Shown piece after piece: positions 1 through 64,000 of a stretch of DNA of 64,000 nucleotides. The notes under the pieces were generated by a model. That model was not told where the DNA came from. It was given only the letters and a program-made list of their open reading frames with translations, and searched no databases. This DNA is from Gemmatimonas aurantiaca T-27. GTDB lineage: Bacteria; Gemmatimonadota; Gemmatimonadetes; Gemmatimonadales; Gemmatimonadaceae. Each line of letters starts with the position of its first letter. Within the stretch, counting starts at the first letter, position 1. The stretch is taken from positions 2,487,646-2,551,645 of the forward strand of contig NC_012489.1 in NCBI RefSeq assembly GCF_000010305.1, in the 5' to 3' direction. The translations under genes and the position numbers were made by a program.

Positions 1-1839
1 AGGACTGGTGTGTTCCCGAATGCGCCGGCCAATGGCCTGCTGCAGGGACGCATCCAGAACCTGCCCTTCGCGCAGCCGTACAAACAACACCACGCGCGAG
101 TCCGGTCCGTCGGCGCTTTGGTAGCGCTGTTCCACCACGAGCGACTCGAGAACCTCGGGGATCTGTTCGACCTGACGGTAGATCTCCGCTGTGCCGATGC
201 GCACCCCGCCAGGATTGAGCGTCGCGTCGCTGCGCCCATGAATGATGAGCCCATCATGAGCCGTGAGTTCCACCCAATCGCCGTGTCGCCACACACCGGG
301 GAAATGCTCGAAGTAGGCAGCCCGATACACGGCGCCATCGGGATCATTCCAGAACGCCACCGGCATGCTCGGAAACGGTTTGGTGCACACCAACTCACCA
401 GGTTCCTGCGTCACCGGCTGCCCCTCGTCGTTCCACACATCGACAGACATACCCAGCCCGCGCATCTGCAACTCGCCGCGATACACGGCCCCCGTGGGGT
501 CACCCAGCGCGAAACAGCTCACGATGTCCGTGCCGCCACTGATGCTGCAGAGCCGAATCGACGGAGAAATATCCCGGTACACGAAGTCGTAGCTGTGTTC
601 TGCCAACGGGCTGCCGGTGGAGAGGATGCTGCGCAACGCGCCGAGCTTCACACTCGTGCGCGGAGTCACGCCTTCCTTCTCCAACACCGCGAGATACTTG
701 GCGCTGGTACCAAACACCGACACCCGCTCGGCCTCGGCCATCCGCCACAGAATGGCCGGATCGGGGGCCAGCGGCGCACCGTCGTACAGCACCACGGTCG
801 CGCCGAGTGCGAGCCCGGAGACGAGCCAGTTCCACATCATCCACCCGCAGGTGGTGAAGTAGAACAACACGTCGTCGGCATGCAGGTCCGTGTGCAGCGC
901 CAGTTCCTTCCAATGCTGCAACAGCGTGCCGCCGGCGCCGTGCACCATGCACTTGGGCAATCCGGTGGTGCCCGATGAATACATGACGTACAACGGATGA
1001 TCGAACGGCAGGCGCACGAACGACGGCTCCTGCGCGGCAGCATGGGCCGCCAGCACCTGATCGAACGTTTGTGCACCGGCAACACCACTGACATCGGGCG
1101 TCGTCTCGAGATACGGCACCACCCACACCGCCCGCAGCGATGGAATGGCCGCTGCGATCTCGGCGAGACGGGGCAGACAATCGATACGCTTGCCCGCGTA
1201 GCGATAGCCATCCGCTGCGATGAGCACGGTGGGGGTGATCTGTCCAAACCGATCGAGCACCCCCTTGGTGCCAAAATCGGGAGAGCAGCTCGACCACACG
1301 GCCCCCAATGATGCCGTGGCCAGCATGGCGATCACGGTCTCCGGGAGATTGGGCATCCAGCCGGCCACACGATCCCCGACGCCGACTCCCTGCGCGGCCA
1401 GGGCTGCCGCACACTGCGCCACGCGCGTCGCCAGTTCGGCAAACGTCAATCGTTGCTGTGCCCCCTGCTCGTTCCACGCGACAATGGCCAGCCCATCGTC
1501 CCGTCGGCGCAGAAGATGTTCGGCAAAGTTGAGTCGTGCCTCGGTGAACCAGCGCGGACCAAGCACCGGATCCGGCGGTGCCATGCGGTCCCCACCCACC
1601 AGGACCTCACGCCACGGCGCATCGGCAGGTCCGGGACCATCGGCCATGATATCGGCCGCACGCCACACTTCCTGCCAGAAACGTTCGGGATGTTCCACCG
1701 ACCATCGCTGCAACGCGTGCGCGTCACGTACGGCGGCAGGCACCACCTCGCGTTGCGTCAGATCCTGCAGAAACTGCTGCAAGCGTGTCGCGGCGACCGC
1801 GTCCGCGCTCGGCGTCCAGAGTGGCAAAGAATCAGTCAC
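1..1839 (-). CDS. aacS: Acetoacetyl-CoA synthetase (acetoacetate--CoA ligase), C-terminus beyond window
   Basis: This adenylate-forming enzyme activates acetoacetate to acetoacetyl-CoA using ATP and CoA in the cytoplasm. The first 613 codons lie in the window, against about 650 residues for the family. The N-terminus has the family's PLW-x-PS opening followed by a WSVEHPERFW segment. The AMP-binding loop YSSGTTGLPK lies near residues 286-296. I place the start at the GTG at 1839, 25 bases after the stop of the small upstream gene, because a stop at 1864-1866 closes the frame just upstream. The symporter gene further upstream suggests that the acid is imported and then activated. The family is assigned from the motifs; the substrate rests on resemblance to AacS rather than to acetyl-CoA synthetase. 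Confidence 0.88.
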   Translation of the reverse strand, partial: MTDSLPLWTPSADAVAATRLQQFLQDLTQREVVPAAVRDAHALQRWSVEHPERFWQEVWRAADIMADGPGPADAPWREVLVGGDRMAPPDPVLGPRWFTEARLNFAEHLLRRRDDGLAIVAWNEQGAQQRLTFAELATRVAQCAAALAAQGVGVGDRVAGWMPNLPETVIAMLATASLGAVWSSCSPDFGTKGVLDRFGQITPTVLIAADGYRYAGKRIDCLPRLAEIAAAIPSLRAVWVVPYLETTPDVSGVAGAQTFDQVLAAHAAAQEPSFVRLPFDHPLYVMYSSGTTGLPKCMVHGAGGTLLQHWKELALHTDLHADDVLFYFTTCGWMMWNWLVSGLALGATVVLYDGAPLAPDPAILWRMAEAERVSVFGTSAKYLAVLEKEGVTPRTSVKLGALRSILSTGSPLAEHSYDFVYRDISPSIRLCSISGGTDIVSCFALGDPTGAVYRGELQMRGLGMSVDVWNDEGQPVTQEPGELVCTKPFPSMPVAFWNDPDGAVYRAAYFEHFPGVWRHGDWVELTAHDGLIIHGRSDATLNPGGVRIGTAEIYRQVEQIPEVLESLVVEQRYQSADGPDSRVVLFVRLREGQVLDASLQQAIGRRIREHTSP

Positions 1840-1863
1840 ACCACAAAAGGCAGGGGGAAACGA

Positions 1864-2142
1864 TCAGCGCACTTCGTGCTGGGCGAGCATCACGGCACGG
1901 CATCCTGGGCCGTGCGCTTCGCAGTACCAGCCGTGGCGATCGTGAAAAACCAGGTGGGGGGCGTCATTCGGCCGCAGTCGCACCCGCACAAGATGCTCCA
2001 CCCCGGTACGCGGCCCCACGATGGATCGCGCATCGAGCACGTCCACCACGGGCGTCACCGGAAAGAGATCGAGTTGGGTGGGAGCGAACACCTGAGCGTC
2101 GTCGTCCGCACGGCGGTTCGACGATCGACGAGGCGGGCTCAT
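1864..2142 (-). CDS. Conserved hypothetical protein, 92 aa
   Basis: I do not recognise this small protein. The first 20 or so residues are rich in Arg, Ser and Asp. The rest looks like a compact beta-rich domain with the stretches LVRVRLRPND and HLVFHDRHGWYCEAHG. I prefer the ATG at 2142, which has an AGGG about nine bases upstream, over a TTG at 2169. It lies between the symporter gene and aacS on the same strand with short spacing, so it probably belongs to that operon. There is no signal peptide or membrane segment, so a cytoplasmic role is likely. Confidence 0.6.
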   Translation of the reverse strand: MSPPRRSSNRRADDDAQVFAPTQLDLFPVTPVVDVLDARSIVGPRTGVEHLVRVRLRPNDAPHLVFHDRHGWYCEAHGPGCRAVMLAQHEVR

Positions 2143-2242
2143 CGCGGGCCCTGACGAGTCATGCTCCAATCCTCGCTACGGTACGTCTCCTGCGCCAGCG
2201 GGGTGCCCCCGTGGCCCCCCTCATCGGGGCATGCGGGTCATG

Positions 2243-3775
2243 TCAGGCATCCATCACGGCCTGTACATCGAGCGGAATGCCGCCATCGGCCGGTCCGCGC
2301 GAAGCCCAGGACACGGCGAAGAACACCAGCAGCGACGCCACCAGTGCGATCGCGGTGGCCGTCACACCGGCGGGGAATGTGAACGTCTTGAAGTAGGCCA
2401 GCGTCTCGAGTCCGAGCGTGACCACCATGCCCGTGGCGATGGACCAGAGCGCGCCGGCCCGCGTGGCCCCCTTCCAATTGAGACCGATGGCCAGCGCCGG
2501 CACGAGCGTGGAGGCAAAGAGTCCCCATCCAAAAATGCCGAGAAAGGCCACCACCGCGCCGGACCATTGTGCCACCGCCGCGGATACGAGCGTGATCACC
2601 ACGGTCCAGATGCGGCCCCATCGCAGTTCGTCGCGCACGCGCCACCCGAAGGCCACCGGCAAGTCATGGGTGAATGCCGCGGCTCCGATGCTCATGAAAG
2701 AGTTCACCGTGCTCATGATGGCGGCGGCCACCGCTGCGAACACCAGCGCCGCCAACGGCACGGGCGTGAACTGCAGCAGAAACGCCGGCGTGGCATCGTC
2801 CGCACGCAGCAACGGTGCCGCCCGGCCCTGCAGTACCAACGCTTTCATCGCCAACCCGACACCCACGAACAGCAACAGCGTGAGGGTGAGGGCGATGGTC
2901 ATCATCGTGGGATACCACTTGAGCTTCCGCGCATCCCGCAGCATGAAGTACTTGTGCGCAACATGTGGTTGGCCAATGGCTCCCAAGCCAAACACAAAGA
3001 AGAACGACAGCGCCGCCAGCGGCGACAGCTTGCCCCATGGGGAAAGCAGCACCGGATCGTGGGCCAGCAACGTGCGCGAGATCTGTGACAGTCCGCCCGC
3101 GCTATCGAGCGCCAGCCAGAAGACCAGTGTCGAGGCACCCGCCATGAGAGCGCCCTGAAACACATCGTTGTAGATGCCCGCCAGAATGCCGCCAGATACC
3201 GAGTACGCCAGGACCACGAGCGTGCCGATCCAGATGGCCGTGCCCAGCCCCACATGAAACGTCGCGTCCACCACGAGACCGAGGGCCAGCAGATTGGTGG
3301 CCATGTAACTCACCACCGCCAGAATGATCGCGACCGCAGAAAGCCCCTGCGCAGCGGGTGAGGAATATCGTGCGCCGATGGCGTCAGGGATGGTGATCAT
3401 CTCCCGGACTTCCGCCAGCAGACGCAGACGCTTGGCCAGCATCCACGCGCCCATGGTGTTGGTGAGTGACGCCGGCAGGATGATGAACACCGCCCCCAGT
3501 CCCAGTGTGTACACCAGGCCAGGACCACCGATGAATGCAAAACCGGAGAGCGTGGCCGCCATGGCCGAAATGGCCAACGTGAACATGCCGATGCCCTGAC
3601 CGGCCACAAAAAAGTCGGATGCCGATCGGGTACGGCGGGTGGCCCAGATGCCGATGATCGCCACGACAACGAAGTAGGCGATACCGACACCGGCGATGAC
3701 GGGGCGCGCGTCGTCGGGAATACTCGACGCTTGCTGCAACGCCAGGAACGTCGCGACCGGTGCAAACGCGGTCAC
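2243..3775 (-). CDS. Sodium:solute symporter (SSS family)
   Basis: This 510-residue protein is a sodium-coupled solute transporter of the inner membrane. It has about 13 hydrophobic segments, and its first half carries a GFAFIGGPGLVYTLG-type stretch and a TIPDAIGARY segment characteristic of the SSS/PutP/PanF superfamily. The GTG start at 3775 overlaps the stop of the upstream membrane-protein gene by four bases (GTGA), which indicates translational coupling. A longer open frame runs upstream but lies inside that gene and is not membrane-like. With aacS just downstream, a short-chain acid such as acetoacetate is a plausible substrate; this is inferred from context only. Confidence 0.85.
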   Translation of the reverse strand: MTAFAPVATFLALQQASSIPDDARPVIAGVGIAYFVVVAIIGIWATRRTRSASDFFVAGQGIGMFTLAISAMAATLSGFAFIGGPGLVYTLGLGAVFIILPASLTNTMGAWMLAKRLRLLAEVREMITIPDAIGARYSSPAAQGLSAVAIILAVVSYMATNLLALGLVVDATFHVGLGTAIWIGTLVVLAYSVSGGILAGIYNDVFQGALMAGASTLVFWLALDSAGGLSQISRTLLAHDPVLLSPWGKLSPLAALSFFFVFGLGAIGQPHVAHKYFMLRDARKLKWYPTMMTIALTLTLLLFVGVGLAMKALVLQGRAAPLLRADDATPAFLLQFTPVPLAALVFAAVAAAIMSTVNSFMSIGAAAFTHDLPVAFGWRVRDELRWGRIWTVVITLVSAAVAQWSGAVVAFLGIFGWGLFASTLVPALAIGLNWKGATRAGALWSIATGMVVTLGLETLAYFKTFTFPAGVTATAIALVASLLVFFAVSWASRGPADGGIPLDVQAVMDA

Positions 3776-4296
3776 GATACGCGTCCGTCGCCAGGCGATG
3801 CCACGTCCTTCGCCTGCACGGCGTGGCGTGCTGCCTGCCGCGCCGCGCGAACCCTGGCGATATCCTCGTCGGACAGCGTCAGCGCATCGAACGTGAAGGC
3901 GTACGCCACCGGCAACACGAACAGCGGCAGCAGGCCCACACCGTACAGCACCACGGCAGCGCGTGGCGGAAGTCCCAGCCACAGCGTGCTGGTCACGGTA
4001 TCGGAGGGCAAGGTCAGCGCGAGCAGGAAACCACCGGCCACCAGCACGAACACCAGTGCCATCGGCCACACCAGACGCCCGAGTGGCTTCCCGTCGCGGG
4101 CGGCGCCCAGCACCATCGTGGCCATCATGCAAAACGGCAGGGCCACCGCCATGAGGTACGGCCCCCAAACCGACACCGACGGGGGCAGGAACGCGGAGGC
4201 GTAGGCGAGCGCAATGCCCACCGTGCCAAGGACCGTGGCACGCAGCGCCATGCGATGCACGGGCGCGTTCGGGGTATGGGCATCGGTGACAGTCAT
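3772..4296 (-). CDS. Small integral membrane protein coupled to the symporter
   Basis: The 174-residue product has about five hydrophobic segments and a charged cytoplasmic tail (residues about 135-174) containing LSDEDIARVRAARQA. It overlaps the symporter start by four bases. SSS transporters often have a small membrane partner encoded directly upstream, and this could be one, although it is larger than the usual 80-120-residue partners and I cannot name its family. The start is uncertain: ATG at 4296, ATG at 4302 and GTG at 4314 are all possible and none has a clear ribosome-binding site. Confidence 0.7.
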   Translation of the reverse strand: MTVTDAHTPNAPVHRMALRATVLGTVGIALAYASAFLPPSVSVWGPYLMAVALPFCMMATMVLGAARDGKPLGRLVWPMALVFVLVAGGFLLALTLPSDTVTSTLWLGLPPRAAVVLYGVGLLPLFVLPVAYAFTFDALTLSDEDIARVRAARQAARHAVQAKDVASPGDGRVS

Positions 4297-4350
4297 GACC
4301 ATGATCAATATCACGGTGACCGGCGGAAGCGCAGCTATCTTTCGGAGACC

Positions 4351-5169
4351 ATGAACGCCTCCCCCACCCTCACTCCCCCTACACGCAACTGGTTGCGTGC
4401 TGGTGCCTCGGCGCCGGCCCCCCGCCGTCAGCGCAGTGTCTGGGTACGTGTGCTGGTGGCCCTGACCAGTACCACGGCGGTGTTTGCGACAGCCGGTGTA
4501 GTGGCCGCGGCGGCCGTGATTCCTCCCGTTGGCGCACGTCGTACGGCCCGCGACGCCGCGCTACGGGAGATCGGCGCCCAAGTGGGGACCGGCGAGCAGA
4601 TTGTCGCACAGGCGTTTGCCTCACAACGCCGCTGGACGGACATGTGGCGCGAATCGTTCGGGGTGGTGGTGGCCACCGATCGCCGGCTGCTGTACGTGGG
4701 GGCTCCTCCCACCCCGCTGCTCAAGCCCCGGGATGACGGCCCCCTCGAACTGCTCGTGGAGAGTTATCCCTACGACGCGGCGTTCACTCTCGAGCCCCGC
4801 ACGATCTGGCGTGGTCGGGGACGGGGTCTCGTGTTGCGCACACCGGCCGCGCAAGTCGACTTCATTGTCGACGACCGCAGTTGGGTCAGCGCCCAGCGTG
4901 TCGCGGTGGCCAGCGCCAAGGCCCGCGGGGTGGTATCGCGTGAGATCGAACAACTCGATGCGACCTTGCGCGCGCCGGCGCCAGTCGCAGCGGAGTACGT
5001 CTTCCACGTCGTGCGGCGTGGGGAAACGCTGACCGGACTGGCCAGGCGTTTTGGCACATCACCGGATGTCCTGCGCCAACTCAATCAACTCTCGCAGGAC
5101 GGCATTCGGGTCGGGCAGCGACTGCGGGTGCCCAAGGTCGACGTGGAAGATTCCACGGCAACGCCGTAA
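4351..5169 (+). CDS. Membrane-anchored LysM-domain protein
   Basis: This 272-residue protein has a short Pro-rich cytoplasmic head, one membrane segment or uncleaved signal at about residues 28-55, an unfamiliar middle domain (about 60-205) and a C-terminal LysM domain (about 216-261). The LysM carries the typical RRGETLTGLARRFG and NQL...IRVGQRLRVP pattern. LysM domains bind N-acetylglucosamine-containing glycans, so the protein probably sits in the periplasm against peptidoglycan. No catalytic domain is recognisable. The ATG at 4351 is preceded by CGGAG at a good distance. The gene diverges from the symporter operon and converges on the deoxyhypusine-synthase-like gene. Confidence 0.8.
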   Translation: MNASPTLTPPTRNWLRAGASAPAPRRQRSVWVRVLVALTSTTAVFATAGVVAAAAVIPPVGARRTARDAALREIGAQVGTGEQIVAQAFASQRRWTDMWRESFGVVVATDRRLLYVGAPPTPLLKPRDDGPLELLVESYPYDAAFTLEPRTIWRGRGRGLVLRTPAAQVDFIVDDRSWVSAQRVAVASAKARGVVSREIEQLDATLRAPAPVAAEYVFHVVRRGETLTGLARRFGTSPDVLRQLNQLSQDGIRVGQRLRVPKVDVEDSTATP

Positions 5170-5195
5170 CACGAGCGTCGCAGCAGAACGCGAAG

Positions 5196-5251
5196 GGGGA
5201 ACGGCCCGGTGTGGAGTCTCGAAACTCGCGACTCACCACCAGCCGTTCCCC
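5196..5251. terminator. Long hairpin between convergent genes
   Basis: The arms GGGGAACGGC (5196-5205) and GCCGTTCCCC (5242-5251) are fully complementary, and the interior also pairs partly (GAGTC with GACTC). It lies between two genes that end toward each other, so it may act as a bidirectional terminator, though no T-run flanks either side. Confidence 0.45.
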
Positions 5252-5273
5252 GGTATTCGCGATCAGCAGATCG

Positions 5274-6260
5274 TTACCAGCCGAGCACCAATGCAAACAC
5301 CAGCGGCGCGACAATACTCGCATCGCTCTCGATGATGTACTTCGGCGTTTCGATGCCGAGTTTGCCCCACGTGATCTTTTCGTTCGGCACCGCGCCGGAA
5401 TACGAACCATACGACGTGGTCGAATCGCTGATCTGGCAGAAGTAGCCCCACAGCGGCACTTCCGTGCGCTGCAGATCCTGATGCAGCATCGGCACCACGC
5501 AGATCGGGAAGTCGCCCGCGATGCCGCCGCCGATCTGGAAGAAGCCCAGCGACGCCGTCTTCGTGACTTCGGTGTAGTGCTCCGCGAGATACATCATGTA
5601 CTCGATGCCACTGCGCACCGTGTGCACGTTCTTGATGTTGCCATCGATCACGTGCGACGCGAAGATGTTGCCCGTGGTCGAGTCTTCCCAGCCCGGCACG
5701 ATGATGGGCAGGTTCTTCTGCGCCGCGGCCAGCATCCACGAGTTCTTCGGATCGATCTGGTAATACTGCTCGAGCTTCCCGCTCAGCAGGATGCGATACA
5801 TGAACTCGTGCGGGAAATACCGCTCCCCCTTCTGGTCGGCCGCCGTCCATTCATCGAGGATGGCCTTCTCGATGCGCCGGATCGCTTCCGCTTCGGGAAT
5901 GCAGGTGTCCGTCACACGATTGAAGTGACGCTCGAGCAGTCCCTGCTCCTGTTCCGGCGTCAGGTCGCGGTAGTTGGGAACCCGCTCGTAGTGATCGTGT
6001 GCGACGAGGTTGTAGATGTCCTCCTCGAGATTCGCACCGGTACAGGTGATGGCGTGCACCTTGTCCTGGCGGATCATCTCCGCGAGGGACAGGCCAAGCT
6101 CCGCCGTGCTCATCGCACCGGCGAGCGTCACCATCATCTTGCCACCCTGGTCGAGGTGGCGGACATATGCATCACTGGCATCGATCAATGCCGCGGCATT
6201 GAAGTGCCGGTAGTGATGACGGAGAAACGCCGAAACCGGCGCAGCAGAAGACTGGGTCAT
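5274..6260 (-). CDS. Deoxyhypusine synthase-like protein (NAD-dependent aminobutyl transferase fold)
   Basis: The 328-residue product matches the deoxyhypusine synthase family along its length. It retains the ITCTGANLEEDIYN, FFQIGGGIAGDFPI and NEKITWGKL segments, and the last contains the lysine (K300) corresponding to the catalytic lysine of eukaryotic enzymes. Eukaryotic and archaeal members transfer an aminobutyl group from spermidine to eIF5A, a substrate bacteria lack. Bacterial members are therefore thought to act on free polyamines, as in homospermidine-type synthesis, or on another unknown acceptor. The start at 6260 has no obvious ribosome-binding site. It lies 75 bases downstream of a helical-repeat gene on the same strand. 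Confidence 0.88.
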   Translation of the reverse strand: MTQSSAAPVSAFLRHHYRHFNAAALIDASDAYVRHLDQGGKMMVTLAGAMSTAELGLSLAEMIRQDKVHAITCTGANLEEDIYNLVAHDHYERVPNYRDLTPEQEQGLLERHFNRVTDTCIPEAEAIRRIEKAILDEWTAADQKGERYFPHEFMYRILLSGKLEQYYQIDPKNSWMLAAAQKNLPIIVPGWEDSTTGNIFASHVIDGNIKNVHTVRSGIEYMMYLAEHYTEVTKTASLGFFQIGGGIAGDFPICVVPMLHQDLQRTEVPLWGYFCQISDSTTSYGSYSGAVPNEKITWGKLGIETPKYIIESDASIVAPLVFALVLGW

Positions 6261-6335
6261 GATGGGATTCGGTATCAGGATCGGGCGTCTTGTGCCCCCA
6301 ATCTAATCGTGCGGCCCATCGCCGCCGACGCACGG

Positions 6336-8150
6336 TCAGCGGCGATCGTTCGCTCGAAAACTGCCCGCTGTACTGCGCCGCATACCCAGCCACGCCGCCC
6401 CCACCGCCAACGCGATGGCCACGGCGTTGAATCCGACCACACTCGCGCCCACCGCCAGCACCACGCAGAGCACCGCCGCGATGCGGGCGCCGGCCGCCTC
6501 GGTTTCCCGTTGCTGAGGCCCCTGCAGCAGATCGGCCGCCCGTGCCCCACCCCACCCGAGGCCGGTGGCTTCACCCTGCACCACCAAGTCGCTGGCGACG
6601 CCCATACCGGGCGTACGGGGAGTGAACGCCCGCCCGTCCCGGATGCCTTCGAATCCGGCGCCGGGTGTGTACATCACGCTGTTGGCCGCCGCGCTGGGGG
6701 CACCGGCCAGGTCCGCCGCATCGGAACGCACTTCGGGAGCGTCCGTCAGGAGAGACAACCCGAACCGGACCGGCAGCAGGGCCGCTCCATCCCGCTCGTT
6801 CCGCACAATGCCGGCGGAAGACATCGTCCAGTCCACCCCGGTGTCCGTGCGTCCGCGCTGTGGCGAGGACTCGGCTGCCTGATCCGGGCCGCCGCGCGCG
6901 CCATCCAGCAACGCCTGCACCAGACGACGTGCCCCTGGCGCCACGGCAATGCTCGACCGCTGCCAGAGACGCAGGGCCTCGGCCGGATCATGGCGACGGA
7001 GGGCGGCCAGCAGGGCGGCCAGTCCCACCGAGGGCGTTGGCCGCATCACCGTACTGGCCTCCAGGTGCCGGGTGGCATCGAGCAATTGACCGATCAGGGT
7101 ACGCGCCGCGTGCGCCTGCTCCGGTGTGCAACTGCCCATCAGTGTGCCGCCCGCCGAAAGCGCGCGCATGAGTACCCGCATATCGGCGGTGGGAAGCCCC
7201 TCGGGACGCCGCACCAGGCGCGCCCCCAATGACGCGAAGGCATGCTCCACCAGGTCGCCACCGTCGGTGGGTGACCAGCGCACGGATTCATCCACTGCGG
7301 CGGCATCGATCTCGTCGTCCAGACCCGGCCCAGCCGCGCGGGTCGTGTCGCGGGGCGTGGTACGGCTGATCGGTTCGTCGTCGGCGGGCAGGTCGATGAA
7401 CGACACCACCGACGCAAACCCCTCATCGTCGGCGGAGATCGTTTCGCGGGACTCGCGGCGTGCGCGATCGGTGGCCACGGTGCGCAGCACCGCCCGCGCC
7501 CATCCGACGGCCGGGTGATCGACAAATTGCTGCTGAACCGCCGCAACGATCTCGCTGGCGTCACTGAGATGCCCCTGGCGGGCCAGCACCACCGCCTGCT
7601 GCAAACGCAGCACCGGGTCCTCAGGCGCCGCGTCGAGGGCGTTGGTGAGGGCGGCCCGCGCACCGGACCAGTCTCCCGTCATGGCGCGGGTGACCGATTG
7701 CAGATAGCGCAGCGCGAGCGAGGTGGGTCGCAGGTCCAACCCTTCGCTGGCCACCCGTTCGCCTTCGCCAGGCAACCCCAGCACGGTCAGGGCTCCGGCG
7801 CGGAGGTACCACCCCTCCTCACTGCGCTGAGCGCCGCTCCAAACATCGTCGAGCGCCGCCAGCGCGTCCCCCGGGAGTTGACGCAGCAAGGCGGTCCGTG
7901 CCTGCGCGAGCCCCATCGCGGTGGCCCCACGCGGAAGGGGTTCGCGCGTCTCGAGCAGATCCGCCGTCTCGAACAGCGCATCCAGCGGAAGCCCACTGCG
8001 CGACAGCGGTCCGTCTGTCCCGATCCGTTCGGTCGATACCGTCGGGGTAACCCGAACAACCGCGCGTGCGCCTCCGACCGGCCGCGTAGACGTGGCCGGT
8101 GTAATCGGTGTGCCCCGAAGGCCGGGGACGCCGTTCACGTTGGAGGACAT
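6336..8150 (-). CDS. Large tetratricopeptide-like protein with C-terminal membrane segments
   Basis: The 604-residue product starts with a disordered Pro/Thr-rich region (1-50). Then come helical repeats (about 55-220) spaced like tetratricopeptide repeats, for example WSGARAALTNALDAAPEDP. An acidic linker follows, then a second helical part (about 290-420), a low-complexity stretch, and two hydrophobic segments near 555-590. It is probably a C-terminally anchored scaffold. I recognise no enzymatic motif and cannot assign a specific family. The ATG at 8150 lacks a strong ribosome-binding site. Confidence 0.65.
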   Translation of the reverse strand: MSSNVNGVPGLRGTPITPATSTRPVGGARAVVRVTPTVSTERIGTDGPLSRSGLPLDALFETADLLETREPLPRGATAMGLAQARTALLRQLPGDALAALDDVWSGAQRSEEGWYLRAGALTVLGLPGEGERVASEGLDLRPTSLALRYLQSVTRAMTGDWSGARAALTNALDAAPEDPVLRLQQAVVLARQGHLSDASEIVAAVQQQFVDHPAVGWARAVLRTVATDRARRESRETISADDEGFASVVSFIDLPADDEPISRTTPRDTTRAAGPGLDDEIDAAAVDESVRWSPTDGGDLVEHAFASLGARLVRRPEGLPTADMRVLMRALSAGGTLMGSCTPEQAHAARTLIGQLLDATRHLEASTVMRPTPSVGLAALLAALRRHDPAEALRLWQRSSIAVAPGARRLVQALLDGARGGPDQAAESSPQRGRTDTGVDWTMSSAGIVRNERDGAALLPVRFGLSLLTDAPEVRSDAADLAGAPSAAANSVMYTPGAGFEGIRDGRAFTPRTPGMGVASDLVVQGEATGLGWGGARAADLLQGPQQRETEAAGARIAAVLCVVLAVGASVVGFNAVAIALAVGAAWLGMRRSTAGSFRANDRR

Positions 8151-8212
8151 GCAGAGGAGTATCGGCGGATGGGGCCCGTTCCTGCACCCCCGCCGACGGT
8201 TTGGAGCGGGGT

Positions 8213-8503
8213 CTAGAGCAGCGCTTCGATCAGCGCCGACTCCTCATCGACCCGGACATACCCCCCGACTTCGTTCAGCCAGCGGTAGGCGCTCCCGTCG
8301 CGATCCAGGGCCAACTGGCGGCGGGTCACGCTGTGCTCGTACACCCGGAGCTCCCCCACATCCACCGGCCCTTCCACGAACCCCACGAACCAAAACGCCG
8401 CTGCCGCTTCAGACGCGGCCGTGCCGAACACAGCGGCCAAGGCCTTCTGCAGAGGCGACCAGTCGGGTGGCTGGTACTGGGGGAAGATGTCGGAATCATT
8501 CAT
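8213..8503 (-). CDS. Conserved hypothetical protein, 96 aa
   Basis: This short protein has a normal amino-acid mix with the stretches FPQYQPPDWSPLQKALAAV and AFWFVGFVEGPVDVGELRVY, and an acidic C-terminus. It has no signal peptide, membrane segment or motif I recognise. I favour the ATG at 8503 over a possible GTG at 8551. Between it and the upstream esterase gene lies a hairpin (about 8517-8540, arms GACGCCC and GGGCGTC) that may end the esterase transcript. The gene model is plausible; the function is unknown. Confidence 0.5.
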   Translation of the reverse strand: MNDSDIFPQYQPPDWSPLQKALAAVFGTAASEAAAAFWFVGFVEGPVDVGELRVYEHSVTRRQLALDRDGSAYRWLNEVGGYVRVDEESALIEALL

Positions 8504-8670
8504 GATCTGTCCGCAGGACGCCCCGAAAAATCGGGCGTCACGGATCGTCACAGGGAAGGCCGCCCGCGTTCACAAGTGGCAGTGACGCGCATCGCAAATG
8601 GCGCGGGCGCACCGATCTTCGTGTATAGCCAGGCGCCGCCGCCGATGCGACGACCGCAGAGCGACAACGA

Positions 8671-9609
8671 CTATGGCTGACGCGAACGGAGGTGATTCCG
8701 CACAAACCGTTGCGTGTCGGCCAGCGATTCCCGCGCCTCGGGCAGCACTCCGGAAAAGAACTGCCACACATGCGGCACGCGGGGCCAGAGCCGGAGCTCC
8801 ACGTCGACGCCAACGGCACGCGCGTATTCGGTCAGACGCACGGAATCATCGCGCAATACTTCGTCGGTGCTGGCATGCACCAGCATGGGCGGAAAGCCGG
8901 AGAAGTCTCCGTACAACGGCGACACATAGGGAGACCGTGGGTCCGCCTCGCCGAGATAGAACGCCGCCGCTCGTCGGATGGTGACGGCCGCGAACATCGC
9001 ACAGCGATCACTGTTCTCTTCGAGCGACGCGCCGGTGGCTGCCAGATCCGTCCACGGCGAGTAAGTCACGATCGCCGCCGGCAACGGCCAGCCGCGATCC
9101 CGCGCGGCCAGCAGCATCGCCAACGCCAGCCCTCCCCCTGCGGAATCTCCGGCCACGATCAATCGGGACGGGTCGACCTGCCGCTGTTCGAGGAGATAGC
9201 GGTACGCCCCCAAGGCATCGTCGAGCGCATACGGATATTGGTGCTCAGGTGCCAGTCGGTACGCCGGCACAAAGACCTGCGCCTCCAACCGCTGCGCCAA
9301 CGCGCCGGCGAGCGAACGATGCGTCTCCGGCGAGCAACCAATGAAGCCTCCCCCATGCAGATACAGCACGGTCGGCCCTTGCGCCTGGGCATAGGTGGCG
9401 CCTTCGAGGCGTTCACCGCCAACCCACGTGTGCTGGGGTGGCAGGTGCGCATACCGGGCACCGGTGGCGCGCGCCATCAGGCGCCGCGCCACGCGTGGGC
9501 GGCCCATGTTGGTGCGCACCCACTGCGGATCAATCGGACGCAGCGCGTGCGGGCGCATGCGCACCCGCACGAGACGTTCAACCCAGAAAGACTGCCAACT
9601 CGCCGCCAT
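8671..9609 (-). CDS. Alpha/beta hydrolase, hormone-sensitive-lipase family esterase
   Basis: The product (312 residues) hydrolyses carboxyl esters, probably of short or medium chains. The oxyanion-hole motif HGGG is at residues 85-88. The nucleophile elbow GDSAGG has Ser156, the acid is Asp249 or Asp254, and His280 in VPHVWQ completes the triad. The stretch PAYRLAPEHQYP is typical of the family. No signal peptide is visible, so it is likely cytoplasmic or peripherally bound. The ATG at 9609 is preferred to a TTG six bases upstream. The family is clear; the natural substrate cannot be read from sequence. Confidence 0.88.
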   Translation of the reverse strand: MAASWQSFWVERLVRVRMRPHALRPIDPQWVRTNMGRPRVARRLMARATGARYAHLPPQHTWVGGERLEGATYAQAQGPTVLYLHGGGFIGCSPETHRSLAGALAQRLEAQVFVPAYRLAPEHQYPYALDDALGAYRYLLEQRQVDPSRLIVAGDSAGGGLALAMLLAARDRGWPLPAAIVTYSPWTDLAATGASLEENSDRCAMFAAVTIRRAAAFYLGEADPRSPYVSPLYGDFSGFPPMLVHASTDEVLRDDSVRLTEYARAVGVDVELRLWPRVPHVWQFFSGVLPEARESLADTQRFVRNHLRSRQP

Positions 9610-9665
9610 GATCAATCATACCCACATGGCCGCAGAGGTTCACGAAACACTCCCGCAGACGTGCC

Positions 9666-10562
9666 TCAGACGCCGACCTGCTTCTCCACGCGATCCCGAT
9701 AGTGGCGGCTCAGACGCAGGCGGGTGCCGTCTTCGAGAATCACCACATAGTCACCGGAGAACCACTGCTGCATCTCGCGCACCCGATTGAGGTTCACGAT
9801 CGTGGAGCGGTGAATGCGCGCAAACACACGCGGATCGAGCGTCTCTTCGAGATGACTGATCCGCTCGCGGATCGTGTGCGCCTGCTTGCCCACGTGCAAC
9901 CGCACGTAGTTCCGGTCCGCTTCGATCCAGTCGATTTCGGTGGTCTTCACGAAGAACATCCGGCCATCCTGTTTCACCAGGATGCGGCTGGCATACCGTC
10001 CGGCTCCGCCGCCCTGCGTGCTCGTAGCACCGGCCGTCGGCGCCGGCGCGAGCGCCGTGCCGCCACTGCCGGCTCCGCCCAGACCCAGCGCACCACCGAG
10101 GGTGCTGCCCAGCAACGACGTCGCGTTGTCGCTGTTGCCATCGGCCAGACGACGCACCGTTTCCAGCAACTCACCCAGCCGTTCGGCAGCGACGGCGTGC
10201 GCACGCTGGCGACGCGCCTTGTCGAACGCCGAACGGAAACGATCCGCGTCCACCGGCTTGAGCACGTAGTCCACGGCGTGGACGTCGAAGGCCCGCTGCG
10301 CATGTTCATCGTAGGCGGTGATGAACAGGACCATCGGCACATGGCCGCCCTCGAGTTCGCGCAACACGCCAAACCCGTCCAGGCCAGGCATCTGCACATC
10401 GAGGCAGACCAGATCCGGCTGCAACTCGCGAATCAGCCCGACGGCCTCGTGGCCACTCTCTGCCTCGCCCACCACTTCCACATCCGCCTCGTTCTGCAGC
10501 AGGCGCCGCACACGCTGACGGGCCAATGCCTCGTCATCGACGATCAGGACTCGAACGCTCAC
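9666..10562 (-). CDS. LytTR-family response regulator
   Basis: The 298-residue protein has an N-terminal receiver domain (1-120) with the acidic pair in IVDDE, phosphoacceptor Asp55 in LDVQMPG and Lys in YVLKPVDA. A Gly/Ala/Thr-rich linker follows, and a C-terminal LytTR DNA-binding domain (about 190-298) with DWIEADRNYVRLH and FARIHRSTIVNLNRV. It is probably phosphorylated by the LytS-type kinase encoded divergently 281 bases away. I chose the GTG at 10562 because GGAGG lies nine bases upstream and the receiver domain starts at once; the longer frame would add 45 residues unrelated to the family. Confidence 0.9.
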   Translation of the reverse strand: MSVRVLIVDDEALARQRVRRLLQNEADVEVVGEAESGHEAVGLIRELQPDLVCLDVQMPGLDGFGVLRELEGGHVPMVLFITAYDEHAQRAFDVHAVDYVLKPVDADRFRSAFDKARRQRAHAVAAERLGELLETVRRLADGNSDNATSLLGSTLGGALGLGGAGSGGTALAPAPTAGATSTQGGGAGRYASRILVKQDGRMFFVKTTEIDWIEADRNYVRLHVGKQAHTIRERISHLEETLDPRVFARIHRSTIVNLNRVREMQQWFSGDYVVILEDGTRLRLSRHYRDRVEKQVGV

Positions 10563-10843
10563 CTTCTTCCCTCCGGTTGACTGGTCGGCATCACCACGAA
10601 AATGCGCTGAGAGGTCCGATGGGCCGGTGATGCCTGACCGGGCCGCCGCGCAGAATTGCACCTGATTCGGGGGAATGACCTCCTCGATCGGGCACACGCG
10701 GGACTCGCGCTCGGCGGACCCCTCCGTGTCGTACTACGTTGCCCGATCGGCGCGGGTTCCAGCTCCGCTGGTATTCTCACCGTCCGCCCCGGCCGGCATC
10801 GACCCCGCTTGCCAGACCGTACACGACGTCGCTGCTTCCCTAT

Positions 10844-11992
10844 ATGGCTTCTCCCACTCAGCCGTTGACGATTGCCGACGAAGGCCTGCGCCTCCGTCGG
10901 GTGACTCGCATTCTGTTTGCCGCCGTCTGGATCATCCCGGCGGTGCTCGCGTCCCTGCAGATGACGCTGGTGGGCGATGCCTCGGGTGCCCACTACGGCA
11001 TCGGCACCGCCCTGATCTGGCAAGGCTCCACCTGGCTGCTGTGGAGCCTGTGGTCGCAACTGATCCTGACGCTCGTCGACCGGGTGAAGCTCGACACCGC
11101 TCGCCTGCTGCCGTGGCTGACCGTGCACATCGTCGCCAGCGCGCTGGTGTGCATCATCGACGTGTTTGTCATCGCCTGGCTCGACCACGTCTTTGGCGCG
11201 GTGGGTCAGGTGACCAGCTACGCCTTCACGCTGCGGGTCGTGCTGGTCAACCACCTCGACTTCCAGGTGGTGCTGTACTGGGCCGTATTGGGCGCCGCCT
11301 ACATGGTGGAGTTCGTGCGCCGCTACCGTGAGCGCGATCGCGCCGCCACCGAACTCGAACAGAAGCTCGCGCGGACCCAACTCGAAGCCCTGCGCATGCA
11401 GCTCAATCCGCACTTCCTGTTCAACGCCCTCAACTCGGTGGCCGAGCTGATGGAGATGGACGTGCGGGAAGCCCAGCGCACGCTCACCCGCGTCAGCGAT
11501 CTGCTGCGCCTGTCGTTGCGTTCGGCCGGCCAGCCGATGATTCCCGTCTGGCAGGAGATCGAGCTCGTGGAGCTCTATCTGCAGATCGCGCGCGTGCGGT
11601 ACGGCGCCGGCCTCGAAGCCGACATCACGGTCGACCCGTCCATTGTCGACGACATGGTGCCCAGCTTCCTGATGCAGCCGCTGGTGGAAAACGCCCTCAA
11701 GCACGGATTGGCACCGGGTCATCGGGATCAATGCATTGAGGTCAGGGTGGGACGGCAGGGGAGCACGATCGAGATCGTAGTGCAAGACAACGGCAAGGGT
11801 CTGGATGGTTTACTGACCACGAGCGGCAGATTTCTTGCCGCGGTCCCTTCGGTGGACGGGCTCGGGATCGGTCTCACGAATACCCGATCCCGCCTCACCA
11901 TGCTCTATGGCGACCGGTATGCGTTTCGTATGAGCAACCTGCCCACCGGCGGATGTCGCGTGGAAATCCGGTTGCCGATGGAGCCGCGCTAG
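10844..11992 (+). CDS. LytS-type sensor histidine kinase
   Basis: This 382-residue membrane kinase has four hydrophobic segments (about 22-44, 53-78, 90-118, 130-155) and a short coiled region. Its His_kinase domain carries the phosphoacceptor His190 in LNPHFLFNALN, followed by a HATPase domain with VENALKHGL and DNGKGL boxes. No extracellular sensing domain is evident, so the signal is probably sensed by the membrane part. The partner is almost certainly the divergent LytTR regulator. The ATG at 10844 starts just before the first membrane helix. Its stop overlaps by three bases the stop of the convergent lipoprotein gene. Confidence 0.9.
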   Translation: MASPTQPLTIADEGLRLRRVTRILFAAVWIIPAVLASLQMTLVGDASGAHYGIGTALIWQGSTWLLWSLWSQLILTLVDRVKLDTARLLPWLTVHIVASALVCIIDVFVIAWLDHVFGAVGQVTSYAFTLRVVLVNHLDFQVVLYWAVLGAAYMVEFVRRYRERDRAATELEQKLARTQLEALRMQLNPHFLFNALNSVAELMEMDVREAQRTLTRVSDLLRLSLRSAGQPMIPVWQEIELVELYLQIARVRYGAGLEADITVDPSIVDDMVPSFLMQPLVENALKHGLAPGHRDQCIEVRVGRQGSTIEIVVQDNGKGLDGLLTTSGRFLAAVPSVDGLGIGLTNTRSRLTMLYGDRYAFRMSNLPTGGCRVEIRLPMEPR

Positions 11993-12882
11993 CGGAGTTC
12001 GAGACTCCGGAGCAGCGACGCCAGCCCGGCCTGCCACACCAGCGGTTGCCCGGGCAGATCGTTGCGCGGAGTCCGGAGCAGCGTACGAATATCGTCGTCG
12101 CGCAGGAGCGCCTGTGCATCGATCGCGCTGAGCAACAAGGGCGTGCGCTTCACCCACAGCCCTTCGGCGGCAATGCGCACCGCCTTGCCCTGCCCGTCCA
12201 CCACGGCCCCGGTCAACTGAATCACGCTCACCGGGGTTTCCAGGGACGTCAGCCACGGCAACGACGCTTCATGGGCGGCGCCCAATGTGACGTACTTGCT
12301 GCCAGTGATCCCCCGCTGGCGCGGCAGATACTGGCCAATCTCCAGGGTGATGACCACGGCATGGGTGGCCTGCGCACTGTCGAGACGCTGCCGCAGCGCG
12401 GCCTTCCATGCTGGCGACGGATTGGCGACCGCCAACCGATGGAAGGTGCCCTGCCGGCCGAGCGTTTCGCCGGGATCGAGGACGTCGCACTCCTGCTGGT
12501 TCAGCGACGGGCACCCGAACTGCACATCGGGCGGCGTCAGCCCGTCGCCTCGGAGCGGCGCGACCACCGCGCCAGCAGCGAGCGAATCGAGATGCTGCTG
12601 CATCGCGGTCAACAACTGCTGCAGCGGCGCATCGCTGGCCGCCGCCCCAGGTTCCATGAACGCGGGCTGTGTGGCGCCGGCCTGCCAGGCGAGGGGCAAC
12701 ACCACCACCGCCCCCCGGTGCGCGGGAAGCGACTTGCCGGCCACCCATGGCGCTCCGCGCAGCATCTTGTCGCCCACACCGCTGCCCACGGTGGCACCGG
12801 TGGATCCTGCACCACTCGCACACGCCATGACCCCCAACGGGGCCGCCATGCGCAATAATGTCTTCAAGGGACGTGACAACAT
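11989..12882 (-). CDS. Putative lipoprotein, function unknown
   Basis: The 297-residue product begins with a signal peptide ending in GVMAC, a usable lipobox with Cys21, so it is probably a lipid-anchored envelope protein. The body includes a four-cysteine region near 130-155, a strand-rich centre (ATHAVVITLEIGQYLP) and a C-terminal part resembling a periplasmic structural domain. I recognise no enzyme motif. The ATG at 12882 is chosen because the lipobox then sits at the expected place; an upstream in-frame extension would bury it. It converges on the LytS-type gene with overlapping stops. Confidence 0.65.
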   Translation of the reverse strand: MLSRPLKTLLRMAAPLGVMACASGAGSTGATVGSGVGDKMLRGAPWVAGKSLPAHRGAVVVLPLAWQAGATQPAFMEPGAAASDAPLQQLLTAMQQHLDSLAAGAVVAPLRGDGLTPPDVQFGCPSLNQQECDVLDPGETLGRQGTFHRLAVANPSPAWKAALRQRLDSAQATHAVVITLEIGQYLPRQRGITGSKYVTLGAAHEASLPWLTSLETPVSVIQLTGAVVDGQGKAVRIAAEGLWVKRTPLLLSAIDAQALLRDDDIRTLLRTPRNDLPGQPLVWQAGLASLLRSLELR

Positions 12883-13036
12883 GACCACCTCGGGGTAATT
12901 CGTATCGGTCATCGCGCCATCGAGCAGGTCGACGTCAGCGATCAGGTGTCGTGCCATACCCGTGCAGCAGCAGTGCGGTCACGCGAGTCCGACTTTCCGG
13001 CAGTCCGTCGTCATCCGACCTTTCGCCACATTCCCA

Positions 13037-13783
13037 ATGACATCCGACGCATCCTCCCGTAGTGCCACGCCGATCGCCGCCGCCATCCTCGCCCTGGGCG
13101 TGCTGGCGGGAGGATTTCTGATCGGCAATGGGTTCGCCCGCATGCGCACCGCCGACCGTACGGTGTCCGTGAAAGGCGTGTCGGAACGGGAAGCGCAGGC
13201 CGATCTGGCCATCTGGCCGTTGCGCCTCGTCGCCACCGACGACGACCTGGCGCGTGCCAATGCGTCGCTCGAGCGCAACGTCGAACAGGTGCGTGCTTTC
13301 TTGAAGCAACACGGGCTCGATTCGGCCGGCACGGAAATCACGATGCAGGAGTTCTCCGTGCAGGACGGTCGCACCATGGGCGGTTACGGCAACAGCGCGC
13401 GCTATGTCATCCGGCAAACCCTCGTCGTGCGTTCCACGCGCGTGGACGTGGTGCAGGCCGCGAGTCAGCGCGTACCGGAGCTGGTGCGCAACGGCGTGGT
13501 CCTGTCGTCGGGTCAGGAATACGGCGGTGGCGGACCGACGTTTGTCTTCACCAAGCTCAACGACCTCAAGCCGGCCATGATCGCCGAAGCCACGGCCCGG
13601 GCCCGCGAAGGGGCCGAGCAGTTCGCCAAGGATTCCAAGAGCTCACTCAGCGGCATTCGCACAGCGAGTCAGGGCGTCTTCGAGATTCTCCCCCGCGACC
13701 AGGCCATGGGTATCAGCGAGGAAAGTCAGGTGGTCAAGCGCGTACGGGTGGTGACGACCGTGGTGTACGGTCTCGATCGTTGA
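13037..13783 (+). CDS. SIMPL domain-containing protein (DUF541)
   Basis: The 248-residue protein has an N-terminal hydrophobic segment (about 13-32), then a SIMPL domain (about 40-245) with the VSVKGVSEREAQADLA opening and the ARAREGAEQFAKDS helix typical of the family. SIMPL proteins are periplasmic or membrane-anchored and of poorly defined biochemical role; some have been linked to oxidative-stress tolerance. The ATG at 13037 immediately precedes the anchor. The gene overlaps the 3' end of the convergent hybrid kinase gene by 50 bases, so both termini are coding on both strands there. Confidence 0.85.
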   Translation: MTSDASSRSATPIAAAILALGVLAGGFLIGNGFARMRTADRTVSVKGVSEREAQADLAIWPLRLVATDDDLARANASLERNVEQVRAFLKQHGLDSAGTEITMQEFSVQDGRTMGGYGNSARYVIRQTLVVRSTRVDVVQAASQRVPELVRNGVVLSSGQEYGGGGPTFVFTKLNDLKPAMIAEATARAREGAEQFAKDSKSSLSGIRTASQGVFEILPRDQAMGISEESQVVKRVRVVTTVVYGLDR

Positions 13784-15833
13784 GTGCACGACGCACCGCT
13801 TCCCTGAGGGTGCTGGCATTGAACGGCTTGCTGATCAGCGCGGTGCCCCGCTCCAGTTCATCCTGCACCGCCTGCACGTCGCCATAGCCGGACATGAGCA
13901 GGACCGGGATGCCGGGGGCGCGTCGACGGACCGCCCCCGCGAGTTCCACGCCGCTCGTCCTCGGCATCACCACGTCGCTGAGGATGAGATCGAAGGCGCC
14001 ATTGTGCGCCTCGAACAGCTCCAGCGCTTCCCCGCCGTCACGCGCCACGTGCAGTTCGTAGCCATCACTGGCGAGCACCCGCTCCACCACCGCGCGGACC
14101 GCCTGTTCATCGTCCACCACGAGGACACGCTCGACGGTCTTGGTGACAGGCAGGGCGATGTCGGATGGTTCTTCTCCATTCTCCGACAATGCCGCCGGCA
14201 GGTAGATCCGGAACTCCGTTCCCTTCCCGAGCTGCGTCTCCACGGCGATGTGACCGTGCGCTTCCTGCACGATGCCAAACGCCGAGGACAATCCAAGGCC
14301 GGTGCCTTTGCCCACCGGCTTGGTGGTGAAAAACGGCTCGAAGATGCGTGACAGCACGTCTTCAGCAATGCCCATTCCCTGATCCCGCACTGCCAGCACC
14401 ACCCACCGCCCCGGGGCGATATCGACCCCCTGATCCCGGTGCATGGATGCCAGGTTCACAAAGCCCGTACGCACCGTGATGCTGCCGCCATCCGGCATGG
14501 CATCACGCGCATTGGTGGTCAGGTTGAGCAGCACCTGCTCCAACTGCCCAGGGTCGATCACCACCGCCGGAAGGTCCGGCATACAGCGGGTGGTCAGGGT
14601 GACGGTCTGGGGCAGCAGACGGGTGAGCATCGATGCCATCGAGCCAATCAAGGCGCCGGCATCCACCACGCGGGGTTGCATGACCTGCTTGCGGCCAAAC
14701 GCGAGCAACTGTGCGGTGAGTTCCGCGGCCCGCGTGGTGGCCATGTGCATTTCGGTCAGCAAAGGCTCGGAGGCACTGACCGTACCCGGACGTTGCATCA
14801 GCATTTCGCAGTTGGCACGGATGACCGTGAGCAAATTGTTGAAATCGTGTGCGATGCCACCAGCCAACACGCCGACGGCTTCCATCTTCTGTGCCTGGTG
14901 CAACTGGGTCTCGCGCACCGCGAGCGCTTCGAGTGCGCGGCGACGCTCGGTGATGTCCGCGAAGTACACCGCGAGCCCGTGTCGCGCCGGAACCACGCGC
15001 ATCATGAACCAACGTTGTGCTTCGGGTACCATCGCTTCGATCTCGAGCGACTGGTGCGTCACCGCCGCCTGACGCAACGCGGACTCGAATGGCGTATGCA
15101 CCATGCGCGGCAGCACGCTCCACAGGTCCTGACCGATGACCTGGTCCCGGTCGATACAGAGCGCTGCCGCGCCCGCTTCGTTCATGAAGCTCACGCGCCA
15201 TTCCCGGTCGATCGCTGCCGCCCCTTCCAGCATGTGGTCGAGAATGTCGGCGGTACGTTCCGGCAATCCTTCCGCCTGCGCGCACCCTTCGGACGACCGT
15301 CCGCGGCGTTCCTGGTAGCCGAGTTCCGCCCGCAGTTCGATTTCGCACACGGCGACGCGCGCCAGATCCGCCAGGATCGCTTCCTCGAACGATGTCCATT
15401 CACGCGGCGTGTGCGTGATGGCACACAGAGCGCCCAGGGTGTGACCGTCCGACGTCGTCAGCGGAATTCCCAGATAGCCCACGACGCCCGTCTCGTCGAT
15501 GGACGGGTTGGTGCACACCAGCGGATGCACGCGGGCGTCCGGAATGCGCAACACCGACTGCGAGGCCACGACATGCTTGCAGAACGAATGCGACAGCGGC
15601 GATGTCATGCACAACGTCAGGTCACCGAGTGGTCCGCCGACCCCACGCGCCAATTGTTCACGGTCACCCACCAGCGACACCAGCACCATGGGCACGTCGA
15701 TCGCGCGGGCGGCGGCGCGCGTCAGGTGCTCATAGGGTTCTGAAGGATAGGTGCGAGGCACGATCGCATCCTGCATCCATTGCAGTCGGGCGCGATTGGT
15801 CAGTGCAGCGGTCAGGCAGGAATTCATGGTCAT
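13734..15833 (-). CDS. Hybrid sensor histidine kinase (GAF-PAS-HisKA-HATPase-receiver)
   Basis: The 699-residue protein has no membrane segment. It starts with a GAF domain (about 25-165, containing HSFCKHVV and GYLGIPLTT), then a PAS domain (about 195-300). The HisKA domain has phosphoacceptor His329 in GGIAHDFNN, and a HATPase domain has NLTTNARDAMP and GTGLGLSS boxes. A C-terminal receiver (about 567-690) has phosphoacceptor Asp620. This is a cytosolic hybrid kinase of the NtrB-like class, whose output partner is not adjacent. The start is the ATG at 15833 or the one at 15827. Confidence 0.88.
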   Translation of the reverse strand: MTMNSCLTAALTNRARLQWMQDAIVPRTYPSEPYEHLTRAAARAIDVPMVLVSLVGDREQLARGVGGPLGDLTLCMTSPLSHSFCKHVVASQSVLRIPDARVHPLVCTNPSIDETGVVGYLGIPLTTSDGHTLGALCAITHTPREWTSFEEAILADLARVAVCEIELRAELGYQERRGRSSEGCAQAEGLPERTADILDHMLEGAAAIDREWRVSFMNEAGAAALCIDRDQVIGQDLWSVLPRMVHTPFESALRQAAVTHQSLEIEAMVPEAQRWFMMRVVPARHGLAVYFADITERRRALEALAVRETQLHQAQKMEAVGVLAGGIAHDFNNLLTVIRANCEMLMQRPGTVSASEPLLTEMHMATTRAAELTAQLLAFGRKQVMQPRVVDAGALIGSMASMLTRLLPQTVTLTTRCMPDLPAVVIDPGQLEQVLLNLTTNARDAMPDGGSITVRTGFVNLASMHRDQGVDIAPGRWVVLAVRDQGMGIAEDVLSRIFEPFFTTKPVGKGTGLGLSSAFGIVQEAHGHIAVETQLGKGTEFRIYLPAALSENGEEPSDIALPVTKTVERVLVVDDEQAVRAVVERVLASDGYELHVARDGGEALELFEAHNGAFDLILSDVVMPRTSGVELAGAVRRRAPGIPVLLMSGYGDVQAVQDELERGTALISKPFNASTLREAVRRALNDRDRTPRSSPPVRA

Positions 15834-15938
15834 GCGGGAAAGGACATCGTGCCTTCCAATCCTGCATCGGCGGCGCGCCACGACATCATGGACAAGACGA
15901 CAGGCGCCGGGAAAGGTTGCACCCGATACCTTTGCAGC

Positions 15939-16676
15939 ATGTTGCTTTCCCGCTATCTCGCTCGACTGGGCTACGGCTCGCGCAAGCAGGTGGACATCCT
16001 CATTCGGCAGCACCGTGTCACGACCCGCGACGGGGTCGCTCTTCGTGACGGTGAATGCCCCCCGCATGACACGCTCGCGGTGGACGGGGAACCCCTCGAC
16101 CCACCGGAAGGCGCCGTCGTGCTGTTGCACAAGCCGCTGGGCTATGTGTGCTCCACCAATGATCGGCCGCCGATCGTGTATGAGTTGCTGCCGTCGCGGT
16201 TCCTGTCGCGATCACCCGTCATGGCCACGGTCGGACGGCTGGACGCCGACACCAGTGGGCTACTGCTGCTGACCGATGATGGCGCGCTCAATCATCGCAT
16301 CACGTCACCACGCACCCACGTGCCGAAGACGTACCGGGTCACACTCGCCGAGTCGTTGCACGGCGATGAAGCCGCCCAGTTTGCGAGCGGCACGCTGATG
16401 CTCAAGGGCGAAGACGCACCCCTGCGCCCGGCCACGCTCTTTGTACACGACGCAAGGACCGTCGACCTGTCACTCGTGGAGGGACGGTACCATCAGGTCC
16501 GGCGCATGTTCGCCGCCACCGGCAATCATGTCGTGACACTGCAGCGCATCGCGCTCGGATCACTCACCCTCGAAGGGCTCGCCGAGGGGGAGTGGCGCGT
16601 ACTCAGTGCCGCGGAGGTGGAGACGCTGCGTCTCGCGGCTCGGCGATCAGGCGGCGAAGCGCCGGACGCAGGGTGA
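15939..16676 (+). CDS. RsuA/RluE-family rRNA pseudouridine synthase
   Basis: The 245-residue enzyme isomerises a specific uridine to pseudouridine in ribosomal RNA. It has an N-terminal S4 RNA-binding domain (1-45), an HKPLGYVCS segment, and the catalytic GRLDADTSGLLLLT motif with Asp102. The EGRYHQVRRMF segment near the C-terminus fits the same family. The target position cannot be read from sequence. The ATG at 15939 gives an S4 domain of normal length. It diverges from the hybrid kinase gene and its last 74 bases overlap the convergent tlpA-like gene. Confidence 0.88.
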   Translation: MLLSRYLARLGYGSRKQVDILIRQHRVTTRDGVALRDGECPPHDTLAVDGEPLDPPEGAVVLLHKPLGYVCSTNDRPPIVYELLPSRFLSRSPVMATVGRLDADTSGLLLLTDDGALNHRITSPRTHVPKTYRVTLAESLHGDEAAQFASGTLMLKGEDAPLRPATLFVHDARTVDLSLVEGRYHQVRRMFAATGNHVVTLQRIALGSLTLEGLAEGEWRVLSAAEVETLRLAARRSGGEAPDAG

Positions 16677-17244
16677 CCGGCCCCACCGGACCCATCACCG
16701 TATGGCGCACCACGCCCTGCTTGTCGAGCAGCAAACTGGTGGGATAGCCCCGCACGCCACCGAAGGCCCGTACCACCTCGTCGGACACGATCGCCACCGG
16801 ATAGGTGATGCCACGCTCGGCGAGGAACGCGTCCACGGTGCGCGCCGGCCCACGATCCACCGACAACCCCAGCACCACCACACTGTCGGACGCGTAGGCC
16901 TCAGCGAGCTGTTGCAGCAACGGCATCTCGGCCCGACATGGTGGGCACCAGGTGGCCCAGATGTTCACCAGGACCACGCGCCCGCGCAGACTGTCCGGTG
17001 TAAGCAGGCCCCCAGCGCGCGTCGTGATCGCATACGAGGGCTGGCGACGCTCTTTGGCGCGGGCCCCCACCAACGCCTCCACGTGCGGCCAGCACCGGGG
17101 CGCTGCCCAGAGCAGTACTGCGGCAAACACCAGATTCGACCACGACGCCCATGCTGGCCAACGGCGGCGGACAGATGGGTCGGTCGCGGCCTTGTCAGAG
17201 GGTGGCCCGCCGGAGGCGGCAAGGCGCTCCGGATCATCGGTCAT
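16603..17244 (-). CDS. TlpA/ResA-like membrane-anchored thioredoxin
   Basis: The 213-residue protein has a charged head, one membrane anchor (about 35-52) and a periplasmic thioredoxin domain. The redox motif WCPPC has Cys100 and Cys103, and the cis-proline loop YPTSLLLD is present. Such proteins reduce disulfides in extracytoplasmic partners, for instance during cytochrome c maturation. The start ATG overlaps the stop of the upstream rsmC-like gene by four bases (ATGA), so the two are co-translated. The physiological partner is unknown. Confidence 0.85.
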   Translation of the reverse strand: MTDDPERLAASGGPPSDKAATDPSVRRRWPAWASWSNLVFAAVLLWAAPRCWPHVEALVGARAKERRQPSYAITTRAGGLLTPDSLRGRVVLVNIWATWCPPCRAEMPLLQQLAEAYASDSVVVLGLSVDRGPARTVDAFLAERGITYPVAIVSDEVVRAFGGVRGYPTSLLLDKQGVVRHTVMGPVGPVTLRPALRRLIAEPRDAASPPPRH

Positions 17245-18584
17245 GAACGAACCGCGCCCAACACCTTGAAGCGCCGTCCATCGTGGGCCGTCCGCACTTC
17301 TCCGAAGCGCGCATCGATCAGGCGCTCATACGGCAACGTGCGATTGGCCACGATGTACAGGCGTCCGCCCGGTGCGAGGGTCCGCCAGGCGTCGTCGATG
17401 AATGCCCGCGGCACGGTCAGATCGATGGACTTGCCGACATGGAACGGGGGGTTCGACACCACCACATCGAAAGCCTGATCTTCCACCGCAGACGCCACGT
17501 CGCTGGCCAGAACGCGCACGTCCGGTACACCGGCCTCCCGTGCCGTGCGCTGCGCACCACGCACCGCATCCGCGTCGGCGTCGGCCAACACGGCCGGCAC
17601 TCCCGAGCGTATCGACGCGACCACCCCCAGTGCGCCGGCCCCGCAGCCCAGGTCCAGCACCCGGTCTCCACGACGGATGTTCATCACGTCAGCCAGCAGC
17701 ACCGTGGCTTCGTCGAGATGCTCCCACGAAAACACGCCCGGCCGGGTGAACTGGCGGAAGGCCAATGCCGGGTTGCCATTCCCGGCGAACTGCACCGGCA
17801 CGGCGTGAAAGTGTCCGAGGTCGAGCCAGGGGAGCGCGAAGATGGCGTGGTCGCCCGCCCGGTCATGGCGCTTCACCGCTCGCACCATGCGATGCCCGCT
17901 GTGTTGGGCCTCCACGGTGGCTTCACCGAATACGGCCTGCAACAATTTGGCAGCCGATTTGGCGCCTTCGTCGTTGGCCCCCGCGAGCAGACAGACACCA
18001 CCCACCGCCAGCATCCGAAATGCCTCCGCCACGGCGAGCTGCACGCCGATTCGGTCGGTGGGGATACGAATGGTGACCAGGGCGACACTGCCGTCGGCCA
18101 CGCCATCGACGGCCGCGTTGACTGTGGCGTTGACTGTGGCGTTGACTGTGACGTTGCCGATGACCTGGTCCGCGCCGCTGGTGGTGCTGGTGCTGGTGCT
18201 GGTGCTGATCGCCGGCCGCGCGGGTTGAGATCCCGGAATGGCGGCATGGCGCACGATCACGGCGGGGTCGTCGATACCCGAGAGGGCCAGCGTGCGGGCC
18301 GTAGCAGCCACGTGGAGGGCGTAACGGTCGCAAGCCAAGACCTGATAGCCCTGCCGGGCTGCCAAGGCCGCAGAGAGCCCCAGGCCAGCGTGCAGGTGTA
18401 CCGACCGGGGCGCGCCGTTCAGGGATGGCACCGACACGGGCTCGTGAACGGCCACCCAGTGGGCGAGCATGGCGGCCGCTGGGTCGTAGGCGCCGTGGGC
18501 CTGTGCGCCGGCTTTGGTGGCCACGGTGATATCGATGTCACCGATTCGGACCGGTGCCGACAGCCACTGATGGTAGGTGCTCAT
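17241..18584 (-). CDS. RsmC-like class I methyltransferase (rRNA guanine-N2 methyltransferase family)
   Basis: The 447-residue protein has the two-domain layout of RsmC, which methylates G1207 of 16S rRNA. The degenerate N-terminal domain (about 1-240) lacks a clear SAM motif. The C-terminal domain (about 250-447) has the SAM-binding VLDLGCGAGALG (309-320) and the catalytic SNPPFH near 378-382. The N-terminal domain is interrupted by a low-complexity insert (about 126-160) of Ser-Thr and Thr-Val-Asn-Ala repeats encoded by short tandem DNA repeats. The ATG at 18584 is chosen because upstream codons run into the tRNA gene. It is co-transcribed with the tlpA-like gene. Confidence 0.78.
   Translation of the reverse strand: MSTYHQWLSAPVRIGDIDITVATKAGAQAHGAYDPAAAMLAHWVAVHEPVSVPSLNGAPRSVHLHAGLGLSAALAARQGYQVLACDRYALHVAATARTLALSGIDDPAVIVRHAAIPGSQPARPAISTSTSTSTTSGADQVIGNVTVNATVNATVNAAVDGVADGSVALVTIRIPTDRIGVQLAVAEAFRMLAVGGVCLLAGANDEGAKSAAKLLQAVFGEATVEAQHSGHRMVRAVKRHDRAGDHAIFALPWLDLGHFHAVPVQFAGNGNPALAFRQFTRPGVFSWEHLDEATVLLADVMNIRRGDRVLDLGCGAGALGVVASIRSGVPAVLADADADAVRGAQRTAREAGVPDVRVLASDVASAVEDQAFDVVVSNPPFHVGKSIDLTVPRAFIDDAWRTLAPGGRLYIVANRTLPYERLIDARFGEVRTAHDGRRFKVLGAVRS
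18115..18207. repeat. Short tandem repeats inside the rsmC-like gene
   Basis: Three perfect 12-base units GCGTTGACTGTG fill 18115-18150, followed by a half unit. Four perfect copies of GTGCTG lie at 18184-18207. Both unit lengths are multiples of three, so copy-number changes would lengthen or shorten the protein insert without shifting the frame. Confidence 0.85.
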
Positions 18585-18621
18585 AAAGGGATTCCTGGCG
18601 TCACACCGACCGAAACGCGAA

Positions 18622-18645
18622 ACGGCACCACCGAAGTGATGCCGT
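18622..18645 (-). terminator. Hairpin downstream of tRNA-Ile
   Basis: On the minus strand a 10-base-pair stem (ACGGCATCAC with GTGGTGCCGT, including one G-T pair) closes a TTCG loop and is followed by TTCGCGTTTC. It lies about 40 bases past the tRNA 3' end and before the rsmC-like start. It could terminate the tRNA transcript or attenuate read-through into rsmC; the T-run is weak. Confidence 0.55.
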
Positions 18646-18686
18646 CGCAAACCTGCGTACTGCGTATGACCAAAAACTTGCAACAG

Positions 18687-18760
<74 letters not shown>

Positions 18761-18815
18761 GGGGAACGCAACGGCTCGCGAACGAGATCGTTACGTCGAT
18801 CCACCAGAGCCGCAT

Positions 18816-18844
18816 AATGTAGCTTCGGCTCATCCATCAGACAA
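18816..18844 (-). promoter_or_regulatory. Sigma70-type promoter for tRNA-Ile
   Basis: On the minus strand TTGTCT (18839-18844) and TACATT (18816-18821) are separated by exactly 17 bases. The predicted transcription start would leave about 45-50 bases of leader before the tRNA 5' end at 18760. Confidence 0.6.
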
Positions 18845-18881
18845 GGGCGTTGGGGAACGGATTCCCCGTTACTGCACCAGC

Positions 18882-19187
18882 TCAGGCGTCGGGATCATCC
18901 TCGTCGCCGTATCCGCCATCGTAGTCATCGAGGTCCTCGTCGTCGTCGTCATCCTCGTCCTCATCGTCATCGAGGTCTTCGTCGTCGTCGAGGTCATCAA
19001 GGTCATCGTCGTCGAGGTCGTCGTCATCGTCGTCGAAATCGACGTCGTCATCCTCGTCGGTTTCATCTTCGTCCAAACCTTCGTCATCGAAATCCTCGTC
19101 GTCGTCATCCGCCGCAAGCGCGAACAGGGATGACGGCACCTTCTCTTCGAGCGCGTCCAGCGACGACGACCCGAACAACTCCAACAT
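18882..19187 (-). CDS. Highly acidic Asp/Glu-rich small protein
   Basis: The 101-residue product has a short ordinary N-terminus (MLELFGSSSLDALEEKVPSS) and then, from about residue 27, a tail that is nearly all Asp and Glu with scattered Leu, Phe and Tyr. A GGAG sits about ten bases before the ATG at 19187, which supports real translation. Such polyanionic tails can mimic nucleic acid or bind basic proteins or divalent cations, but I do not know this family. The tail is encoded by degenerate GAC/GAT/GAG-type triplets, not a pure repeat, so it has been kept as protein. A hairpin at 18852-18867 follows the stop. Confidence 0.75.
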   Translation of the reverse strand: MLELFGSSSLDALEEKVPSSLFALAADDDDEDFDDEGLDEDETDEDDDVDFDDDDDDLDDDDLDDLDDDEDLDDDEDEDDDDDEDLDDYDGGYGDEDDPDA

Positions 19188-19436
19188 GGGACGATTCTCC
19201 TGCGAGTGTGAAGAAAGAATTGGGGGACCCGACCGGGAGTATCAGCAAGAGAACTCCGGTCCGCAACCCGAAACAACGCACGAGTCATCTGAACGACGCC
19301 CGTGATGCCTGTGATACGGATGTGTGCGGGAAATGTTCAGACCGTGCGACAATTCCCGCCATGGCACCCGGACGGCGCACCGTCCGGGCATTCTCAGCCG
19401 TGTCTGATCAGTGCCGCCGTGCGGCTGACACGATCC

Positions 19437-21272
19437 TTACGCGCGTTCCCGCTCGCGCTTCACTTCACGGGTCACGCGCTTCCGATCGCTCGCCGCAAGC
19501 ATCCGCTTGCGCAGGCGAATGCTCTGCGGCGTGACTTCGATCAGTTCATCGTCTTCGATGTATTCGAGCGCACTCTCGAGCGTGAGCTGACGGGGCGGCT
19601 CCAGCACGATCGCTTCGTCGGCACCCTTCGAGCGCATGTTCGAGAGCTTCTTTTCCTTCGTGGGATTCACGTCCATGTCACCAGGACGGGAATTTTCTCC
19701 CACCAGCATGCCCTCGTACACGGCATCACCGGGGGTCACGAAGAGCGTCGAACGATCCTGCAGATTGAAGAGGGCAAACGCGATGATGGTACCCGCTTCC
19801 ATCGACACCAGCACACCGCGCGAACGGCCCGCCAGGGCACCCGCCCACGCCCCGTATTCGAGGAAACGGTGGTGCATGATACCGGTGCCGCGCGTGTCGG
19901 TGAGGAACTCGCTGCGGAACCCGAACAATCCACGGGCTGGAATGCGATACAGCAATCGCACGAGCCCCTGTCCCGGGTTCTTCATCTCGATCATTTCCGC
20001 TTTGCGCGGACCGAGCTTTTCGATCACCACGCCCATGTAGTCTTCGGGCACGTCGATGGACAGTTCTTCGAACGGCTCGAGCTTCTGTCCCTGCTCATTC
20101 ACACGCGTGATCACACGCGGGCGCGAGACCTGGAACTCGAACCCTTCGCGGCGCATGGTCTCCATGAGAATGGAGAGGTGCAGTTCACCGCGACCGGACA
20201 CACTCCACGCATCCGTGGTGTCGCTGTCTTCGACCTTGAGCGCCACATTCCGCTCCAGCTCCTTGTAGAGCCGTTCACGGATCTGACGCGACGTCACGAA
20301 CTTCCCTTCGCGACCGGCGAACGGGGAATTGTTCACGACGAAGTCCACGCTGATCGTCGGCTCTTCCACGCTGATCCCTTCCAGCGCTTCGGGGGTCGCC
20401 GGGTCGGTCAAGGTGTTGCCGATGTCGACATCTTCGAAGCCGGCCAACTGCACGATCTCACCGGCCGAGGCCGACGGGATCTCCACGCGATCCAGGCCTT
20501 CATAGCCATACAGCTTGGTCACGCGGCCACGGATCGGCGCCTGAGAGGGATCGGTGGTCACCAGGGAGATCGCATCCCCCATGTTCACCGTGCCCCGCTC
20601 CACGCGACCGATCGCGATGCGGCCCAGGTAGGCCGAATAGTCGATCGTCGACACGAGCATCTGGAACGGCCCTTCCGCATCACTGGGCGGCGGCGGCACC
20701 GTCTTCACGATGGTCTCGTACAGCGGCACGAAGTCCACGGCTTCCACGTCCATGTCGAGCGTGGAGATACCCTGCTTGGCGCTGCAATACACCACCGGCG
20801 ACTCGAGCTGCGCTTCGGTGGCTTCGAGTTCGATGAACAGCGACAACACTTCATCATGCACGCGCAGCGGATCTGCGCCGGGACGATCGATCTTGTTGAT
20901 CACGATGATGGGCGTGCGGCCCAGCTCGAGCGCTTTGCGCAGCACGAAGCGGGTCTGCGGCATCGGACCGTCGAAGGCATCGACGACGAGCAACACACCG
21001 TCCACCATGCGCAGAATACGCTCCACTTCCCCACCGAAATCGGCGTGCCCCGGGGTATCCACGATGTTGATCTTCGTGTCGTTCCACCGGATGGAGGTGT
21101 TCTTGGCGAGAATCGTGATCCCCCGCTCTTTTTCGAGCGGATTCGAATCCATCACGCGCTCTTCGACGACCTGGTTTTCCCGGAAGGCACCAGCCTGACG
21201 GAGCATCTTGTCGACGAGGGTCGTCTTCCCGTGGTCGACGTGCGCGATGATGGCGACGTTACGAATTTCCAT
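19437..21272 (-). CDS. typA: Translational GTPase BipA/TypA
   Basis: The 611-residue protein is a ribosome-associated GTPase related to EF-G and LepA, linked to ribosome assembly and growth under stress. The G domain shows [10 protein letters not shown] (P-loop), switch motif [17 protein letters not shown] and NKIDRP. The length and the BipA-type C-terminal domain with [15 protein letters not shown] match the family. The ATG at 21272 starts the protein at the canonical [19 protein letters not shown]-rich hairpin at 19367-19388 (nine-base arms, no T-run) lies past the stop and may help end the transcript. Confidence 0.95.
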
Positions 21273-21470
21273 AGCCTTACAAGCTAGCTAGCCCCTGGAT
21301 TGGGATTCAACGGGGGAAACGTGATCCGGACGGTTCTGTCACCAATTCCCTGCCGCACCGTGACCTTCGGAACACTCCATCGTCCCAGCGCCACGCCAAT
21401 GACCGCGGCTCAGCTTGCCCTCCCCCCGAACCGGGCGTACCCTCTAAGGACACCCTTGCTGGAGGGACCG

Positions 21471-21686
21471 ATGCACGAGGAGCAACAGAGCATCTCCGCC
21501 GACGGGAAGAGGAAGACGCCGGGCAGCCAGACGACCGCACCCGGCACCCCATCCTCGAATTATCCGCTCGGCCGAGGCTACGGCCACGACTACATGCGTG
21601 GCGGTGAAGTGTTCGGAGGCTACGGCTACAGCGCTCGTCCGGAATACGAGCAAACCCGTGGCGAACGTTCGAAAGACAGTTCCTGA
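21471..21686 (+). CDS. Small Gly/Tyr-rich hypothetical protein, 71 aa
   Basis: The ATG at 21471 has a perfect GGAGG at 21461-21465. The product is hydrophilic and probably disordered, with a Lys/Ser/Thr/Pro-rich first half and a Gly/Tyr-rich second half (YPLGRGYGHDYMRGGEVFGG). It has no Cys, signal peptide or membrane segment. I do not recognise a family. It stands alone, divergent from typA and convergent with pdxA. The good ribosome-binding site is the main evidence that it is real. Confidence 0.6.
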   Translation: MHEEQQSISADGKRKTPGSQTTAPGTPSSNYPLGRGYGHDYMRGGEVFGGYGYSARPEYEQTRGERSKDSS

Positions 21687-21743
21687 GGGCAACGCCCCCA
21701 CGGTCTTTCGCACACCCCAGTGACATATCCCGATTCGGGATGC

Positions 21744-21778
21744 GGCGGGCTGGCACAGCAGGACAGTGTCAGCCCGCC
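21744..21778. terminator. Hairpin at the convergent 3' ends
   Basis: Arms GGCGGGCTG (21744-21752) and CAGCCCGCC (21770-21778) pair perfectly across the pdxA stop codon, with a smaller hairpin (ATCCCG/CGGGAT) just before it. It lies between convergent genes and lacks a T-run. Confidence 0.4.
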
Positions 21779-22698
21779 GTTGTATGCCGGCGGCGGACAA
21801 GCCCCACGGCCGTCGTCATGGCCTGAATCAGACTCTCGGCGCTGGCCACGCCCTGCCCCGCAATGTCGATCGCGGTGCCATGATCTGGCGAGGTCCGTAC
21901 AAAAGGCAGCCCGAGGGTGATGTTCACCGCGCTGCCAAAACTGGCCACCTTGATGGCCGTCATGCCCACGTCGTGGTACGGGGCGATGACCGCATCGAAC
22001 TCGCCCCGCAGGGCGCGCACAAAGACCGTGTCGGCGGGCAAAGGGCCATGCAGCCCGAGCTCCCGGGCCAGAGGCGCAAGCAGCGTGTCATCTTCGTCGC
22101 CAAACCGCCCGTGGTCCCCGGCGTGGGGGTTGAGGGCACACAGGACAATTCGGGGCACGGGAATGCCCAGATCGGCCCGCAGCCCGGCTTCCGTGGCCTG
22201 CGCGGCCTGACGAATGGCCGCGGCGGTCAGGGATACCGGTACATCACGTAGCGCGATGTGCGTCGTGGCGAGCACCACCCGCAGCCGATCGGACGCCAGC
22301 ATCATCGTGGTGGGCACTCCGGTGAGAGCCGCCAGCATCTCGGTGTGCCCCGGATAGTCGTAACCACCGGCCTTGAGTGCCGCCTTGTCGAGCGGCGCGG
22401 TGACCATGCCGTCAATCGTGCCGCGCTGCGCCATGGCAGTGGCGCGCTCCACGGCCAGGCCGGCCAGACGACCACCCGTTGCCAGATCCGCCTGCGCATC
22501 CCCTGAAGGTTGCCAGGGCCCCAGATCCACATCCACCGGCACGCCCGTTCCCGACGGACCGATCACCTGCCAGAAGGCGCCCAGTGCCTCCACACGGGAG
22601 TCACGGAGCGCCTTGCCCACAATTTCGGGACCGATGCCACGCGGGTCCCCCAGCGTGATGCCGAGGGTGACGCCGCGAGGGTCGCCTGCGGTACTCAC
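21769..22698 (-). CDS. pdxA: 4-hydroxythreonine-4-phosphate dehydrogenase
   Basis: The 309-residue enzyme oxidises 4-phosphohydroxy-L-threonine in the DXP-dependent pyridoxal phosphate pathway. The family signature LGDPRGIGPEI is at the N-terminus. Downstream lie GMVTAPLDKAAL, YPGHTEMLA with a metal-binding His, LNPHAGDHGRFGDED with another, and APYHDVGMTAIK with the third, so the divalent-metal site is complete. It starts 12 bases after the surA-like stop, so it is co-transcribed with the foldase genes. The length is slightly below the usual 320-330 residues but no core motif is missing. Confidence 0.93.
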   Translation of the reverse strand: MSTAGDPRGVTLGITLGDPRGIGPEIVGKALRDSRVEALGAFWQVIGPSGTGVPVDVDLGPWQPSGDAQADLATGGRLAGLAVERATAMAQRGTIDGMVTAPLDKAALKAGGYDYPGHTEMLAALTGVPTTMMLASDRLRVVLATTHIALRDVPVSLTAAAIRQAAQATEAGLRADLGIPVPRIVLCALNPHAGDHGRFGDEDDTLLAPLARELGLHGPLPADTVFVRALRGEFDAVIAPYHDVGMTAIKVASFGSAVNITLGLPFVRTSPDHGTAIDIAGQGVASAESLIQAMTTAVGLVRRRHTTAG

Positions 22699-22710
22699 GA
22701 AATACTCACC

Positions 22711-24102
22711 TCAGGGCTCGCCCTGCCGGTCAGGCGCATACCGCACCGACACGTACGTCTGCTGCTTCAGGGAGTCGATCAGACGGCGCATCTTCTTCTC
22801 GCCGGCCAGGTGCTCCCGGATGCGCGTCCGTGCTTCGGTCACCGTCATCTCACCGCCTTCGTCGAGCAACGTCACCTGGGCGATGATGAACTTGTTCGCA
22901 CCCGCCGCCGGATCCGGAATGGCAAACGGTCCGATGATGTCGTTCAGCTTCGCGCCCTCCAGGGCATTGCGATACGCCTCGGGCAGCTCGCTGCGCGGAT
23001 ACTCGGGAATGGTCTTTTCTTCACCACCCGATTCGTCATGGAACTTCACGCTGAGTGAGTCGTAGCTGCCGCCCTTGCGCCAGGCGCCAGCCACGGAATC
23101 CGCCAGCAGCTTCGTACGCCCCTCATCCACCGAATCCACCGTCGGACGGATGAGGATGTGACGCGCTTTCACTTCGGCCGGCTGTACGCGGTCAACCCGA
23201 ATGATGTGATAGCCGAAGCCCGTTTCCAGCACGGGACTGATCACGCCCGGGTTGAGCGCGAACATCATGCGATCGAACTCCGGGACCATGCGACCACGGC
23301 GGTTCCACCCCAGATCGCCACCGAGTTCACGGGTGCCATCCATCGACTCACGCTTGGCGATGTTCTCGAAGTCCTCGGGGTGTTTGTCGAGCTGCGCGCG
23401 CAAGGAATCGATTTTCACGCGCGCCTTCTTCTTCGCGTCCTCGGACGGCTTGGTGGCCACGACGATCTGCCGCATGCCCACGCGCGCTTCCTTGCGGGGT
23501 AGCTGCGTCTTGGCCTCTTCGTACGCTTCGTCGATCTCGGCGTTGGTGACGTTCACCGCCGTCACCTTGCCGTCACGCTGCAACTTCTGCATGACCTCCT
23601 GCTGCAGCTTACTCCGGCGTGCGGCGTCGAGCTGCATCTTGCGCCACTCCTCCACCGTGCCGAAGCCATTCTCCTTCAGCGCCTGACGGAATTCCGCGTC
23701 CGTGGAGAAGTTGCCGCGGGCCTGTTTCTCACGGCTGTCGACGCCCGACTGCAGTTCGACATCGTTGACCTCGATCTTCTCGAGCTTGGCCTTCTGGACC
23801 AGCAGTTCCGCTTCGATGAGCTGTTGGAGCGCGTCCTGCTCCAGCTTGGAAAGATCCTTCGCGCTCTCGATCTTGGCCCCCTGCGCGCGGGCCGAGTTGA
23901 CCGAGGACATCACTTCCGACACCAGGATCACCTGATCGCCCACGATGGCTGCTATGCCGTCCACCGGGATCGTCTTCGACGAATCCGGTACGACAGCCTT
24001 GGCGGCCTTCGCGGCAGTGGTGTCCTGCGCGTGGGAATGCGATACCGGCGCCGCGAGGATCGCGACGCCGGTGAGCATGGAGAACAACAGAGGACGATTC
24101 AT
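22711..24102 (-). CDS. surA: SurA-like periplasmic peptidyl-prolyl isomerase
   Basis: The 463-residue protein has a signal peptide (1-25, ending SHAQ). A SurA N-terminal chaperone domain follows (about 45-200), then a PPIC rotamase domain (about 205-305, with GGDLGWNRRGRMVPEF and GFGYHIIRV) and a more divergent second rotamase domain (about 308-425). It probably escorts outer-membrane proteins through the periplasm, consistent with the two TonB receptors in this window. It is in an operon with a PPIC lipoprotein upstream and pdxA downstream, an order similar to the surA-pdxA linkage of proteobacteria. Confidence 0.9.
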   Translation of the reverse strand: MNRPLLFSMLTGVAILAAPVSHSHAQDTTAAKAAKAVVPDSSKTIPVDGIAAIVGDQVILVSEVMSSVNSARAQGAKIESAKDLSKLEQDALQQLIEAELLVQKAKLEKIEVNDVELQSGVDSREKQARGNFSTDAEFRQALKENGFGTVEEWRKMQLDAARRSKLQQEVMQKLQRDGKVTAVNVTNAEIDEAYEEAKTQLPRKEARVGMRQIVVATKPSEDAKKKARVKIDSLRAQLDKHPEDFENIAKRESMDGTRELGGDLGWNRRGRMVPEFDRMMFALNPGVISPVLETGFGYHIIRVDRVQPAEVKARHILIRPTVDSVDEGRTKLLADSVAGAWRKGGSYDSLSVKFHDESGGEEKTIPEYPRSELPEAYRNALEGAKLNDIIGPFAIPDPAAGANKFIIAQVTLLDEGGEMTVTEARTRIREHLAGEKKMRRLIDSLKQQTYVSVRYAPDRQGEP

Positions 24103-24140
24103 GCCAGTTGGTACCCGACCAGAGGATCGGGGTTCAGGGC

Positions 24141-25550
24141 TTACTTCTGGGTGGTGTCGGGCGGCGTGGCCGGCGCGGTGCCGGTCGGTGCCGTCTGCGC
24201 CTTGCTGGAATCCGACGACGCCCGCAGGGTCTTCGCCTTCTCGATCACCTTGTCGAGCCCCGTCTCATTGATCGAGAACGGGTACTTGCTCTGCAGGGCA
24301 TGGGCGAGCGGGTACGACACCTCGACAAACGGCACTTCGTTCTTCACCAGACGGTTGTAGAAGGAGTCGACGCGGGCGGCGGCCACCTTCGGCTTGCTGG
24401 TGTTGGCGCTGTCCGTGAGCTTGGTCGGGTCGATACCCAGACCGCCCCACACCCGCGGCACGTCCGACTTGAAGTTCATGAACAGCACCTGCAGTTCGCT
24501 CGTATCGGCCTGCGACTTGGCGCTGTCCGCCTGCTTGAGCACCAGTTCGTTGCGCACGATCTGCTTGACGAACTTCTCGACCAGCGTGTCCGGCGCCGCC
24601 ACCAACTGCGGACGGATCTGCGCCTGCGGTGGGTACGCCATGACCCACTGCGCGAAGCGTGAGGCACTGAGCGAGCCACCCTTGTAGCTGGCGAGCGCGG
24701 CGTTGTCCTTCACGTAGCCGAGCGGGTTCTTGGCGATGGCCTTGGCCTTCACCGGCGCGCTGCTTTCGATCTTGACGCCATGCGACGTCTCGAGCTTCGC
24801 CAGGTAGGTGCTCTCAGCAATGGCCACGTTCCGCTGCTTGGCCACCGGCGCAAACTTCTCCGCCACATCGGCGAACGGCGAACGGTAGATGATATGGAAA
24901 CCGAAGGACGTCTGACAGACTTCCTTCGAGATCTCACCCGGCTTGAGCACGAGCAGGCACTTCTCGAACTCCGGCACCATCATGCCACGCTGGAACAGAC
25001 CCAGATCACCACCACGTTCCTTGGCGCCCGGCTCATCGCTCTTGGCGGCGAGTACCGCAAAGTTGGCCGTGGTGGCCTCGGCCAGGATGCCATCCGCCTT
25101 CTTCTTGGCGACGCCGATCTGCTCGGGCGTGGCGTTCGGCTCGGTCTTCACAAGGATGTGGCGCGCCGCCAGGGCTTCGCCGCTCATGTACCGCGATTCA
25201 TCCGTGCCCGGCGAGAGCGAATCCCAGCCCTTGGACACATTGTCGTAGAACTTCTTGACGCGGATGTTGTCGATCTGCGACCAGAGGGCTTCCTGCATCA
25301 CCTTGGCGTCGCTCAGCGAGTCGTTGTTCGCCGCAGCGAGACCGACGAGCTGATAGTTGACCCAGAGTTCTGCGATGTTCCGCGCCACGTCCTTCTCGAG
25401 CGGCGCCTGCGACTGCGCGAGGACCTCCGCGAGTCGGGCCGACGAGAGCTCAGTGTCGCCGGCCTTGGCTGCCACGTCGGGATTGGACGCCGCGCCACAG
25501 GCGACGGCAAACGCAACGAGCGCAAGAACGGACAAACGGGACGATTTCAT
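24141..25550 (-). CDS. PPIC-type peptidyl-prolyl isomerase lipoprotein
   Basis: The 469-residue protein has a lipoprotein signal ending in AVACG (Cys18), so it is lipid-anchored, then a helical N-terminal domain. A PPIC rotamase domain (about 128-240) carries ARHILVKTEPNATPEQ, GGDLGLFQRGMMVPEF and FGFHIIYRS. A long C-terminal helical part ends in a Pro/Thr/Ala-rich tail. It is a second extracytoplasmic foldase related to PrsA/SurA. The ATG at 25550 is chosen because the lipobox then falls at residue 18. Spacing to the surA-like gene is 38 bases. Confidence 0.88.
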   Translation of the reverse strand: MKSSRLSVLALVAFAVACGAASNPDVAAKAGDTELSSARLAEVLAQSQAPLEKDVARNIAELWVNYQLVGLAAANNDSLSDAKVMQEALWSQIDNIRVKKFYDNVSKGWDSLSPGTDESRYMSGEALAARHILVKTEPNATPEQIGVAKKKADGILAEATTANFAVLAAKSDEPGAKERGGDLGLFQRGMMVPEFEKCLLVLKPGEISKEVCQTSFGFHIIYRSPFADVAEKFAPVAKQRNVAIAESTYLAKLETSHGVKIESSAPVKAKAIAKNPLGYVKDNAALASYKGGSLSASRFAQWVMAYPPQAQIRPQLVAAPDTLVEKFVKQIVRNELVLKQADSAKSQADTSELQVLFMNFKSDVPRVWGGLGIDPTKLTDSANTSKPKVAAARVDSFYNRLVKNEVPFVEVSYPLAHALQSKYPFSINETGLDKVIEKAKTLRASSDSSKAQTAPTGTAPATPPDTTQK

Positions 25551-25617
25551 CAGGCGAACTCCGGCAACGGAGAGATATGGGAGAAGTGAGACCCGAACGA
25601 ACGACAATTGGTTGCCG

Positions 25618-28600
25618 TCAGGGGACCAAGGCACGCAGAGCACGATTCAGCCCTTCGAGCATTTCGGCACCCCCGAGTCGAGTCAGCTTCAGCGCAAGTG
25701 GCTGGGTGCGACGGACATCCACCTGGAACTGGACCTCGTGGAAAGCCGCCGACAGCCCCTTGAGCCGCGGAACTGCGTCAGCCCTGAAAGTAATACGCGC
25801 CTCGGATGCCCGCACAAGCACCCCGTCCACGGACAGCATGGCGCCGAGCACACGGAGCACGGCACTGCCAAAGAGGGCGTCGGCAGCGGGGGGCAATGCC
25901 CCGAACCGGTCCCGCACCTCCCGCTTGAGGGCCTCGATGGCCGCCACGTCCCGCATCGCGGTCAGGCGGCGGTACACGTCCAGCTTGGCCTCCTGCGAGA
26001 TGATGTACTCGTCGGGCAGATAGGCCGGGAAATCGAGATTGACGTCGGCCGGAATCCAGGGCTTCTGACCACCGCCGTCGGCCAGCAGACGGACCGTCTC
26101 ATCGAGCAGCCGCAGGTACAGGTCGAAGCCCACCGCGTGCACAAATCCGGACTGCTCCGGCCCCAGCAGATTGCCGGCACCACGCAACTCGAGATCCTTG
26201 AGCGCCACCCGATACCCGGCGCCAAGCTCCGTGTGGTGCTCCAGTACCGCCAGGCGACGCTCGGCGTCTTCGTCCACCCGATCAGGGACCAGCAGGAAAC
26301 AGTAGGCCCGGCGATGGGAACGCCCCACGCGGCCGCGCAACTGGTAGAGCTGCGCGAGCCCGAGATGGTCGGCCCGGTTCACGAACATCGTGTTGGCGTT
26401 GGGTACGTCGAGCCCACTCTCCACGATGAGGGTGGACACCAGGATGTCCACCTCACCCTCCACGAACTGGCGCATGACCTTTTCCAGTTCGCGTTCCTTC
26501 ATCTGCCCATGGCCCACCGCCACACGGGCGCGCGGCACGATCCGACGCAGGTGATCGGCAATGGCTTCGATGGTCTCGATGCGATTGTGCACGAAGAACA
26601 CCTGCCCGCCCCGATCGAGCTCGCGCGAGATGGCTTCTTCGATGAGCGCATCATCGAACGGCTCGACGAAGGTGAGCACCGGCGAACGATCGCGCGGTGC
26701 CGTCTGCATCAGCGTCAGGTCACGCAGGCCAGCCAGCGACTGATGCAGCGTGCGCGGAATGGGCGTGGCGGTGAGCGTGAGCACGTCGGTGCTCAGTTTG
26801 AGCTGCTTGAGTCGTTCCTTGTGCTTCACCCCGAAACGGTGTTCCTCGTCGACGATGATCAGTCCGAGATCCCCAAACGCCACGTCGGGACTCAGCAGAC
26901 GGTGCGTGCCGATGACGATGTCCACCTGCTTCTTCTTGAGCTTCTCCACCACCACGGCCTGTTGGCTGGCCGTCTGGAACCGGCTCATGACTTCCACGGT
27001 GACGGGGAAGTCGGCCAACCGATCGCCGAAGCTGCGGGCGTGCTGTTCTGCGAGAATGGTGGTGGGCACGAGCACCGCCACCTGCCGTCCTCCCTGCACC
27101 GCCTTGAAAGCGGCACGGATGGCGATTTCCGTCTTGCCGTAGCCCACATCACCCACGAGCAGGCGATCCATCGGTCGCTCACCCTCGAGGTCACGCTTCA
27201 CATCCTCGGTGGCCTTGCGCTGATCGGGTGTGTCTTCGAACAGGAACGAACTTTCCAACTGACGCTGCCAGGCACCATCCGCACCATGCGGCGGCCGTGT
27301 GGTGACCTTGCGACGCGCATAGAGCTCCAGCAGCTCCTGCGTCATCTCCAGGATGGCCATGCGCGTCTTCTCGCGCTGGGCCTTCCATTTGTTGCCACCC
27401 AGTTTGTGCAGACGTGGCGCGGGCGCATCGTCGCTCACATCGTGCGCACTGCGATAGCGCTCGATCTGATCGATGCGGTACAGTGGCACATTCAACCGAT
27501 CGCCACCTTCGTACTCGATGACCGCGCTCTCGATGGTGCTCTCGCGCACGAAGATCTTTTCGATGCCGCGATAGATGCCGATGCCGTGCTCGAGGTGCAC
27601 GACGTAGTCACCGGGCTTGAGTGCACCGAGTGTGTCGAGCGACGCGCCCGTGCTGTAGCGGCGCGTGCGGCGCAAACGCCGCTCACGACGGAAGATCTCG
27701 TGGTCGGTGAGCACGCGCACCACGTGCGGCACCACAAACCCGCCGCCCAACACGCCGATGGCCAACGCAGCCGCCACCGGTCCGTCTTCTCCCAGCAGTT
27801 CGTCGAGCCGCTCGGCCTGCCCGGCGTTGTCACACAGGATGACCGTGTGCAACCCGTCGCGCTGCAGGCGGCGCAGCACCCGCAGATCGCGCGAAATGGT
27901 TTCCGGGTGGCGCACCGGGAACATGACGTCCGGCTCCGGCCCCACCGGCTGCAGATCCTTGCTGTTCGCACTCGTCGCCTTCTGGGGCGGCGGATTGATG
28001 CGCACCGTGCCGAACCGCGCCAGGGTGCTGGCCATCTCCGGCGGTGGCACAAACAAGAGATCGCGGTGCGTGTAGTCTTCGCCACGTCGCAGGGCGAGCT
28101 CGATATGGTGCGCGGCCTCATCCCAGGTCCGCACCAGCTCGGGCAAGACACTGCTGCCTGCAGGCATCACGACAATCGAATCGGACGGCCAGAGCGCCGG
28201 CAGCGCCACGCGTTCATCGGTTTCTTCGGCCATCTGCACCCGCCCATCCACCGGCAGGATGAGCGCCAGCTCGGCATCTCGCGTGCTGCGCTGCGTGTTC
28301 AGATCGAAGTGCCGCAGCTCGATGATGTCATCGCCCCAGAACTCGAGGCGCACCGGTTCGGCCATGCCGAACGAGTAGATGTCGAAGATGCCACCACGCA
28401 CGGAGAACTGGGCCACGTCCTCCACCATGGGCACCCGCTCGAAACCGATGGACTCGAGATGGGTGACCAGATCCGACAGGCGGCGCTGGTCACCTTTGCG
28501 CAACTCGAGACGGGCGCCGCTCAATGCACGTGGCAGCGCCGTGCGTTCGAGCACCGCGCGCGAAGTCGTCAGCAGAATGCGCACCGCGCTGCGCCCGAGC

Positions 28601-28929
28601 TTCTCGAGCGTTTCCACCCGTTCGCCGGCCACTTCGGCGTGAGGCTCCACTTCCCCGAAGCCTTCGCGCGGCGGGTAAAGCGCCACTGGCACATCGTCGA
28701 GCAGTGCCTGCAGGTCCGCGAGCCAACGCTCGGCGTCTCCCAACTGATCGGCGATCACCACCACCAGGCGCTGCGGCAACGCTCTCGCCAGACCGGCCAC
28801 CAACACGGCATCGGACGAACCGGCCAATCCGCCGACCCGCAACGACGCCCCCGCTCCCGGCAGCGCCTTGAGCATCCGATCGAACGCCGGCAGCCCGGCG
28901 ATCGCATCTATCAACCGCGGTAGTCCCAT
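25618..28929 (-). CDS. mfd: Transcription-repair coupling factor Mfd
   Basis: The 1103-residue translocase removes RNA polymerase stalled at DNA lesions and recruits UvrA. It has UvrB-like N-terminal domains (1-350), the RNA-polymerase-interacting CarD-like domain (about 480-560, with [17 protein letters not shown]) and the RecG-like helicase motor. The motor shows Walker [12 protein letters not shown], box [16 protein letters not shown] and the QLRGRVGRS motif; the TRCF C-terminal domain follows. The length matches the family. The ATG at 28929 is preferred to the adjacent GTG. The foldase and pdxA genes follow at short distance. Its partner uvrA begins at 62314. Confidence 0.95.
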
Positions 28930-28999
28930 CACCCACTCATCGAGAAGTCCGAAGCGGCGTCCGGCCTGCCTGTCGGCCCACGCCAGCTAGCGCACAAAG

Positions 29000-30940
29000 C
29001 TAGCGACCGCTGATCCACGCCTCGGCAATCAATGCGAGCAATGCCAGCGCCACCAGCGGCAGCAACAACGCCTGGCCTTCGGCGAGCGCAAAGACGGTGC
29101 GCTGCCACGACGCGCTGGTGGCTTCCGCCCGCACGTCGGCCCCCTTCACGAGCGAGGCGATGAGCGTGTTGCCATCGGCACTGGACGTGCCGGTGCCCGC
29201 GAGTTCCGACTCCGCCGGTTCGGCATTCACCACCAGGGCGCCGACGCGCGCCGCTTGGCGGCGCAGAAAGTAGACGCCGGCCTGTGACGGGACGGTGACC
29301 CGGTCGCCCGAGGTGGGCAGCAGCGTGCCGTCAGGACGCTCGAGGGCCGTCACATCACGCAAGCCCGTCACCACCGCGCCCGGGACCGCCGTGATCAACC
29401 GGCCATCATCACCCAGGCGACGCGCTAGGGCCTCCAAGACCCAGGGCACAAACGCGGCCTTGAGCGGCAAATCGGTGGCATCCGCATCGAGCGGGGAACC
29501 AAGAAGCACGTATCCATCGCCGGCCACCACCCACGGTGCGCCGCCGGCCGTGGCGATGGTATCGAGCGCTGTCGACGCCGTGTTTGGCGCGGCCGCTCCC
29601 GCTGAGGCACCGGCAGTCTCGCTCGATGCGCCCGGCGAATAGACCAGCGGGAATCGCCACCGTACCGTCGTGCCTTCAAAGGCCAGCGCCGTGGGGCTGG
29701 TCGAATCGGCCACACCACCACGGGACGGTACCCGCGCCACAACCACACCACGCGCGATCGCCCCAAAACGCCACGGGATGCCGAGCCGCGTGAGCTGCCG
29801 ATTGGCACTGCCAACCTGCAGCGGATCGGCGGGGGCCGTCAGCAACACCGGCTTGCGCGTGCCGTCGGCTTCGGCGCTCGACACGGTCACGACTCGTGGA
29901 TCGCTCTCGCTGCCGCGGGTCAATCGGCCTTCGTCGACCAGCGTGCCAAGGGCTGCCGACAGAAAAGGACCGCCCTGCGTGCGAATCGCCACCGTCGGCG
30001 GCGGAGCGACACGTACGGCAAACCACCGGGTGTCGTCGGCGCGCAATGCGTCGGCATCGAGTTCCACGCTGCCGCGGATCCAGCCATTGCTGCTGCTGGC
30101 CAGCCGCTGCGTGATGCGCGATGGAGCCTGTGCGGTGGCCGCCGGTACGACACCGCGGGCCACCGTGCGCCCATCCAGCGCGAGACGCCAGGCCGCAGAA
30201 TCGGGTGATACCACGGCAAGCGAGACATCACCGCCCGGTGTCCACCGTACCGGCGAAGGTTCGGCCATCACGATGGCTCGATTGCGCACATCGCTCGCCC
30301 CATGCTGCAGCAACACCACCGGCACATCGCCCGCATCCACGAGACTGTCGGTACGAAATGCCGATCGCTGACCATCGCTGACCATCGCCACCACTGGCGT
30401 GCGTGGAGCCCCGCTGCGCGCCAGACCGACGGCCCGCTGGGTCGCGACCGCGAGATCCCCGCGCCCGCCGAGCGGCGTGATGGCCGCGAGCGACTGCTCC
30501 AGCGTGGTGGCGGTGCCACCGATCACCCGTCCGTCTGCGGTGACAATCCAGGCGCGATCTTCGCCGCTCAGTTGAGCGAGCAGGCCACGCACATCACCGC
30601 GCAGCGAATCGAACAACACCCGACCATCGCGGGCGACGCCCGTGCTCATGGAGTTGTCGAGCACCACGGCCAGCGCGATCGGGGCGTGCCCGACGCCGAA
30701 CAATCGTGCAATGGGACGCGCTGCCGCGAGCGCCAGCGCGATCACGGCCAGGATGCGCAGCAACAGCAGCATGCGATTGCGCAGCTTCAGTTCGCGGCTG
30801 TGCTCCTGTTCCATGCGCGCCAAATAGCGCACAGCGGGAAAGTCGACCGTGCGGCCGATCTTTCGGCGCAACAGATGGACAAGCAACGGCACACCCGCCA
30901 GAACGGCGAGTGCGAGAAAGGCGGGGGCGAGAAACGCCAT
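29000..30940 (-). CDS. BatA-like membrane protein with von Willebrand factor A domain
   Basis: The 646-residue protein has an N-terminal BatA domain (about 1-85) with two membrane segments around PLLVHLLRRKIGR and a second helix. A von Willebrand A domain (about 90-230) with a metal-site start LDNSMSTG follows, then a long extracytoplasmic part and a last membrane segment near 622-642. Proteins of this class occur beside DUF58 and MoxR ATPase genes and are thought to act in envelope assembly or stress. It follows the DUF58 gene by 28 bases. No MoxR ATPase gene is adjacent here. Confidence 0.85.
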   Translation of the reverse strand: MAFLAPAFLALAVLAGVPLLVHLLRRKIGRTVDFPAVRYLARMEQEHSRELKLRNRMLLLLRILAVIALALAAARPIARLFGVGHAPIALAVVLDNSMSTGVARDGRVLFDSLRGDVRGLLAQLSGEDRAWIVTADGRVIGGTATTLEQSLAAITPLGGRGDLAVATQRAVGLARSGAPRTPVVAMVSDGQRSAFRTDSLVDAGDVPVVLLQHGASDVRNRAIVMAEPSPVRWTPGGDVSLAVVSPDSAAWRLALDGRTVARGVVPAATAQAPSRITQRLASSSNGWIRGSVELDADALRADDTRWFAVRVAPPPTVAIRTQGGPFLSAALGTLVDEGRLTRGSESDPRVVTVSSAEADGTRKPVLLTAPADPLQVGSANRQLTRLGIPWRFGAIARGVVVARVPSRGGVADSTSPTALAFEGTTVRWRFPLVYSPGASSETAGASAGAAAPNTASTALDTIATAGGAPWVVAGDGYVLLGSPLDADATDLPLKAAFVPWVLEALARRLGDDGRLITAVPGAVVTGLRDVTALERPDGTLLPTSGDRVTVPSQAGVYFLRRQAARVGALVVNAEPAESELAGTGTSSADGNTLIASLVKGADVRAEATSASWQRTVFALAEGQALLLPLVALALLALIAEAWISGR

Positions 30941-30968
30941 GTCGTAAACAGTTCAGATGCCGAGTCGA

Positions 30969-31877
30969 TCAAACCATCGCGCCGCGTCCATTCACTCCGA
31001 CGAGATGCCGCAGCGCGCGACCAAAGGGCTCGTCCGTATAGGCCAATGCATACCGCGCTCCGGCGCGCCCGAGCGCCTGGCGCCACTCGGCCAGGGCCTC
31101 CTGCACCGTCGTCTGATAGGTATGCCGCACATCACCGGGCGACGCCGGCACCTCGGCGCGTGACTCAGGATCCCGGTAGCGCGCTTCGCCCGAGTCGGGG
31201 AAGTCGCGCTCGGCCGGATCCATCACATGCAGCACCAGCACTTCGTGCCCACGGGCCCGCAGGGTGCGCGCGGCATCCGCCACCGGTTCGGAATCGGTGA
31301 GTAAGTCCGACAGCAGCACCACAAATCCCGGACGGCGGACCAGCTTGCCCGCCTGCAGCAGCGCGGGGGCAACCTGTGACTCCGCCCCCCCACCCGGCTC
31401 GCTGAACGCGGCCATCAAGCGGCGCCACTGGGTGCGGTGGGAACGCGGCGGAACCACGTCCCGCAGGCCGGCGTCGAAGCGGACCAGTCCAACGGCGTCC
31501 CGCTGCCGGAGCAACAGCAGCGCCATCGCCGAGGCCAGCCGTTCGGCGTAGGCCAGCTTGGTCAGTCGCGAAGGGTCGCCAGTCCATTGCATGGAGGCCG
31601 AAACGTCGAGCACGAGCATGGCCCGGGCATTGGTCTCTTCCTCGAACTGTTTGATGACCCAGCGATCGGCGCGCCCTGCGATGCGCCAATCGAGATAACG
31701 CAGGTCATCACCCGGCATGTAGGGGCGATGCTCCGCGAACTCAACCGAAAACCCCTTTCGGGGCGACCGATGGAGACCGGTAATGAAGCCGTCCACCACC
31801 CAACGGGACACCAGTTCCAGATGGCCCAGCGCCGCCAGGACGGCAGGGTCGAGTTGGTCGGCACGGGGTTGGCTCAT
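30969..31877 (-). CDS. DUF58 domain-containing protein
   Basis: The 302-residue protein has the DUF58 signature GDDLRYLDWRIAGRADRWVIKQFEEE (seen here as GDDLRYLDWRIAGRADRW) at about residues 55-75. A von Willebrand-A-like fold with LVLDVSASMQW follows. DUF58 proteins are usually encoded with MoxR-type AAA ATPases and BatA-like membrane proteins, in a complex suspected to mature envelope or secreted proteins. It is first in a two-gene operon with the BatA-like gene. No membrane segment is present, so it is probably cytoplasmic. The biochemical role of the family is not firmly established. Confidence 0.88.
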   Translation of the reverse strand: MSQPRADQLDPAVLAALGHLELVSRWVVDGFITGLHRSPRKGFSVEFAEHRPYMPGDDLRYLDWRIAGRADRWVIKQFEEETNARAMLVLDVSASMQWTGDPSRLTKLAYAERLASAMALLLLRQRDAVGLVRFDAGLRDVVPPRSHRTQWRRLMAAFSEPGGGAESQVAPALLQAGKLVRRPGFVVLLSDLLTDSEPVADAARTLRARGHEVLVLHVMDPAERDFPDSGEARYRDPESRAEVPASPGDVRHTYQTTVQEALAEWRQALGRAGARYALAYTDEPFGRALRHLVGVNGRGAMV

Positions 31878-31948
31878 GACTCAAGGATACGCGCAGGTCA
31901 CCGATTTTGCGGCAGTCTTGTGACCAAGTGTTCAAGATTTTGGTCCCA

Positions 31949-31976
31949 TTGACAGTTCTACCGGTGAACGTAGGTT
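31949..31976 (+). promoter_or_regulatory. Candidate promoter for the secreted protein gene
   Basis: A perfect TTGACA (31949-31954) is followed after 16 bases by TAGGTT (31971-31976). It lies about 75 bases upstream of the ATG at 32051. The -35 match is strong and the -10 is moderate. Confidence 0.4.
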
Positions 31977-32050
31977 GGCGAGCAGGTGTAACAGTGTGCC
32001 AACTGAGGACGCGTTTTGTAGCACTCCCCGCCCGTCTGCGGAGGTTCCCA

Positions 32051-33532
32051 ATGGTCCAGTTCAGTATTCCCTCCCCCCGAAGCGCCGGCCTCCGGGCCGC
32101 CAGCCTCTCCCTCGCGATAGCCGTTGCGGCCAGTCCGCTGACAGCGCAGGTGTCGGTCACGCCCGTTTCCAATAACGAACGTGCCGTCCCGCAATTGCGA
32201 ATCTTCGGTGTGAACAACGTGATGTCGCTGGCGCAGTGGCCCGGCGTTTCCATGAAGGTGGACGAAGAGTCGCACGTGGTCATGTTCGCGGTCACCCGTG
32301 GACGAGCCGACATTCCCATTCAGGTCCTGTCTCCGCGCCGCCCCGGACTCGAAACACGCATTCGAGGCGGTCGCACCATTCAGGCCCGTGCCCTCGACCG
32401 AAGAGAGCTGCTCCACCTCGTGAACTACGGGGAGGCCCCACTGGTCGTGGCCTTTGCCTCCCGGTCCAAGCCCGACCTCGAGCAGTTCCGCTTTGGTCCG
32501 GAGTGGGCGGACGACATGTTGCTCGACACTCTGGTCACGAGCCAGGAGGAGATGCTGCAGGTCTTGGGCAAGACGGTGTTCGGACAGGAAGCGGAGTTTT
32601 CTGTCGCCGTCGCCACCGCCCCGAATCCCACGCCGCTCAGCCGATTTGCCGAGTCCTGGTACTTCGACAACGGCTGCACCGGACAATCCAGCTACTACTG
32701 GCGCCGCTCGGCACTCGGCTGGTTTGGCGGCAGCATGTTCGACGACATCAACCCCTCGGTCCGCAACGCATTCGGCCTTTCGTTGTATGGCCGGTCGCCG
32801 TTCGCCTTTGGTATGGCGTTTGGCATGGGCTTCGGCGTGGGCATGCCGGCCATGTTCTATGGCTCCATGGTGTCCCTGGTCGCCCCGATCACCCTCGGTG
32901 GGCAATTCTGCACCGGATATCGTGTCGCCTGGTGGCCCAGTGTCCTGCCGCCGATCAACCGCCCGGTCCCTGTAGATACCACAGGCCTTCCGACGGATTC
33001 CTCGCGCACAGGGATTCCGGCCGTGCCGGCCTCACGTGCCGCCGACGAAGAACTGATCGCCCGGGGCCCGGCCATCCCGGTACCGTCGCCAGCGTTTGAA
33101 CCGTCGGCATGGCGGCGTGGCGAGACCGGAAGCGAACGCCGCTTCCCAGCCGTGGTGGCGGAAGAGCGGCCCTGGAACACCACCCGAGCGCTGCCGAGCA
33201 GAGCGACAGGCTCGGAGTACGTGGGTGATGCCGGCAATCTCGAGGCTCGCCAGCGTGCCGGAGAGCGGCGGTACCAGCAGACGGAATGGAACCGGAACCG
33301 GGGGGTGTCAAACAGTGGCGGTGCCCAGGCGAGCGGGAACGCCTCGAACGGCAACGCGGCATCCCGTGCCCCGTCCCCTACGCGTGGCCGGGAGTTCCCC
33401 ACGAGCGGCTCCGGTACCCCCGCTTCGGCGGGCGGCGCCCAAACGGAGGCACCGCGCCCGGCGCCGGCCCCCAGAAGTGACGGTGCGATCATTCCGCCAA
33501 CGCCCGCCGGTCAGCCCGGTGGCACGCCCTGA
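32051..33532 (+). CDS. Secreted protein of unknown function, 493 aa
   Basis: A signal peptide (1-28, ending PLTAQ) directs the product out of the cytoplasm. The N-terminal half (about 35-210) looks strand-rich. The middle (about 235-310) has a Gly/Met/Phe-rich hydrophobic stretch, FGMAFGMGFGVGMPAMFYG, which may insert into or pack against a membrane. The last 170 residues are low-complexity Pro/Ser/Gly/Arg, probably disordered. I recognise no family. The ATG at 32051 has GGAGG eight bases upstream. It has its own candidate promoter and a strong terminator, so it is a single-gene transcript. Confidence 0.75.
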   Translation: MVQFSIPSPRSAGLRAASLSLAIAVAASPLTAQVSVTPVSNNERAVPQLRIFGVNNVMSLAQWPGVSMKVDEESHVVMFAVTRGRADIPIQVLSPRRPGLETRIRGGRTIQARALDRRELLHLVNYGEAPLVVAFASRSKPDLEQFRFGPEWADDMLLDTLVTSQEEMLQVLGKTVFGQEAEFSVAVATAPNPTPLSRFAESWYFDNGCTGQSSYYWRRSALGWFGGSMFDDINPSVRNAFGLSLYGRSPFAFGMAFGMGFGVGMPAMFYGSMVSLVAPITLGGQFCTGYRVAWWPSVLPPINRPVPVDTTGLPTDSSRTGIPAVPASRAADEELIARGPAIPVPSPAFEPSAWRRGETGSERRFPAVVAEERPWNTTRALPSRATGSEYVGDAGNLEARQRAGERRYQQTEWNRNRGVSNSGGAQASGNASNGNAASRAPSPTRGREFPTSGSGTPASAGGAQTEAPRPAPAPRSDGAIIPPTPAGQPGGTP

Positions 33533-33561
33533 GGGCTTTGCCGAAACCTGAGATTGGCCCA

Positions 33562-33597
33562 CCGCCCCATCAGAGACCGATGGGGCGGTTTGCTTTT
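33562..33597 (+). terminator. Intrinsic terminator
   Basis: A perfect ten-base-pair stem (CCGCCCCATC, 33562-33571; GATGGGGCGG, 33579-33588) with a seven-base loop is followed by TTTGCTTTT. It lies 30 bases past the secreted-protein stop. Confidence 0.88.
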
Positions 33598-33676
33598 GGG
33601 AGGGAATTCCCAATCGGCGGACCGGCTCGATTAGCTTTCAGGGCTGTTCTTCCGTTCCCTATAAGCCGGACCTCCG

Positions 33677-35473
33677 TTGCATCTCAGTCACATCCGCAAC
33701 TTCTGCATCGTCGCCCATATCGATCACGGCAAGTCCACGTTGGCGGACCGGCTGATCGAGAAGACGGGCACGCTGCAAAAGCGTGAAATGAAGTCGCAGG
33801 TGCTCGACACGCTCGACCTCGAGCGTGAGCGCGGCATCACGATCAAGCTGAACGCCGTGCGCATGAGCTATGCCGCCGGCGACGGGCAGTCGTACGAGCT
33901 GAATCTCATCGACACGCCGGGACACGTGGACTTCACGTACGAAGTCTCGCGCTCACTGGCTGCCTGCGAAGGCGCCATCCTGGTGGTCGATGCGTCGCAG
34001 GGCATTCAGGCACAGACGCTCTCCAATCTGTTCCTCGCCATGGACGCCGGGCTCGAGATCATCCCGGTACTCAACAAGATCGATCTGCCAGGTGCCGAGC
34101 CGGAACGCCGGCGCCAGGAAGTGGTCGACCTGATCGGCTGCATGCCGGAAGACGTGCTGTGTGTGAGCGGCAAGGAAGGCACGGGTGTGCCGGAACTGCT
34201 CGAGGAGATCGTGAAGCGTGTGCCGCCGCCGCGGGGCAACCCGGACGGTCCGACCCGCGCGCTGATTTTCGACTCGTACTACGACAAGTATCGCGGCGCC
34301 ATTCCGAGTGTTCGTGTGGTCGACGGTGAGCTCCGCAAGGGCATGAAGATCACCTTCGGTGCGTCGGACAACGTGTACGAAATCGCCGAGGTGGGATACC
34401 TGCAGTTGCGGCAGGTGCCAGCCGAAGCGTTGCGCGCCGGTGAAGTGGGTTATGTGCTGGCCGCGGTGCGCTCGGTGCGTGAAACGCGTGCCGGCGACAC
34501 CATTTTTGACCAGGACAATCGCGCCACCGAAGCGCTGCCCGGCTACCAGGAAGTGCGCTCGTTCGTGTTTGCCGGTATCTACCCGACCGACACCACGCAG
34601 TATGAAACGCTGCGTGATGCGCTCGAGAAGATGAAGCTCAACGACGCGTCCCTGCAGTACGAGCCGGAAACGTCCACCGCGCTGGGTTTCGGTTTCCGTT
34701 GCGGCTTCCTCGGCCTGCTGCACATGGAAATCGTGCAGGAGCGCCTCGAGCGTGAGTACGATCTCGATCTCGTCACCACGGTGCCGAGCGTGGAGTACCA
34801 CGTGCACAAGACCGACGGCACCACGATGTTGGTGGAGAACCCGGCCCTCATGCCGGCCGCCGTGGTGATCGATTCGGTGGAAGAGCCGTACGTGAAGGCC
34901 CGCATCATGTGCCCCACGGAGTACATCGGACCCATCATGACCCTGGGCACCGAGCGCCGTGGCCTCTACAAGAACATGCGCTATCTCGATACGGCGCGTG
35001 TGGAGTTCGACTGGGAGTTTCCGCTCGGCGAGATCATCCTCGACTTCTTCGACAAGATGAAGACGGTGAGCCGCGGCTATGCCTCCCTCGACTACGAGAT
35101 GCTCGAGTATCGCGAGAGCGACCTCGTGCGCCTCGACATGCTGATCAACGGCGACGCCATCGACGCGTTCTCCGTGATCGTGCACAAGGACAAGGCATAC
35201 GAATGGGGCCGCAAGGTGGCGGAAAAGCTCAAGGAGCTCATCCCGCGGCAACTGTTCGAAGTGGCCATTCAGGCCACCATCGGCCAGAAGGTCATCGCGC
35301 GTGAGACGGTGAAGCCCCTGCGAAAGGACGTGCTCGCGAAGTGTTATGGCGGTGACATCTCCCGTAAGCGCAAGCTCCTCGAGAAGCAGAAGGAGGGCAA
35401 GAAGCGCATGAAGCAGGTGGGCAGCGTCGAAATCCCGCAGGAGGCCTTCTTGGCCGTGCTGCAGGTCGACTAG
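33677..35473 (+). CDS. lepA: Elongation factor 4 (LepA)
   Basis: The 598-residue ribosomal GTPase back-translocates or remodels stalled ribosomes. The G domain shows [31 protein letters not shown] and NKIDLPGA, and the LepA-specific C-terminal domain ends with [19 protein letters not shown]. The only start that fits is a TTG at 33677, because an in-frame stop lies at 33662-33664. A TATAAG at 33660-33665 lies unusually close to it. It begins a run of twelve genes on the plus strand. Confidence 0.95.
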
Positions 35474-35493
35474 TCGCGCACGTGGTCACCTGA

Positions 35494-36549
35494 GTGGTCA
35501 CCGAAGTGGTCAGCGCCGTCCTGCAGACCAGTTTTCTGGGGGACATGGTCCTCACGACGCCATTGCTGGAACGACTGGCGCGTGAGGGCCCGGTGCATGT
35601 GGTGGCCACGCCGGCCAATGCCGGCGTCTTGGCCAATCATCCGGCGGTGGCCAGTGTCATTGTGTTCGACAAACGCCGCAGCGACGCCGGCTGGCGCGGG
35701 TTCGCCCGGGTAGCCGCGCGGCTGCGGGCCGTGGGCGCCAGCCGCGCCTTCCTCGCGCAGGGGTCGCTGCGCACGGCGGCCCTGGCGCTGATGGCCCGCA
35801 TACCGGTGCGCATCGGATTTGATCGCTCGGCCGGTCGTCTGCTGTACACGCGTCGTGTGCACTACCGTGCCGAATGGCATCATGCTGCGCGGCTGTGGTC
35901 ACTGGCCACAGCGGCGGACGCTCCTCACAGCGAGTCGGCGCCTGCATTACGTCCGTCCCTGTATCCAGGAGCGACCGAAGACGCGCAGGTCGATGGCCTT
36001 CTGCAGCAGGCGGGGTTGGACATCGACACGCCGTTGATTGCGCTCGCACCAGGCAGCGTGTGGGCAACCAAACGTTGGCCCCACTATCCCGATCTGGCAG
36101 CCGCGCTGCTGCAGCAACTGCCCTCGGCGGCGGCGGGTGCTCGGCTCGTCGTGATTGGCGCAGCCAGCGATGCACCACTGGCAGCGGCCATCGCCGAGCG
36201 CGCCCACGCCACACAGGGGCCGCCGGTGATCGATGCCACCGGAGCGCTGTCATTGTTGGGATCCGCAGCACTGCTGGCACGGTGTCGTGTCCTGGTGACC
36301 AATGATTCGGCTCCCCTGCATCTCGCGTCGGCCATGAACACACCCACTGTGGCGCTGTTCGGGCCCACGGTGCCCTCGCTCGGATTCGGGCCATTGGCCG
36401 AACGGCAGGCCGTGCTGGGTGTGCACCTCCCCTGCCGCCCTTGTCATGCGCATGGTCCGCAGCAATGCCCACTGGGGCATTGGGATTGCATGCGCACCAT
36501 GGCGCCGGACACCGTGCTGCGCAGCGTGCACACGCTGACCCAGCGCTGA
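35494..36549 (+). CDS. Glycosyltransferase family 9 (heptosyltransferase-like)
   Basis: The 351-residue protein resembles the ADP-heptose:LPS heptosyltransferases (WaaF/RfaF). The N-terminal acceptor-side domain carries LQTSFLGDMVLTTPLL. The nucleotide-sugar domain carries LAPGSVWATKRWP and VTNDSAPLHLASAMNTPTV. It probably adds heptose or a similar sugar to lipid A core, on the cytoplasmic face of the inner membrane. The GTG at 35494 follows lepA by 20 bases. Four cysteines near the C-terminus (LPCRPCHAHGPQQCPLGHWDC) recall the cysteine-rich end of this family. Confidence 0.88.
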   Translation: MVTEVVSAVLQTSFLGDMVLTTPLLERLAREGPVHVVATPANAGVLANHPAVASVIVFDKRRSDAGWRGFARVAARLRAVGASRAFLAQGSLRTAALALMARIPVRIGFDRSAGRLLYTRRVHYRAEWHHAARLWSLATAADAPHSESAPALRPSLYPGATEDAQVDGLLQQAGLDIDTPLIALAPGSVWATKRWPHYPDLAAALLQQLPSAAAGARLVVIGAASDAPLAAAIAERAHATQGPPVIDATGALSLLGSAALLARCRVLVTNDSAPLHLASAMNTPTVALFGPTVPSLGFGPLAERQAVLGVHLPCRPCHAHGPQQCPLGHWDCMRTMAPDTVLRSVHTLTQR

Positions 36550-36579
36550 CCAGGCCGATGCCGACTATCTTTCCCGCTC

Positions 36580-37596
36580 ATGCCTGAATCCCTTCCTGCA
36601 ATGGTCACCCAGTACGCCGTCGGCGTAGATCTCGGCGGCACCAACATCGTCGTCGCGGCCATGACGCTCGACGGCTCGAAGCTGTTCGGACTGCAATCGG
36701 CGCCGACACTCGCGGCCGAAGGTGCGGACGCGGTCATTGCACGACTCGCCCGCATGGTGAACGAAACGATCGACGCCACCATGCAGGAAACCGGTGCATC
36801 GCGTGATGCGTTCATCGGCGTGGGAGTGGGTGCACCAGGCACAGTGGATCGCGCCACCGGGCGTGTCCTCAAGGCGCCCAATCTCGACTGGCACAATCGC
36901 GAACTGGCGCACCCCATGTCGCAGCTCACGGGCCTGCCCGTGCAGATCGACAACGATGCCAACTGTGCCACCTATGGCGAGTGGTGGCTGGGCGCCGCCC
37001 GTGGTGGCGTGAACGTCATCGGCGTGACGATCGGCACGGGGGTGGGCGGTGGCATCATTGTCGACCGCAAGGTCTATCATGGATCGAGCGACGCCGCCGG
37101 CGAGATCGGACACACGACCATCGACCTGAACGGCCGGCGTTGCGGCTGCGGCAACTATGGCTGCCTCGAGGCGTACGCGTCGGGCAGCGCCATTGCCGGA
37201 CGCGCGCGCGAAGCCCTCACGAACGACGAGTCGTCGATGCTCCGCACGATGGTGGATGGGGATCTCACGCGCATTACGGCGGCGGTGGTGTACGAAGCCG
37301 CTGGCCAGGGCGATGCCGTGGCGTTGGAGATCGTGCGGGATACTGCACGGGTGCTGGGCGCCGGCCTGGCCAATCTGCTCAACATCTTCAACCCCGATGT
37401 GGTGGTCATCGCCGGCGGTGTTACCCAGGCGGGCGATGCCCTATTCGAGCCGCTGCGCAAGGAAGTGCGTCGACGGGCGTTCAAGAGTGTGTCCGAGCGA
37501 TGCCACATCGTCCCGGGCACGCTGCCTGGCACGGCCGGCGTCGTGGGTGCCGTTGCGGCATTCATCGCCCAATCCACGGGCCATCCGCCGGCCTGA
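36580..37596 (+). CDS. ROK-family glucokinase
   Basis: The 338-residue enzyme phosphorylates glucose or a related sugar with ATP. It has the N-terminal phosphate motif GVDLGGTNI, the catalytic Asp in IDNDANCA, the ROK signature region and the zinc-binding GEIGHTTID with CGCGNYGCLE. A GIVAGGV-like VIAGGVTQAG follows near the C-terminus. An alternative start is the ATG at 36601. It is 30 bases after the heptosyltransferase-like gene and 60 bases before the PfkB kinase gene, so both sugar kinases are likely co-expressed. Substrate specificity within ROK kinases is not certain from sequence. Confidence 0.88.
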   Translation: MPESLPAMVTQYAVGVDLGGTNIVVAAMTLDGSKLFGLQSAPTLAAEGADAVIARLARMVNETIDATMQETGASRDAFIGVGVGAPGTVDRATGRVLKAPNLDWHNRELAHPMSQLTGLPVQIDNDANCATYGEWWLGAARGGVNVIGVTIGTGVGGGIIVDRKVYHGSSDAAGEIGHTTIDLNGRRCGCGNYGCLEAYASGSAIAGRAREALTNDESSMLRTMVDGDLTRITAAVVYEAAGQGDAVALEIVRDTARVLGAGLANLLNIFNPDVVVIAGGVTQAGDALFEPLRKEVRRRAFKSVSERCHIVPGTLPGTAGVVGAVAAFIAQSTGHPPA

Positions 37597-37656
37597 CCGG
37601 CGACGCCTGATCAGCGGCCGCTGCGCCCCGCGCATCGTGGCACAACCGGGATTTCC

Positions 37657-38679
37657 ATGAGTGGTCGCAAGCAGCGCCTCGGCGTGATCGGCTCGTTCGT
37701 GTGGGACGTGCTCCACGGCCGCGATGGCCGCAGTGTGCCGATCGAAGAATGGGGTGGCATCACCTATTCCCTTTCCGCGCTCGATGCCGCGCTCCCGGAG
37801 GACTGGGAGATCGTGCCCATCGCAAAGGTCGGCAATGATCTCGTCGATCGCGCCCGTGTGTTCTGTCGTTCGCTCCGCCGCATGGCTCCCGACATCGAGC
37901 TGATCGGCGTGCCGTATGCCAACAATCGCGTGGAGTTGCGGTATCTCGACGATGAACGCCGCAGTGAACACCTCACGGGCGGTGTGCCGGGATGGAACTG
38001 GCTCGGGCTCAAGCCCGTGCTGGAGAGTGCGCAGGTGGACGCGTTGTACATCAATCTGCTGAGTGGCTGGGAACTCGATCTCGAGACCATGCAGCTCATT
38101 CGCGCGCACTTTCGCGGCCCGATCTACTGTGACCTGCACATGCTGGTGATGGCCGTGCAGGCCGATGGGCTTCGGGTGCCGCGTCCGCTGCCCAATGTGG
38201 CTGGCTGGTGTGCCTGTTTCGATGTGCTGCAGGTCAACGAAGATGAGATGGCGCTGATGGCGCCCGACTCGATGGCATTGGCCGCGACCGCACTGGCGGC
38301 CGGGGTGTCACTGCTGTGCGTGACACTGGGCAAACGGGGGGCCGCGTATTTTGTGGCGCCGGGATTTGAACGTCTGCCCGACCTCCCCACTCGCAGAGGT
38401 CACAACGTTGCGCTCTCCACATCACCACGGGGCGGCGCGGGCGCCTTTGGTGCGGTGCGCACCGCGCTGGTTCCAGCGGAAATCGCCCGCGTGGACGGAC
38501 CGGGCGATCCGACCGGGTGTGGTGATGTCTGGGGCGCAACCCATTTCTCACGGCTGCTTGCCGGTGATATGTTCACTGAGGCGATGGCTGCCGCCCATCG
38601 AGCGGCGGCGCGCAACGTCGAACATCGCGGAGCCTCGGGGCTCGCGAATCATCTTCGCGGAGAACTCAGCACCACGTGA
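37657..38679 (+). CDS. PfkB-family carbohydrate or nucleoside kinase
   Basis: The 340-residue protein has the ribokinase fold. An N-terminal GSFVWDVLHG and a GGITYSLSALDAAL segment bind the substrate. The C-terminal nucleotide-site motif is GDPTGCGDVWGA, a variant of DTxGAGD that retains the catalytic Asp. The usual Gly-Gly pair at the start is present in altered form. The substrate is unknown: the family includes ribokinase, fructokinase and nucleoside kinases. Its stop overlaps the start of the next gene by four bases, so it opens a tightly overlapping gene set. Confidence 0.82.
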   Translation: MSGRKQRLGVIGSFVWDVLHGRDGRSVPIEEWGGITYSLSALDAALPEDWEIVPIAKVGNDLVDRARVFCRSLRRMAPDIELIGVPYANNRVELRYLDDERRSEHLTGGVPGWNWLGLKPVLESAQVDALYINLLSGWELDLETMQLIRAHFRGPIYCDLHMLVMAVQADGLRVPRPLPNVAGWCACFDVLQVNEDEMALMAPDSMALAATALAAGVSLLCVTLGKRGAAYFVAPGFERLPDLPTRRGHNVALSTSPRGGAGAFGAVRTALVPAEIARVDGPGDPTGCGDVWGATHFSRLLAGDMFTEAMAAAHRAAARNVEHRGASGLANHLRGELSTT

Positions 38680-39638
38680 CCACCGTCATCAGTGTGCCGC
38701 ATTCACTCGACGAACAGAGTTTCGAGCAGGTCGTCGAACAGCTGGCGCCAGTGCCTGAGGGTGAGAAGATCCTGGTGGACGCGCGTCATGCGCGTTGGGC
38801 ATCTCCGTATGGCCTGACGGCGCTGCTCTGTGTTGCCCAGTCACGCGGAGAGCGCATGAGCTTCGCCGTGCCGGAAGCCGCCGACACGCTGTCGTACTGG
38901 TCACGCACCGGATTTTTCCGCTATGCGGCCGAGTTGTACGATCTGCATGGTGCGGTGCCGCGCGAGCGCGAAGCCCATGAGAGTGATGTGTTGCTCGAGA
39001 TCACGCCGATCACACAAACGGAAGATGTGCACGGTGTGGTGGGACGCATTCATCAGAAGGCGGCGGACATCCTGCACGGCCAGCTCAATCTCGAGACTGC
39101 GGCAACGGGCGCATTTGGCCTCACGCTGAGCGAGGCCTGCCAGAATATCGTGGAGCACGCCGAGTTGGGTGGATGGGTCGCGGTGCAGACCTACAAGTAC
39201 GCCCGTCGATTGGGCCGTCGCGTGGTCGTGATCGCGGTGTGTGATGCTGGCATTGGCTTTCGCAAGTCGTTGGAAAGTTCACCGACCCATCGCCGCAGCG
39301 ATCGCTGGGATGATGCAATGGCACTCGAAGATGCGGTGCTGCGTGCCGTGAGTCGGCATCGTTTCCGTGACAACGGGCGCGGACAAGGCATTGCCGGCAT
39401 CCGTCGCTTCATCAGCCGGTGGAACGGCAAGCTCACCGTGCGCAGTGGTTCGGCGCGCATTGCCATCACGCCGGATTGGGACGAGGATGTGCCTCTCACC
39501 GAATCGCTGCCCTACTTCCCGGGTTCGCAGATGCAGGTGATTGTGCCGGAACGGTTGGCGGATGCCGCTGATGCTGCCCGCGGACTGGCAGGCCGGTCAA
39601 CGGCAGCCCCGCGTGCCCGCGGCCGGAGCGGCCGATGA
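38676..39638 (+). CDS. STAS-like/HATPase regulatory protein
   Basis: The 320-residue protein has an N-terminal STAS-like domain (about 1-95, with ILVDARHARWASPYGLTALL) and a GHKL ATPase domain (about 110-300). The ATPase domain has an N-box SEACQNIVEHA (152-162), G1 box DAGIG (190-194) and G2 box GRGQGIAGI (234-242). No histidine-phosphoacceptor domain is present. It therefore resembles anti-sigma-factor kinases of the SpoIIAB/RsbW type more than two-component kinases. The GTG start overlaps the pfkB stop. The next gene encodes a STAS-type partner, its likely target. Confidence 0.78.
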   Translation: MTTVISVPHSLDEQSFEQVVEQLAPVPEGEKILVDARHARWASPYGLTALLCVAQSRGERMSFAVPEAADTLSYWSRTGFFRYAAELYDLHGAVPREREAHESDVLLEITPITQTEDVHGVVGRIHQKAADILHGQLNLETAATGAFGLTLSEACQNIVEHAELGGWVAVQTYKYARRLGRRVVVIAVCDAGIGFRKSLESSPTHRRSDRWDDAMALEDAVLRAVSRHRFRDNGRGQGIAGIRRFISRWNGKLTVRSGSARIAITPDWDEDVPLTESLPYFPGSQMQVIVPERLADAADAARGLAGRSTAAPRARGRSGR

Positions 39639-40195
39639 GCATGCACATCGACGTGGGCACCGTGCTGCGTGGCACCGTGTGTGACCTGTACTCGAATCTC
39701 GTCACCCGCCCTACCGGTGCCGCCGTCCGTACGGCCATCGAACAGCAGGTCAGCGAGTCGCCGCGTCCAGAAGTCACCACCATCGATTTCTCGCAGGTCA
39801 ACCTGCTGGATTTTTCGTGCGCCGACGAGATTGTCGCGAAGCTGTTGCTGCGGTACACGAGCGATGATGGTCAGCCGGGCTATCTGACGTTCCGTGGCAT
39901 CCATGACGGCCACATCGATCCCATCGAGACCGTGCTCGAGCGGCACGCACTGGCGTTGGTCTCGTGGCACGAAGGCGAGGCTGAACTCTTCGGGCATGTG
40001 GAAGAGGTGGAACGCGCGCACTGGGATGTGGTATGTGACCATGGCCCGCTGACAGCCGAAGACGTCGCGCGCATGCTGCACGTGGCTGCGCCGGCGGCAC
40101 GCCAGCAACTCGACTTGCTGGTCCGTCGCCGTTTGTTGATGATTCGGGAAGATGACTGCTATGCCGTGCCGGGCACGGTGCGAGGGACGCCATGA
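39635..40195 (+). CDS. STAS-like (DUF4325-type) protein with winged-helix tail
   Basis: The 186-residue protein has an N-terminal half (about 1-110) containing VTTIDFSQVNLLDFSCADEI, the pattern of STAS-like DUF4325 domains. Its C-terminal half (about 128-180) looks like a winged-helix domain (PLTAEDVARMLHVAAPAARQ). It overlaps the previous gene by four bases and the next by four. With the preceding ATPase it forms a pair reminiscent of anti-sigma kinase and antagonist, but no sigma factor is encoded nearby. No phosphorylatable Ser is certain, although the Ser in LDFSCADE is at the expected place. Confidence 0.72.
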   Translation: MSMHIDVGTVLRGTVCDLYSNLVTRPTGAAVRTAIEQQVSESPRPEVTTIDFSQVNLLDFSCADEIVAKLLLRYTSDDGQPGYLTFRGIHDGHIDPIETVLERHALALVSWHEGEAELFGHVEEVERAHWDVVCDHGPLTAEDVARMLHVAAPAARQQLDLLVRRRLLMIREDDCYAVPGTVRGTP

Positions 40196-40536
40196 CGGAC
40201 CCGAAGGACGGACCGATCGGCTCCAGAAAGCTGGGGATGTTCAGCGGCTTTGCGCCGCCGCTGCAGGTGGTCGGGTATATCGCCACCAAATTGCGCGACC
40301 CGGTGCGCGGCCCGTTGGTGCGCATGCGTCCCGACGATGCGCTGGTGCGCCTGGTGAGTGAAGGAGAGCTGGTACGCGTCGTTTCAGAGCGTCGCTCCGA
40401 ACTCGCGGTGCTCGAGCTCGACGAATCGCTCCCACGCGGAGGCGTCGTGCTGCGCGATGTCGCGGGCGCCGCGCTGTCGGAGATCATCAGGGTCGTGCGC
40501 ATCGATACCGATTCCCGGCCCCGGTCCCGTGCCTGA
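40192..40536 (+). CDS. Small protein of unknown function, 114 aa
   Basis: The start overlaps the stop of the STAS gene (ATGA) and its last eight bases overlap the next gene. The centre (about 42-100) is strand-rich, with VRMRPDDALVRLVSEGELVR and LPRGGVVLRDVAGAAL. This rhythm loosely resembles the double-psi barrel seen in molybdopterin-dinucleotide-binding domains, but I would not assign that function. It has no membrane segment. The C-terminal ten residues, rich in Arg, are read from the overlap. Function unknown; the tight overlap suggests it acts with its neighbours. Confidence 0.65.
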   Translation: MTDPKDGPIGSRKLGMFSGFAPPLQVVGYIATKLRDPVRGPLVRMRPDDALVRLVSEGELVRVVSERRSELAVLELDESLPRGGVVLRDVAGAALSEIIRVVRIDTDSRPRSRA

Positions 40537-41449
40537 CACCCTGTCGCGTCGTCTCGCCGACCTCGAGGGTGCCGAAGCTGCCCTGGTTCTGGCGAGCGGC
40601 ATGGCGGCGACGACCTGTTCCATCCTCGCGTTGTTGCGCCCCGGCGATCACCTGCTCGCCAGTAGCCGCATCCGACAGAGCACCCGATTGTTGCTGCAGC
40701 AGGAACTTCCTGCCCTGGGCGTGGCGCTCTCGTTCATCGACCCGCGCGACACCCGAGGGTGGCGGCGTGGACTCGAGCGCACCACACGGGTGCTCCTCAT
40801 GGAGACGCCTTCCATGGAGGACGCGCAGCCGGTGGATTGCAAGCCGCCTCGCATGCTGGCGCGCGAGTTGGGCATTGCCCTGCTCGTCGACAGCACGGCG
40901 GCCTCGCCGGTGTTGTTCCGGCCCCTCGAACATGGCGCGGATGTCGTCATTCATGACGCCGCCTTTCTGCTCGATGGCGCCGGTGGCAACGCGGTGGGTG
41001 TGGTGTGCGGGTCCGAGGGGGTGATCGAAGAAGTGCGCGCGAAGATGCTGACCTGGGGCGCCGTGCCGCATCCGGCCGCGCTGGCCCAGCTCGATCGGGA
41101 ACTCGACACCCTCGAAGTGCGCGTCCTTCGACAGAGCGCCACGACATCGACCGTGGCCGGCTGGGCGACAACGCAGGCTGCGGTGTCCCGTGTGGATGTA
41201 CCGGCTGGTGCCGATCCCGACGGGCACCAGGCTGGCAGCACCACGATGGTGTTGACGCTCGATTCGGTCGCGCGCGCGACCCGCTGTCTGGATGTGCTGA
41301 TCGGGCGTGAAGCCACCCCGACCTCCGCGTGGCGGGGTACCCATGCCACTTATGCGGTGCGAGCGGAGGAGGCTTCGGCCATCCGATTGCATATCGGACT
41401 CGAGTCGCCGGCCCTGCTTACAGAACGTCTCGCCGAGGCATTGGCCTAG
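40529..41449 (+). CDS. Cystathionine gamma-synthase-like PLP-fold protein lacking the catalytic lysine
   Basis: The 306-residue protein clearly belongs to the Cys/Met metabolism PLP family: it has LADLEGAEAALVLASGMAA (9-27) and a VDST equivalent of the cofactor-binding VDNT (120-123). At the Schiff-base site, where the family has S-x-T-K-Y, it reads HDAAFLLDG, so the lysine is replaced by Phe146. The tyrosine that stacks on the cofactor and the N-terminal segment with the Tyr-x-Arg phosphate motif are also missing. It is probably a pseudoenzyme. The GTG at 40529 overlaps the previous gene by eight bases; its stop shares one base with the ftsE start. Confidence 0.75.
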   Translation: MPDTLSRRLADLEGAEAALVLASGMAATTCSILALLRPGDHLLASSRIRQSTRLLLQQELPALGVALSFIDPRDTRGWRRGLERTTRVLLMETPSMEDAQPVDCKPPRMLARELGIALLVDSTAASPVLFRPLEHGADVVIHDAAFLLDGAGGNAVGVVCGSEGVIEEVRAKMLTWGAVPHPAALAQLDRELDTLEVRVLRQSATTSTVAGWATTQAAVSRVDVPAGADPDGHQAGSTTMVLTLDSVARATRCLDVLIGREATPTSAWRGTHATYAVRAEEASAIRLHIGLESPALLTERLAEALA

Positions 41450-42174
41450 TGGCTGAATCATCGACGTCGGACATCGTGCGTGTCATGAACGTGTCCAAGG
41501 ACTATGCACGATCAGGCACCGCCCTGCGCGACGTATCGTTCGAGCTGCGCAAGGGCGAGTTCGTCTTTCTGGTGGGTCACAGTGGCGCCGGCAAGAGCAC
41601 CCTGCTCAAGCTGCTCTCCATGGCCGAGCGGCCCTCACTGGGTGAGGTGCGGGTCTCGGGATATTCCAGCTCGTCGATCACCACACGAGAGATTCCGCAT
41701 TTGCGGCGGCGGCTGGGCATCGTCTTTCAGGATTTCCGTCTGCTCCCCGATCGCACTGCCGAGCAGAATGTGGCCTTTGCGCTCGAAGTGACGGGAACAC
41801 CACATGCGCAGATTGCTCCGAAGGTGGCACGCCTGCTCACGCAGGTCGGGCTGACATCGCGCGCCACGGCGTATCCGCATGAACTCTCGGGCGGTGAACA
41901 GCAGCGTGTTGCCATCGCCCGTGCGCTGGCCAACGATCCGTTCCTGCTGCTCGCGGATGAGCCCACGGGCAATCTCGACGACCGTGCCACCCATGCCATC
42001 TTCGTGCTGCTTCGGGAGATCAATGCACGCGGCACGGCGGTACTGATGGCGACCCACAATGTGGGCATGATTCAGCGTTCCAATCTGCGCTTCCTTCAAC
42101 TGGATCAGGGCGAGTTGCGTTTCGATGGCACCGACACGGCTCGTTTGCTGGCGGACATGCGGGGGCGTCGATGA
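41449..42174 (+). CDS. ftsE: Cell-division ABC ATPase FtsE
   Basis: The 241-residue ATPase partners FtsX at the inner membrane. It has Walker A GHSGAGKST, Q-loop FQDFRLL, signature LSGGEQQRVAIARAL, Walker B LLLADEPTGNLD and the H-loop ATHN. The GTG at 41449 shares a base with the preceding stop (TAGTG), and its own stop overlaps ftsX by four bases. FtsEX uses ATP hydrolysis to change the conformation of periplasmic EnvC-type activators, not to transport a substrate. The gene order ftsE-ftsX-envC supports the assignment over LolD-like ATPases. Confidence 0.93.
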   Translation: MAESSTSDIVRVMNVSKDYARSGTALRDVSFELRKGEFVFLVGHSGAGKSTLLKLLSMAERPSLGEVRVSGYSSSSITTREIPHLRRRLGIVFQDFRLLPDRTAEQNVAFALEVTGTPHAQIAPKVARLLTQVGLTSRATAYPHELSGGEQQRVAIARALANDPFLLLADEPTGNLDDRATHAIFVLLREINARGTAVLMATHNVGMIQRSNLRFLQLDQGELRFDGTDTARLLADMRGRR

Positions 42175-43031
42175 GGCTCGCCTTCCGGGAGGTGCTGTTG
42201 GCCCTTCGCCGCGCCCCGTTGCTGGCGATGCTCGGCGTCGTCACCATCGCGTTCTCGCTGTTTGCCTTCGGACTCTTTGGTCTGGTAGCCATCAACATCC
42301 GGTCCGCACTGCGGGGCATCGAGGATCGGGTGGAGATCCGCGCGTTTCTCGTGGAAGGCACACGCGACGCGCAGGTGGAAGAACTCATCCGCGCCGTCGT
42401 CAACTTTCCTGAAGTCGCCGACGTGGGGTACGTCTCGCCCGACTCGGCGCTGCAACGCGCCCGCGCAGAGCTCGACGAATTCCGTGACGTCATGGAGGGC
42501 ACGTTCCTTCCAGGGTCCGTGGAGTTGCGCCTCAAGGATGGCTTCCGGGATCCCGATCGGGTGCAGCAGCTCGCGCACAAACTCGAGACCTATCCGGTGG
42601 TCGATGAAGTCCGGTATGGCCGGGAATGGGTGGAGAAACTCTACCGCATCCGCAATATCGCCGGACTGGCGAGCACCGTCCTCGGTGCGGTATTCGCGCT
42701 CGTCTCCGTGATCATCATCGGGTCGACCATTCGTATGGCCATCCTCGCCCGGGCTCGGGAAATCGAGATCATGCGATTGGTGGGCGCCACGAACTGGTTC
42801 GTGCGGATGCCGTATCTGCTCGATGGTGCGATCAAGGGATTGCTGGGTGGTGGCCTGGCCGTTGTGCTGGCCTGGGGCACTGCGACACTCGTGTCGCGCA
42901 ACCTGATGGCAACCACCTTCTTCACCGGTGAGCAGGTGATGCTGGGCATCTTCGCCGGTGGCATGCTGGGCCTGGTGGGGAGTTGGCTTTCGGTCGGCCG
43001 ACACCTGAGCCAGGTGTGGCGCGAGTCCTGA
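42171..43031 (+). CDS. ftsX: Cell-division protein FtsX
   Basis: The 286-residue membrane protein has four membrane segments (about 20-43, 166-190, 222-245, 255-275). The large periplasmic loop between the first two (about 45-160) carries VEIRAFLVEG and binds the activator. It transmits FtsE ATP hydrolysis to EnvC. The amphipathic REIEIMRLVGATNWFVRMPY after the second helix is the family's conserved ATPase-contact region. It overlaps ftsE by four bases and shares a base with the envC start. Confidence 0.93.
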   Translation: MRLAFREVLLALRRAPLLAMLGVVTIAFSLFAFGLFGLVAINIRSALRGIEDRVEIRAFLVEGTRDAQVEELIRAVVNFPEVADVGYVSPDSALQRARAELDEFRDVMEGTFLPGSVELRLKDGFRDPDRVQQLAHKLETYPVVDEVRYGREWVEKLYRIRNIAGLASTVLGAVFALVSVIIIGSTIRMAILARAREIEIMRLVGATNWFVRMPYLLDGAIKGLLGGGLAVVLAWGTATLVSRNLMATTFFTGEQVMLGIFAGGMLGLVGSWLSVGRHLSQVWRES

Positions 43032-44248
43032 TGCGATCGTTGGCGCCTGCACTCGCTGCCGGTGCCTTCGCGTTGCTCGTGCCACTCACGGCCGTCAACG
43101 CGCAGGCCGCTGGCAGCACCCAACCGCCTCAGAGCGCCGAACAACGCCTGCGTCTGCAGCAGACGGAACTGGACAAGCTGCGCCGTGAACGCGGTGACCT
43201 CGAAGCCCGCATGAACGAGCTGCAGCGTTCCGCGCGCACACTCACCGAAGAAGTGAACAACCTGGAAGCCCAGCGTCAGACCACACGTCGGCTCGTGGAG
43301 GCACTGGATCGTCAGCTCGGCACCATCAATGAGGAAGTCACGAAGGCCGGCTCCGGACTCGTGAAGGCCGAAAGAGAGCTCGGCGACAAGCGCTCGGCGC
43401 TCCAGCGTCGCATGGTGGAGATTTACAAACGCGGCAGCCTGTACGACGTGGAGGCGATGCTGTCGGCGCACTCCTTCGCGAGTCTGGTGGCGCGCTACAA
43501 GTATCTGCACGAGCTTGCCTTGCGGGACCGGAATCTCGTGCGGCGTGTGGAAGGACTGCGCGACCAGATCATCAATCAGCGCATGCTGCTGGTGCGGCTG
43601 CAGGATGATGTGGAGCGCAATCGTCAGGAGAAGACGCGGGAAGCGCGCCGTCTCTCCGACCTCGAGAATCGCCGACAGCGCAATCTGGTGGCGGTGCAGA
43701 AGTCCACCGCGCAGACCCGCGCACGTCTGCAACAACTGGCGCGCGATGAGTCGCGTATCGCCGGCGCCATCGCGGCACTCGAGACGGCGAGACGGCGCGC
43801 CGAGATGGCGCCAAACGCCCGCCCGTCGGCCCCTTCGTCCATTCGCACGTCGGATCTCGGCAAGCTGGATTGGCCGGTGGACGGGACTATCCTGTATCGA
43901 TTCGGACGTGTGGTGAACGCCAACAACACCACGACGCGCTGGAATGGCATCGGTATTGGTGCCAACACGGGCTCCGCCGTGAAATCCATTTCGGCAGGCG
44001 AAGTGGTGTTGGCCGATAACGTCGGCACATACGGACCCACCGTGATCGTGCAGCACGGTGGTGGTGACTACTCCGTGTACGGCTCGCTGCAGCGCATCGA
44101 TGTTCGTAAGGGACAGCAGGTCACCAAAGGTCAGGTACTCGGCACGGTTGGCGATACCGATCCGGAGCTGCCGCCCCACCTGCATTTCGAGATTCGGCCC
44201 AAGGGTCGCGCCGTCGATCCGCTCGAGTGGCTGCGCGGGCAACGGTGA
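43031..44248 (+). CDS. envC: EnvC-like activator of murein hydrolases (degenerate M23 domain)
   Basis: The 405-residue protein has a signal peptide (1-24, ending VNAQA), then a long coiled coil (about 33-265). The C-terminal M23/LytM domain (about 290-400) is degenerate. Catalytic M23 domains have H-x3-D early on; here that site reads RWNGIGIG, losing both zinc ligands, while the later PHLHFEIRP is kept. This matches EnvC, which activates amidases instead of cutting peptidoglycan itself. The ATG at 43031 shares a base with the ftsX stop, and its stop overlaps nfo by four bases. Confidence 0.9.
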   Translation: MRSLAPALAAGAFALLVPLTAVNAQAAGSTQPPQSAEQRLRLQQTELDKLRRERGDLEARMNELQRSARTLTEEVNNLEAQRQTTRRLVEALDRQLGTINEEVTKAGSGLVKAERELGDKRSALQRRMVEIYKRGSLYDVEAMLSAHSFASLVARYKYLHELALRDRNLVRRVEGLRDQIINQRMLLVRLQDDVERNRQEKTREARRLSDLENRRQRNLVAVQKSTAQTRARLQQLARDESRIAGAIAALETARRRAEMAPNARPSAPSSIRTSDLGKLDWPVDGTILYRFGRVVNANNTTTRWNGIGIGANTGSAVKSISAGEVVLADNVGTYGPTVIVQHGGGDYSVYGSLQRIDVRKGQQVTKGQVLGTVGDTDPELPPHLHFEIRPKGRAVDPLEWLRGQR

Positions 44249-45186
44249 GCCCGGCTGCCAAGCGGGCCCCGGCAGGCAAAGCACCGCTGTTGGATGCCCC
44301 CATCGTGCTCGACGCGGGCGATGCGAGTCAGGATCGCGGTCCACTCGGTGCGCACATGTCGGTGGCTGGTGGTTCGTGGGAAGCCGCGCCACGCGCCCGT
44401 GAAGTGAGCGCGACGGCCATGCAGATCTTCACCAAGCAGGCCAATCGCTGGGCCGAGCGTGAGGTGGACGCTGTTGAGGCGACCCGCTTCCGTGAGGCGC
44501 TCAGCGCGACCTCTGTACGATGGTGTTGCGCACACGACTCCTACCTGATCAATCTGGCCTCGCCCATGCCCGAGTTGCGCGAGCGTTCGGTGTTGAGTTT
44601 TCGGGCCGAGCTGCGCCGCTGTCATGCGCTGGGCCTCGATGCACTGGTATCGCACCCTGGCAACTTCATCGACGACCGGCCAAGCGGCATCGCCCGCAAC
44701 GCCGACGGGATTATCGAAGCGCTGGAGGCGGAGCCGGGCCCGACCCGCCTGCTCATGGAGCTCACGGCTGGTCAGGGAACGGTGCTCGGCTCCACCTTCG
44801 AAGAAATGGCCGACCTGTTGTCACGGATCCCATCTGCCTTGCGGGGGCGTATGGGTGTGTGTCTCGACACCGCGCACGTATGGGCGGCGGGTTATGACCT
44901 GATCAATGCTTACGACGACATGTGGACTCGCTATGCCGACACGCTGGGCTTTGCATCGCTGGGTTGTCTTCACCTCAATGACTCCAAAGCGCGCCTGGCG
45001 TCGCACCTCGACCGACACGATCTGATCGGTGAAGGCAGCATTGGTGCGGACGTGTTCCGTCGCATCATGACCGACGAGCGCCTGACGCATGTTCCCAAAG
45101 TGCTTGAGACCCCCAAAGGCGACAGTCCTGCCGAGACGGATGCGCGCATGCTGCATCGTCTGCGCTCGTACGCGGCGGGGTTGTAG
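44245..45186 (+). CDS. nfo: Deoxyribonuclease IV (AP endonuclease, Nfo family)
   Basis: The 313-residue enzyme cleaves DNA 5' to abasic sites in base excision repair. After a 35-residue extension, the Xyl-isomerase-like barrel shows GAHMSVAGG, SHPGNF with a zinc His, LLMELTAGQG with a zinc Glu, CLDTAHVWAAGYD, HLNDSK, DRHDLIGEGSIG and LETPKG. All the trinuclear-zinc ligand motifs are present. The GTG at 44245 overlaps the envC stop by four bases. It is the last gene of the overlapping set and an odd companion for envC, though such chance linkages occur. Confidence 0.93.
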   Translation: MSPAAKRAPAGKAPLLDAPIVLDAGDASQDRGPLGAHMSVAGGSWEAAPRAREVSATAMQIFTKQANRWAEREVDAVEATRFREALSATSVRWCCAHDSYLINLASPMPELRERSVLSFRAELRRCHALGLDALVSHPGNFIDDRPSGIARNADGIIEALEAEPGPTRLLMELTAGQGTVLGSTFEEMADLLSRIPSALRGRMGVCLDTAHVWAAGYDLINAYDDMWTRYADTLGFASLGCLHLNDSKARLASHLDRHDLIGEGSIGADVFRRIMTDERLTHVPKVLETPKGDSPAETDARMLHRLRSYAAGL

Positions 45187-45221
45187 TCGGCCAGCTTTGG
45201 TGTGGGTGGAGACATTTGGGG

Positions 45222-45371
45222 GCGCCCCTTCGGGGCGCGGTACCTGCAGGATTGGCCAACGAATAAAGGCAGGATTGATCTCGGTAGACGGCGCATTTGC
45301 TGCGCACAACGGAGATCAATCCTGCTTCTTAAATTGTGTTCGATCCTGCAGGTATCGCCGCCGCAGGCGGC
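45222..45371. repeat. Nested palindromic element, REP-pair-like
   Basis: The 150-base element is built symmetrically. Outer hairpins lie at 45222-45238 (GCGCCCC-TTC-GGGGCGC) and 45357-45371 (GCCGCC-GCA-GGCGGC). Inside these are the inverted copies TACCTGCAGGA (45241-45251) and its complement (45344-45354). Then come GCAGGATTGATCTC (45269-45282) and its complement (45312-45325). At the centre is a small hairpin (45291-45305). It fills the gap between two convergent genes. The layout resembles paired REP sequences of enterobacteria and pseudomonads, but may also serve as a bidirectional terminator. Confidence 0.7.
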
Positions 45372-45401
45372 CCCTCCAGGCCACCCGCGGCTCCCCAACT
45401 A

Positions 45402-47747
45402 TCAGTACAACACCTTGTACACCAACGCGATGTTGCGCCCCGGATTGTAGGCGAACCGCTTGATGCGGCTGGTGGCATCGCGATACTGCTCGTCGAGCGC
45501 GTTGTCCAAACGCAGCGTGACCGAGTGCACCTGCCGACCGGCCAGTGTGAACAGCCAGCTCGCGTTCAGATCGAGCAACGTGTAGGCGTCGGTGGCCACA
45601 TCGAGTTCGTCACCGGTCACACGGTCCTGCGCAAACACGCGGCGCACATCGCCACCCAGCGAGACACGACCATTGTCGTAGCGCAACGAAGCACCGAGGC
45701 GGCCGGCCGGGATGTAGGGCAACACATCATCGCTGCCACGGATGGACGCCCGGGTATAGTCACCCATCAGGCCGCCCACAAAATGATGCACCAGCTTCGA
45801 TTCCACCTGCCCTTCCACACCAGCCAGCACGGCATCCCGCCCCGCGAACGTCACCGACGGCACGGCCTCACCATCCACCACCACTGGCGTGGCCAAGGCA
45901 ACCGGCGTGATGTAGCCATCGATGCGATTGTAGTAGCCATTGAACTGCGCGAACACACGCGACGACTGCGCACGCAGGCCTGCTTCGAGGCCAGTGCTCT
46001 GCTCCGCCTTGAGATCGGGATTGCCTACATCGTAGGTACCCACCGCAGCATGGAAACCATCGGCATAGAGCTCTTCCACCGCCGGGGCACGGAAACCACG
46101 TGACGCATTGGCCGACAGCGACACCCCCTCGGCCACAGGTACGCTCAGACCGATCGATCCGGCCATGTTGTCGAAGTTCCGTGTGCGCGGTGCACCGAAC
46201 CGCTCTGCCTCGGCCCCCGGGTTGGTTTCGATGGTGAAGCGATCGTAGCGCGCACCCAACTGCAACCGCGGCGCATGATCGGCATCGGGGTTGCGGGTGA
46301 TCGGAAACTCCTGGAACACGAACGCCGCGAGATTACGATTGTCCGCCGCCGGCGTGAACGCTTCTTCACCCACCGGCGCGTACTGCCGGAAGATGCCCTG
46401 CACGCCGAGGGCACCCGCCGCACGGCCGAAGCGGGTGCGCGCGGTGATGTTGGTGGTCTGCGTGCTCAGGTTGAAACGTGTGCCCACCTCACCACTCTCT
46501 TCGATTTCCGAGTGACGATAGGACTGCACGGTCTGGTCGACCTTGATCGTCGGCAGCGCCGTCACGCCGGTGTTGAGCGTCCCCTGCAGGGATCCCACGC
46601 GACGCAGGCCATCGATGCGCACCCTGCCGTGACCATGCCCCTCTTCATGGTCTTCTTCACCATCGTGATCATGGTCGTGGTCATCGCCGGCATCGTACGG
46701 CAGGCCGTACTCGAAATTCATCTGCCGATACACGCCGCCCAATGAGAGCTTCGTGCCGACATAACCACCACCCACCGTGAAGTTCTGCGTGCTGCCGCTG
46801 GTATTGAGCTGCTTGGCACCGCCGCCAACGCGGGTATCGGTGAAGTCGCGCAGTCCACCACGTGCCGTGAGCGCAAACTGCGACCCGAGGGGGAGCGTCA
46901 GCCCCACACCACCCACGCCACCGGGTGTGGCGGATTCACCCTGGCCCAGCAGGTAACCGGAGGCCTTGGTGGGGATGCTGGTCGGGATGTCATTGGAAAT
47001 GACGTTCACCACTCCGCCCAGGGCGTTGTTGCCGTACAACAGGGAGGCCGGGCCGCGAATGACCTCGATGCGTTCGGCGCTACTGGGGTCGACCGCATTC
47101 ATGTGATCGGCCGCGGCGGACGACAAGTCACCCGTGCGCTCGCCATCCTGCAATACGAGCACCCGTTCACCCGTGAGACCGCGAATCACGGGCGTGGACG
47201 CCATGGGACCATTGAAGCGCGCCGCCATGCCCGGCTCTTTCGACAAGGTCTGACCGATGGATGTGCTGAGGGCGCGCTGCAGTTCTTTGCCTCCCAATTG
47301 CACCGTGGCCTGGGTGACATCGAGCGGATCGCTGCCGGTGGGCGTCGCCGTCACATTGACGGAGCTGAGGCGGACCGTGGCTACGTGCATCACGATGGAA
47401 ACCCGCACATCGCTGCCGCTGGACGCGACCGTGACCACTTGGTGAGCGCTGGCATAGCCGATGCGCACGAGATCGAGATGATAGGTGCCCGAGGGCAGCC
47501 CGCGCAGCGCAAACTCGCCGCGTTCGTCGGTGAGTGCCGAGCGATTGCTACCGCTCGCGACCACCTGCACGTTGGCCAGCGGGGCACCGGCAGAGTCCTT
47601 GACGACCCCCAGCACCGATGCGCTTTGCGCCGCGAGGGGAGCAGCGGCCAAAGACAGGGCACCGAGGACCAGCCCCAGCGCCAATACGGCAACACGAAGC
47701 AGCGCCACGCGGCGCGCTTCCGTGATGCGGAAGAACGAGCGAACCAT
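45402..47747 (-). CDS. TonB-dependent receptor, ZnuD-like metal uptake
   Basis: The 781-residue outer-membrane receptor has a signal peptide (1-40, ending LAAQ), a carboxypeptidase-regulatory-like domain (about 44-125), a plug (about 135-255, with PVIRGLTGERVLVLQDG and IEVIRGPASLLYG) and a beta-barrel ending in Tyr. An extracellular loop at 352-374 is packed with His, Asp and Glu (HDHDHDGEEDHEEGHGHG). This is a mark of ZnuD-type zinc receptors, so it probably imports zinc or another transition metal. The ATG at 47747 starts the signal peptide. It lies 90 bases downstream of a DUF2946-like gene on the same strand. Confidence 0.88.
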   Translation of the reverse strand: MVRSFFRITEARRVALLRVAVLALGLVLGALSLAAAPLAAQSASVLGVVKDSAGAPLANVQVVASGSNRSALTDERGEFALRGLPSGTYHLDLVRIGYASAHQVVTVASSGSDVRVSIVMHVATVRLSSVNVTATPTGSDPLDVTQATVQLGGKELQRALSTSIGQTLSKEPGMAARFNGPMASTPVIRGLTGERVLVLQDGERTGDLSSAAADHMNAVDPSSAERIEVIRGPASLLYGNNALGGVVNVISNDIPTSIPTKASGYLLGQGESATPGGVGGVGLTLPLGSQFALTARGGLRDFTDTRVGGGAKQLNTSGSTQNFTVGGGYVGTKLSLGGVYRQMNFEYGLPYDAGDDHDHDHDGEEDHEEGHGHGRVRIDGLRRVGSLQGTLNTGVTALPTIKVDQTVQSYRHSEIEESGEVGTRFNLSTQTTNITARTRFGRAAGALGVQGIFRQYAPVGEEAFTPAADNRNLAAFVFQEFPITRNPDADHAPRLQLGARYDRFTIETNPGAEAERFGAPRTRNFDNMAGSIGLSVPVAEGVSLSANASRGFRAPAVEELYADGFHAAVGTYDVGNPDLKAEQSTGLEAGLRAQSSRVFAQFNGYYNRIDGYITPVALATPVVVDGEAVPSVTFAGRDAVLAGVEGQVESKLVHHFVGGLMGDYTRASIRGSDDVLPYIPAGRLGASLRYDNGRVSLGGDVRRVFAQDRVTGDELDVATDAYTLLDLNASWLFTLAGRQVHSVTLRLDNALDEQYRDATSRIKRFAYNPGRNIALVYKVLY

Positions 47748-47837
47748 GATCAATTCCACCTGAAACGTACGGAGTGAGCGACATGCGCTGTGTGCACGTC
47801 GAAGCACTGGCAGGCGGTGCGCCTGGCAGTGAAAAGC

Positions 47838-48200
47838 TCAGCTCTGCAGTACGGGAGGTGCGCGACTGGCGGTGGTCGCTGTGACGGACGCCGGTCGCGA
47901 GACGACCTGGGCGCACGTGGCAATGGATGCCTGCCTGGACGCTGGCACACCCACATGATGGGCAGCCGGCCGGGCCATGGGCGTGGTGGCAATGGCACAC
48001 AGCACACAATCGTGGGCGTGCACCACCACGCATCCTGAACCAGTCTCCGACTCGATATGGGCGTACGCCACACGTCGATCGATGCTCCAACTGTCCGCGA
48101 TGGCCGCCGTTGCCGGTGCAAGCACCTGCAGGCAGGCCAGCACGAACAGCAGTCGCCGCAATCGCGGGAAGCGTTCGAAGCCCCTGAGAGTCTGGTTCAT
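47838..48200 (-). CDS. DUF2946-like exported small protein
   Basis: The 120-residue product has a signal peptide or N-terminal anchor (about 12-37). A short motif follows with Cys, His-x-His and a CVLC pair (CVVVHAHDCVLC, about residues 62-73). DUF2946 proteins show this His/Cys arrangement and are often encoded next to TonB receptors for copper or zinc. That fits the metal receptor gene directly downstream. The ATG at 48200 is chosen because it opens the signal segment. Metal binding is inferred from the residues and the context. Confidence 0.65.
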   Translation of the reverse strand: MNQTLRGFERFPRLRRLLFVLACLQVLAPATAAIADSWSIDRRVAYAHIESETGSGCVVVHAHDCVLCAIATTPMARPAAHHVGVPASRQASIATCAQVVSRPASVTATTASRAPPVLQS

Positions 48201-48325
48201 CACGTCAAACGTTGTCGAACAGGAGTGAGCACGCAATGGGAGGTACCCGCTTGAGCACAGCCTGTTGCTTCGACATGTTTCGCACTTCAGCTCCACTTCG
48301 TCCCGAAGGTGAGCCGAAGATCAGC

Positions 48326-48345
48326 ACGTGACGCTCGCGTCACGT
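48326..48345. promoter_or_regulatory. Perfect inverted repeat upstream of pckA
   Basis: ACGTGACG (48326-48333) and CGTCACGT (48338-48345) are exact complements around a four-base centre. The site lies 96 bases before the pckA ATG and 126 bases upstream of the divergent DUF2946-like start. The GTGA/TCAC halves resemble those of CRP/FNR sites, but the spacing is two bases longer than the CRP consensus. It is a candidate operator of an unidentified dimeric regulator. Confidence 0.45.
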
Positions 48346-48440
48346 TTCCTACCTTTCGTCGGCTACTCAATTGTGATGCCCCGTCGCGCTCCTCCAGCGC
48401 GCCGTCGGTATCGCTGTACGCTTTCCGTGAGGGTCGCATC

Positions 48441-50060
48441 ATGGCGACGCAGCTTACACCGTCCGCTCCCGTTCGCGAGAGCGCCGCTGGCCTTGCGCCA
48501 CAGGGCATCACGCCCAAAGGCACCGTGCACTGGAACTTCGTCGCACCGGAGCTCATCGAGGCGGCCATCCGTCGCAACGAAGGCACGCTGGCCGACATGG
48601 GCCCGTATGTCGCCGTGACGTCGCCGCACACAGGCCGCTCACCGAACGACAAGTTCGTCGTGAAGGAAGCCGGCAGTGAAGCCGATGTGGATTGGGGTAA
48701 GGTCAACCAGCCCATCACGGCAGAGCATTGGAACACGCTGAAGAGCGACGTCAAGCAATACCTGAATGGCCTGGACGAATTGTTCGTGCAGGACCTGTAC
48801 TGCGGCGCCGATCCGTCGACCCGTCTGAGCGTGCGCTACATCCTCCCCAACGCGTGGCATGCGGCGTTTGTGCGCAACATGTTCATTCGTCCTGCGGTCG
48901 AGGAGCTCGCGTCGTTTGCTCCGAACTTCACGGTGTATCACGCTCCGGAGTTCCAGGCCGACCCTGCCCGCCACGGCACGCGCACGGGCACCTTCATCGT
49001 GCTCAATCTCGCCGAGCGCACCATCCTTATTGGTGGCACGCGCTATGCCGGTGAGCTCAAGAAATCGATGTTCACGGTGATGAACTACCTGCTGCCGAAG
49101 CAGGGCGTGCTGTCCATGCACTGCTCGGCCAACATTGGCCCCGCGGGTGACACGGCGCTGTTCTTCGGTCTCTCGGGCACGGGCAAGACCACGCTCTCCG
49201 CCGATCCCGAGCGTGGCCTCATCGGCGACGACGAACATGGCTGGTCGCCGGAAGGCACGTTCAATTTCGAAGGCGGCTGCTACGCAAAGGCCATCAACCT
49301 CTCGGCCGAAGGGGAGCCCGACATCTACGCCACCACGCAGATGTTCGGCACGATCCTCGAGAACGTGGTGCTGAACCAGCCGTCGCGCACGGTGGATTTC
49401 GCCAATCAGAGCATCACCGAGAACACCCGCGCGTCGTACCCGTTGCACTACATCAAGAACCATGTGCCGAGCGGTCGCGGTGGACACCCGAAGAACGTGG
49501 TGTTCCTCACGGCCGACGCATTTGGCGTGCTGCCGCCGATTGCCAAGCTCACGCCCGAGCAGGCGATGTACTACTTCCTGTCGGGTTACACCGCCAAGGT
49601 GGCCGGCACGGAGCGTGGCGTCACCGAACCGCAGGCTACGTTCTCAGCCTGCTTCGGTGCCGTGTTCCTCGTGTGGCATCCCACGAAGTACGCCGAGATG
49701 CTGGGCGAGCTGCTCAAGCAGCATGGCTCGCAGGTCTGGCTGGTGAACACCGGCTGGAGCGGTGGTGCGTACGGTGTGGGCAAGCGCATGAAGCTCGGTC
49801 ACACGCGCGCCATGGTGCGTGCGGCGCTCGACGGCTCGCTGGCCGGCGGCTCGTTCAGCACCGATCCGGTGTTTGGCCTGCACATCCCGCAGTCGGTGGA
49901 GGGCGTTCCGTCGGAAGTGCTCGATCCGCGCCGCACGTGGGCTGATGGCGCCGCGTACGACACGCAGGCGTCCAAGCTGGCCGGCATGTTCCGCGAGAAC
50001 ATCAAGAAGTTCGGCGAAGCGGTTTCGCCGGTGATCTTGTCGGCAGGCCCGCAGGGCTGA
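48441..50060 (+). CDS. pckA: Phosphoenolpyruvate carboxykinase (ATP)
   Basis: The 539-residue enzyme converts oxaloacetate and ATP to phosphoenolpyruvate and CO2, the entry to gluconeogenesis. It shows the kinase P-loop FFGLSGTGKTTLS (about 237-249), the substrate-site YILPNAWHAAF region, the metal and nucleotide site IGDDEHGW, and the ENTRASYPLHYI and TADAFGVLPPIAKL segments of ATP-type PEPCK. The length is typical. The ATG at 48441 follows a GAGGG. The gene ends with a strong terminator and is transcribed alone. A perfect inverted repeat lies upstream. Confidence 0.95.
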   Translation: MATQLTPSAPVRESAAGLAPQGITPKGTVHWNFVAPELIEAAIRRNEGTLADMGPYVAVTSPHTGRSPNDKFVVKEAGSEADVDWGKVNQPITAEHWNTLKSDVKQYLNGLDELFVQDLYCGADPSTRLSVRYILPNAWHAAFVRNMFIRPAVEELASFAPNFTVYHAPEFQADPARHGTRTGTFIVLNLAERTILIGGTRYAGELKKSMFTVMNYLLPKQGVLSMHCSANIGPAGDTALFFGLSGTGKTTLSADPERGLIGDDEHGWSPEGTFNFEGGCYAKAINLSAEGEPDIYATTQMFGTILENVVLNQPSRTVDFANQSITENTRASYPLHYIKNHVPSGRGGHPKNVVFLTADAFGVLPPIAKLTPEQAMYYFLSGYTAKVAGTERGVTEPQATFSACFGAVFLVWHPTKYAEMLGELLKQHGSQVWLVNTGWSGGAYGVGKRMKLGHTRAMVRAALDGSLAGGSFSTDPVFGLHIPQSVEGVPSEVLDPRRTWADGAAYDTQASKLAGMFRENIKKFGEAVSPVILSAGPQG

Positions 50061-50067
50061 CTCCACA

Positions 50068-50088
50068 GATTGGCAAGAATTGCCAATC
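50068..50088. other. Small perfect hairpin after pckA
   Basis: Arms GATTGGCAA and TTGCCAATC with a GAA loop lie between the pckA stop and the main terminator. It may protect the transcript end. Confidence 0.5.
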
Positions 50089-50100
50089 CCTGATGCAAGA

Positions 50101-50142
50101 GCGGACACCGCAGAGCTGACTTCTGCGGTGTCCGCTTTTTTT
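50101..50142 (+). terminator. Strong intrinsic terminator of pckA
   Basis: A perfect 13-base-pair stem (GCGGACACCGCAG, 50101-50113; CTGCGGTGTCCGC, 50123-50135) with a nine-base loop is followed by seven T residues. Its T-run touches the stop of the convergent phosphoesterase gene, so the stem may also end that transcript. Confidence 0.93.
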
Positions 50143-51343
50143 AGTTCAGCACCTGAGTACCGCCATTCTCCAGGAGGCGAACATACTGGCCATTGGTGAT
50201 TCGCAAGCCCTCGCTACTCCTGAAAGGAAAACTCCAGAGATAGTCCTTGGGGTGCTTCACATCGATGGCAAAGACCTTCCGGTTGAAGCGCGCGTTCACT
50301 TTGCCCTGGAGGGTGTGCCCCACGACCACCGCCTGCGCTCCCACCGCCCCCAGTGCCTGCTCGACCTGCTGCTGTGACAGGTCGGCCTTGAAGTATCCCC
50401 GATACCACGCCGGCCCTGTCGTGCCCGAGCGCAAGAAGGACTCGGTGGACACTGAAGCCGGACTGTAGTAGGGGGTGCGGTAGCCGGCCCGCACAATGCG
50501 ATTGATGTCATCGACCGACACCCCGTGCTTCGGAATATCGGGATGCAGGCCGCCATGCACGAAAGCCACGCCATTGATCACTTCCAGTACATTTTTCGAA
50601 GCCAGCCAACGGCCCAGGAGCGCTTCGTCATCGAACAATTGGTCCTGCCGTTTCCCCAGAATGCCCGCGATGTGAAAGTACTTTTCGTTGGCCGTCTGAT
50701 AGTTCGCCTGCAGACTCTTGATCTCGTGATTGCCAATGATGAAATGCACCGTGCCACCAGATTTCCGGGCAGACTGTTCGAGCTGATAGGCCGCCCACAG
50801 CACCTGTGTGGTCGAAGCACCGCGATCGACAAAATCACCGACCAGCACCAGATGCCCCTTGCCGAACGTCCAGTTGAACTGTGCGTCCGCCACCTTGTGG
50901 GCCACGAGAATCCGACGGAATGCTCCCAGTCCGCTTTCGATATCGGATATGGCCACAATGGGTTCCCCATCATTGTACGTGGCAACTGGCGTCACGATAT
51001 CGCGCGTGAGGTTCACGGCAAACGCACTACTGTCGGCTGGGAAGCCCACCGTGATCGTCGAGTCTCCTCCCGCAACGATCGCTGTGGTGTCGACATGGAA
51101 TCCCTTGTCATTGTCACCACGAATCACGTGGACAAAGAGCTCGTCGTTCCGGAGAAAAACATGTGTTTCTCCCTCCAACTGATAGGCCAGCCTGTTTTCA
51201 AACAGGTGCGCATCGGCGCCGATCAGCACCCCGAAGGTGACAAGTGCGGCCATCAGCAGGCTGAACGTGACTCCGAAGTGCTTGAGATTGGTCAGCACGA
51301 GGGATGCGTACCGACGCCGGGGCCCGGTGGTGGCGGAGGCCAT
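50141..51343 (-). CDS. Membrane-anchored calcineurin-like metallophosphoesterase
   Basis: The 400-residue protein has one N-terminal membrane anchor (about 23-45), a short extracytoplasmic domain and a phosphoesterase domain (about 125-400). GDFVDRG (169-175), GNHE (204-207), FVHGGLHPD and VVGHTLQGK give four of the five metal-site motifs of PPP-type phosphatases. The first motif, normally D-x-H, reads SDIESG (Asp134, Glu136). It most resembles Shewanella-type protein phosphatases. The substrate is unknown; the anchor suggests a periplasmic site of action. Confidence 0.82.
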   Translation of the reverse strand: MASATTGPRRRYASLVLTNLKHFGVTFSLLMAALVTFGVLIGADAHLFENRLAYQLEGETHVFLRNDELFVHVIRGDNDKGFHVDTTAIVAGGDSTITVGFPADSSAFAVNLTRDIVTPVATYNDGEPIVAISDIESGLGAFRRILVAHKVADAQFNWTFGKGHLVLVGDFVDRGASTTQVLWAAYQLEQSARKSGGTVHFIIGNHEIKSLQANYQTANEKYFHIAGILGKRQDQLFDDEALLGRWLASKNVLEVINGVAFVHGGLHPDIPKHGVSVDDINRIVRAGYRTPYYSPASVSTESFLRSGTTGPAWYRGYFKADLSQQQVEQALGAVGAQAVVVGHTLQGKVNARFNRKVFAIDVKHPKDYLWSFPFRSSEGLRITNGQYVRLLENGGTQVLN

Positions 51344-51454
51344 GGTTTCGCTGAGTGTCGAAAGAGCCGCGAGGCGGCCGAAGAGAAATGCTCAACCGTG
51401 ATCGGTACGAGCGGTAGGCGGCGAAGTTTCGTCGTCCACCATCATGTGAATGCA

Positions 51455-51502
51455 CAGGCAAAACAAACGGGAGGCTCAGGACATCGTCCCGAGCCTCCCG
51501 TT
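51455..51502 (-). terminator. Intrinsic terminator of the propeller gene
   Basis: On the minus strand, arms AACGGGAGGCTC and GAGCCTCCCGTT (plus coordinates 51491-51502 and 51466-51477) pair perfectly and are followed by TGTTTTGCC. It lies 40 bases past the stop of the Gly-rich propeller gene. Confidence 0.8.
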
Positions 51503-51543
51503 CATCGATTGTGCAAGCGTCATCCGCGCGAAGCGCGCGATCT

Positions 51544-53190
51544 TCAGTTCAGCTTCACGGTTTCGAGAAACACTTCGCGGCCTTCGCGCGCCTGCAGGAA
51601 GATGACACCATTGGGCCCGAAGCCCACGATCTGGCGTCCACCGGGCAACTTCACACGGTGCGTCAGCTTGCCTTCGGCGCTGATCACGTCGTACACGAGC
51701 GGCGGCAGGTTGGCCATGTTGGGCATCAGCCCCATCATGCCACCCGGCGGGCCCTGACGCGTACTGTCACGCGGCGCACCAGGCGCTCCCGGAGGACCAC
51801 CAGGTCCACCAGGACCCATCGGTCCCATGCCAGGCCCCATGCCACCACGGCCACCCATCACCGACTGGGCAAGCTGCGCGGACAGGTTGGATGTAGACGG
51901 CACCACCCACAGGTTGCCCGCGTTGTCGGCAATGCTCGATCCCTGACGGATGGGCGGGAAGTAGTCCGGCAACTTGTCCGCACCGATCGGTTCGAACTGC
52001 ATACGGAAGCCACCGCCACCACCGGCGCCACCGCCTGCACGCTCTGAGGCCGCCTTGGCAATCGTGCTGAGGGAGTCGACCATCTTGGTCTTCTCTTCGT
52101 CGCTGATATGCTTCCAGTCGAACGGCAGCTTGTCGGAGGCCGAGTGCGTGCCATCCGGACGATAGTAGTCCACGTGATAGTCGAGCACGCGCATCACGGC
52201 CACCGTGCCATCGGCCAGCAACGCCCAATCGTCGCCCTGCGGCAGCGGATTGATCTTCATGGTGAGACGCGTTGAGCCGTCTTCACCACGCGTCATCTGC
52301 GTTTCGTTCTTCGGCACTTTCACGAACGCCACCGTGTCGGCCTTGCGGGTGTCGAAGTCGACACGCACGATGGGCACGGAATCAGGCTGATTGCCGGGAT
52401 TGAATCCCCGTGCGCCGGGACCTCCGCCCTGGCCACCTTGGCCTCCCGGACCACCGGGCCCGCCACCAAATCCGCCGCCGAATCCACCACCACCAAAGCC
52501 GCCACCACCGCCTGGCGGGCCGCCGAAGCCACCGCCGCCACCACGGTTGCCACCGCCCTGACCGCCCGGTGCGCCCTGACCGCGGTTGTTGTTGTTCCCA
52601 CCCCGGTCATTGCCGTTGCCAAACATCGCGCCGCCCGGGCCACCAGCAGCACCCTGACGGTAGTACAAGCGACCCTTCGCATCGAAGGCGTGCGAACCAA
52701 GGTTGGCATTCGCCAGCGCATTGATGTCGTTCGTGCGCGGAGACGCCATGACCCGCAGCGTGCGACCGCGTCCATCGATGACCACCAGCGACATCGTCGA
52801 CGCGTCCACCACGATCGTGGAATCACCGAGATACGGCATGAGTCCCAACGGACGCATCCCGTACGGCATCAGTCCCCCCGGTGCCGTATCGGCCACCACG
52901 ATGGGATTGGCGAGCGACGCATCGAACTTGATGAGGCGACGACGCTGCGTGTCGTTGACGAAGATGGAACCATCCGAGAGCACGCGTACCGACGTGGCGC
53001 CACCGAGTGGCTGCGCCGTGCGTGCCACGACCGCCGACACATCACGCACCGGCACATTCACCGCCGGCGCAGCAGGTGCCGCGGCATCTTGTGCGCCAAC
53101 GCCTGCCGGCACGAGGGCCGCGAGCAGCACACCGACACTGCTCCAGCGCGCCGCGCGTCCAACCAGCGAATCGATCATGAGAGTTTGCAT
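51544..53190 (-). CDS. Secreted Gly-rich beta-propeller-like protein
   Basis: The 548-residue product has a signal peptide (about 1-34, ending GVGAQ). NHL/six-bladed-propeller-like repeats follow (VRVLSDGSIFVNDTQRRRLI; IADNAGNLWVV; IVGFGPNGVIFL). A very Gly-rich stretch with Asn and Pro (about 190-270) and a second Gly/Met/Pro-rich one (about 445-490) interrupt the blades. It is probably periplasmic or on the surface. The ATG at 53190 has AGAGGA upstream, inside the palindrome AGGAGATATCCT. It follows the large TonB receptor gene by 25 bases, so the two are one operon, perhaps for a shared substrate. Confidence 0.72.
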   Translation of the reverse strand: MQTLMIDSLVGRAARWSSVGVLLAALVPAGVGAQDAAAPAAPAVNVPVRDVSAVVARTAQPLGGATSVRVLSDGSIFVNDTQRRRLIKFDASLANPIVVADTAPGGLMPYGMRPLGLMPYLGDSTIVVDASTMSLVVIDGRGRTLRVMASPRTNDINALANANLGSHAFDAKGRLYYRQGAAGGPGGAMFGNGNDRGGNNNNRGQGAPGGQGGGNRGGGGGFGGPPGGGGGFGGGGFGGGFGGGPGGPGGQGGQGGGPGARGFNPGNQPDSVPIVRVDFDTRKADTVAFVKVPKNETQMTRGEDGSTRLTMKINPLPQGDDWALLADGTVAVMRVLDYHVDYYRPDGTHSASDKLPFDWKHISDEEKTKMVDSLSTIAKAASERAGGGAGGGGGFRMQFEPIGADKLPDYFPPIRQGSSIADNAGNLWVVPSTSNLSAQLAQSVMGGRGGMGPGMGPMGPGGPGGPPGAPGAPRDSTRQGPPGGMMGLMPNMANLPPLVYDVISAEGKLTHRVKLPGGRQIVGFGPNGVIFLQAREGREVFLETVKLN

Positions 53191-53215
53191 AGGAGATATC
53201 CTCTGGTCGTCGTGA

Positions 53216-56200
53216 TCAACGCCCACCACCGAAGCCACCGCCGCCACCGAAGCGATTGTCACCGCTGGTGCCGGAGCGAAGCCCCTGGAGGTTGCGCTTG
53301 TCCATGAACGTCACCAGCGCGGTCGGCAGGATACGGACCTGCTCTTCCGACAACATGTTGCGAATGCCAGGGGCCACGGCGATCAGCAGATCCACCGCGT
53401 CTTCACGGGCCCGACGATAGCGACGATACGCGTCGGCATGGCTGTACTGGTCCGGCAGATCGACGAGGAAGCGCGACACCGGCGTCCAGATGCTGTCGCT
53501 CTTGAGCAGATACCAGCGATTCAGCGTGGCCAGGCTGTCGGCCTGCTTGCGCGTGAGCTTGAGCGTATCGGCCTGGAAGAGCAACTGCTGCATCGGGTTG
53601 ATGAGGCCACTGCTGGCCGTGTTGCGAAGCTGCTGCAGCGACGGCTTGTTGCCCGGGCGCGTACGGCCGCGGTCGAGCTGCTGCAACAACTGCTGCTGTT
53701 CACGCGACGGACCCACATCGAAGTTCACCGAGAGCGTGATGGAGGTCGGCGCGGCACGCTGTGTGGTCTGCTGCGGACGCGTCGAACCAAAACGCTCGTT
53801 CACTTCATACTTGAAGGTGTTGGTGAGCGGATCGAAGCCGCGCACGAACAGCAGTGCACCGTTGTTGCCCGGGTTCGGCGTCGCGCCCCAACCCTTGAGG
53901 CCATCTTCGCCGTTGATCAGGCGATCGATGCCGTTGAGCGGATTCGAAATCTGCAAACGGATGTTGGCACGCTGCGGCAGGCCGAGCTTCAGCGAGTTGA
54001 AGGACACATTGAGATTGCCCGTCATCTGCCACGGCCCGGTGCACGAATTGCGACCGGCGAAGCCGCCCATCTGACTGCGCAGGCACTCCACGGCTTCGCG
54101 GGTGCCGGTGTTCAGGAAGTTTTCGAGGCCCGCCTTCAGCGCCGGATCCGACACCGTGCTCGGATCGTAGATGAACGCCCGATCGTTGCCGTAACTGTCG
54201 CCGTTGATGTCCTGGTTGATCGTCGGCGTGTAGTTCACACCCGAGCGGAAGTTGCCGTTCCAGGAGATGCGGATGGCATCGAACGCGTTGTAGCTCAGCG
54301 AGTACTGGATCTGGTGGCGCGAGAAGAACGTGCCCTTCGACCATTCGATGCCGATCGGCGCGCCGACCGTGCTGTTGAAGCCGAGGAACTGTTCGCGCAC
54401 ATCGGACAGCACGTACGACAGGCTCCAACCCCACTTGGAATTGAACACCATCGGGCGGATGCCCACGTTGAGCTGCTTGCTTTCGGCCTGTAGGTCCGAC
54501 GTCTGCGCCGTCACGCGGCCATACGCATCGACCAGTCGCGCTTCACGCCACGCCACCTGGCCGGTGCTCGCCACAATCGCGCCGGGCGTCACGTAGATCG
54601 GGCGACCGTTTTCGTTGGCCAGCGTGAACTGCTGGTTGTTCGGGAAGTTGAGGTCGATGCCACCCTGCTGCCGCTGGTTGCGCGACATCGTGGCATCCAC
54701 GTTCAGCATCACCCGGTTGCGGAGCATGGCGCCCTGCCAGCCGAGGTTACCACGGATGGAGCGCTGTGCCCGGTAGTCGGGAACGAAGAGCACCACGTTG
54801 GGCGCACTGTTCGAGAACACCGAACCGTTCGTGCCGTCAGCGCAGGTGCGCGGAATGTTGTTCGGGTCGGCCGCAAACGACTCCCAGTTCGGGATCGGCG
54901 TCGCTTCACCCACGCAGGTGAGCTGCTGCAGACCACTCGGCAAGCCGGTGTTGTCGATCGCATTGGAAATGAGCTGCGTTCCCGGCGTATTCTGGAACAC
55001 GCCCACACCACCACGGATGACAGCGCGCGGCGCGCGGATCATGCCCGGCAACAGGGCCATCTGGTCAGCCTGACCAACCGTCCACGAGAAGCCCACACGC
55101 GGGCTGACGTAGAGACGATTCGGCACTTCGGCATTGTCGTAGTCGAACTTGGCCAGCACGTCGGCGTTGGTCTGCGGTCCCGCGGAGAAGCGGTTGCCGT
55201 CAACACGCACACCGTACTGGATCTGCAGGTCATTGATCGGCCGCCAGGCATCACCCAGCGACATCGCGCCGATCATCTGGCTGCCCGTACGGGTGCGCGG
55301 CGACAACAGACGCGTGAACGACGCCGGCAGATTGGCCTGCAGGTCGGTCAGCGAGTTGTAGGAGTAGCTCCCGTACTCGTTGAAGTTGAACAGGTTCGAG
55401 AAATCATCGCGGCGGAACTCGGTGGTGAGTTTCACACGGTGACGATTGTCGCTCGAGAACCAGGACATCGTGTTGTTGCCGGCAATCGACGACGACGCGT
55501 TGGCGTTGTTCATCGCCTGGGCACCACCGAACTGCAGCGTGCTCACCGACGCCGAACCATCGGAAAGCTGCGAGTTCACACGCACCGAGCCGGAGGGGAG
55601 CACCAGGAACGGGCTCGCATCCGTGCGATTGGTGCTGTAGCCGACCGTCGTTTCGGTGAAGATGCCCTTCCATCCGAGCAGGCCGCTCTGACGGAGCTGG
55701 ACGGCGCCGCCCCAGTTGGTGCGCTCACCATCGCGCGTGGGGGCCATGAGACCACCACCGCCAAAACCACCAAAACCACCGCCACCAAAGCCGAAACCAC
55801 CACCAAAACCACCGCCGCCGCCAACCGGCGACGTGCGATTGAAATTGCCCGAGACCGTCAACGCATAGGTGTTGCCACGTGAGGAGCTCTGCGGGACGTA
55901 GTCGAAGCTGGTCAGGAACGACAGGCGATTGTTGATACGCTGTGGCGAGTACCCCACCACCGTCGTCGGCACCTGCTCGCCGCCGAGGATGTCGAGCAGG
56001 CGCGCCACCGAGTCACTCGCCACACCCGCCGTCTGGAAGCCGATGTCACTGGTGCTGAGCAGGGTCTGGAAATCCTGCAGGCGACGATCGAACTGGAAGG
56101 ACGTATTGTAGAAGGCGCGGTCCATGCTGATCGGACCGGACGCGCCACCACCCACGGACATGTTCGTGTACTGCTGGCCGGTCGCAATACCCACGCGGTC

Positions 56201-56992
56201 GGCCCACTGCATCGGCGGGGCGATGAAGTTGGTGCTGAGGGTGCGACGCACGAAGTTCGAACCCGAACGCGTGCGGACCTGCAGTTGTCCACCGGAGAAA
56301 CCACCGCGGGACACATCGTACGTGGACGTGGACAGCGACGTCATCACGGCCGCATCGCGCGGGAGCTGCGCGTCGCCGAAATTCAGACCATTGAGCTGAG
56401 CGTTGTTCTGGTCACCGCCCAACCCGAACACTGAGAAGGCGTCGGAGGCACCGTCGGCGCCGAGCAGCAACTGGACGCCGGGGATCGCCGAAGCCATCGC
56501 CGCCAGGTCACCCAACTGATCGACATTCAGGAAGCCAGCCGTTTCGTCGGACACGGCCTTTTCGGTACCGGACACATCGGACACCGTATCACTGCGCGAC
56601 GCGGCAACCCGCTCCGTCACGTTCACGGCGTCCAGCGTGATAGCGGCCGGAGCCATACGGGCGTCGGCAATCAGGATTTCCTGATCCGCCGTGCGCTTGA
56701 CCTGATAGCGACGCGGTCCAAGGCCGATACCGGAAAATGTCACCCAGTAGTCGCCTTCCCCGCCGGGGAAGGAAATCGTGTAGCGTCCGTTGCGATCGGT
56801 ACGCGCGGTACGGCTGACATTGCCGCTGAGAGTCGTCGCGGTCACCAGCACGCCTTGAATGGCGAGGGTGTCAGTGCCGGTCACCCGGCCGCGGATGATA
56901 TCGATCTGTTGCGCAAACGCCTGGACGCTGCTCACGAGCAGCAGCGCCAACGCGCCGATCAGATGTCGAAAAAAGGGCGTGGAAGTAGTCAC
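53216..56992 (-). CDS. Large TonB-dependent receptor with regulatory-like N-terminal domain
   Basis: The 1258-residue outer-membrane receptor has a signal peptide (about 1-28, ending AFAQQ). A carboxypeptidase-regulatory-like domain (about 30-115, with GRYTISFPGGEGDYWVTFSG), a plug (about 150-250) and a large beta-barrel follow. A Gly/Phe-rich stretch (about 395-425) lies in a surface loop. After the barrel comes an unusual helical C-terminal part (about 1090-1240, Gln/Leu-rich) ending in FGGGGGFGGGR. It belongs to the large SusC/OAR-like group that takes up oligomeric substrates. The GTG at 56992 opens the signal peptide; an ATG at 57076 would add 28 residues. Confidence 0.85.
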   Translation of the reverse strand: MTTSTPFFRHLIGALALLLVSSVQAFAQQIDIIRGRVTGTDTLAIQGVLVTATTLSGNVSRTARTDRNGRYTISFPGGEGDYWVTFSGIGLGPRRYQVKRTADQEILIADARMAPAAITLDAVNVTERVAASRSDTVSDVSGTEKAVSDETAGFLNVDQLGDLAAMASAIPGVQLLLGADGASDAFSVFGLGGDQNNAQLNGLNFGDAQLPRDAAVMTSLSTSTYDVSRGGFSGGQLQVRTRSGSNFVRRTLSTNFIAPPMQWADRVGIATGQQYTNMSVGGGASGPISMDRAFYNTSFQFDRRLQDFQTLLSTSDIGFQTAGVASDSVARLLDILGGEQVPTTVVGYSPQRINNRLSFLTSFDYVPQSSSRGNTYALTVSGNFNRTSPVGGGGGFGGGFGFGGGGFGGFGGGGLMAPTRDGERTNWGGAVQLRQSGLLGWKGIFTETTVGYSTNRTDASPFLVLPSGSVRVNSQLSDGSASVSTLQFGGAQAMNNANASSSIAGNNTMSWFSSDNRHRVKLTTEFRRDDFSNLFNFNEYGSYSYNSLTDLQANLPASFTRLLSPRTRTGSQMIGAMSLGDAWRPINDLQIQYGVRVDGNRFSAGPQTNADVLAKFDYDNAEVPNRLYVSPRVGFSWTVGQADQMALLPGMIRAPRAVIRGGVGVFQNTPGTQLISNAIDNTGLPSGLQQLTCVGEATPIPNWESFAADPNNIPRTCADGTNGSVFSNSAPNVVLFVPDYRAQRSIRGNLGWQGAMLRNRVMLNVDATMSRNQRQQGGIDLNFPNNQQFTLANENGRPIYVTPGAIVASTGQVAWREARLVDAYGRVTAQTSDLQAESKQLNVGIRPMVFNSKWGWSLSYVLSDVREQFLGFNSTVGAPIGIEWSKGTFFSRHQIQYSLSYNAFDAIRISWNGNFRSGVNYTPTINQDINGDSYGNDRAFIYDPSTVSDPALKAGLENFLNTGTREAVECLRSQMGGFAGRNSCTGPWQMTGNLNVSFNSLKLGLPQRANIRLQISNPLNGIDRLINGEDGLKGWGATPNPGNNGALLFVRGFDPLTNTFKYEVNERFGSTRPQQTTQRAAPTSITLSVNFDVGPSREQQQLLQQLDRGRTRPGNKPSLQQLRNTASSGLINPMQQLLFQADTLKLTRKQADSLATLNRWYLLKSDSIWTPVSRFLVDLPDQYSHADAYRRYRRAREDAVDLLIAVAPGIRNMLSEEQVRILPTALVTFMDKRNLQGLRSGTSGDNRFGGGGGFGGGR

Positions 56993-57060
56993 GTCGCTTA
57001 GACGGTGGGCTTTTGCATTTGTTAACAGAACGGAGACCAACCCGGCGGTGAGCCGAGGTC

Positions 57061-57072
57061 CGGTTATAACCG
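57061..57072. promoter_or_regulatory. Perfect palindrome upstream of the large TonB receptor
   Basis: CGGTTATAACCG is a 12-base perfect palindrome 69 bases before the receptor's GTG start. TATAAC within it could also serve as a -10 hexamer on the minus strand. It is a candidate operator, from symmetry alone. Confidence 0.3.
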
Positions 57073-57212
57073 CCATTTATGCCCATTCTCATCATTTCGT
57101 TGGGCCCAGTGCCGCGCCATTCGTCCCTGATGCCGAACCGCACAACGCGGGGACAGGCGCATTCTCCGAACTGAAATGACCCCTCGCCGATACCTTCGCC
57201 TATCTTTGCGCC

Positions 57213-58478
57213 ATGGAAATCCTGCGCGATCCGCTTTGGAACAATATCCGCCTCGATCCCCTGGCCCTCGCGCTGCTGGAAACGCCGGTTCTGCAGCGGC
57301 TGCGCTACGTGCGCCAACTGGGTCTCGCGTTCCTGGTGTACCCCGGTGCCACGCATTCCCGATTCGAGCATGCTCTGGGCGCCTGGCACCTGGCCGGCCT
57401 GGCGCTGCGGTTGCTGGAGGAGCGCGGTGCACTGACCGGCATTTCCACCACCGAACAGCAGATCGCGCGGGCCGCGGCCCTGCTGCACGACGTGGGGCAC
57501 TACCCGTTTTCGCATGCACTCGAAGAGATCGGCGTCACCGACCATGAGGAGGTCGCCAGGCCCCTCATCTCGGGGGGGGAAATCGGCGTCATTCTTCGCC
57601 AGCACCTCGGCGCCGATGCCCCAGCGGCCGTGTTCGCCCTCATCGAAGGACACAGCGACAGTCCGCTGCAGGGGCTGATCTCCGGCTCCATCGATCTCGA
57701 CAAGATCGAGTATCTCAAGCGCGACGCGACCATGTGCGGGGTACCGTACGGCGAAATCGATGTGGACCGGCTGCTCAATTCGCTGGTCGTCGTCTCATCG
57801 CCCGATCACCCCCGTGGGGCCATCGGCGTACACGAGAAGGGGCTGTCGGCGCTCGAATCCCTGCTATTTGCCAAGTACCAGATGTATCGCAACGTGTACT
57901 GGCATCATGCGGTGCGCAGCGCGACCGCCATGTACAAGCGTTTGGTGGCCGTGGCCATCGAGACCGGTGCGGTAGCGCGTGATCGGGTGGCGCGATTCAC
58001 CGATGAAGGCCTACTGGTGCACCTCGACACGCCGTCGCTCAACGCCGAAGCCCGGACCTTGCTCGACGCCATTCGTGTGCGACGCCTGCACAAGCGGGCC
58101 TATGAGCGGCCGGCGGCCACACTGGGCGAAGACGTGGGAGAGTGGATCGCCACCGACTACCGGCTCACGTACGCAGTGGAAAATGCTCTGGCGCGGGAGT
58201 TCGGTATGGCCAGCGGAGATCTGCTGCTCGACTTTCCGGCCAAGACCCAGATGCTCGGCGTGGATATCCCCATGCTCCGACGGGACGGCCGCGTACAACG
58301 GCTCACGGCAGAAGGCTTCGAAGGCGCGCTCAACCTGCCCCGTCTGAGCGACGAGCTCTATCAGTCCGCTCGTCGTCTGCGGGTCTTCACCGCTGGTCGG
58401 GCACCGGTACCGGCCGAACGCATCCTGCACATTGTCGGCCTCGATGCGGACGGTGTGCGTCGCGAACTGGGACTCTAG
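57213..58478 (+). CDS. HD-domain phosphohydrolase (dNTPase/SAMHD1-like)
   Basis: The 421-residue protein has an HD domain near its N-terminus. The metal ligands are His53 in THSRFEHALG, His92-Asp93 in LLHDVGHYPFSH and Asp161 or Asp163 in SGSIDLDKIEYLKRD. This arrangement is that of bacterial relatives of SAMHD1 and of dGTP triphosphohydrolases, which remove triphosphate from deoxynucleotides. The rest is helical and unlike other enzymes I know. The ATG at 57213 gives the usual start for this family. It converges on the thioredoxin-like gene with a gap of only 14 bases. Confidence 0.86.
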   Translation: MEILRDPLWNNIRLDPLALALLETPVLQRLRYVRQLGLAFLVYPGATHSRFEHALGAWHLAGLALRLLEERGALTGISTTEQQIARAAALLHDVGHYPFSHALEEIGVTDHEEVARPLISGGEIGVILRQHLGADAPAAVFALIEGHSDSPLQGLISGSIDLDKIEYLKRDATMCGVPYGEIDVDRLLNSLVVVSSPDHPRGAIGVHEKGLSALESLLFAKYQMYRNVYWHHAVRSATAMYKRLVAVAIETGAVARDRVARFTDEGLLVHLDTPSLNAEARTLLDAIRVRRLHKRAYERPAATLGEDVGEWIATDYRLTYAVENALAREFGMASGDLLLDFPAKTQMLGVDIPMLRRDGRVQRLTAEGFEGALNLPRLSDELYQSARRLRVFTAGRAPVPAERILHIVGLDADGVRRELGL

Positions 58479-58492
58479 GTGACCAGGGCGCC

Positions 58493-59278
58493 TCAGGCGC
58501 CCCGTTCACACACCACGGCACCACGGCGCGCGGCTTCCATCATCTCGATCGTTTCGGTGACGATGGATTCGCCGCGGTTCTGTACATAGAACGCATTGAT
58601 GCCGGCGCGGAGGGAATCCGAGGGCATCTTGGCGGCCCGTGAGCTGGTGGCCCATCCCCGGATGCCCTTCGGCAGTTCGGTGATGCATCCACGATCGTGC
58701 CCCGTCTCGTCGAGCAGGATGAACGTGGGCGTCGTCGCTCGGCCGTCGAGAGAACGGAAGCGTTCCTGCACCGCCTTGCCGGCAGTTGGCAGGACGATGC
58801 GCAGTTCGAGGCCCGGCACCTGTGACGCAAGCTTGGCCACATACGGCACCGAATTCATCGAGTCACCGCAACTGTCGATGGCGATGATCATGAGGTGCCA
58901 GGTGCCCCCCACGGCCCGCGCCCGGGCCACCAGCGCGTCGGAAACCACCGCGCTGTCGGCCAACCGCAACCACCCTTCACGCCGCGCCTTGGCGGCCGCC
59001 AGGAAATCCGGGAACGTCTGTCCGGACTTGAACAGCGCCAGCATGGAAGAATCGGGCAACATGCTGCTGGTGCGCATCTCGGCCCGCGGTCCCACGAGGC
59101 TGGTCGAGACGTCCTGAGGCCCACACGGCAGCGCCGCGCCGAAGCCCATCGCCTGCAGCGCCGGTGCGCACACCAGGGAACCCAGCAAGGCCGCCGTCAC
59201 GCTCAGCGACCGAATGCCACCATCGGCGCGACGCGGGAGACAGGCCACAGTCTTGGCGAACGTCCGGGCAACGGTCAT
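58493..59278 (-). CDS. Exported thioredoxin-fold protein lacking the CXXC motif
   Basis: The 261-residue protein has an N-terminal export signal (about 23-45) and a thioredoxin-like domain. At the active-site position it reads IDSCGDSMNS, with one Cys instead of two; the cis-proline loop TTPTFILLDETG is present. It is therefore unlikely to be a dithiol oxidoreductase and may work through one Cys or only as a binding module. The ATG at 59278 overlaps the stop of the 70-residue gene by four bases. It is the last gene of an operon with an ABC exporter and a PP2C phosphatase. Confidence 0.7.
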   Translation of the reverse strand: MTVARTFAKTVACLPRRADGGIRSLSVTAALLGSLVCAPALQAMGFGAALPCGPQDVSTSLVGPRAEMRTSSMLPDSSMLALFKSGQTFPDFLAAAKARREGWLRLADSAVVSDALVARARAVGGTWHLMIIAIDSCGDSMNSVPYVAKLASQVPGLELRIVLPTAGKAVQERFRSLDGRATTPTFILLDETGHDRGCITELPKGIRGWATSSRAAKMPSDSLRAGINAFYVQNRGESIVTETIEMMEAARRGAVVCERGA

Positions 59279-59487
59279 GGGATTCCGCGTGAGGGGGATG
59301 AGTCAGGGGGCGCCGAACGGGCCCTGCCATGTGCGTCTGCCAGCTTTCGGCCGATGCCGCGATAGAACGCCGCGTCGACCGGCTTGCCTTCCGCCTCGAG
59401 CGACAGGGCGCAGCGCTCGACGGCGTACAGGATATTGCCCAGGTAGAGCGACGCCAGACCGCCAACCGTCTCGTCGGACGTGGACAT
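59275..59487 (-). CDS. Small hypothetical protein, 70 aa
   Basis: The product is a mostly helical small protein (GGLASLYLGNILYAVERCALSL-type start, shortened here to LASLYLGNILYAVERCALSL) with a Ser/Pro-rich tail. It sits between the PP2C gene (32-base gap) and the thioredoxin-fold gene, whose start its stop overlaps (ATGA). The overlap is the main support for it being a real gene. I do not recognise a family, and see no membrane segment. Confidence 0.55.
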   Translation of the reverse strand: MSTSDETVGGLASLYLGNILYAVERCALSLEAEGKPVDAAFYRGIGRKLADAHGRARSAPPDSSPSRGIP

Positions 59488-59519
59488 CTGTCAGCGGCGG
59501 AGAGGAGGCAGACGCAGGA

Positions 59520-60299
59520 TCAGCCGCGCCCGACTGCGGCCTGCTCGCCCGTCTGACCGGTCAGCACATTGATCACCTGCACCACGATGGCCGTGATGTT
59601 GTCGAGCCCACCACGACGGTTGGCCTCGGTGATCATGGAATCGACCATGCGACCCGGTGTCTGCTTTGATTCGAGAATACGCTTGAGCTGCGGATCCTCG
59701 ACCATGCCCGTCAGCCCATCGGAGGCGACCAGATAGAGATCACCGTTCCGGATTTCCCCGGTCAGGACGTCTGCCTCGACCGCCGCGTTGGCACCGACAC
59801 AGCGGGTGATGACGTTGCTGTAGGGGTGGTAGCGGGCCTGTTCCGGGGTCAGGAAGCCGGCGTCGACCTGCTCCTGCACATAGGAATGGTCTTTGGTGAC
59901 CTGCCGGAACACGCCATCGCGGAGCAGGTATACACGCGAATCACCGATGTGTCCGATGATGTAGCGGCCATGGCCCACCAGCAGACAGGAGGCCGTGGTG
60001 CCCATCCCCTGCTTTTCGGCTTCCTGAATGGTGCGCTCGTAAATGGCCCGATTTGCGGCCTTCAGGGCGTCAGCCATGCGGGTGCCGGCTTCGGCCTGCG
60101 TCAGGTCACGTACGTCGGTCAGGTCCCGGGCGACAATCTGCACGGCCATTTCACTGGCAACTTCGCCAGCGGCGTGCCCACCCATGCCATCTGCGACGAT
60201 AAAGAGACCGCGCTCTCGATCGGCGTCCGCATAGAGGCTGTCTTCGTTGCCTGCCCGAATGCGTCCGACGTCGGTGCCAGCGGCGACAGAAAGCTGCAC
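59520..60299 (-). CDS. PP2C-family Ser/Thr protein phosphatase
   Basis: The 259-residue protein has the full set of PP2C metal and phosphate motifs. These are GRIRAGNEDS, the VADGMGGHAAGE metal site, GTTASCLLV, HIGDSRVYLLRDG, LYLVASDGL and the final GGLDNITAIVV. It dephosphorylates Ser/Thr residues, probably opposing a Hanks-type kinase that is not encoded in this window. Such phosphatases regulate cell-wall growth or signalling. The GTG at 60299 starts the catalytic domain at its normal position. It follows the ABC exporter gene by 60 bases. Confidence 0.92.
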   Translation of the reverse strand: MQLSVAAGTDVGRIRAGNEDSLYADADRERGLFIVADGMGGHAAGEVASEMAVQIVARDLTDVRDLTQAEAGTRMADALKAANRAIYERTIQEAEKQGMGTTASCLLVGHGRYIIGHIGDSRVYLLRDGVFRQVTKDHSYVQEQVDAGFLTPEQARYHPYSNVITRCVGANAAVEADVLTGEIRNGDLYLVASDGLTGMVEDPQLKRILESKQTPGRMVDSMITEANRRGGLDNITAIVVQVINVLTGQTGEQAAVGRG

Positions 60300-60359
60300 G
60301 TGGAAAGAGTGGTTCGTCTCGGGAAAGTGACGCGGGGTGCGCCTTCGTCAGTTGCGAAG

Positions 60360-62270
60360 CTACCCGGAAGCCGCCGCGCTTGGCAAGCGTTCCGACGGGA
60401 CAATAGTGCCCGCTTGCAGCCGAAACAGGCGTTCGTACATGCCGCCGGCCGCCACCAGCGCACGATGGGCCCCCCGTTCCACCACCTCGCCGTGGTGCAA
60501 TACGAGGATCTCATCGGCATCGACAATGGTGCTCAACCGGTGGGCAATGGCCACCGTCGTACGCCCCTGCATCAGGGTCGACACGGCCTGCTGGATCTGG
60601 GCCTCGATGGTGGAATCCACCGCACTGGTGGCCTCGTCGAGGATGAGCAACGAGGGATCAGACGCAATGGCCCGTGCGAAGGCGAGCAATTGGCGCTCCC
60701 CGACGCTGATCCCGCCGCCGCGCTCCCCCAGCTCATGCGCCCAGCCACCGGGGAGCCGGTCAATCACCCGGTCGGCGCCCACCCGCGCGGCTGCCGCATG
60801 AAGCGCCACATCGTCGATCGGTGAGCCGAGCCGCAGGTTGGCCGCGATATCCCCGGCAAACAGGAAGATGTCCTGCTGGACATACCCCATCACCGAACGG
60901 AGCACATCCACGGGAATGTCCCGGATGTCCTCCCCGTTCATGAGAATGCGCCCCCGCTGCGGGTCGTGGAAGCGCAGCAGGAGGTTCACGATGGTGGTCT
61001 TCCCTGCCCCGGTATGGCCGACCAATGCCAGCGAATGACCGGGCGCCACGGTGAAGCTGACATCCTTGAGCACCCAACGGACTTCCGTGTCCGATGGGAG
61101 GTCGGTGGGCTGCTGCACGCGATCTTCACTGATGCCACCGCCGCTCTCGTAGGCGAACCATACGTTTTCGAACGTGATGGTGATCCCTTCGGCGCGCACG
61201 CGGGCGACCCGTTGTGCCAGGTCCGGCGTCGGAGTGAGCCCCGGCGCCGGTGGGGTATCGAGCAGTCCAAAGATCCGCTCCGACGCCGCCATGGCCGCCT
61301 GGAGGATGTTGTACTTCTCGGAAAGATCCTGCAGCGGCTGAAAGAAACGCCGCACCAACTGCAGGAAGGCCGCCACGGTGCCGACGGTCAGCGCTTCACG
61401 TTCGACCAGCACGCCCGATGTCACCAACAGACTGGCCAATGCCAGTGTGGTGAGAAACTCGATGGCCGGGAAATACAGCGCGTAATACGTGATCGATTTC
61501 AGTTGAGCATCGAGATGCCCCTGATTGAGCGTCTCGAAACGGGCGATCTCACCCGCTTCCCGACCGAAGAGCTGTACAATGCGAATGCCCGACAGGCGCT
61601 CCCCCAGATAGGCATTGAGCTGCGCCACACGCGTGCGTATGACGCGATAACTCGACCGCACCTTGTTCTGGAACACCCGCGACACGAGCAGGACCAGCGG
61701 GATCACCACAAACGCCGCCAGCGCGAGCTGCCAGTCGATGAACAGCATCACCACGCCGATCGTGCCCAGCGTGAAAAGGTCGCCAATGCCTGCCACGACA
61801 CCGGCCGTGAACAGTTCATTCAGCGCTTCCACGTCGCTGGTGACCCGCGTGACCAACCGCCCCACGGGGGTGCGGTCGAAGTAGCTGATCGGCAGTTGCT
61901 GCAGGCGTGTGAACAGCTCCTGCCGCAGGTCGCGCATCACGCGCTGGCCGATGACCGCCGTGAGCACCGTCTCACCGTAGGACGACGCAAACTGCACAAC
62001 CAGAAGCCCCGCGAAGGCCATCGCGGCCTGCACCACCAGCCCCACATCCCGCGTTGGGAAGGCGGTGTCGATCACCCAGCGTGTGAGCAGCGGGCCGGCG
62101 AGCTGCATGCCCGCTGTGATGGCAATGCACCCCAGGGCGGCCGCGACCAGCACCCGATAGGGACGCACGTATGCCAACAACCGACGCACGAGCCGTGCGT
62201 CGTAGGCCGATCCTGCGGATTCGTCGTCGGCGTGGGCGCCTGTGGAGCCCCCTCGTGGTCCTGGCGGCAT
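60360..62270 (-). CDS. ABC exporter half-transporter (fused membrane and ATPase domains)
   Basis: The 636-residue protein has six membrane segments (about 45-330) and an ATPase domain (about 365-620), the layout of MsbA/LmrA-type homodimeric exporters. It has Walker A GHTGAGKTT, Q-loop YVQQDIFLF, signature ISVGERQ (a common variant of LSGGQ), Walker B LLILDEATSAVD and H-loop AHRLST. The linker holds an unusual insertion (ISEDRVQQPTDLPSDTEVRW) before the ATPase core. The substrate may be a lipid or a drug. The ATG at 62270 is preferred to a GTG at 62297. It is divergent from uvrA. Confidence 0.88.
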   Translation of the reverse strand: MPPGPRGGSTGAHADDESAGSAYDARLVRRLLAYVRPYRVLVAAALGCIAITAGMQLAGPLLTRWVIDTAFPTRDVGLVVQAAMAFAGLLVVQFASSYGETVLTAVIGQRVMRDLRQELFTRLQQLPISYFDRTPVGRLVTRVTSDVEALNELFTAGVVAGIGDLFTLGTIGVVMLFIDWQLALAAFVVIPLVLLVSRVFQNKVRSSYRVIRTRVAQLNAYLGERLSGIRIVQLFGREAGEIARFETLNQGHLDAQLKSITYYALYFPAIEFLTTLALASLLVTSGVLVEREALTVGTVAAFLQLVRRFFQPLQDLSEKYNILQAAMAASERIFGLLDTPPAPGLTPTPDLAQRVARVRAEGITITFENVWFAYESGGGISEDRVQQPTDLPSDTEVRWVLKDVSFTVAPGHSLALVGHTGAGKTTIVNLLLRFHDPQRGRILMNGEDIRDIPVDVLRSVMGYVQQDIFLFAGDIAANLRLGSPIDDVALHAAAARVGADRVIDRLPGGWAHELGERGGGISVGERQLLAFARAIASDPSLLILDEATSAVDSTIEAQIQQAVSTLMQGRTTVAIAHRLSTIVDADEILVLHHGEVVERGAHRALVAAGGMYERLFRLQAGTIVPSERLPSAAASG

Positions 62271-62313
62271 GCGACCGGGGAATCTAGTTGGCCACACGGA
62301 TAGTTTTCAGGCA

Positions 62314-64000
62314 ATGAAGGACACGATTCGCATCCGCGGCGCCCGCCAGCACAATCTCAAAGGCTTCGATCTCGATATCCCACGACGTGCCATCACGGTC
62401 GTCACAGGGGTGTCGGGTTCGGGCAAGTCTTCGCTCGCGTTCGACACCCTGTACGCCGAAGGGCAGCGCCGATATGTGGAATCACTGTCGGCGTATGCCC
62501 GGCAGTTCCTCGAGCGCATGGAGAAACCCGCCGTCGATTCCATCGAGGGCATCTCTCCCGCCGTGGCCATCGAGCAGAAGAATCCCACGCGTACCTCCCG
62601 TTCCACCGTGGGCACGGCCACCGAGATCTACGACTATCTGCGCCTGCTCTGGGCACGTGTGGGACGCACCTACTGCCCCAAGTGCGGACGCGAACTGCGC
62701 CCGGACACCGTGCAGTCGGTGACCGACGCGGTGCTCGCCTTGCCCGAGGGCACACGTTTCCTGGTGGCCTGCCCACTGGTGCGGTCCAGCAAAGTGTCGC
62801 ATGCGGTGATCGCCGAAAACCTGCGCGCGCGGGGCTTTGTGCGTGTCGCGGTGCCGGCCACACACGGCGTGGAAGTGCTGCACCTCGATGACGTGACCGA
62901 GGAGACGCTCAATCTCGCCACGCGCGAGAACGTCTCGATCGTGGTGGATCGCCTGCGGGTGGAACCGTCGGCGCGTGGCCGCATCGCCGATGCGGTGCAA
63001 ACGGCCTTCACCGAAGGGGACGGAGACGCACGCATTCTGCTCACCGAAGCGATCGTGCCACCGGAATCGATTGCCGAACGAGTGGGGGCGGCGCCAGGCA
63101 ACGCGGTGTGGCAACTCGCGTTCACCGAGCGATTCGAATGTCCCAATGACGGCACGCGCGCGCCGTCGCCCACGCCGCAACTCTTTTCGTTCAACAACCC
63201 ACGCGGCGCCTGTCCCACGTGCAACGGCTTCGGCGCCACGCTCGACTACGATCTGGCCTTGATCGTGCCGCATCCGGAGCGCTCACTGCGTGACGGCGCC
63301 ATCGATCCGTGGACGGCGCCACGCTACGAAAAGCAGCGCCGCCTGGTGGTGGATTTTGCCCGCACCCTGGGCGTATCGGCCGATGTTCCGTGGAGCACGT
63401 TGCCGGCCGAGGCCCAGCAGAAGTTGCTGCGTACCACCTCGCGCGCGTACACCGGCATCTTGCCGTTTCTCGAGGCGCTGGAAGAGAAGAAGTACAAACA
63501 GTACATCCGCATCTTTCTGCGGCAGTACCAGAGCGCGCGCCCGTGCCGCGACTGTGGTGGCACCAAGCTGCAGCCCGAGGCGTTGCAGGTCCGTGTGGAT
63601 GGACGCACCATCGCCGAAGTGGCGCAGTGGCCGGTCCGTGACCTGCGCACCTGGATCGATGCGCTCACGCTGAGCGGCAGCGACGCGGTGATCGCCGATG
63701 CGGTGCTGCGCGAGGCCCGGGCCCGCACACGCTTCCTGACCGATGTCGGACTCACCTATCTCACGCTCGACCGCGCCACCCGCACCTTGTCGGGCGGCGA
63801 AGCACAACGCATCACGTTGTCGAACGCACTCGGCGCGGCGCTGGTGGATGCCACGTATGTGTTGGACGAGCCAAGCATCGGTTTGCATTCACGAGACCTC
63901 GACCGATTGCTGTCACTGCTCACCCGCTTGCGCGACCTCGGCAACACCGTGGTCATGGTGGAACACGACCTCGAAGCCATGCGCATCGCCGACTACATGG
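62314..64000 (+). CDS. uvrA: UvrABC system protein A, C-terminal part beyond window
   Basis: UvrA is the damage-recognising ATPase of nucleotide excision repair. About 562 of roughly 940 residues are in the window. It shows Walker A GVSGSGKSSLAFDTLYAEGQ, ISPAVAIEQKN, the zinc segment YCPKCG (near 117-122) and LFSFNNPRGACPTC. The signature LSGGEAQRITLSNALG, Walker B VLDEPSIGLHSRD and VVMVEHD follow. In the first structural zinc finger the second Cys is Asp279 (ECPND), while Cys276, Cys300 and Cys303 are kept. The ATG at 62314 starts 43 bases from the divergent ABC exporter gene. Confidence 0.95.
   Translation, partial: MKDTIRIRGARQHNLKGFDLDIPRRAITVVTGVSGSGKSSLAFDTLYAEGQRRYVESLSAYARQFLERMEKPAVDSIEGISPAVAIEQKNPTRTSRSTVGTATEIYDYLRLLWARVGRTYCPKCGRELRPDTVQSVTDAVLALPEGTRFLVACPLVRSSKVSHAVIAENLRARGFVRVAVPATHGVEVLHLDDVTEETLNLATRENVSIVVDRLRVEPSARGRIADAVQTAFTEGDGDARILLTEAIVPPESIAERVGAAPGNAVWQLAFTERFECPNDGTRAPSPTPQLFSFNNPRGACPTCNGFGATLDYDLALIVPHPERSLRDGAIDPWTAPRYEKQRRLVVDFARTLGVSADVPWSTLPAEAQQKLLRTTSRAYTGILPFLEALEEKKYKQYIRIFLRQYQSARPCRDCGGTKLQPEALQVRVDGRTIAEVAQWPVRDLRTWIDALTLSGSDAVIADAVLREARARTRFLTDVGLTYLTLDRATRTLSGGEAQRITLSNALGAALVDATYVLDEPSIGLHSRDLDRLLSLLTRLRDLGNTVVMVEHDLEAMRIADYM

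Follow-up and report, generated by a model that had tools for sequence, protein, structure and literature searches.

The window (the whole 64,000-nucleotide stretch of the Gemmatimonas aurantiaca T-27 genome analysed here) contains a nested palindrome in the short space between two convergent genes. Is it a signal belonging to that gene pair, or one copy of a repeat that moves, and if so, what moves it? The sequence-only reading had seen in it the pattern of paired repetitive extragenic palindromic (REP) elements mobilised by a RAYT-type transposase, with a local bidirectional terminator as the alternative should the genome hold no other copy. The palindrome measures 162 bp (45217-45378) and consists of two half-elements in inverted orientation that enclose a variable interior (inverted repeat I1, assigned to neither strand). 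To its left lies an AP endonuclease family 2 gene, endonuclease IV-like and called nfo here (44227-45186, plus strand; PF01261, E 3e-40), whose stop codon (45186) is 30 bp before the element. To its right, a TonB-dependent receptor gene (45402-47807, minus strand; PF00593 and PF07715) has its stop codon (45402) 23 bp past the element. The two genes do face each other, as had been claimed.

From the outside inwards, each side consists of a GC hairpin, TACCTGCAGGAT and GCAGGATTGATCTC, with a small hairpin at the centre. The left head hairpin is of type A (GCGCCCC-TTC-GGGGCGC, 45222-45238, plus strand; from sequence, fold and alignment A1). It is followed by the left arm (45241-45282, plus strand), an array of short units by sequence and computed spacing, with GCAGGAT at 45246-45252 and 45269-45275. 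The A/T-rich tract AATAAA (45262-45267, plus strand) precedes the inner hairpin. The inner palindrome (inverted repeat I2) pairs its left arm (45269-45285, plus strand) with a right arm on the minus strand (45309-45325) at 94% complementarity, and the fold places a small central hairpin at 45291-45305 (GCGCA-TTTGC-TGCGC, plus strand). A weak T-rich tract, TTCTTAAATT (45326-45335, plus strand), lies 3' of the inner hairpin. The right arm (45312-45354, minus strand; sequence, inverted repeats and computed spacing) is again a short-unit array, inverted, and the right head hairpin beyond it is of type B (GCCGCC-GCA-GGCGGC, 45357-45371, minus strand; sequence and alignment A2). TACCTGCAGGAT at 45241-45252 recurs inverted at 45343-45354 (12 nt), and GCAGGATTGATCTC at 45269-45282 recurs inverted at 45312-45325; both matches are exact, and neither word has an exact copy elsewhere in the window. 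Both arms of this copy are tandem arrays, with GCAGGAT spaced 23 and 24 nt. The pieces described from the letters alone (two outer GC hairpins that differ in sequence, inverted segments that match exactly from arm to arm, and a central hairpin) are thus all present.

The RNA of 45210-45395 is predicted to fold at -109.1 kcal/mol compared to -69.3 +/- 4.2 for shuffled sequences (z -9.54), and 0 of 200 shuffles folded as well. The RNA of the opposite strand (z -8.76) and the same stretch folded as DNA (z -7.31) gave similar values. A search of 44500-46000 against Rfam returned no match at E ≤ 1. The T tracts flanking the GC-rich stem are weak in both directions: the AATAAA tract reads TTTATT on the minus strand, which is weakly terminator-like, and TTCTTAAATT serves the other direction. 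A scan of 44900-45700 for consensus terminators found no site.

The window belongs to a genome of 4,636,964 bases in one contig (99.97% complete; G000). BLAST of this genome returned 23 matching segments, among them the window copy itself, matched in both directions. From these, 26 half-elements were taken and aligned over 48 columns, and a covariance model was built from the 19 halves that share one stem register; the seven with a longer stem or loop were left out. The model identified 28 half-elements at E ≤ 0.01, with the window copy matched at genome positions 2532861-2532910 and 2532975-2533022. Further copies thus exist, and the absence of any other copy, the result that had been said to favour a local terminator, was not what was found. 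The 28 matches make up 12 complete inverted pairs, two single halves (genome positions 356443 and 3459449) and one degenerate pair (3633419-3633577), one half of which was detected by the model; one weak match at 4627895 is unpaired. The window palindrome is therefore one of about fourteen related non-coding elements in G. aurantiaca T-27, and their wording is particular to the species.

A typical half consists of a hairpin, GATACCnGCAGGAT, CAACnGCCGGAT and then often ACCAGCAGGAT. The units of the arrays are 11-12 bp long and in tandem, and in all 26 aligned halves the first unit is followed 12 or 22-24 nt later by another that agrees at 6 or 7 of 7 letters. The interiors are not homologous between copies, yet by eye they are often palindromic themselves. 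Arms resemble each other more closely within an element than between elements (329 matches versus 281.3 expected, P 5e-5). By eye, the heads form nine AB pairs, three BB pairs and no AA pair; we claim no preferred A/B pairing, since random pairing gives zero AA with P 0.086. No target-site duplication was recognised by eye. The half-element model matched at E ≤ 0.01 in 42 of 99 family genomes, G000 and its genus included. Outside the genus the best match had E 4.4e-6, matches in other genera were weak only, and many of them span only the GC hairpin (model positions about 7-24). The exact word GCGATACCNGCAGGATCAAC gave eight single matches in named records of other phyla, a set from which records near the window may be absent, and we take these as chance. 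A search of the open-access literature found nothing on repetitive extragenic palindromic elements of G. aurantiaca, and nothing related on gemmatimonad intergenic inverted repeats, as judged from the listing.

The comparison with paired REP elements stood in part. REP dimers, as described in the excerpts of PMC3733652 used here, include heterodimers with different stems whose spacers have complementary ends and which lie between convergent genes; the G000 elements are likewise dispersed, intergenic, inverted pairs of hairpins with unlike stems, at convergent 3' ends. What did not stand is the transposase. A profile search for PF01797 (Y1_Tnp), the family sought as RAYT (TnpA_REP), gave no match in G000, whereas five of 14 control genomes, E. 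coli among them, were positive, and RAYT as the partner in G000 is thus unsupported. The end tags are missing as well: where a REP hairpin, by the definition in the same excerpts, carries GTAG or CGTC at one end, the G000 elements read GTATC (GTACC at the left head of the window copy), and those of the sister species G022 read TTGTC. The conserved columns of the G000 halves read GATACC (reverse complement GGTATC). The elements also differ from REP, BIME and REPIN families in their small number of about 14 copies, in arms made of 11-12-bp tandem units and in interiors that are not common to the copies.

In the sister species G022, the half-element model is weak (three matches, best E 1.7e-6). 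The plan of the elements is nevertheless identical: a hairpin, which in some copies reads GGCGCCCTGCGGGCGC, leads into GACAACnGCATGA units spaced 11, 12 or 23 nt apart, and the inverse follows. The combined word GAYAMCNGCAKGA has 42 matches in G000 (reversed control 3) and 34 in G022 (reversed control 0), and 0-12 matches in each of the other 97 family genomes. Six of ten G022 elements lie between convergent genes and four do not, with two single-armed places left out. Two of the 15 G000 loci are orthologous to G022 element loci, namely the nfo|TonB site (L126 in G022) and a prolyl-oligopeptidase locus (L127). A third locus pair (L016 and L130) shares its genes, and there the G022 genes are about 28 bp apart and the element is absent. 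Two sites occupied in both species imply either that the words changed in concert with at least two positions kept, or that the same sites were hit twice. A GxxExxY nuclease-like gene adjoins the element at one orthologous site in both species (L007:1601-2023 in G000 and L127:1526-1930 in G022; PF13366 at both, TIGR04256 for L007). We did not adopt it as a partner because it is adjacent only, and to one element only.

The window site itself could be compared across the genus. Orthologues of the flanking genes were sought with a joined query in 21 genus genomes, and the nfo site was fetched in 14; G110 was left out (match at a contig end), and in five genomes nfo was absent among the matches listed. 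In eight of the 14 genomes nfo is followed by the TonB receptor gene, as in G000 and G022. The nfo|TonB site is occupied in G000, G022, G111 and G115 and empty in G102, G104, G105, G106, G113 and G114, where 22-34 nt separate the aligned protein ends. The words of G000 and G022 at this site are related to each other, and G111 and G115 carry a third, unrelated word. G112 has a third-word element after nfo, with a different next gene; in G048, G098, G107, G069 and G109 the neighbour of nfo differs and none of the words was found. On a small tree, in which G112 (a poor row) was counted as unoccupied, the four occupied taxa need two changes, and 42 of 500 label shuffles needed as few; G022 falls in a group with three species whose site is empty (support 94/96).

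The third word, GGAGGGTRTCAGG, has 18, 19, 18, 36 and 28 matches in G107, G110, G111, G112 and G115, respectively, and 0-4 in each of the other 16 genus genomes. By our own count, 70 of the 119 matches form inverted pairs with starts 47-79 nt apart. Of 15 third-word elements fetched, eight lie between convergent genes, four between same-strand genes and three are beyond judging. Stretches of relatives orthologous to other element sites (18 at prolyl-oligopeptidase, six at bioB and two at trxR) held the first, second or third word in 0 of 26 cases. In G109 a 15-bp tandem array, GATGCCGTCGTTACG, follows bioB (L159), at the orthologous position to G000 L006; by eye, the five other genomes fetched for this site have no such array, though G099 has a short tandem-like stretch. 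Since orthologous sites are occupied or empty and the words are replaced, the elements look, from these sequence comparisons, like ones that are gained, lost and re-worded, and not like fixed local terminators.

A terminator could still be imagined in another form, as a bidirectional intrinsic terminator selected at each site, with its sequence homogenised between copies. In its favour, ten of the 15 G000 copies lie between convergent genes (four lie between same-strand genes, and one, a single half, between divergent genes), and in six of 15 the two flanking genes both stop no more than 50 bp from the element. These placements come from a heuristic ORF caller, with the genes by L003 and L005 settled from six-frame translations and one gene beside L009 by eye. 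For comparison, a similar rough caller scored six of 44 neighbouring gene pairs across the window as convergent; it overlooked the genes on either side of the 45217-45378 element itself. Several copies also read AAAAGCAGGAT...ATCCTGCTTTTAT. Against it, no consensus terminator was called at the window element, and by eye the T tract is missing from all three BB copies as well as from at least two more. An apparent ordinary intrinsic terminator of the window (50061-50140, between two convergent ORF calls), with a stem around GGACACCGCAGA / TCTGCGGTGTCC and a T run after it, looks quite different. A terminator effect is also not needed at the window site, because six sister species do without the palindrome in the 22-34 nt between the same two proteins. 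We consider site-by-site selection as a terminator decidedly unlikely, although an effect on termination or mRNA ends is plausible wherever a copy has A/T tracts flanking its inner hairpin.

The species-specific words also bring to mind arrays of protein-binding sites, either chromosome-organising or an uptake-like signal. DNA uptake sequences number hundreds to thousands per genome. Those of Neisseriaceae share with our elements the species-specific words and inverted pairs, possibly between convergent genes; they differ in copy number, and the G000 elements have longer hairpin heads and are present or absent as whole sites between species. The 11-12-bp units, their inverted orientation, the variation of the word by species and the likeness to uptake sequence dialects (PMC3630211) fit such arrays. 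Given that the genome has just about 14 sites, far fewer than there are uptake sequences, and that the sites come and go among species, we find binding-site arrays very unlikely. A word homogenised within each species implies a sequence-specific factor acting in trans or copying between copies. From these observations we infer that the elements are, or once were, mobile and that a trans-acting factor recognises them.

A candidate for this factor came from the third word. Two third-word pairs, with the words 517 (G115) and 532 nt (G112) apart, enclose a gene of the PF05635 family (23S rRNA-intervening-sequence protein; TIGR02436, four helix bundle protein). A wider third-word pair in G107 (L206:280-1554) has a Mutator/IS256-type transposase gene inserted in it, which suggests that the palindromes may also be insertion targets. 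PF05635 was found in 14 of 16 chosen genus genomes at 54 places, one of them below the cut-off; the genes (L207, L208 and L226-L275) are multi-copy in the genus, with up to nine per genome. We scored the inverted alignment of the flanks across each gene and required at least 20, a value compared to which shuffled flanks reach at most 17. At one setting, 42 of the 54 places were examined and 41 tested (one was too short); 36 of these passed, and a 37th (L251) passed at 47.5 with a narrower inner limit. Of eight loci cut by contig ends and tested on the remaining flanks, five passed and three failed. PF05635 genes thus lie between inverted arms at 42 of 49 tested loci, many of which, several pairs included, come from close relatives, and at seven of 49 they do not; five of the 54 places fell outside the test. 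The controls gave 0 of 43; they were loci of chance hits, for the most part in other genera and without matching for gene size, and one place was counted twice. Before four PF01797 loci were excluded from them, two of 47 controls had reached 20, and both were PF01797 loci.

This last result bears on another possibility, that the palindrome is an orphaned REP heterodimer: its REPIN-like family would have been moved by a RAYT in the past, and the lineage would since have lost that RAYT. The outline agrees with that of REP heterodimers in the excerpts of PMC3733652 (different stems, complementary spacers, convergent placement). PF01797 is present in 19 of 99 family genomes and in six of 21 genus genomes (L180, L181, L182, L183, L184 and L185 in G110, G098, G048, G105, G113 and G102, respectively), and the six genus genes likewise lie between inverted short repeats, two of the four PF01797 loci among the controls passing the arm test. 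By eye, however, these repeats share the core GGGGTCAGAG, which differs from the words of the palindromes at the nfo|TonB sites, and the GTAG/CGTC tag is missing. In the five genomes where an element lies at the nfo site or beside it, three of them only 70-83% complete, PF01797 also had no match; it was matched in three of the six genomes whose nfo site is empty. We therefore regard an orphaned REP heterodimer as unlikely. The GGGGTCAGAG repeats form 12-bp tandem arrays in G048 (100% and 90% matching) and in G098 (77-81%).

Returning to PF05635, many of the arms around its genes are made up of short repeated units, which vary between loci. The arms at G107 L251, G111 L234, G112 L207 and G115 L208 match the dispersed third-word palindromes at 84-100% over 33-61 nt. 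We infer PF05635 as the partner because its genes in the genus are enclosed by arms of this kind, which in four species match dispersed palindromes in sequence. The link is seen for the third word only, and would extend to G000 by analogy. The three PF05635 genes of G000 have arms of their own (scores 44.5, 25 and 21), none of the GATACCnGCAGGAT type. The arms of the 15 G000 elements did not match PF05635 arms, apart from two weak matches of bare head hairpins (E 0.004-0.005). For G022 the sole match links an element to the arm of a G098 PF05635 locus over 21 identical nucleotides (E 7e-6), against a background in which 560 shuffled queries gave six matches at E ≤ 1e-3. ACNGC was considered as a core common to all PF05635 arms and rejected (inward excess in 18 arms versus outward in nine). 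The nearest solved structure for one G000 PF05635 protein is 2gsc, an uncharacterised protein. We know of no DNA-acting activity for PF05635 proteins. Literature tying PF05635 genes to dispersed intergenic palindromes was not found among the matches listed.

The rRNA intervening sequences after which the family is named offer a partial precedent. They are palindromic, occur sporadically and may carry a PF05635 gene, and older suggestions quoted in the excerpted part of PMC4990558 propose that they are mobile, with the reading frame serving mobility. The G000 elements differ in being intergenic, in several copies and with tandem-array arms, and they have no PF05635 gene inside; the window element sits between two protein genes and not in a 23S rRNA gene. 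With a PF05635-linked class the window element shares the inverted arms of short tandem units. For the third word, in G107, G111, G112 and G115, the arms of the dispersed palindromes also surround a PF05635 gene, whereas in G000 the three PF05635 genes have other arms than the elements. We propose a class of PF05635-linked palindromic elements that would include the window palindrome as a non-coding member. Miniature inverted-repeat elements (MITEs) are similarly short and non-autonomous with inverted terminal parts; here, however, the interiors of the copies are non-homologous and neither a parent insertion sequence nor a target duplication was recognised. No autonomous element sharing the terminal repeats was seen in G000 among the 28 model matches (E ≤ 0.01), whose pairs span at most 300 bp.

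On balance, we lean towards the palindrome being a non-coding, non-autonomous mobile repeat whose partner is a protein of the PF05635 four-helix-bundle (23S rRNA-intervening-sequence) family instead of a RAYT, with a possible side effect on transcript ends. In this mechanism, the mobile unit would consist of two inverted half-elements, each made of a head hairpin and the 11-12-bp units arrayed behind it, with an interior between them that varies and is often self-complementary. It would settle between the 3' ends of convergent genes, the place where an insertion may be least harmful. Transcripts entering from either side would fold into long stems, and bidirectional transcript ending or protection of 3' ends may follow as a side effect. 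Copies would be gained, lost and homogenised to one species-specific word. Mobility is probable for the G000 elements; against it, the homogenised wording could come from gene conversion alone, and the sites common to G000 and G022 fit vertical inheritance.

More broadly, and tentatively, with the chances somewhat against it, PF05635 four-helix-bundle proteins may be the partners of widespread inverted tandem-array elements, a RAYT-independent counterpart of REPINs. The arm words would be lineage-specific and each recognised by its own protein, the empty palindromes would be the non-autonomous members, and the rRNA intervening sequences would be elements of the same kind lodged in rRNA. Even without a partner, the genus is a clean comparative system, in which one intergenic site is empty or carries related or unrelated words. 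If the link to PF05635 is true, a family known mostly from rRNA intervening sequences would gain a role that can be tested, and REP-like palindromes would have a second way, independent of RAYT, of filling bacterial genomes.
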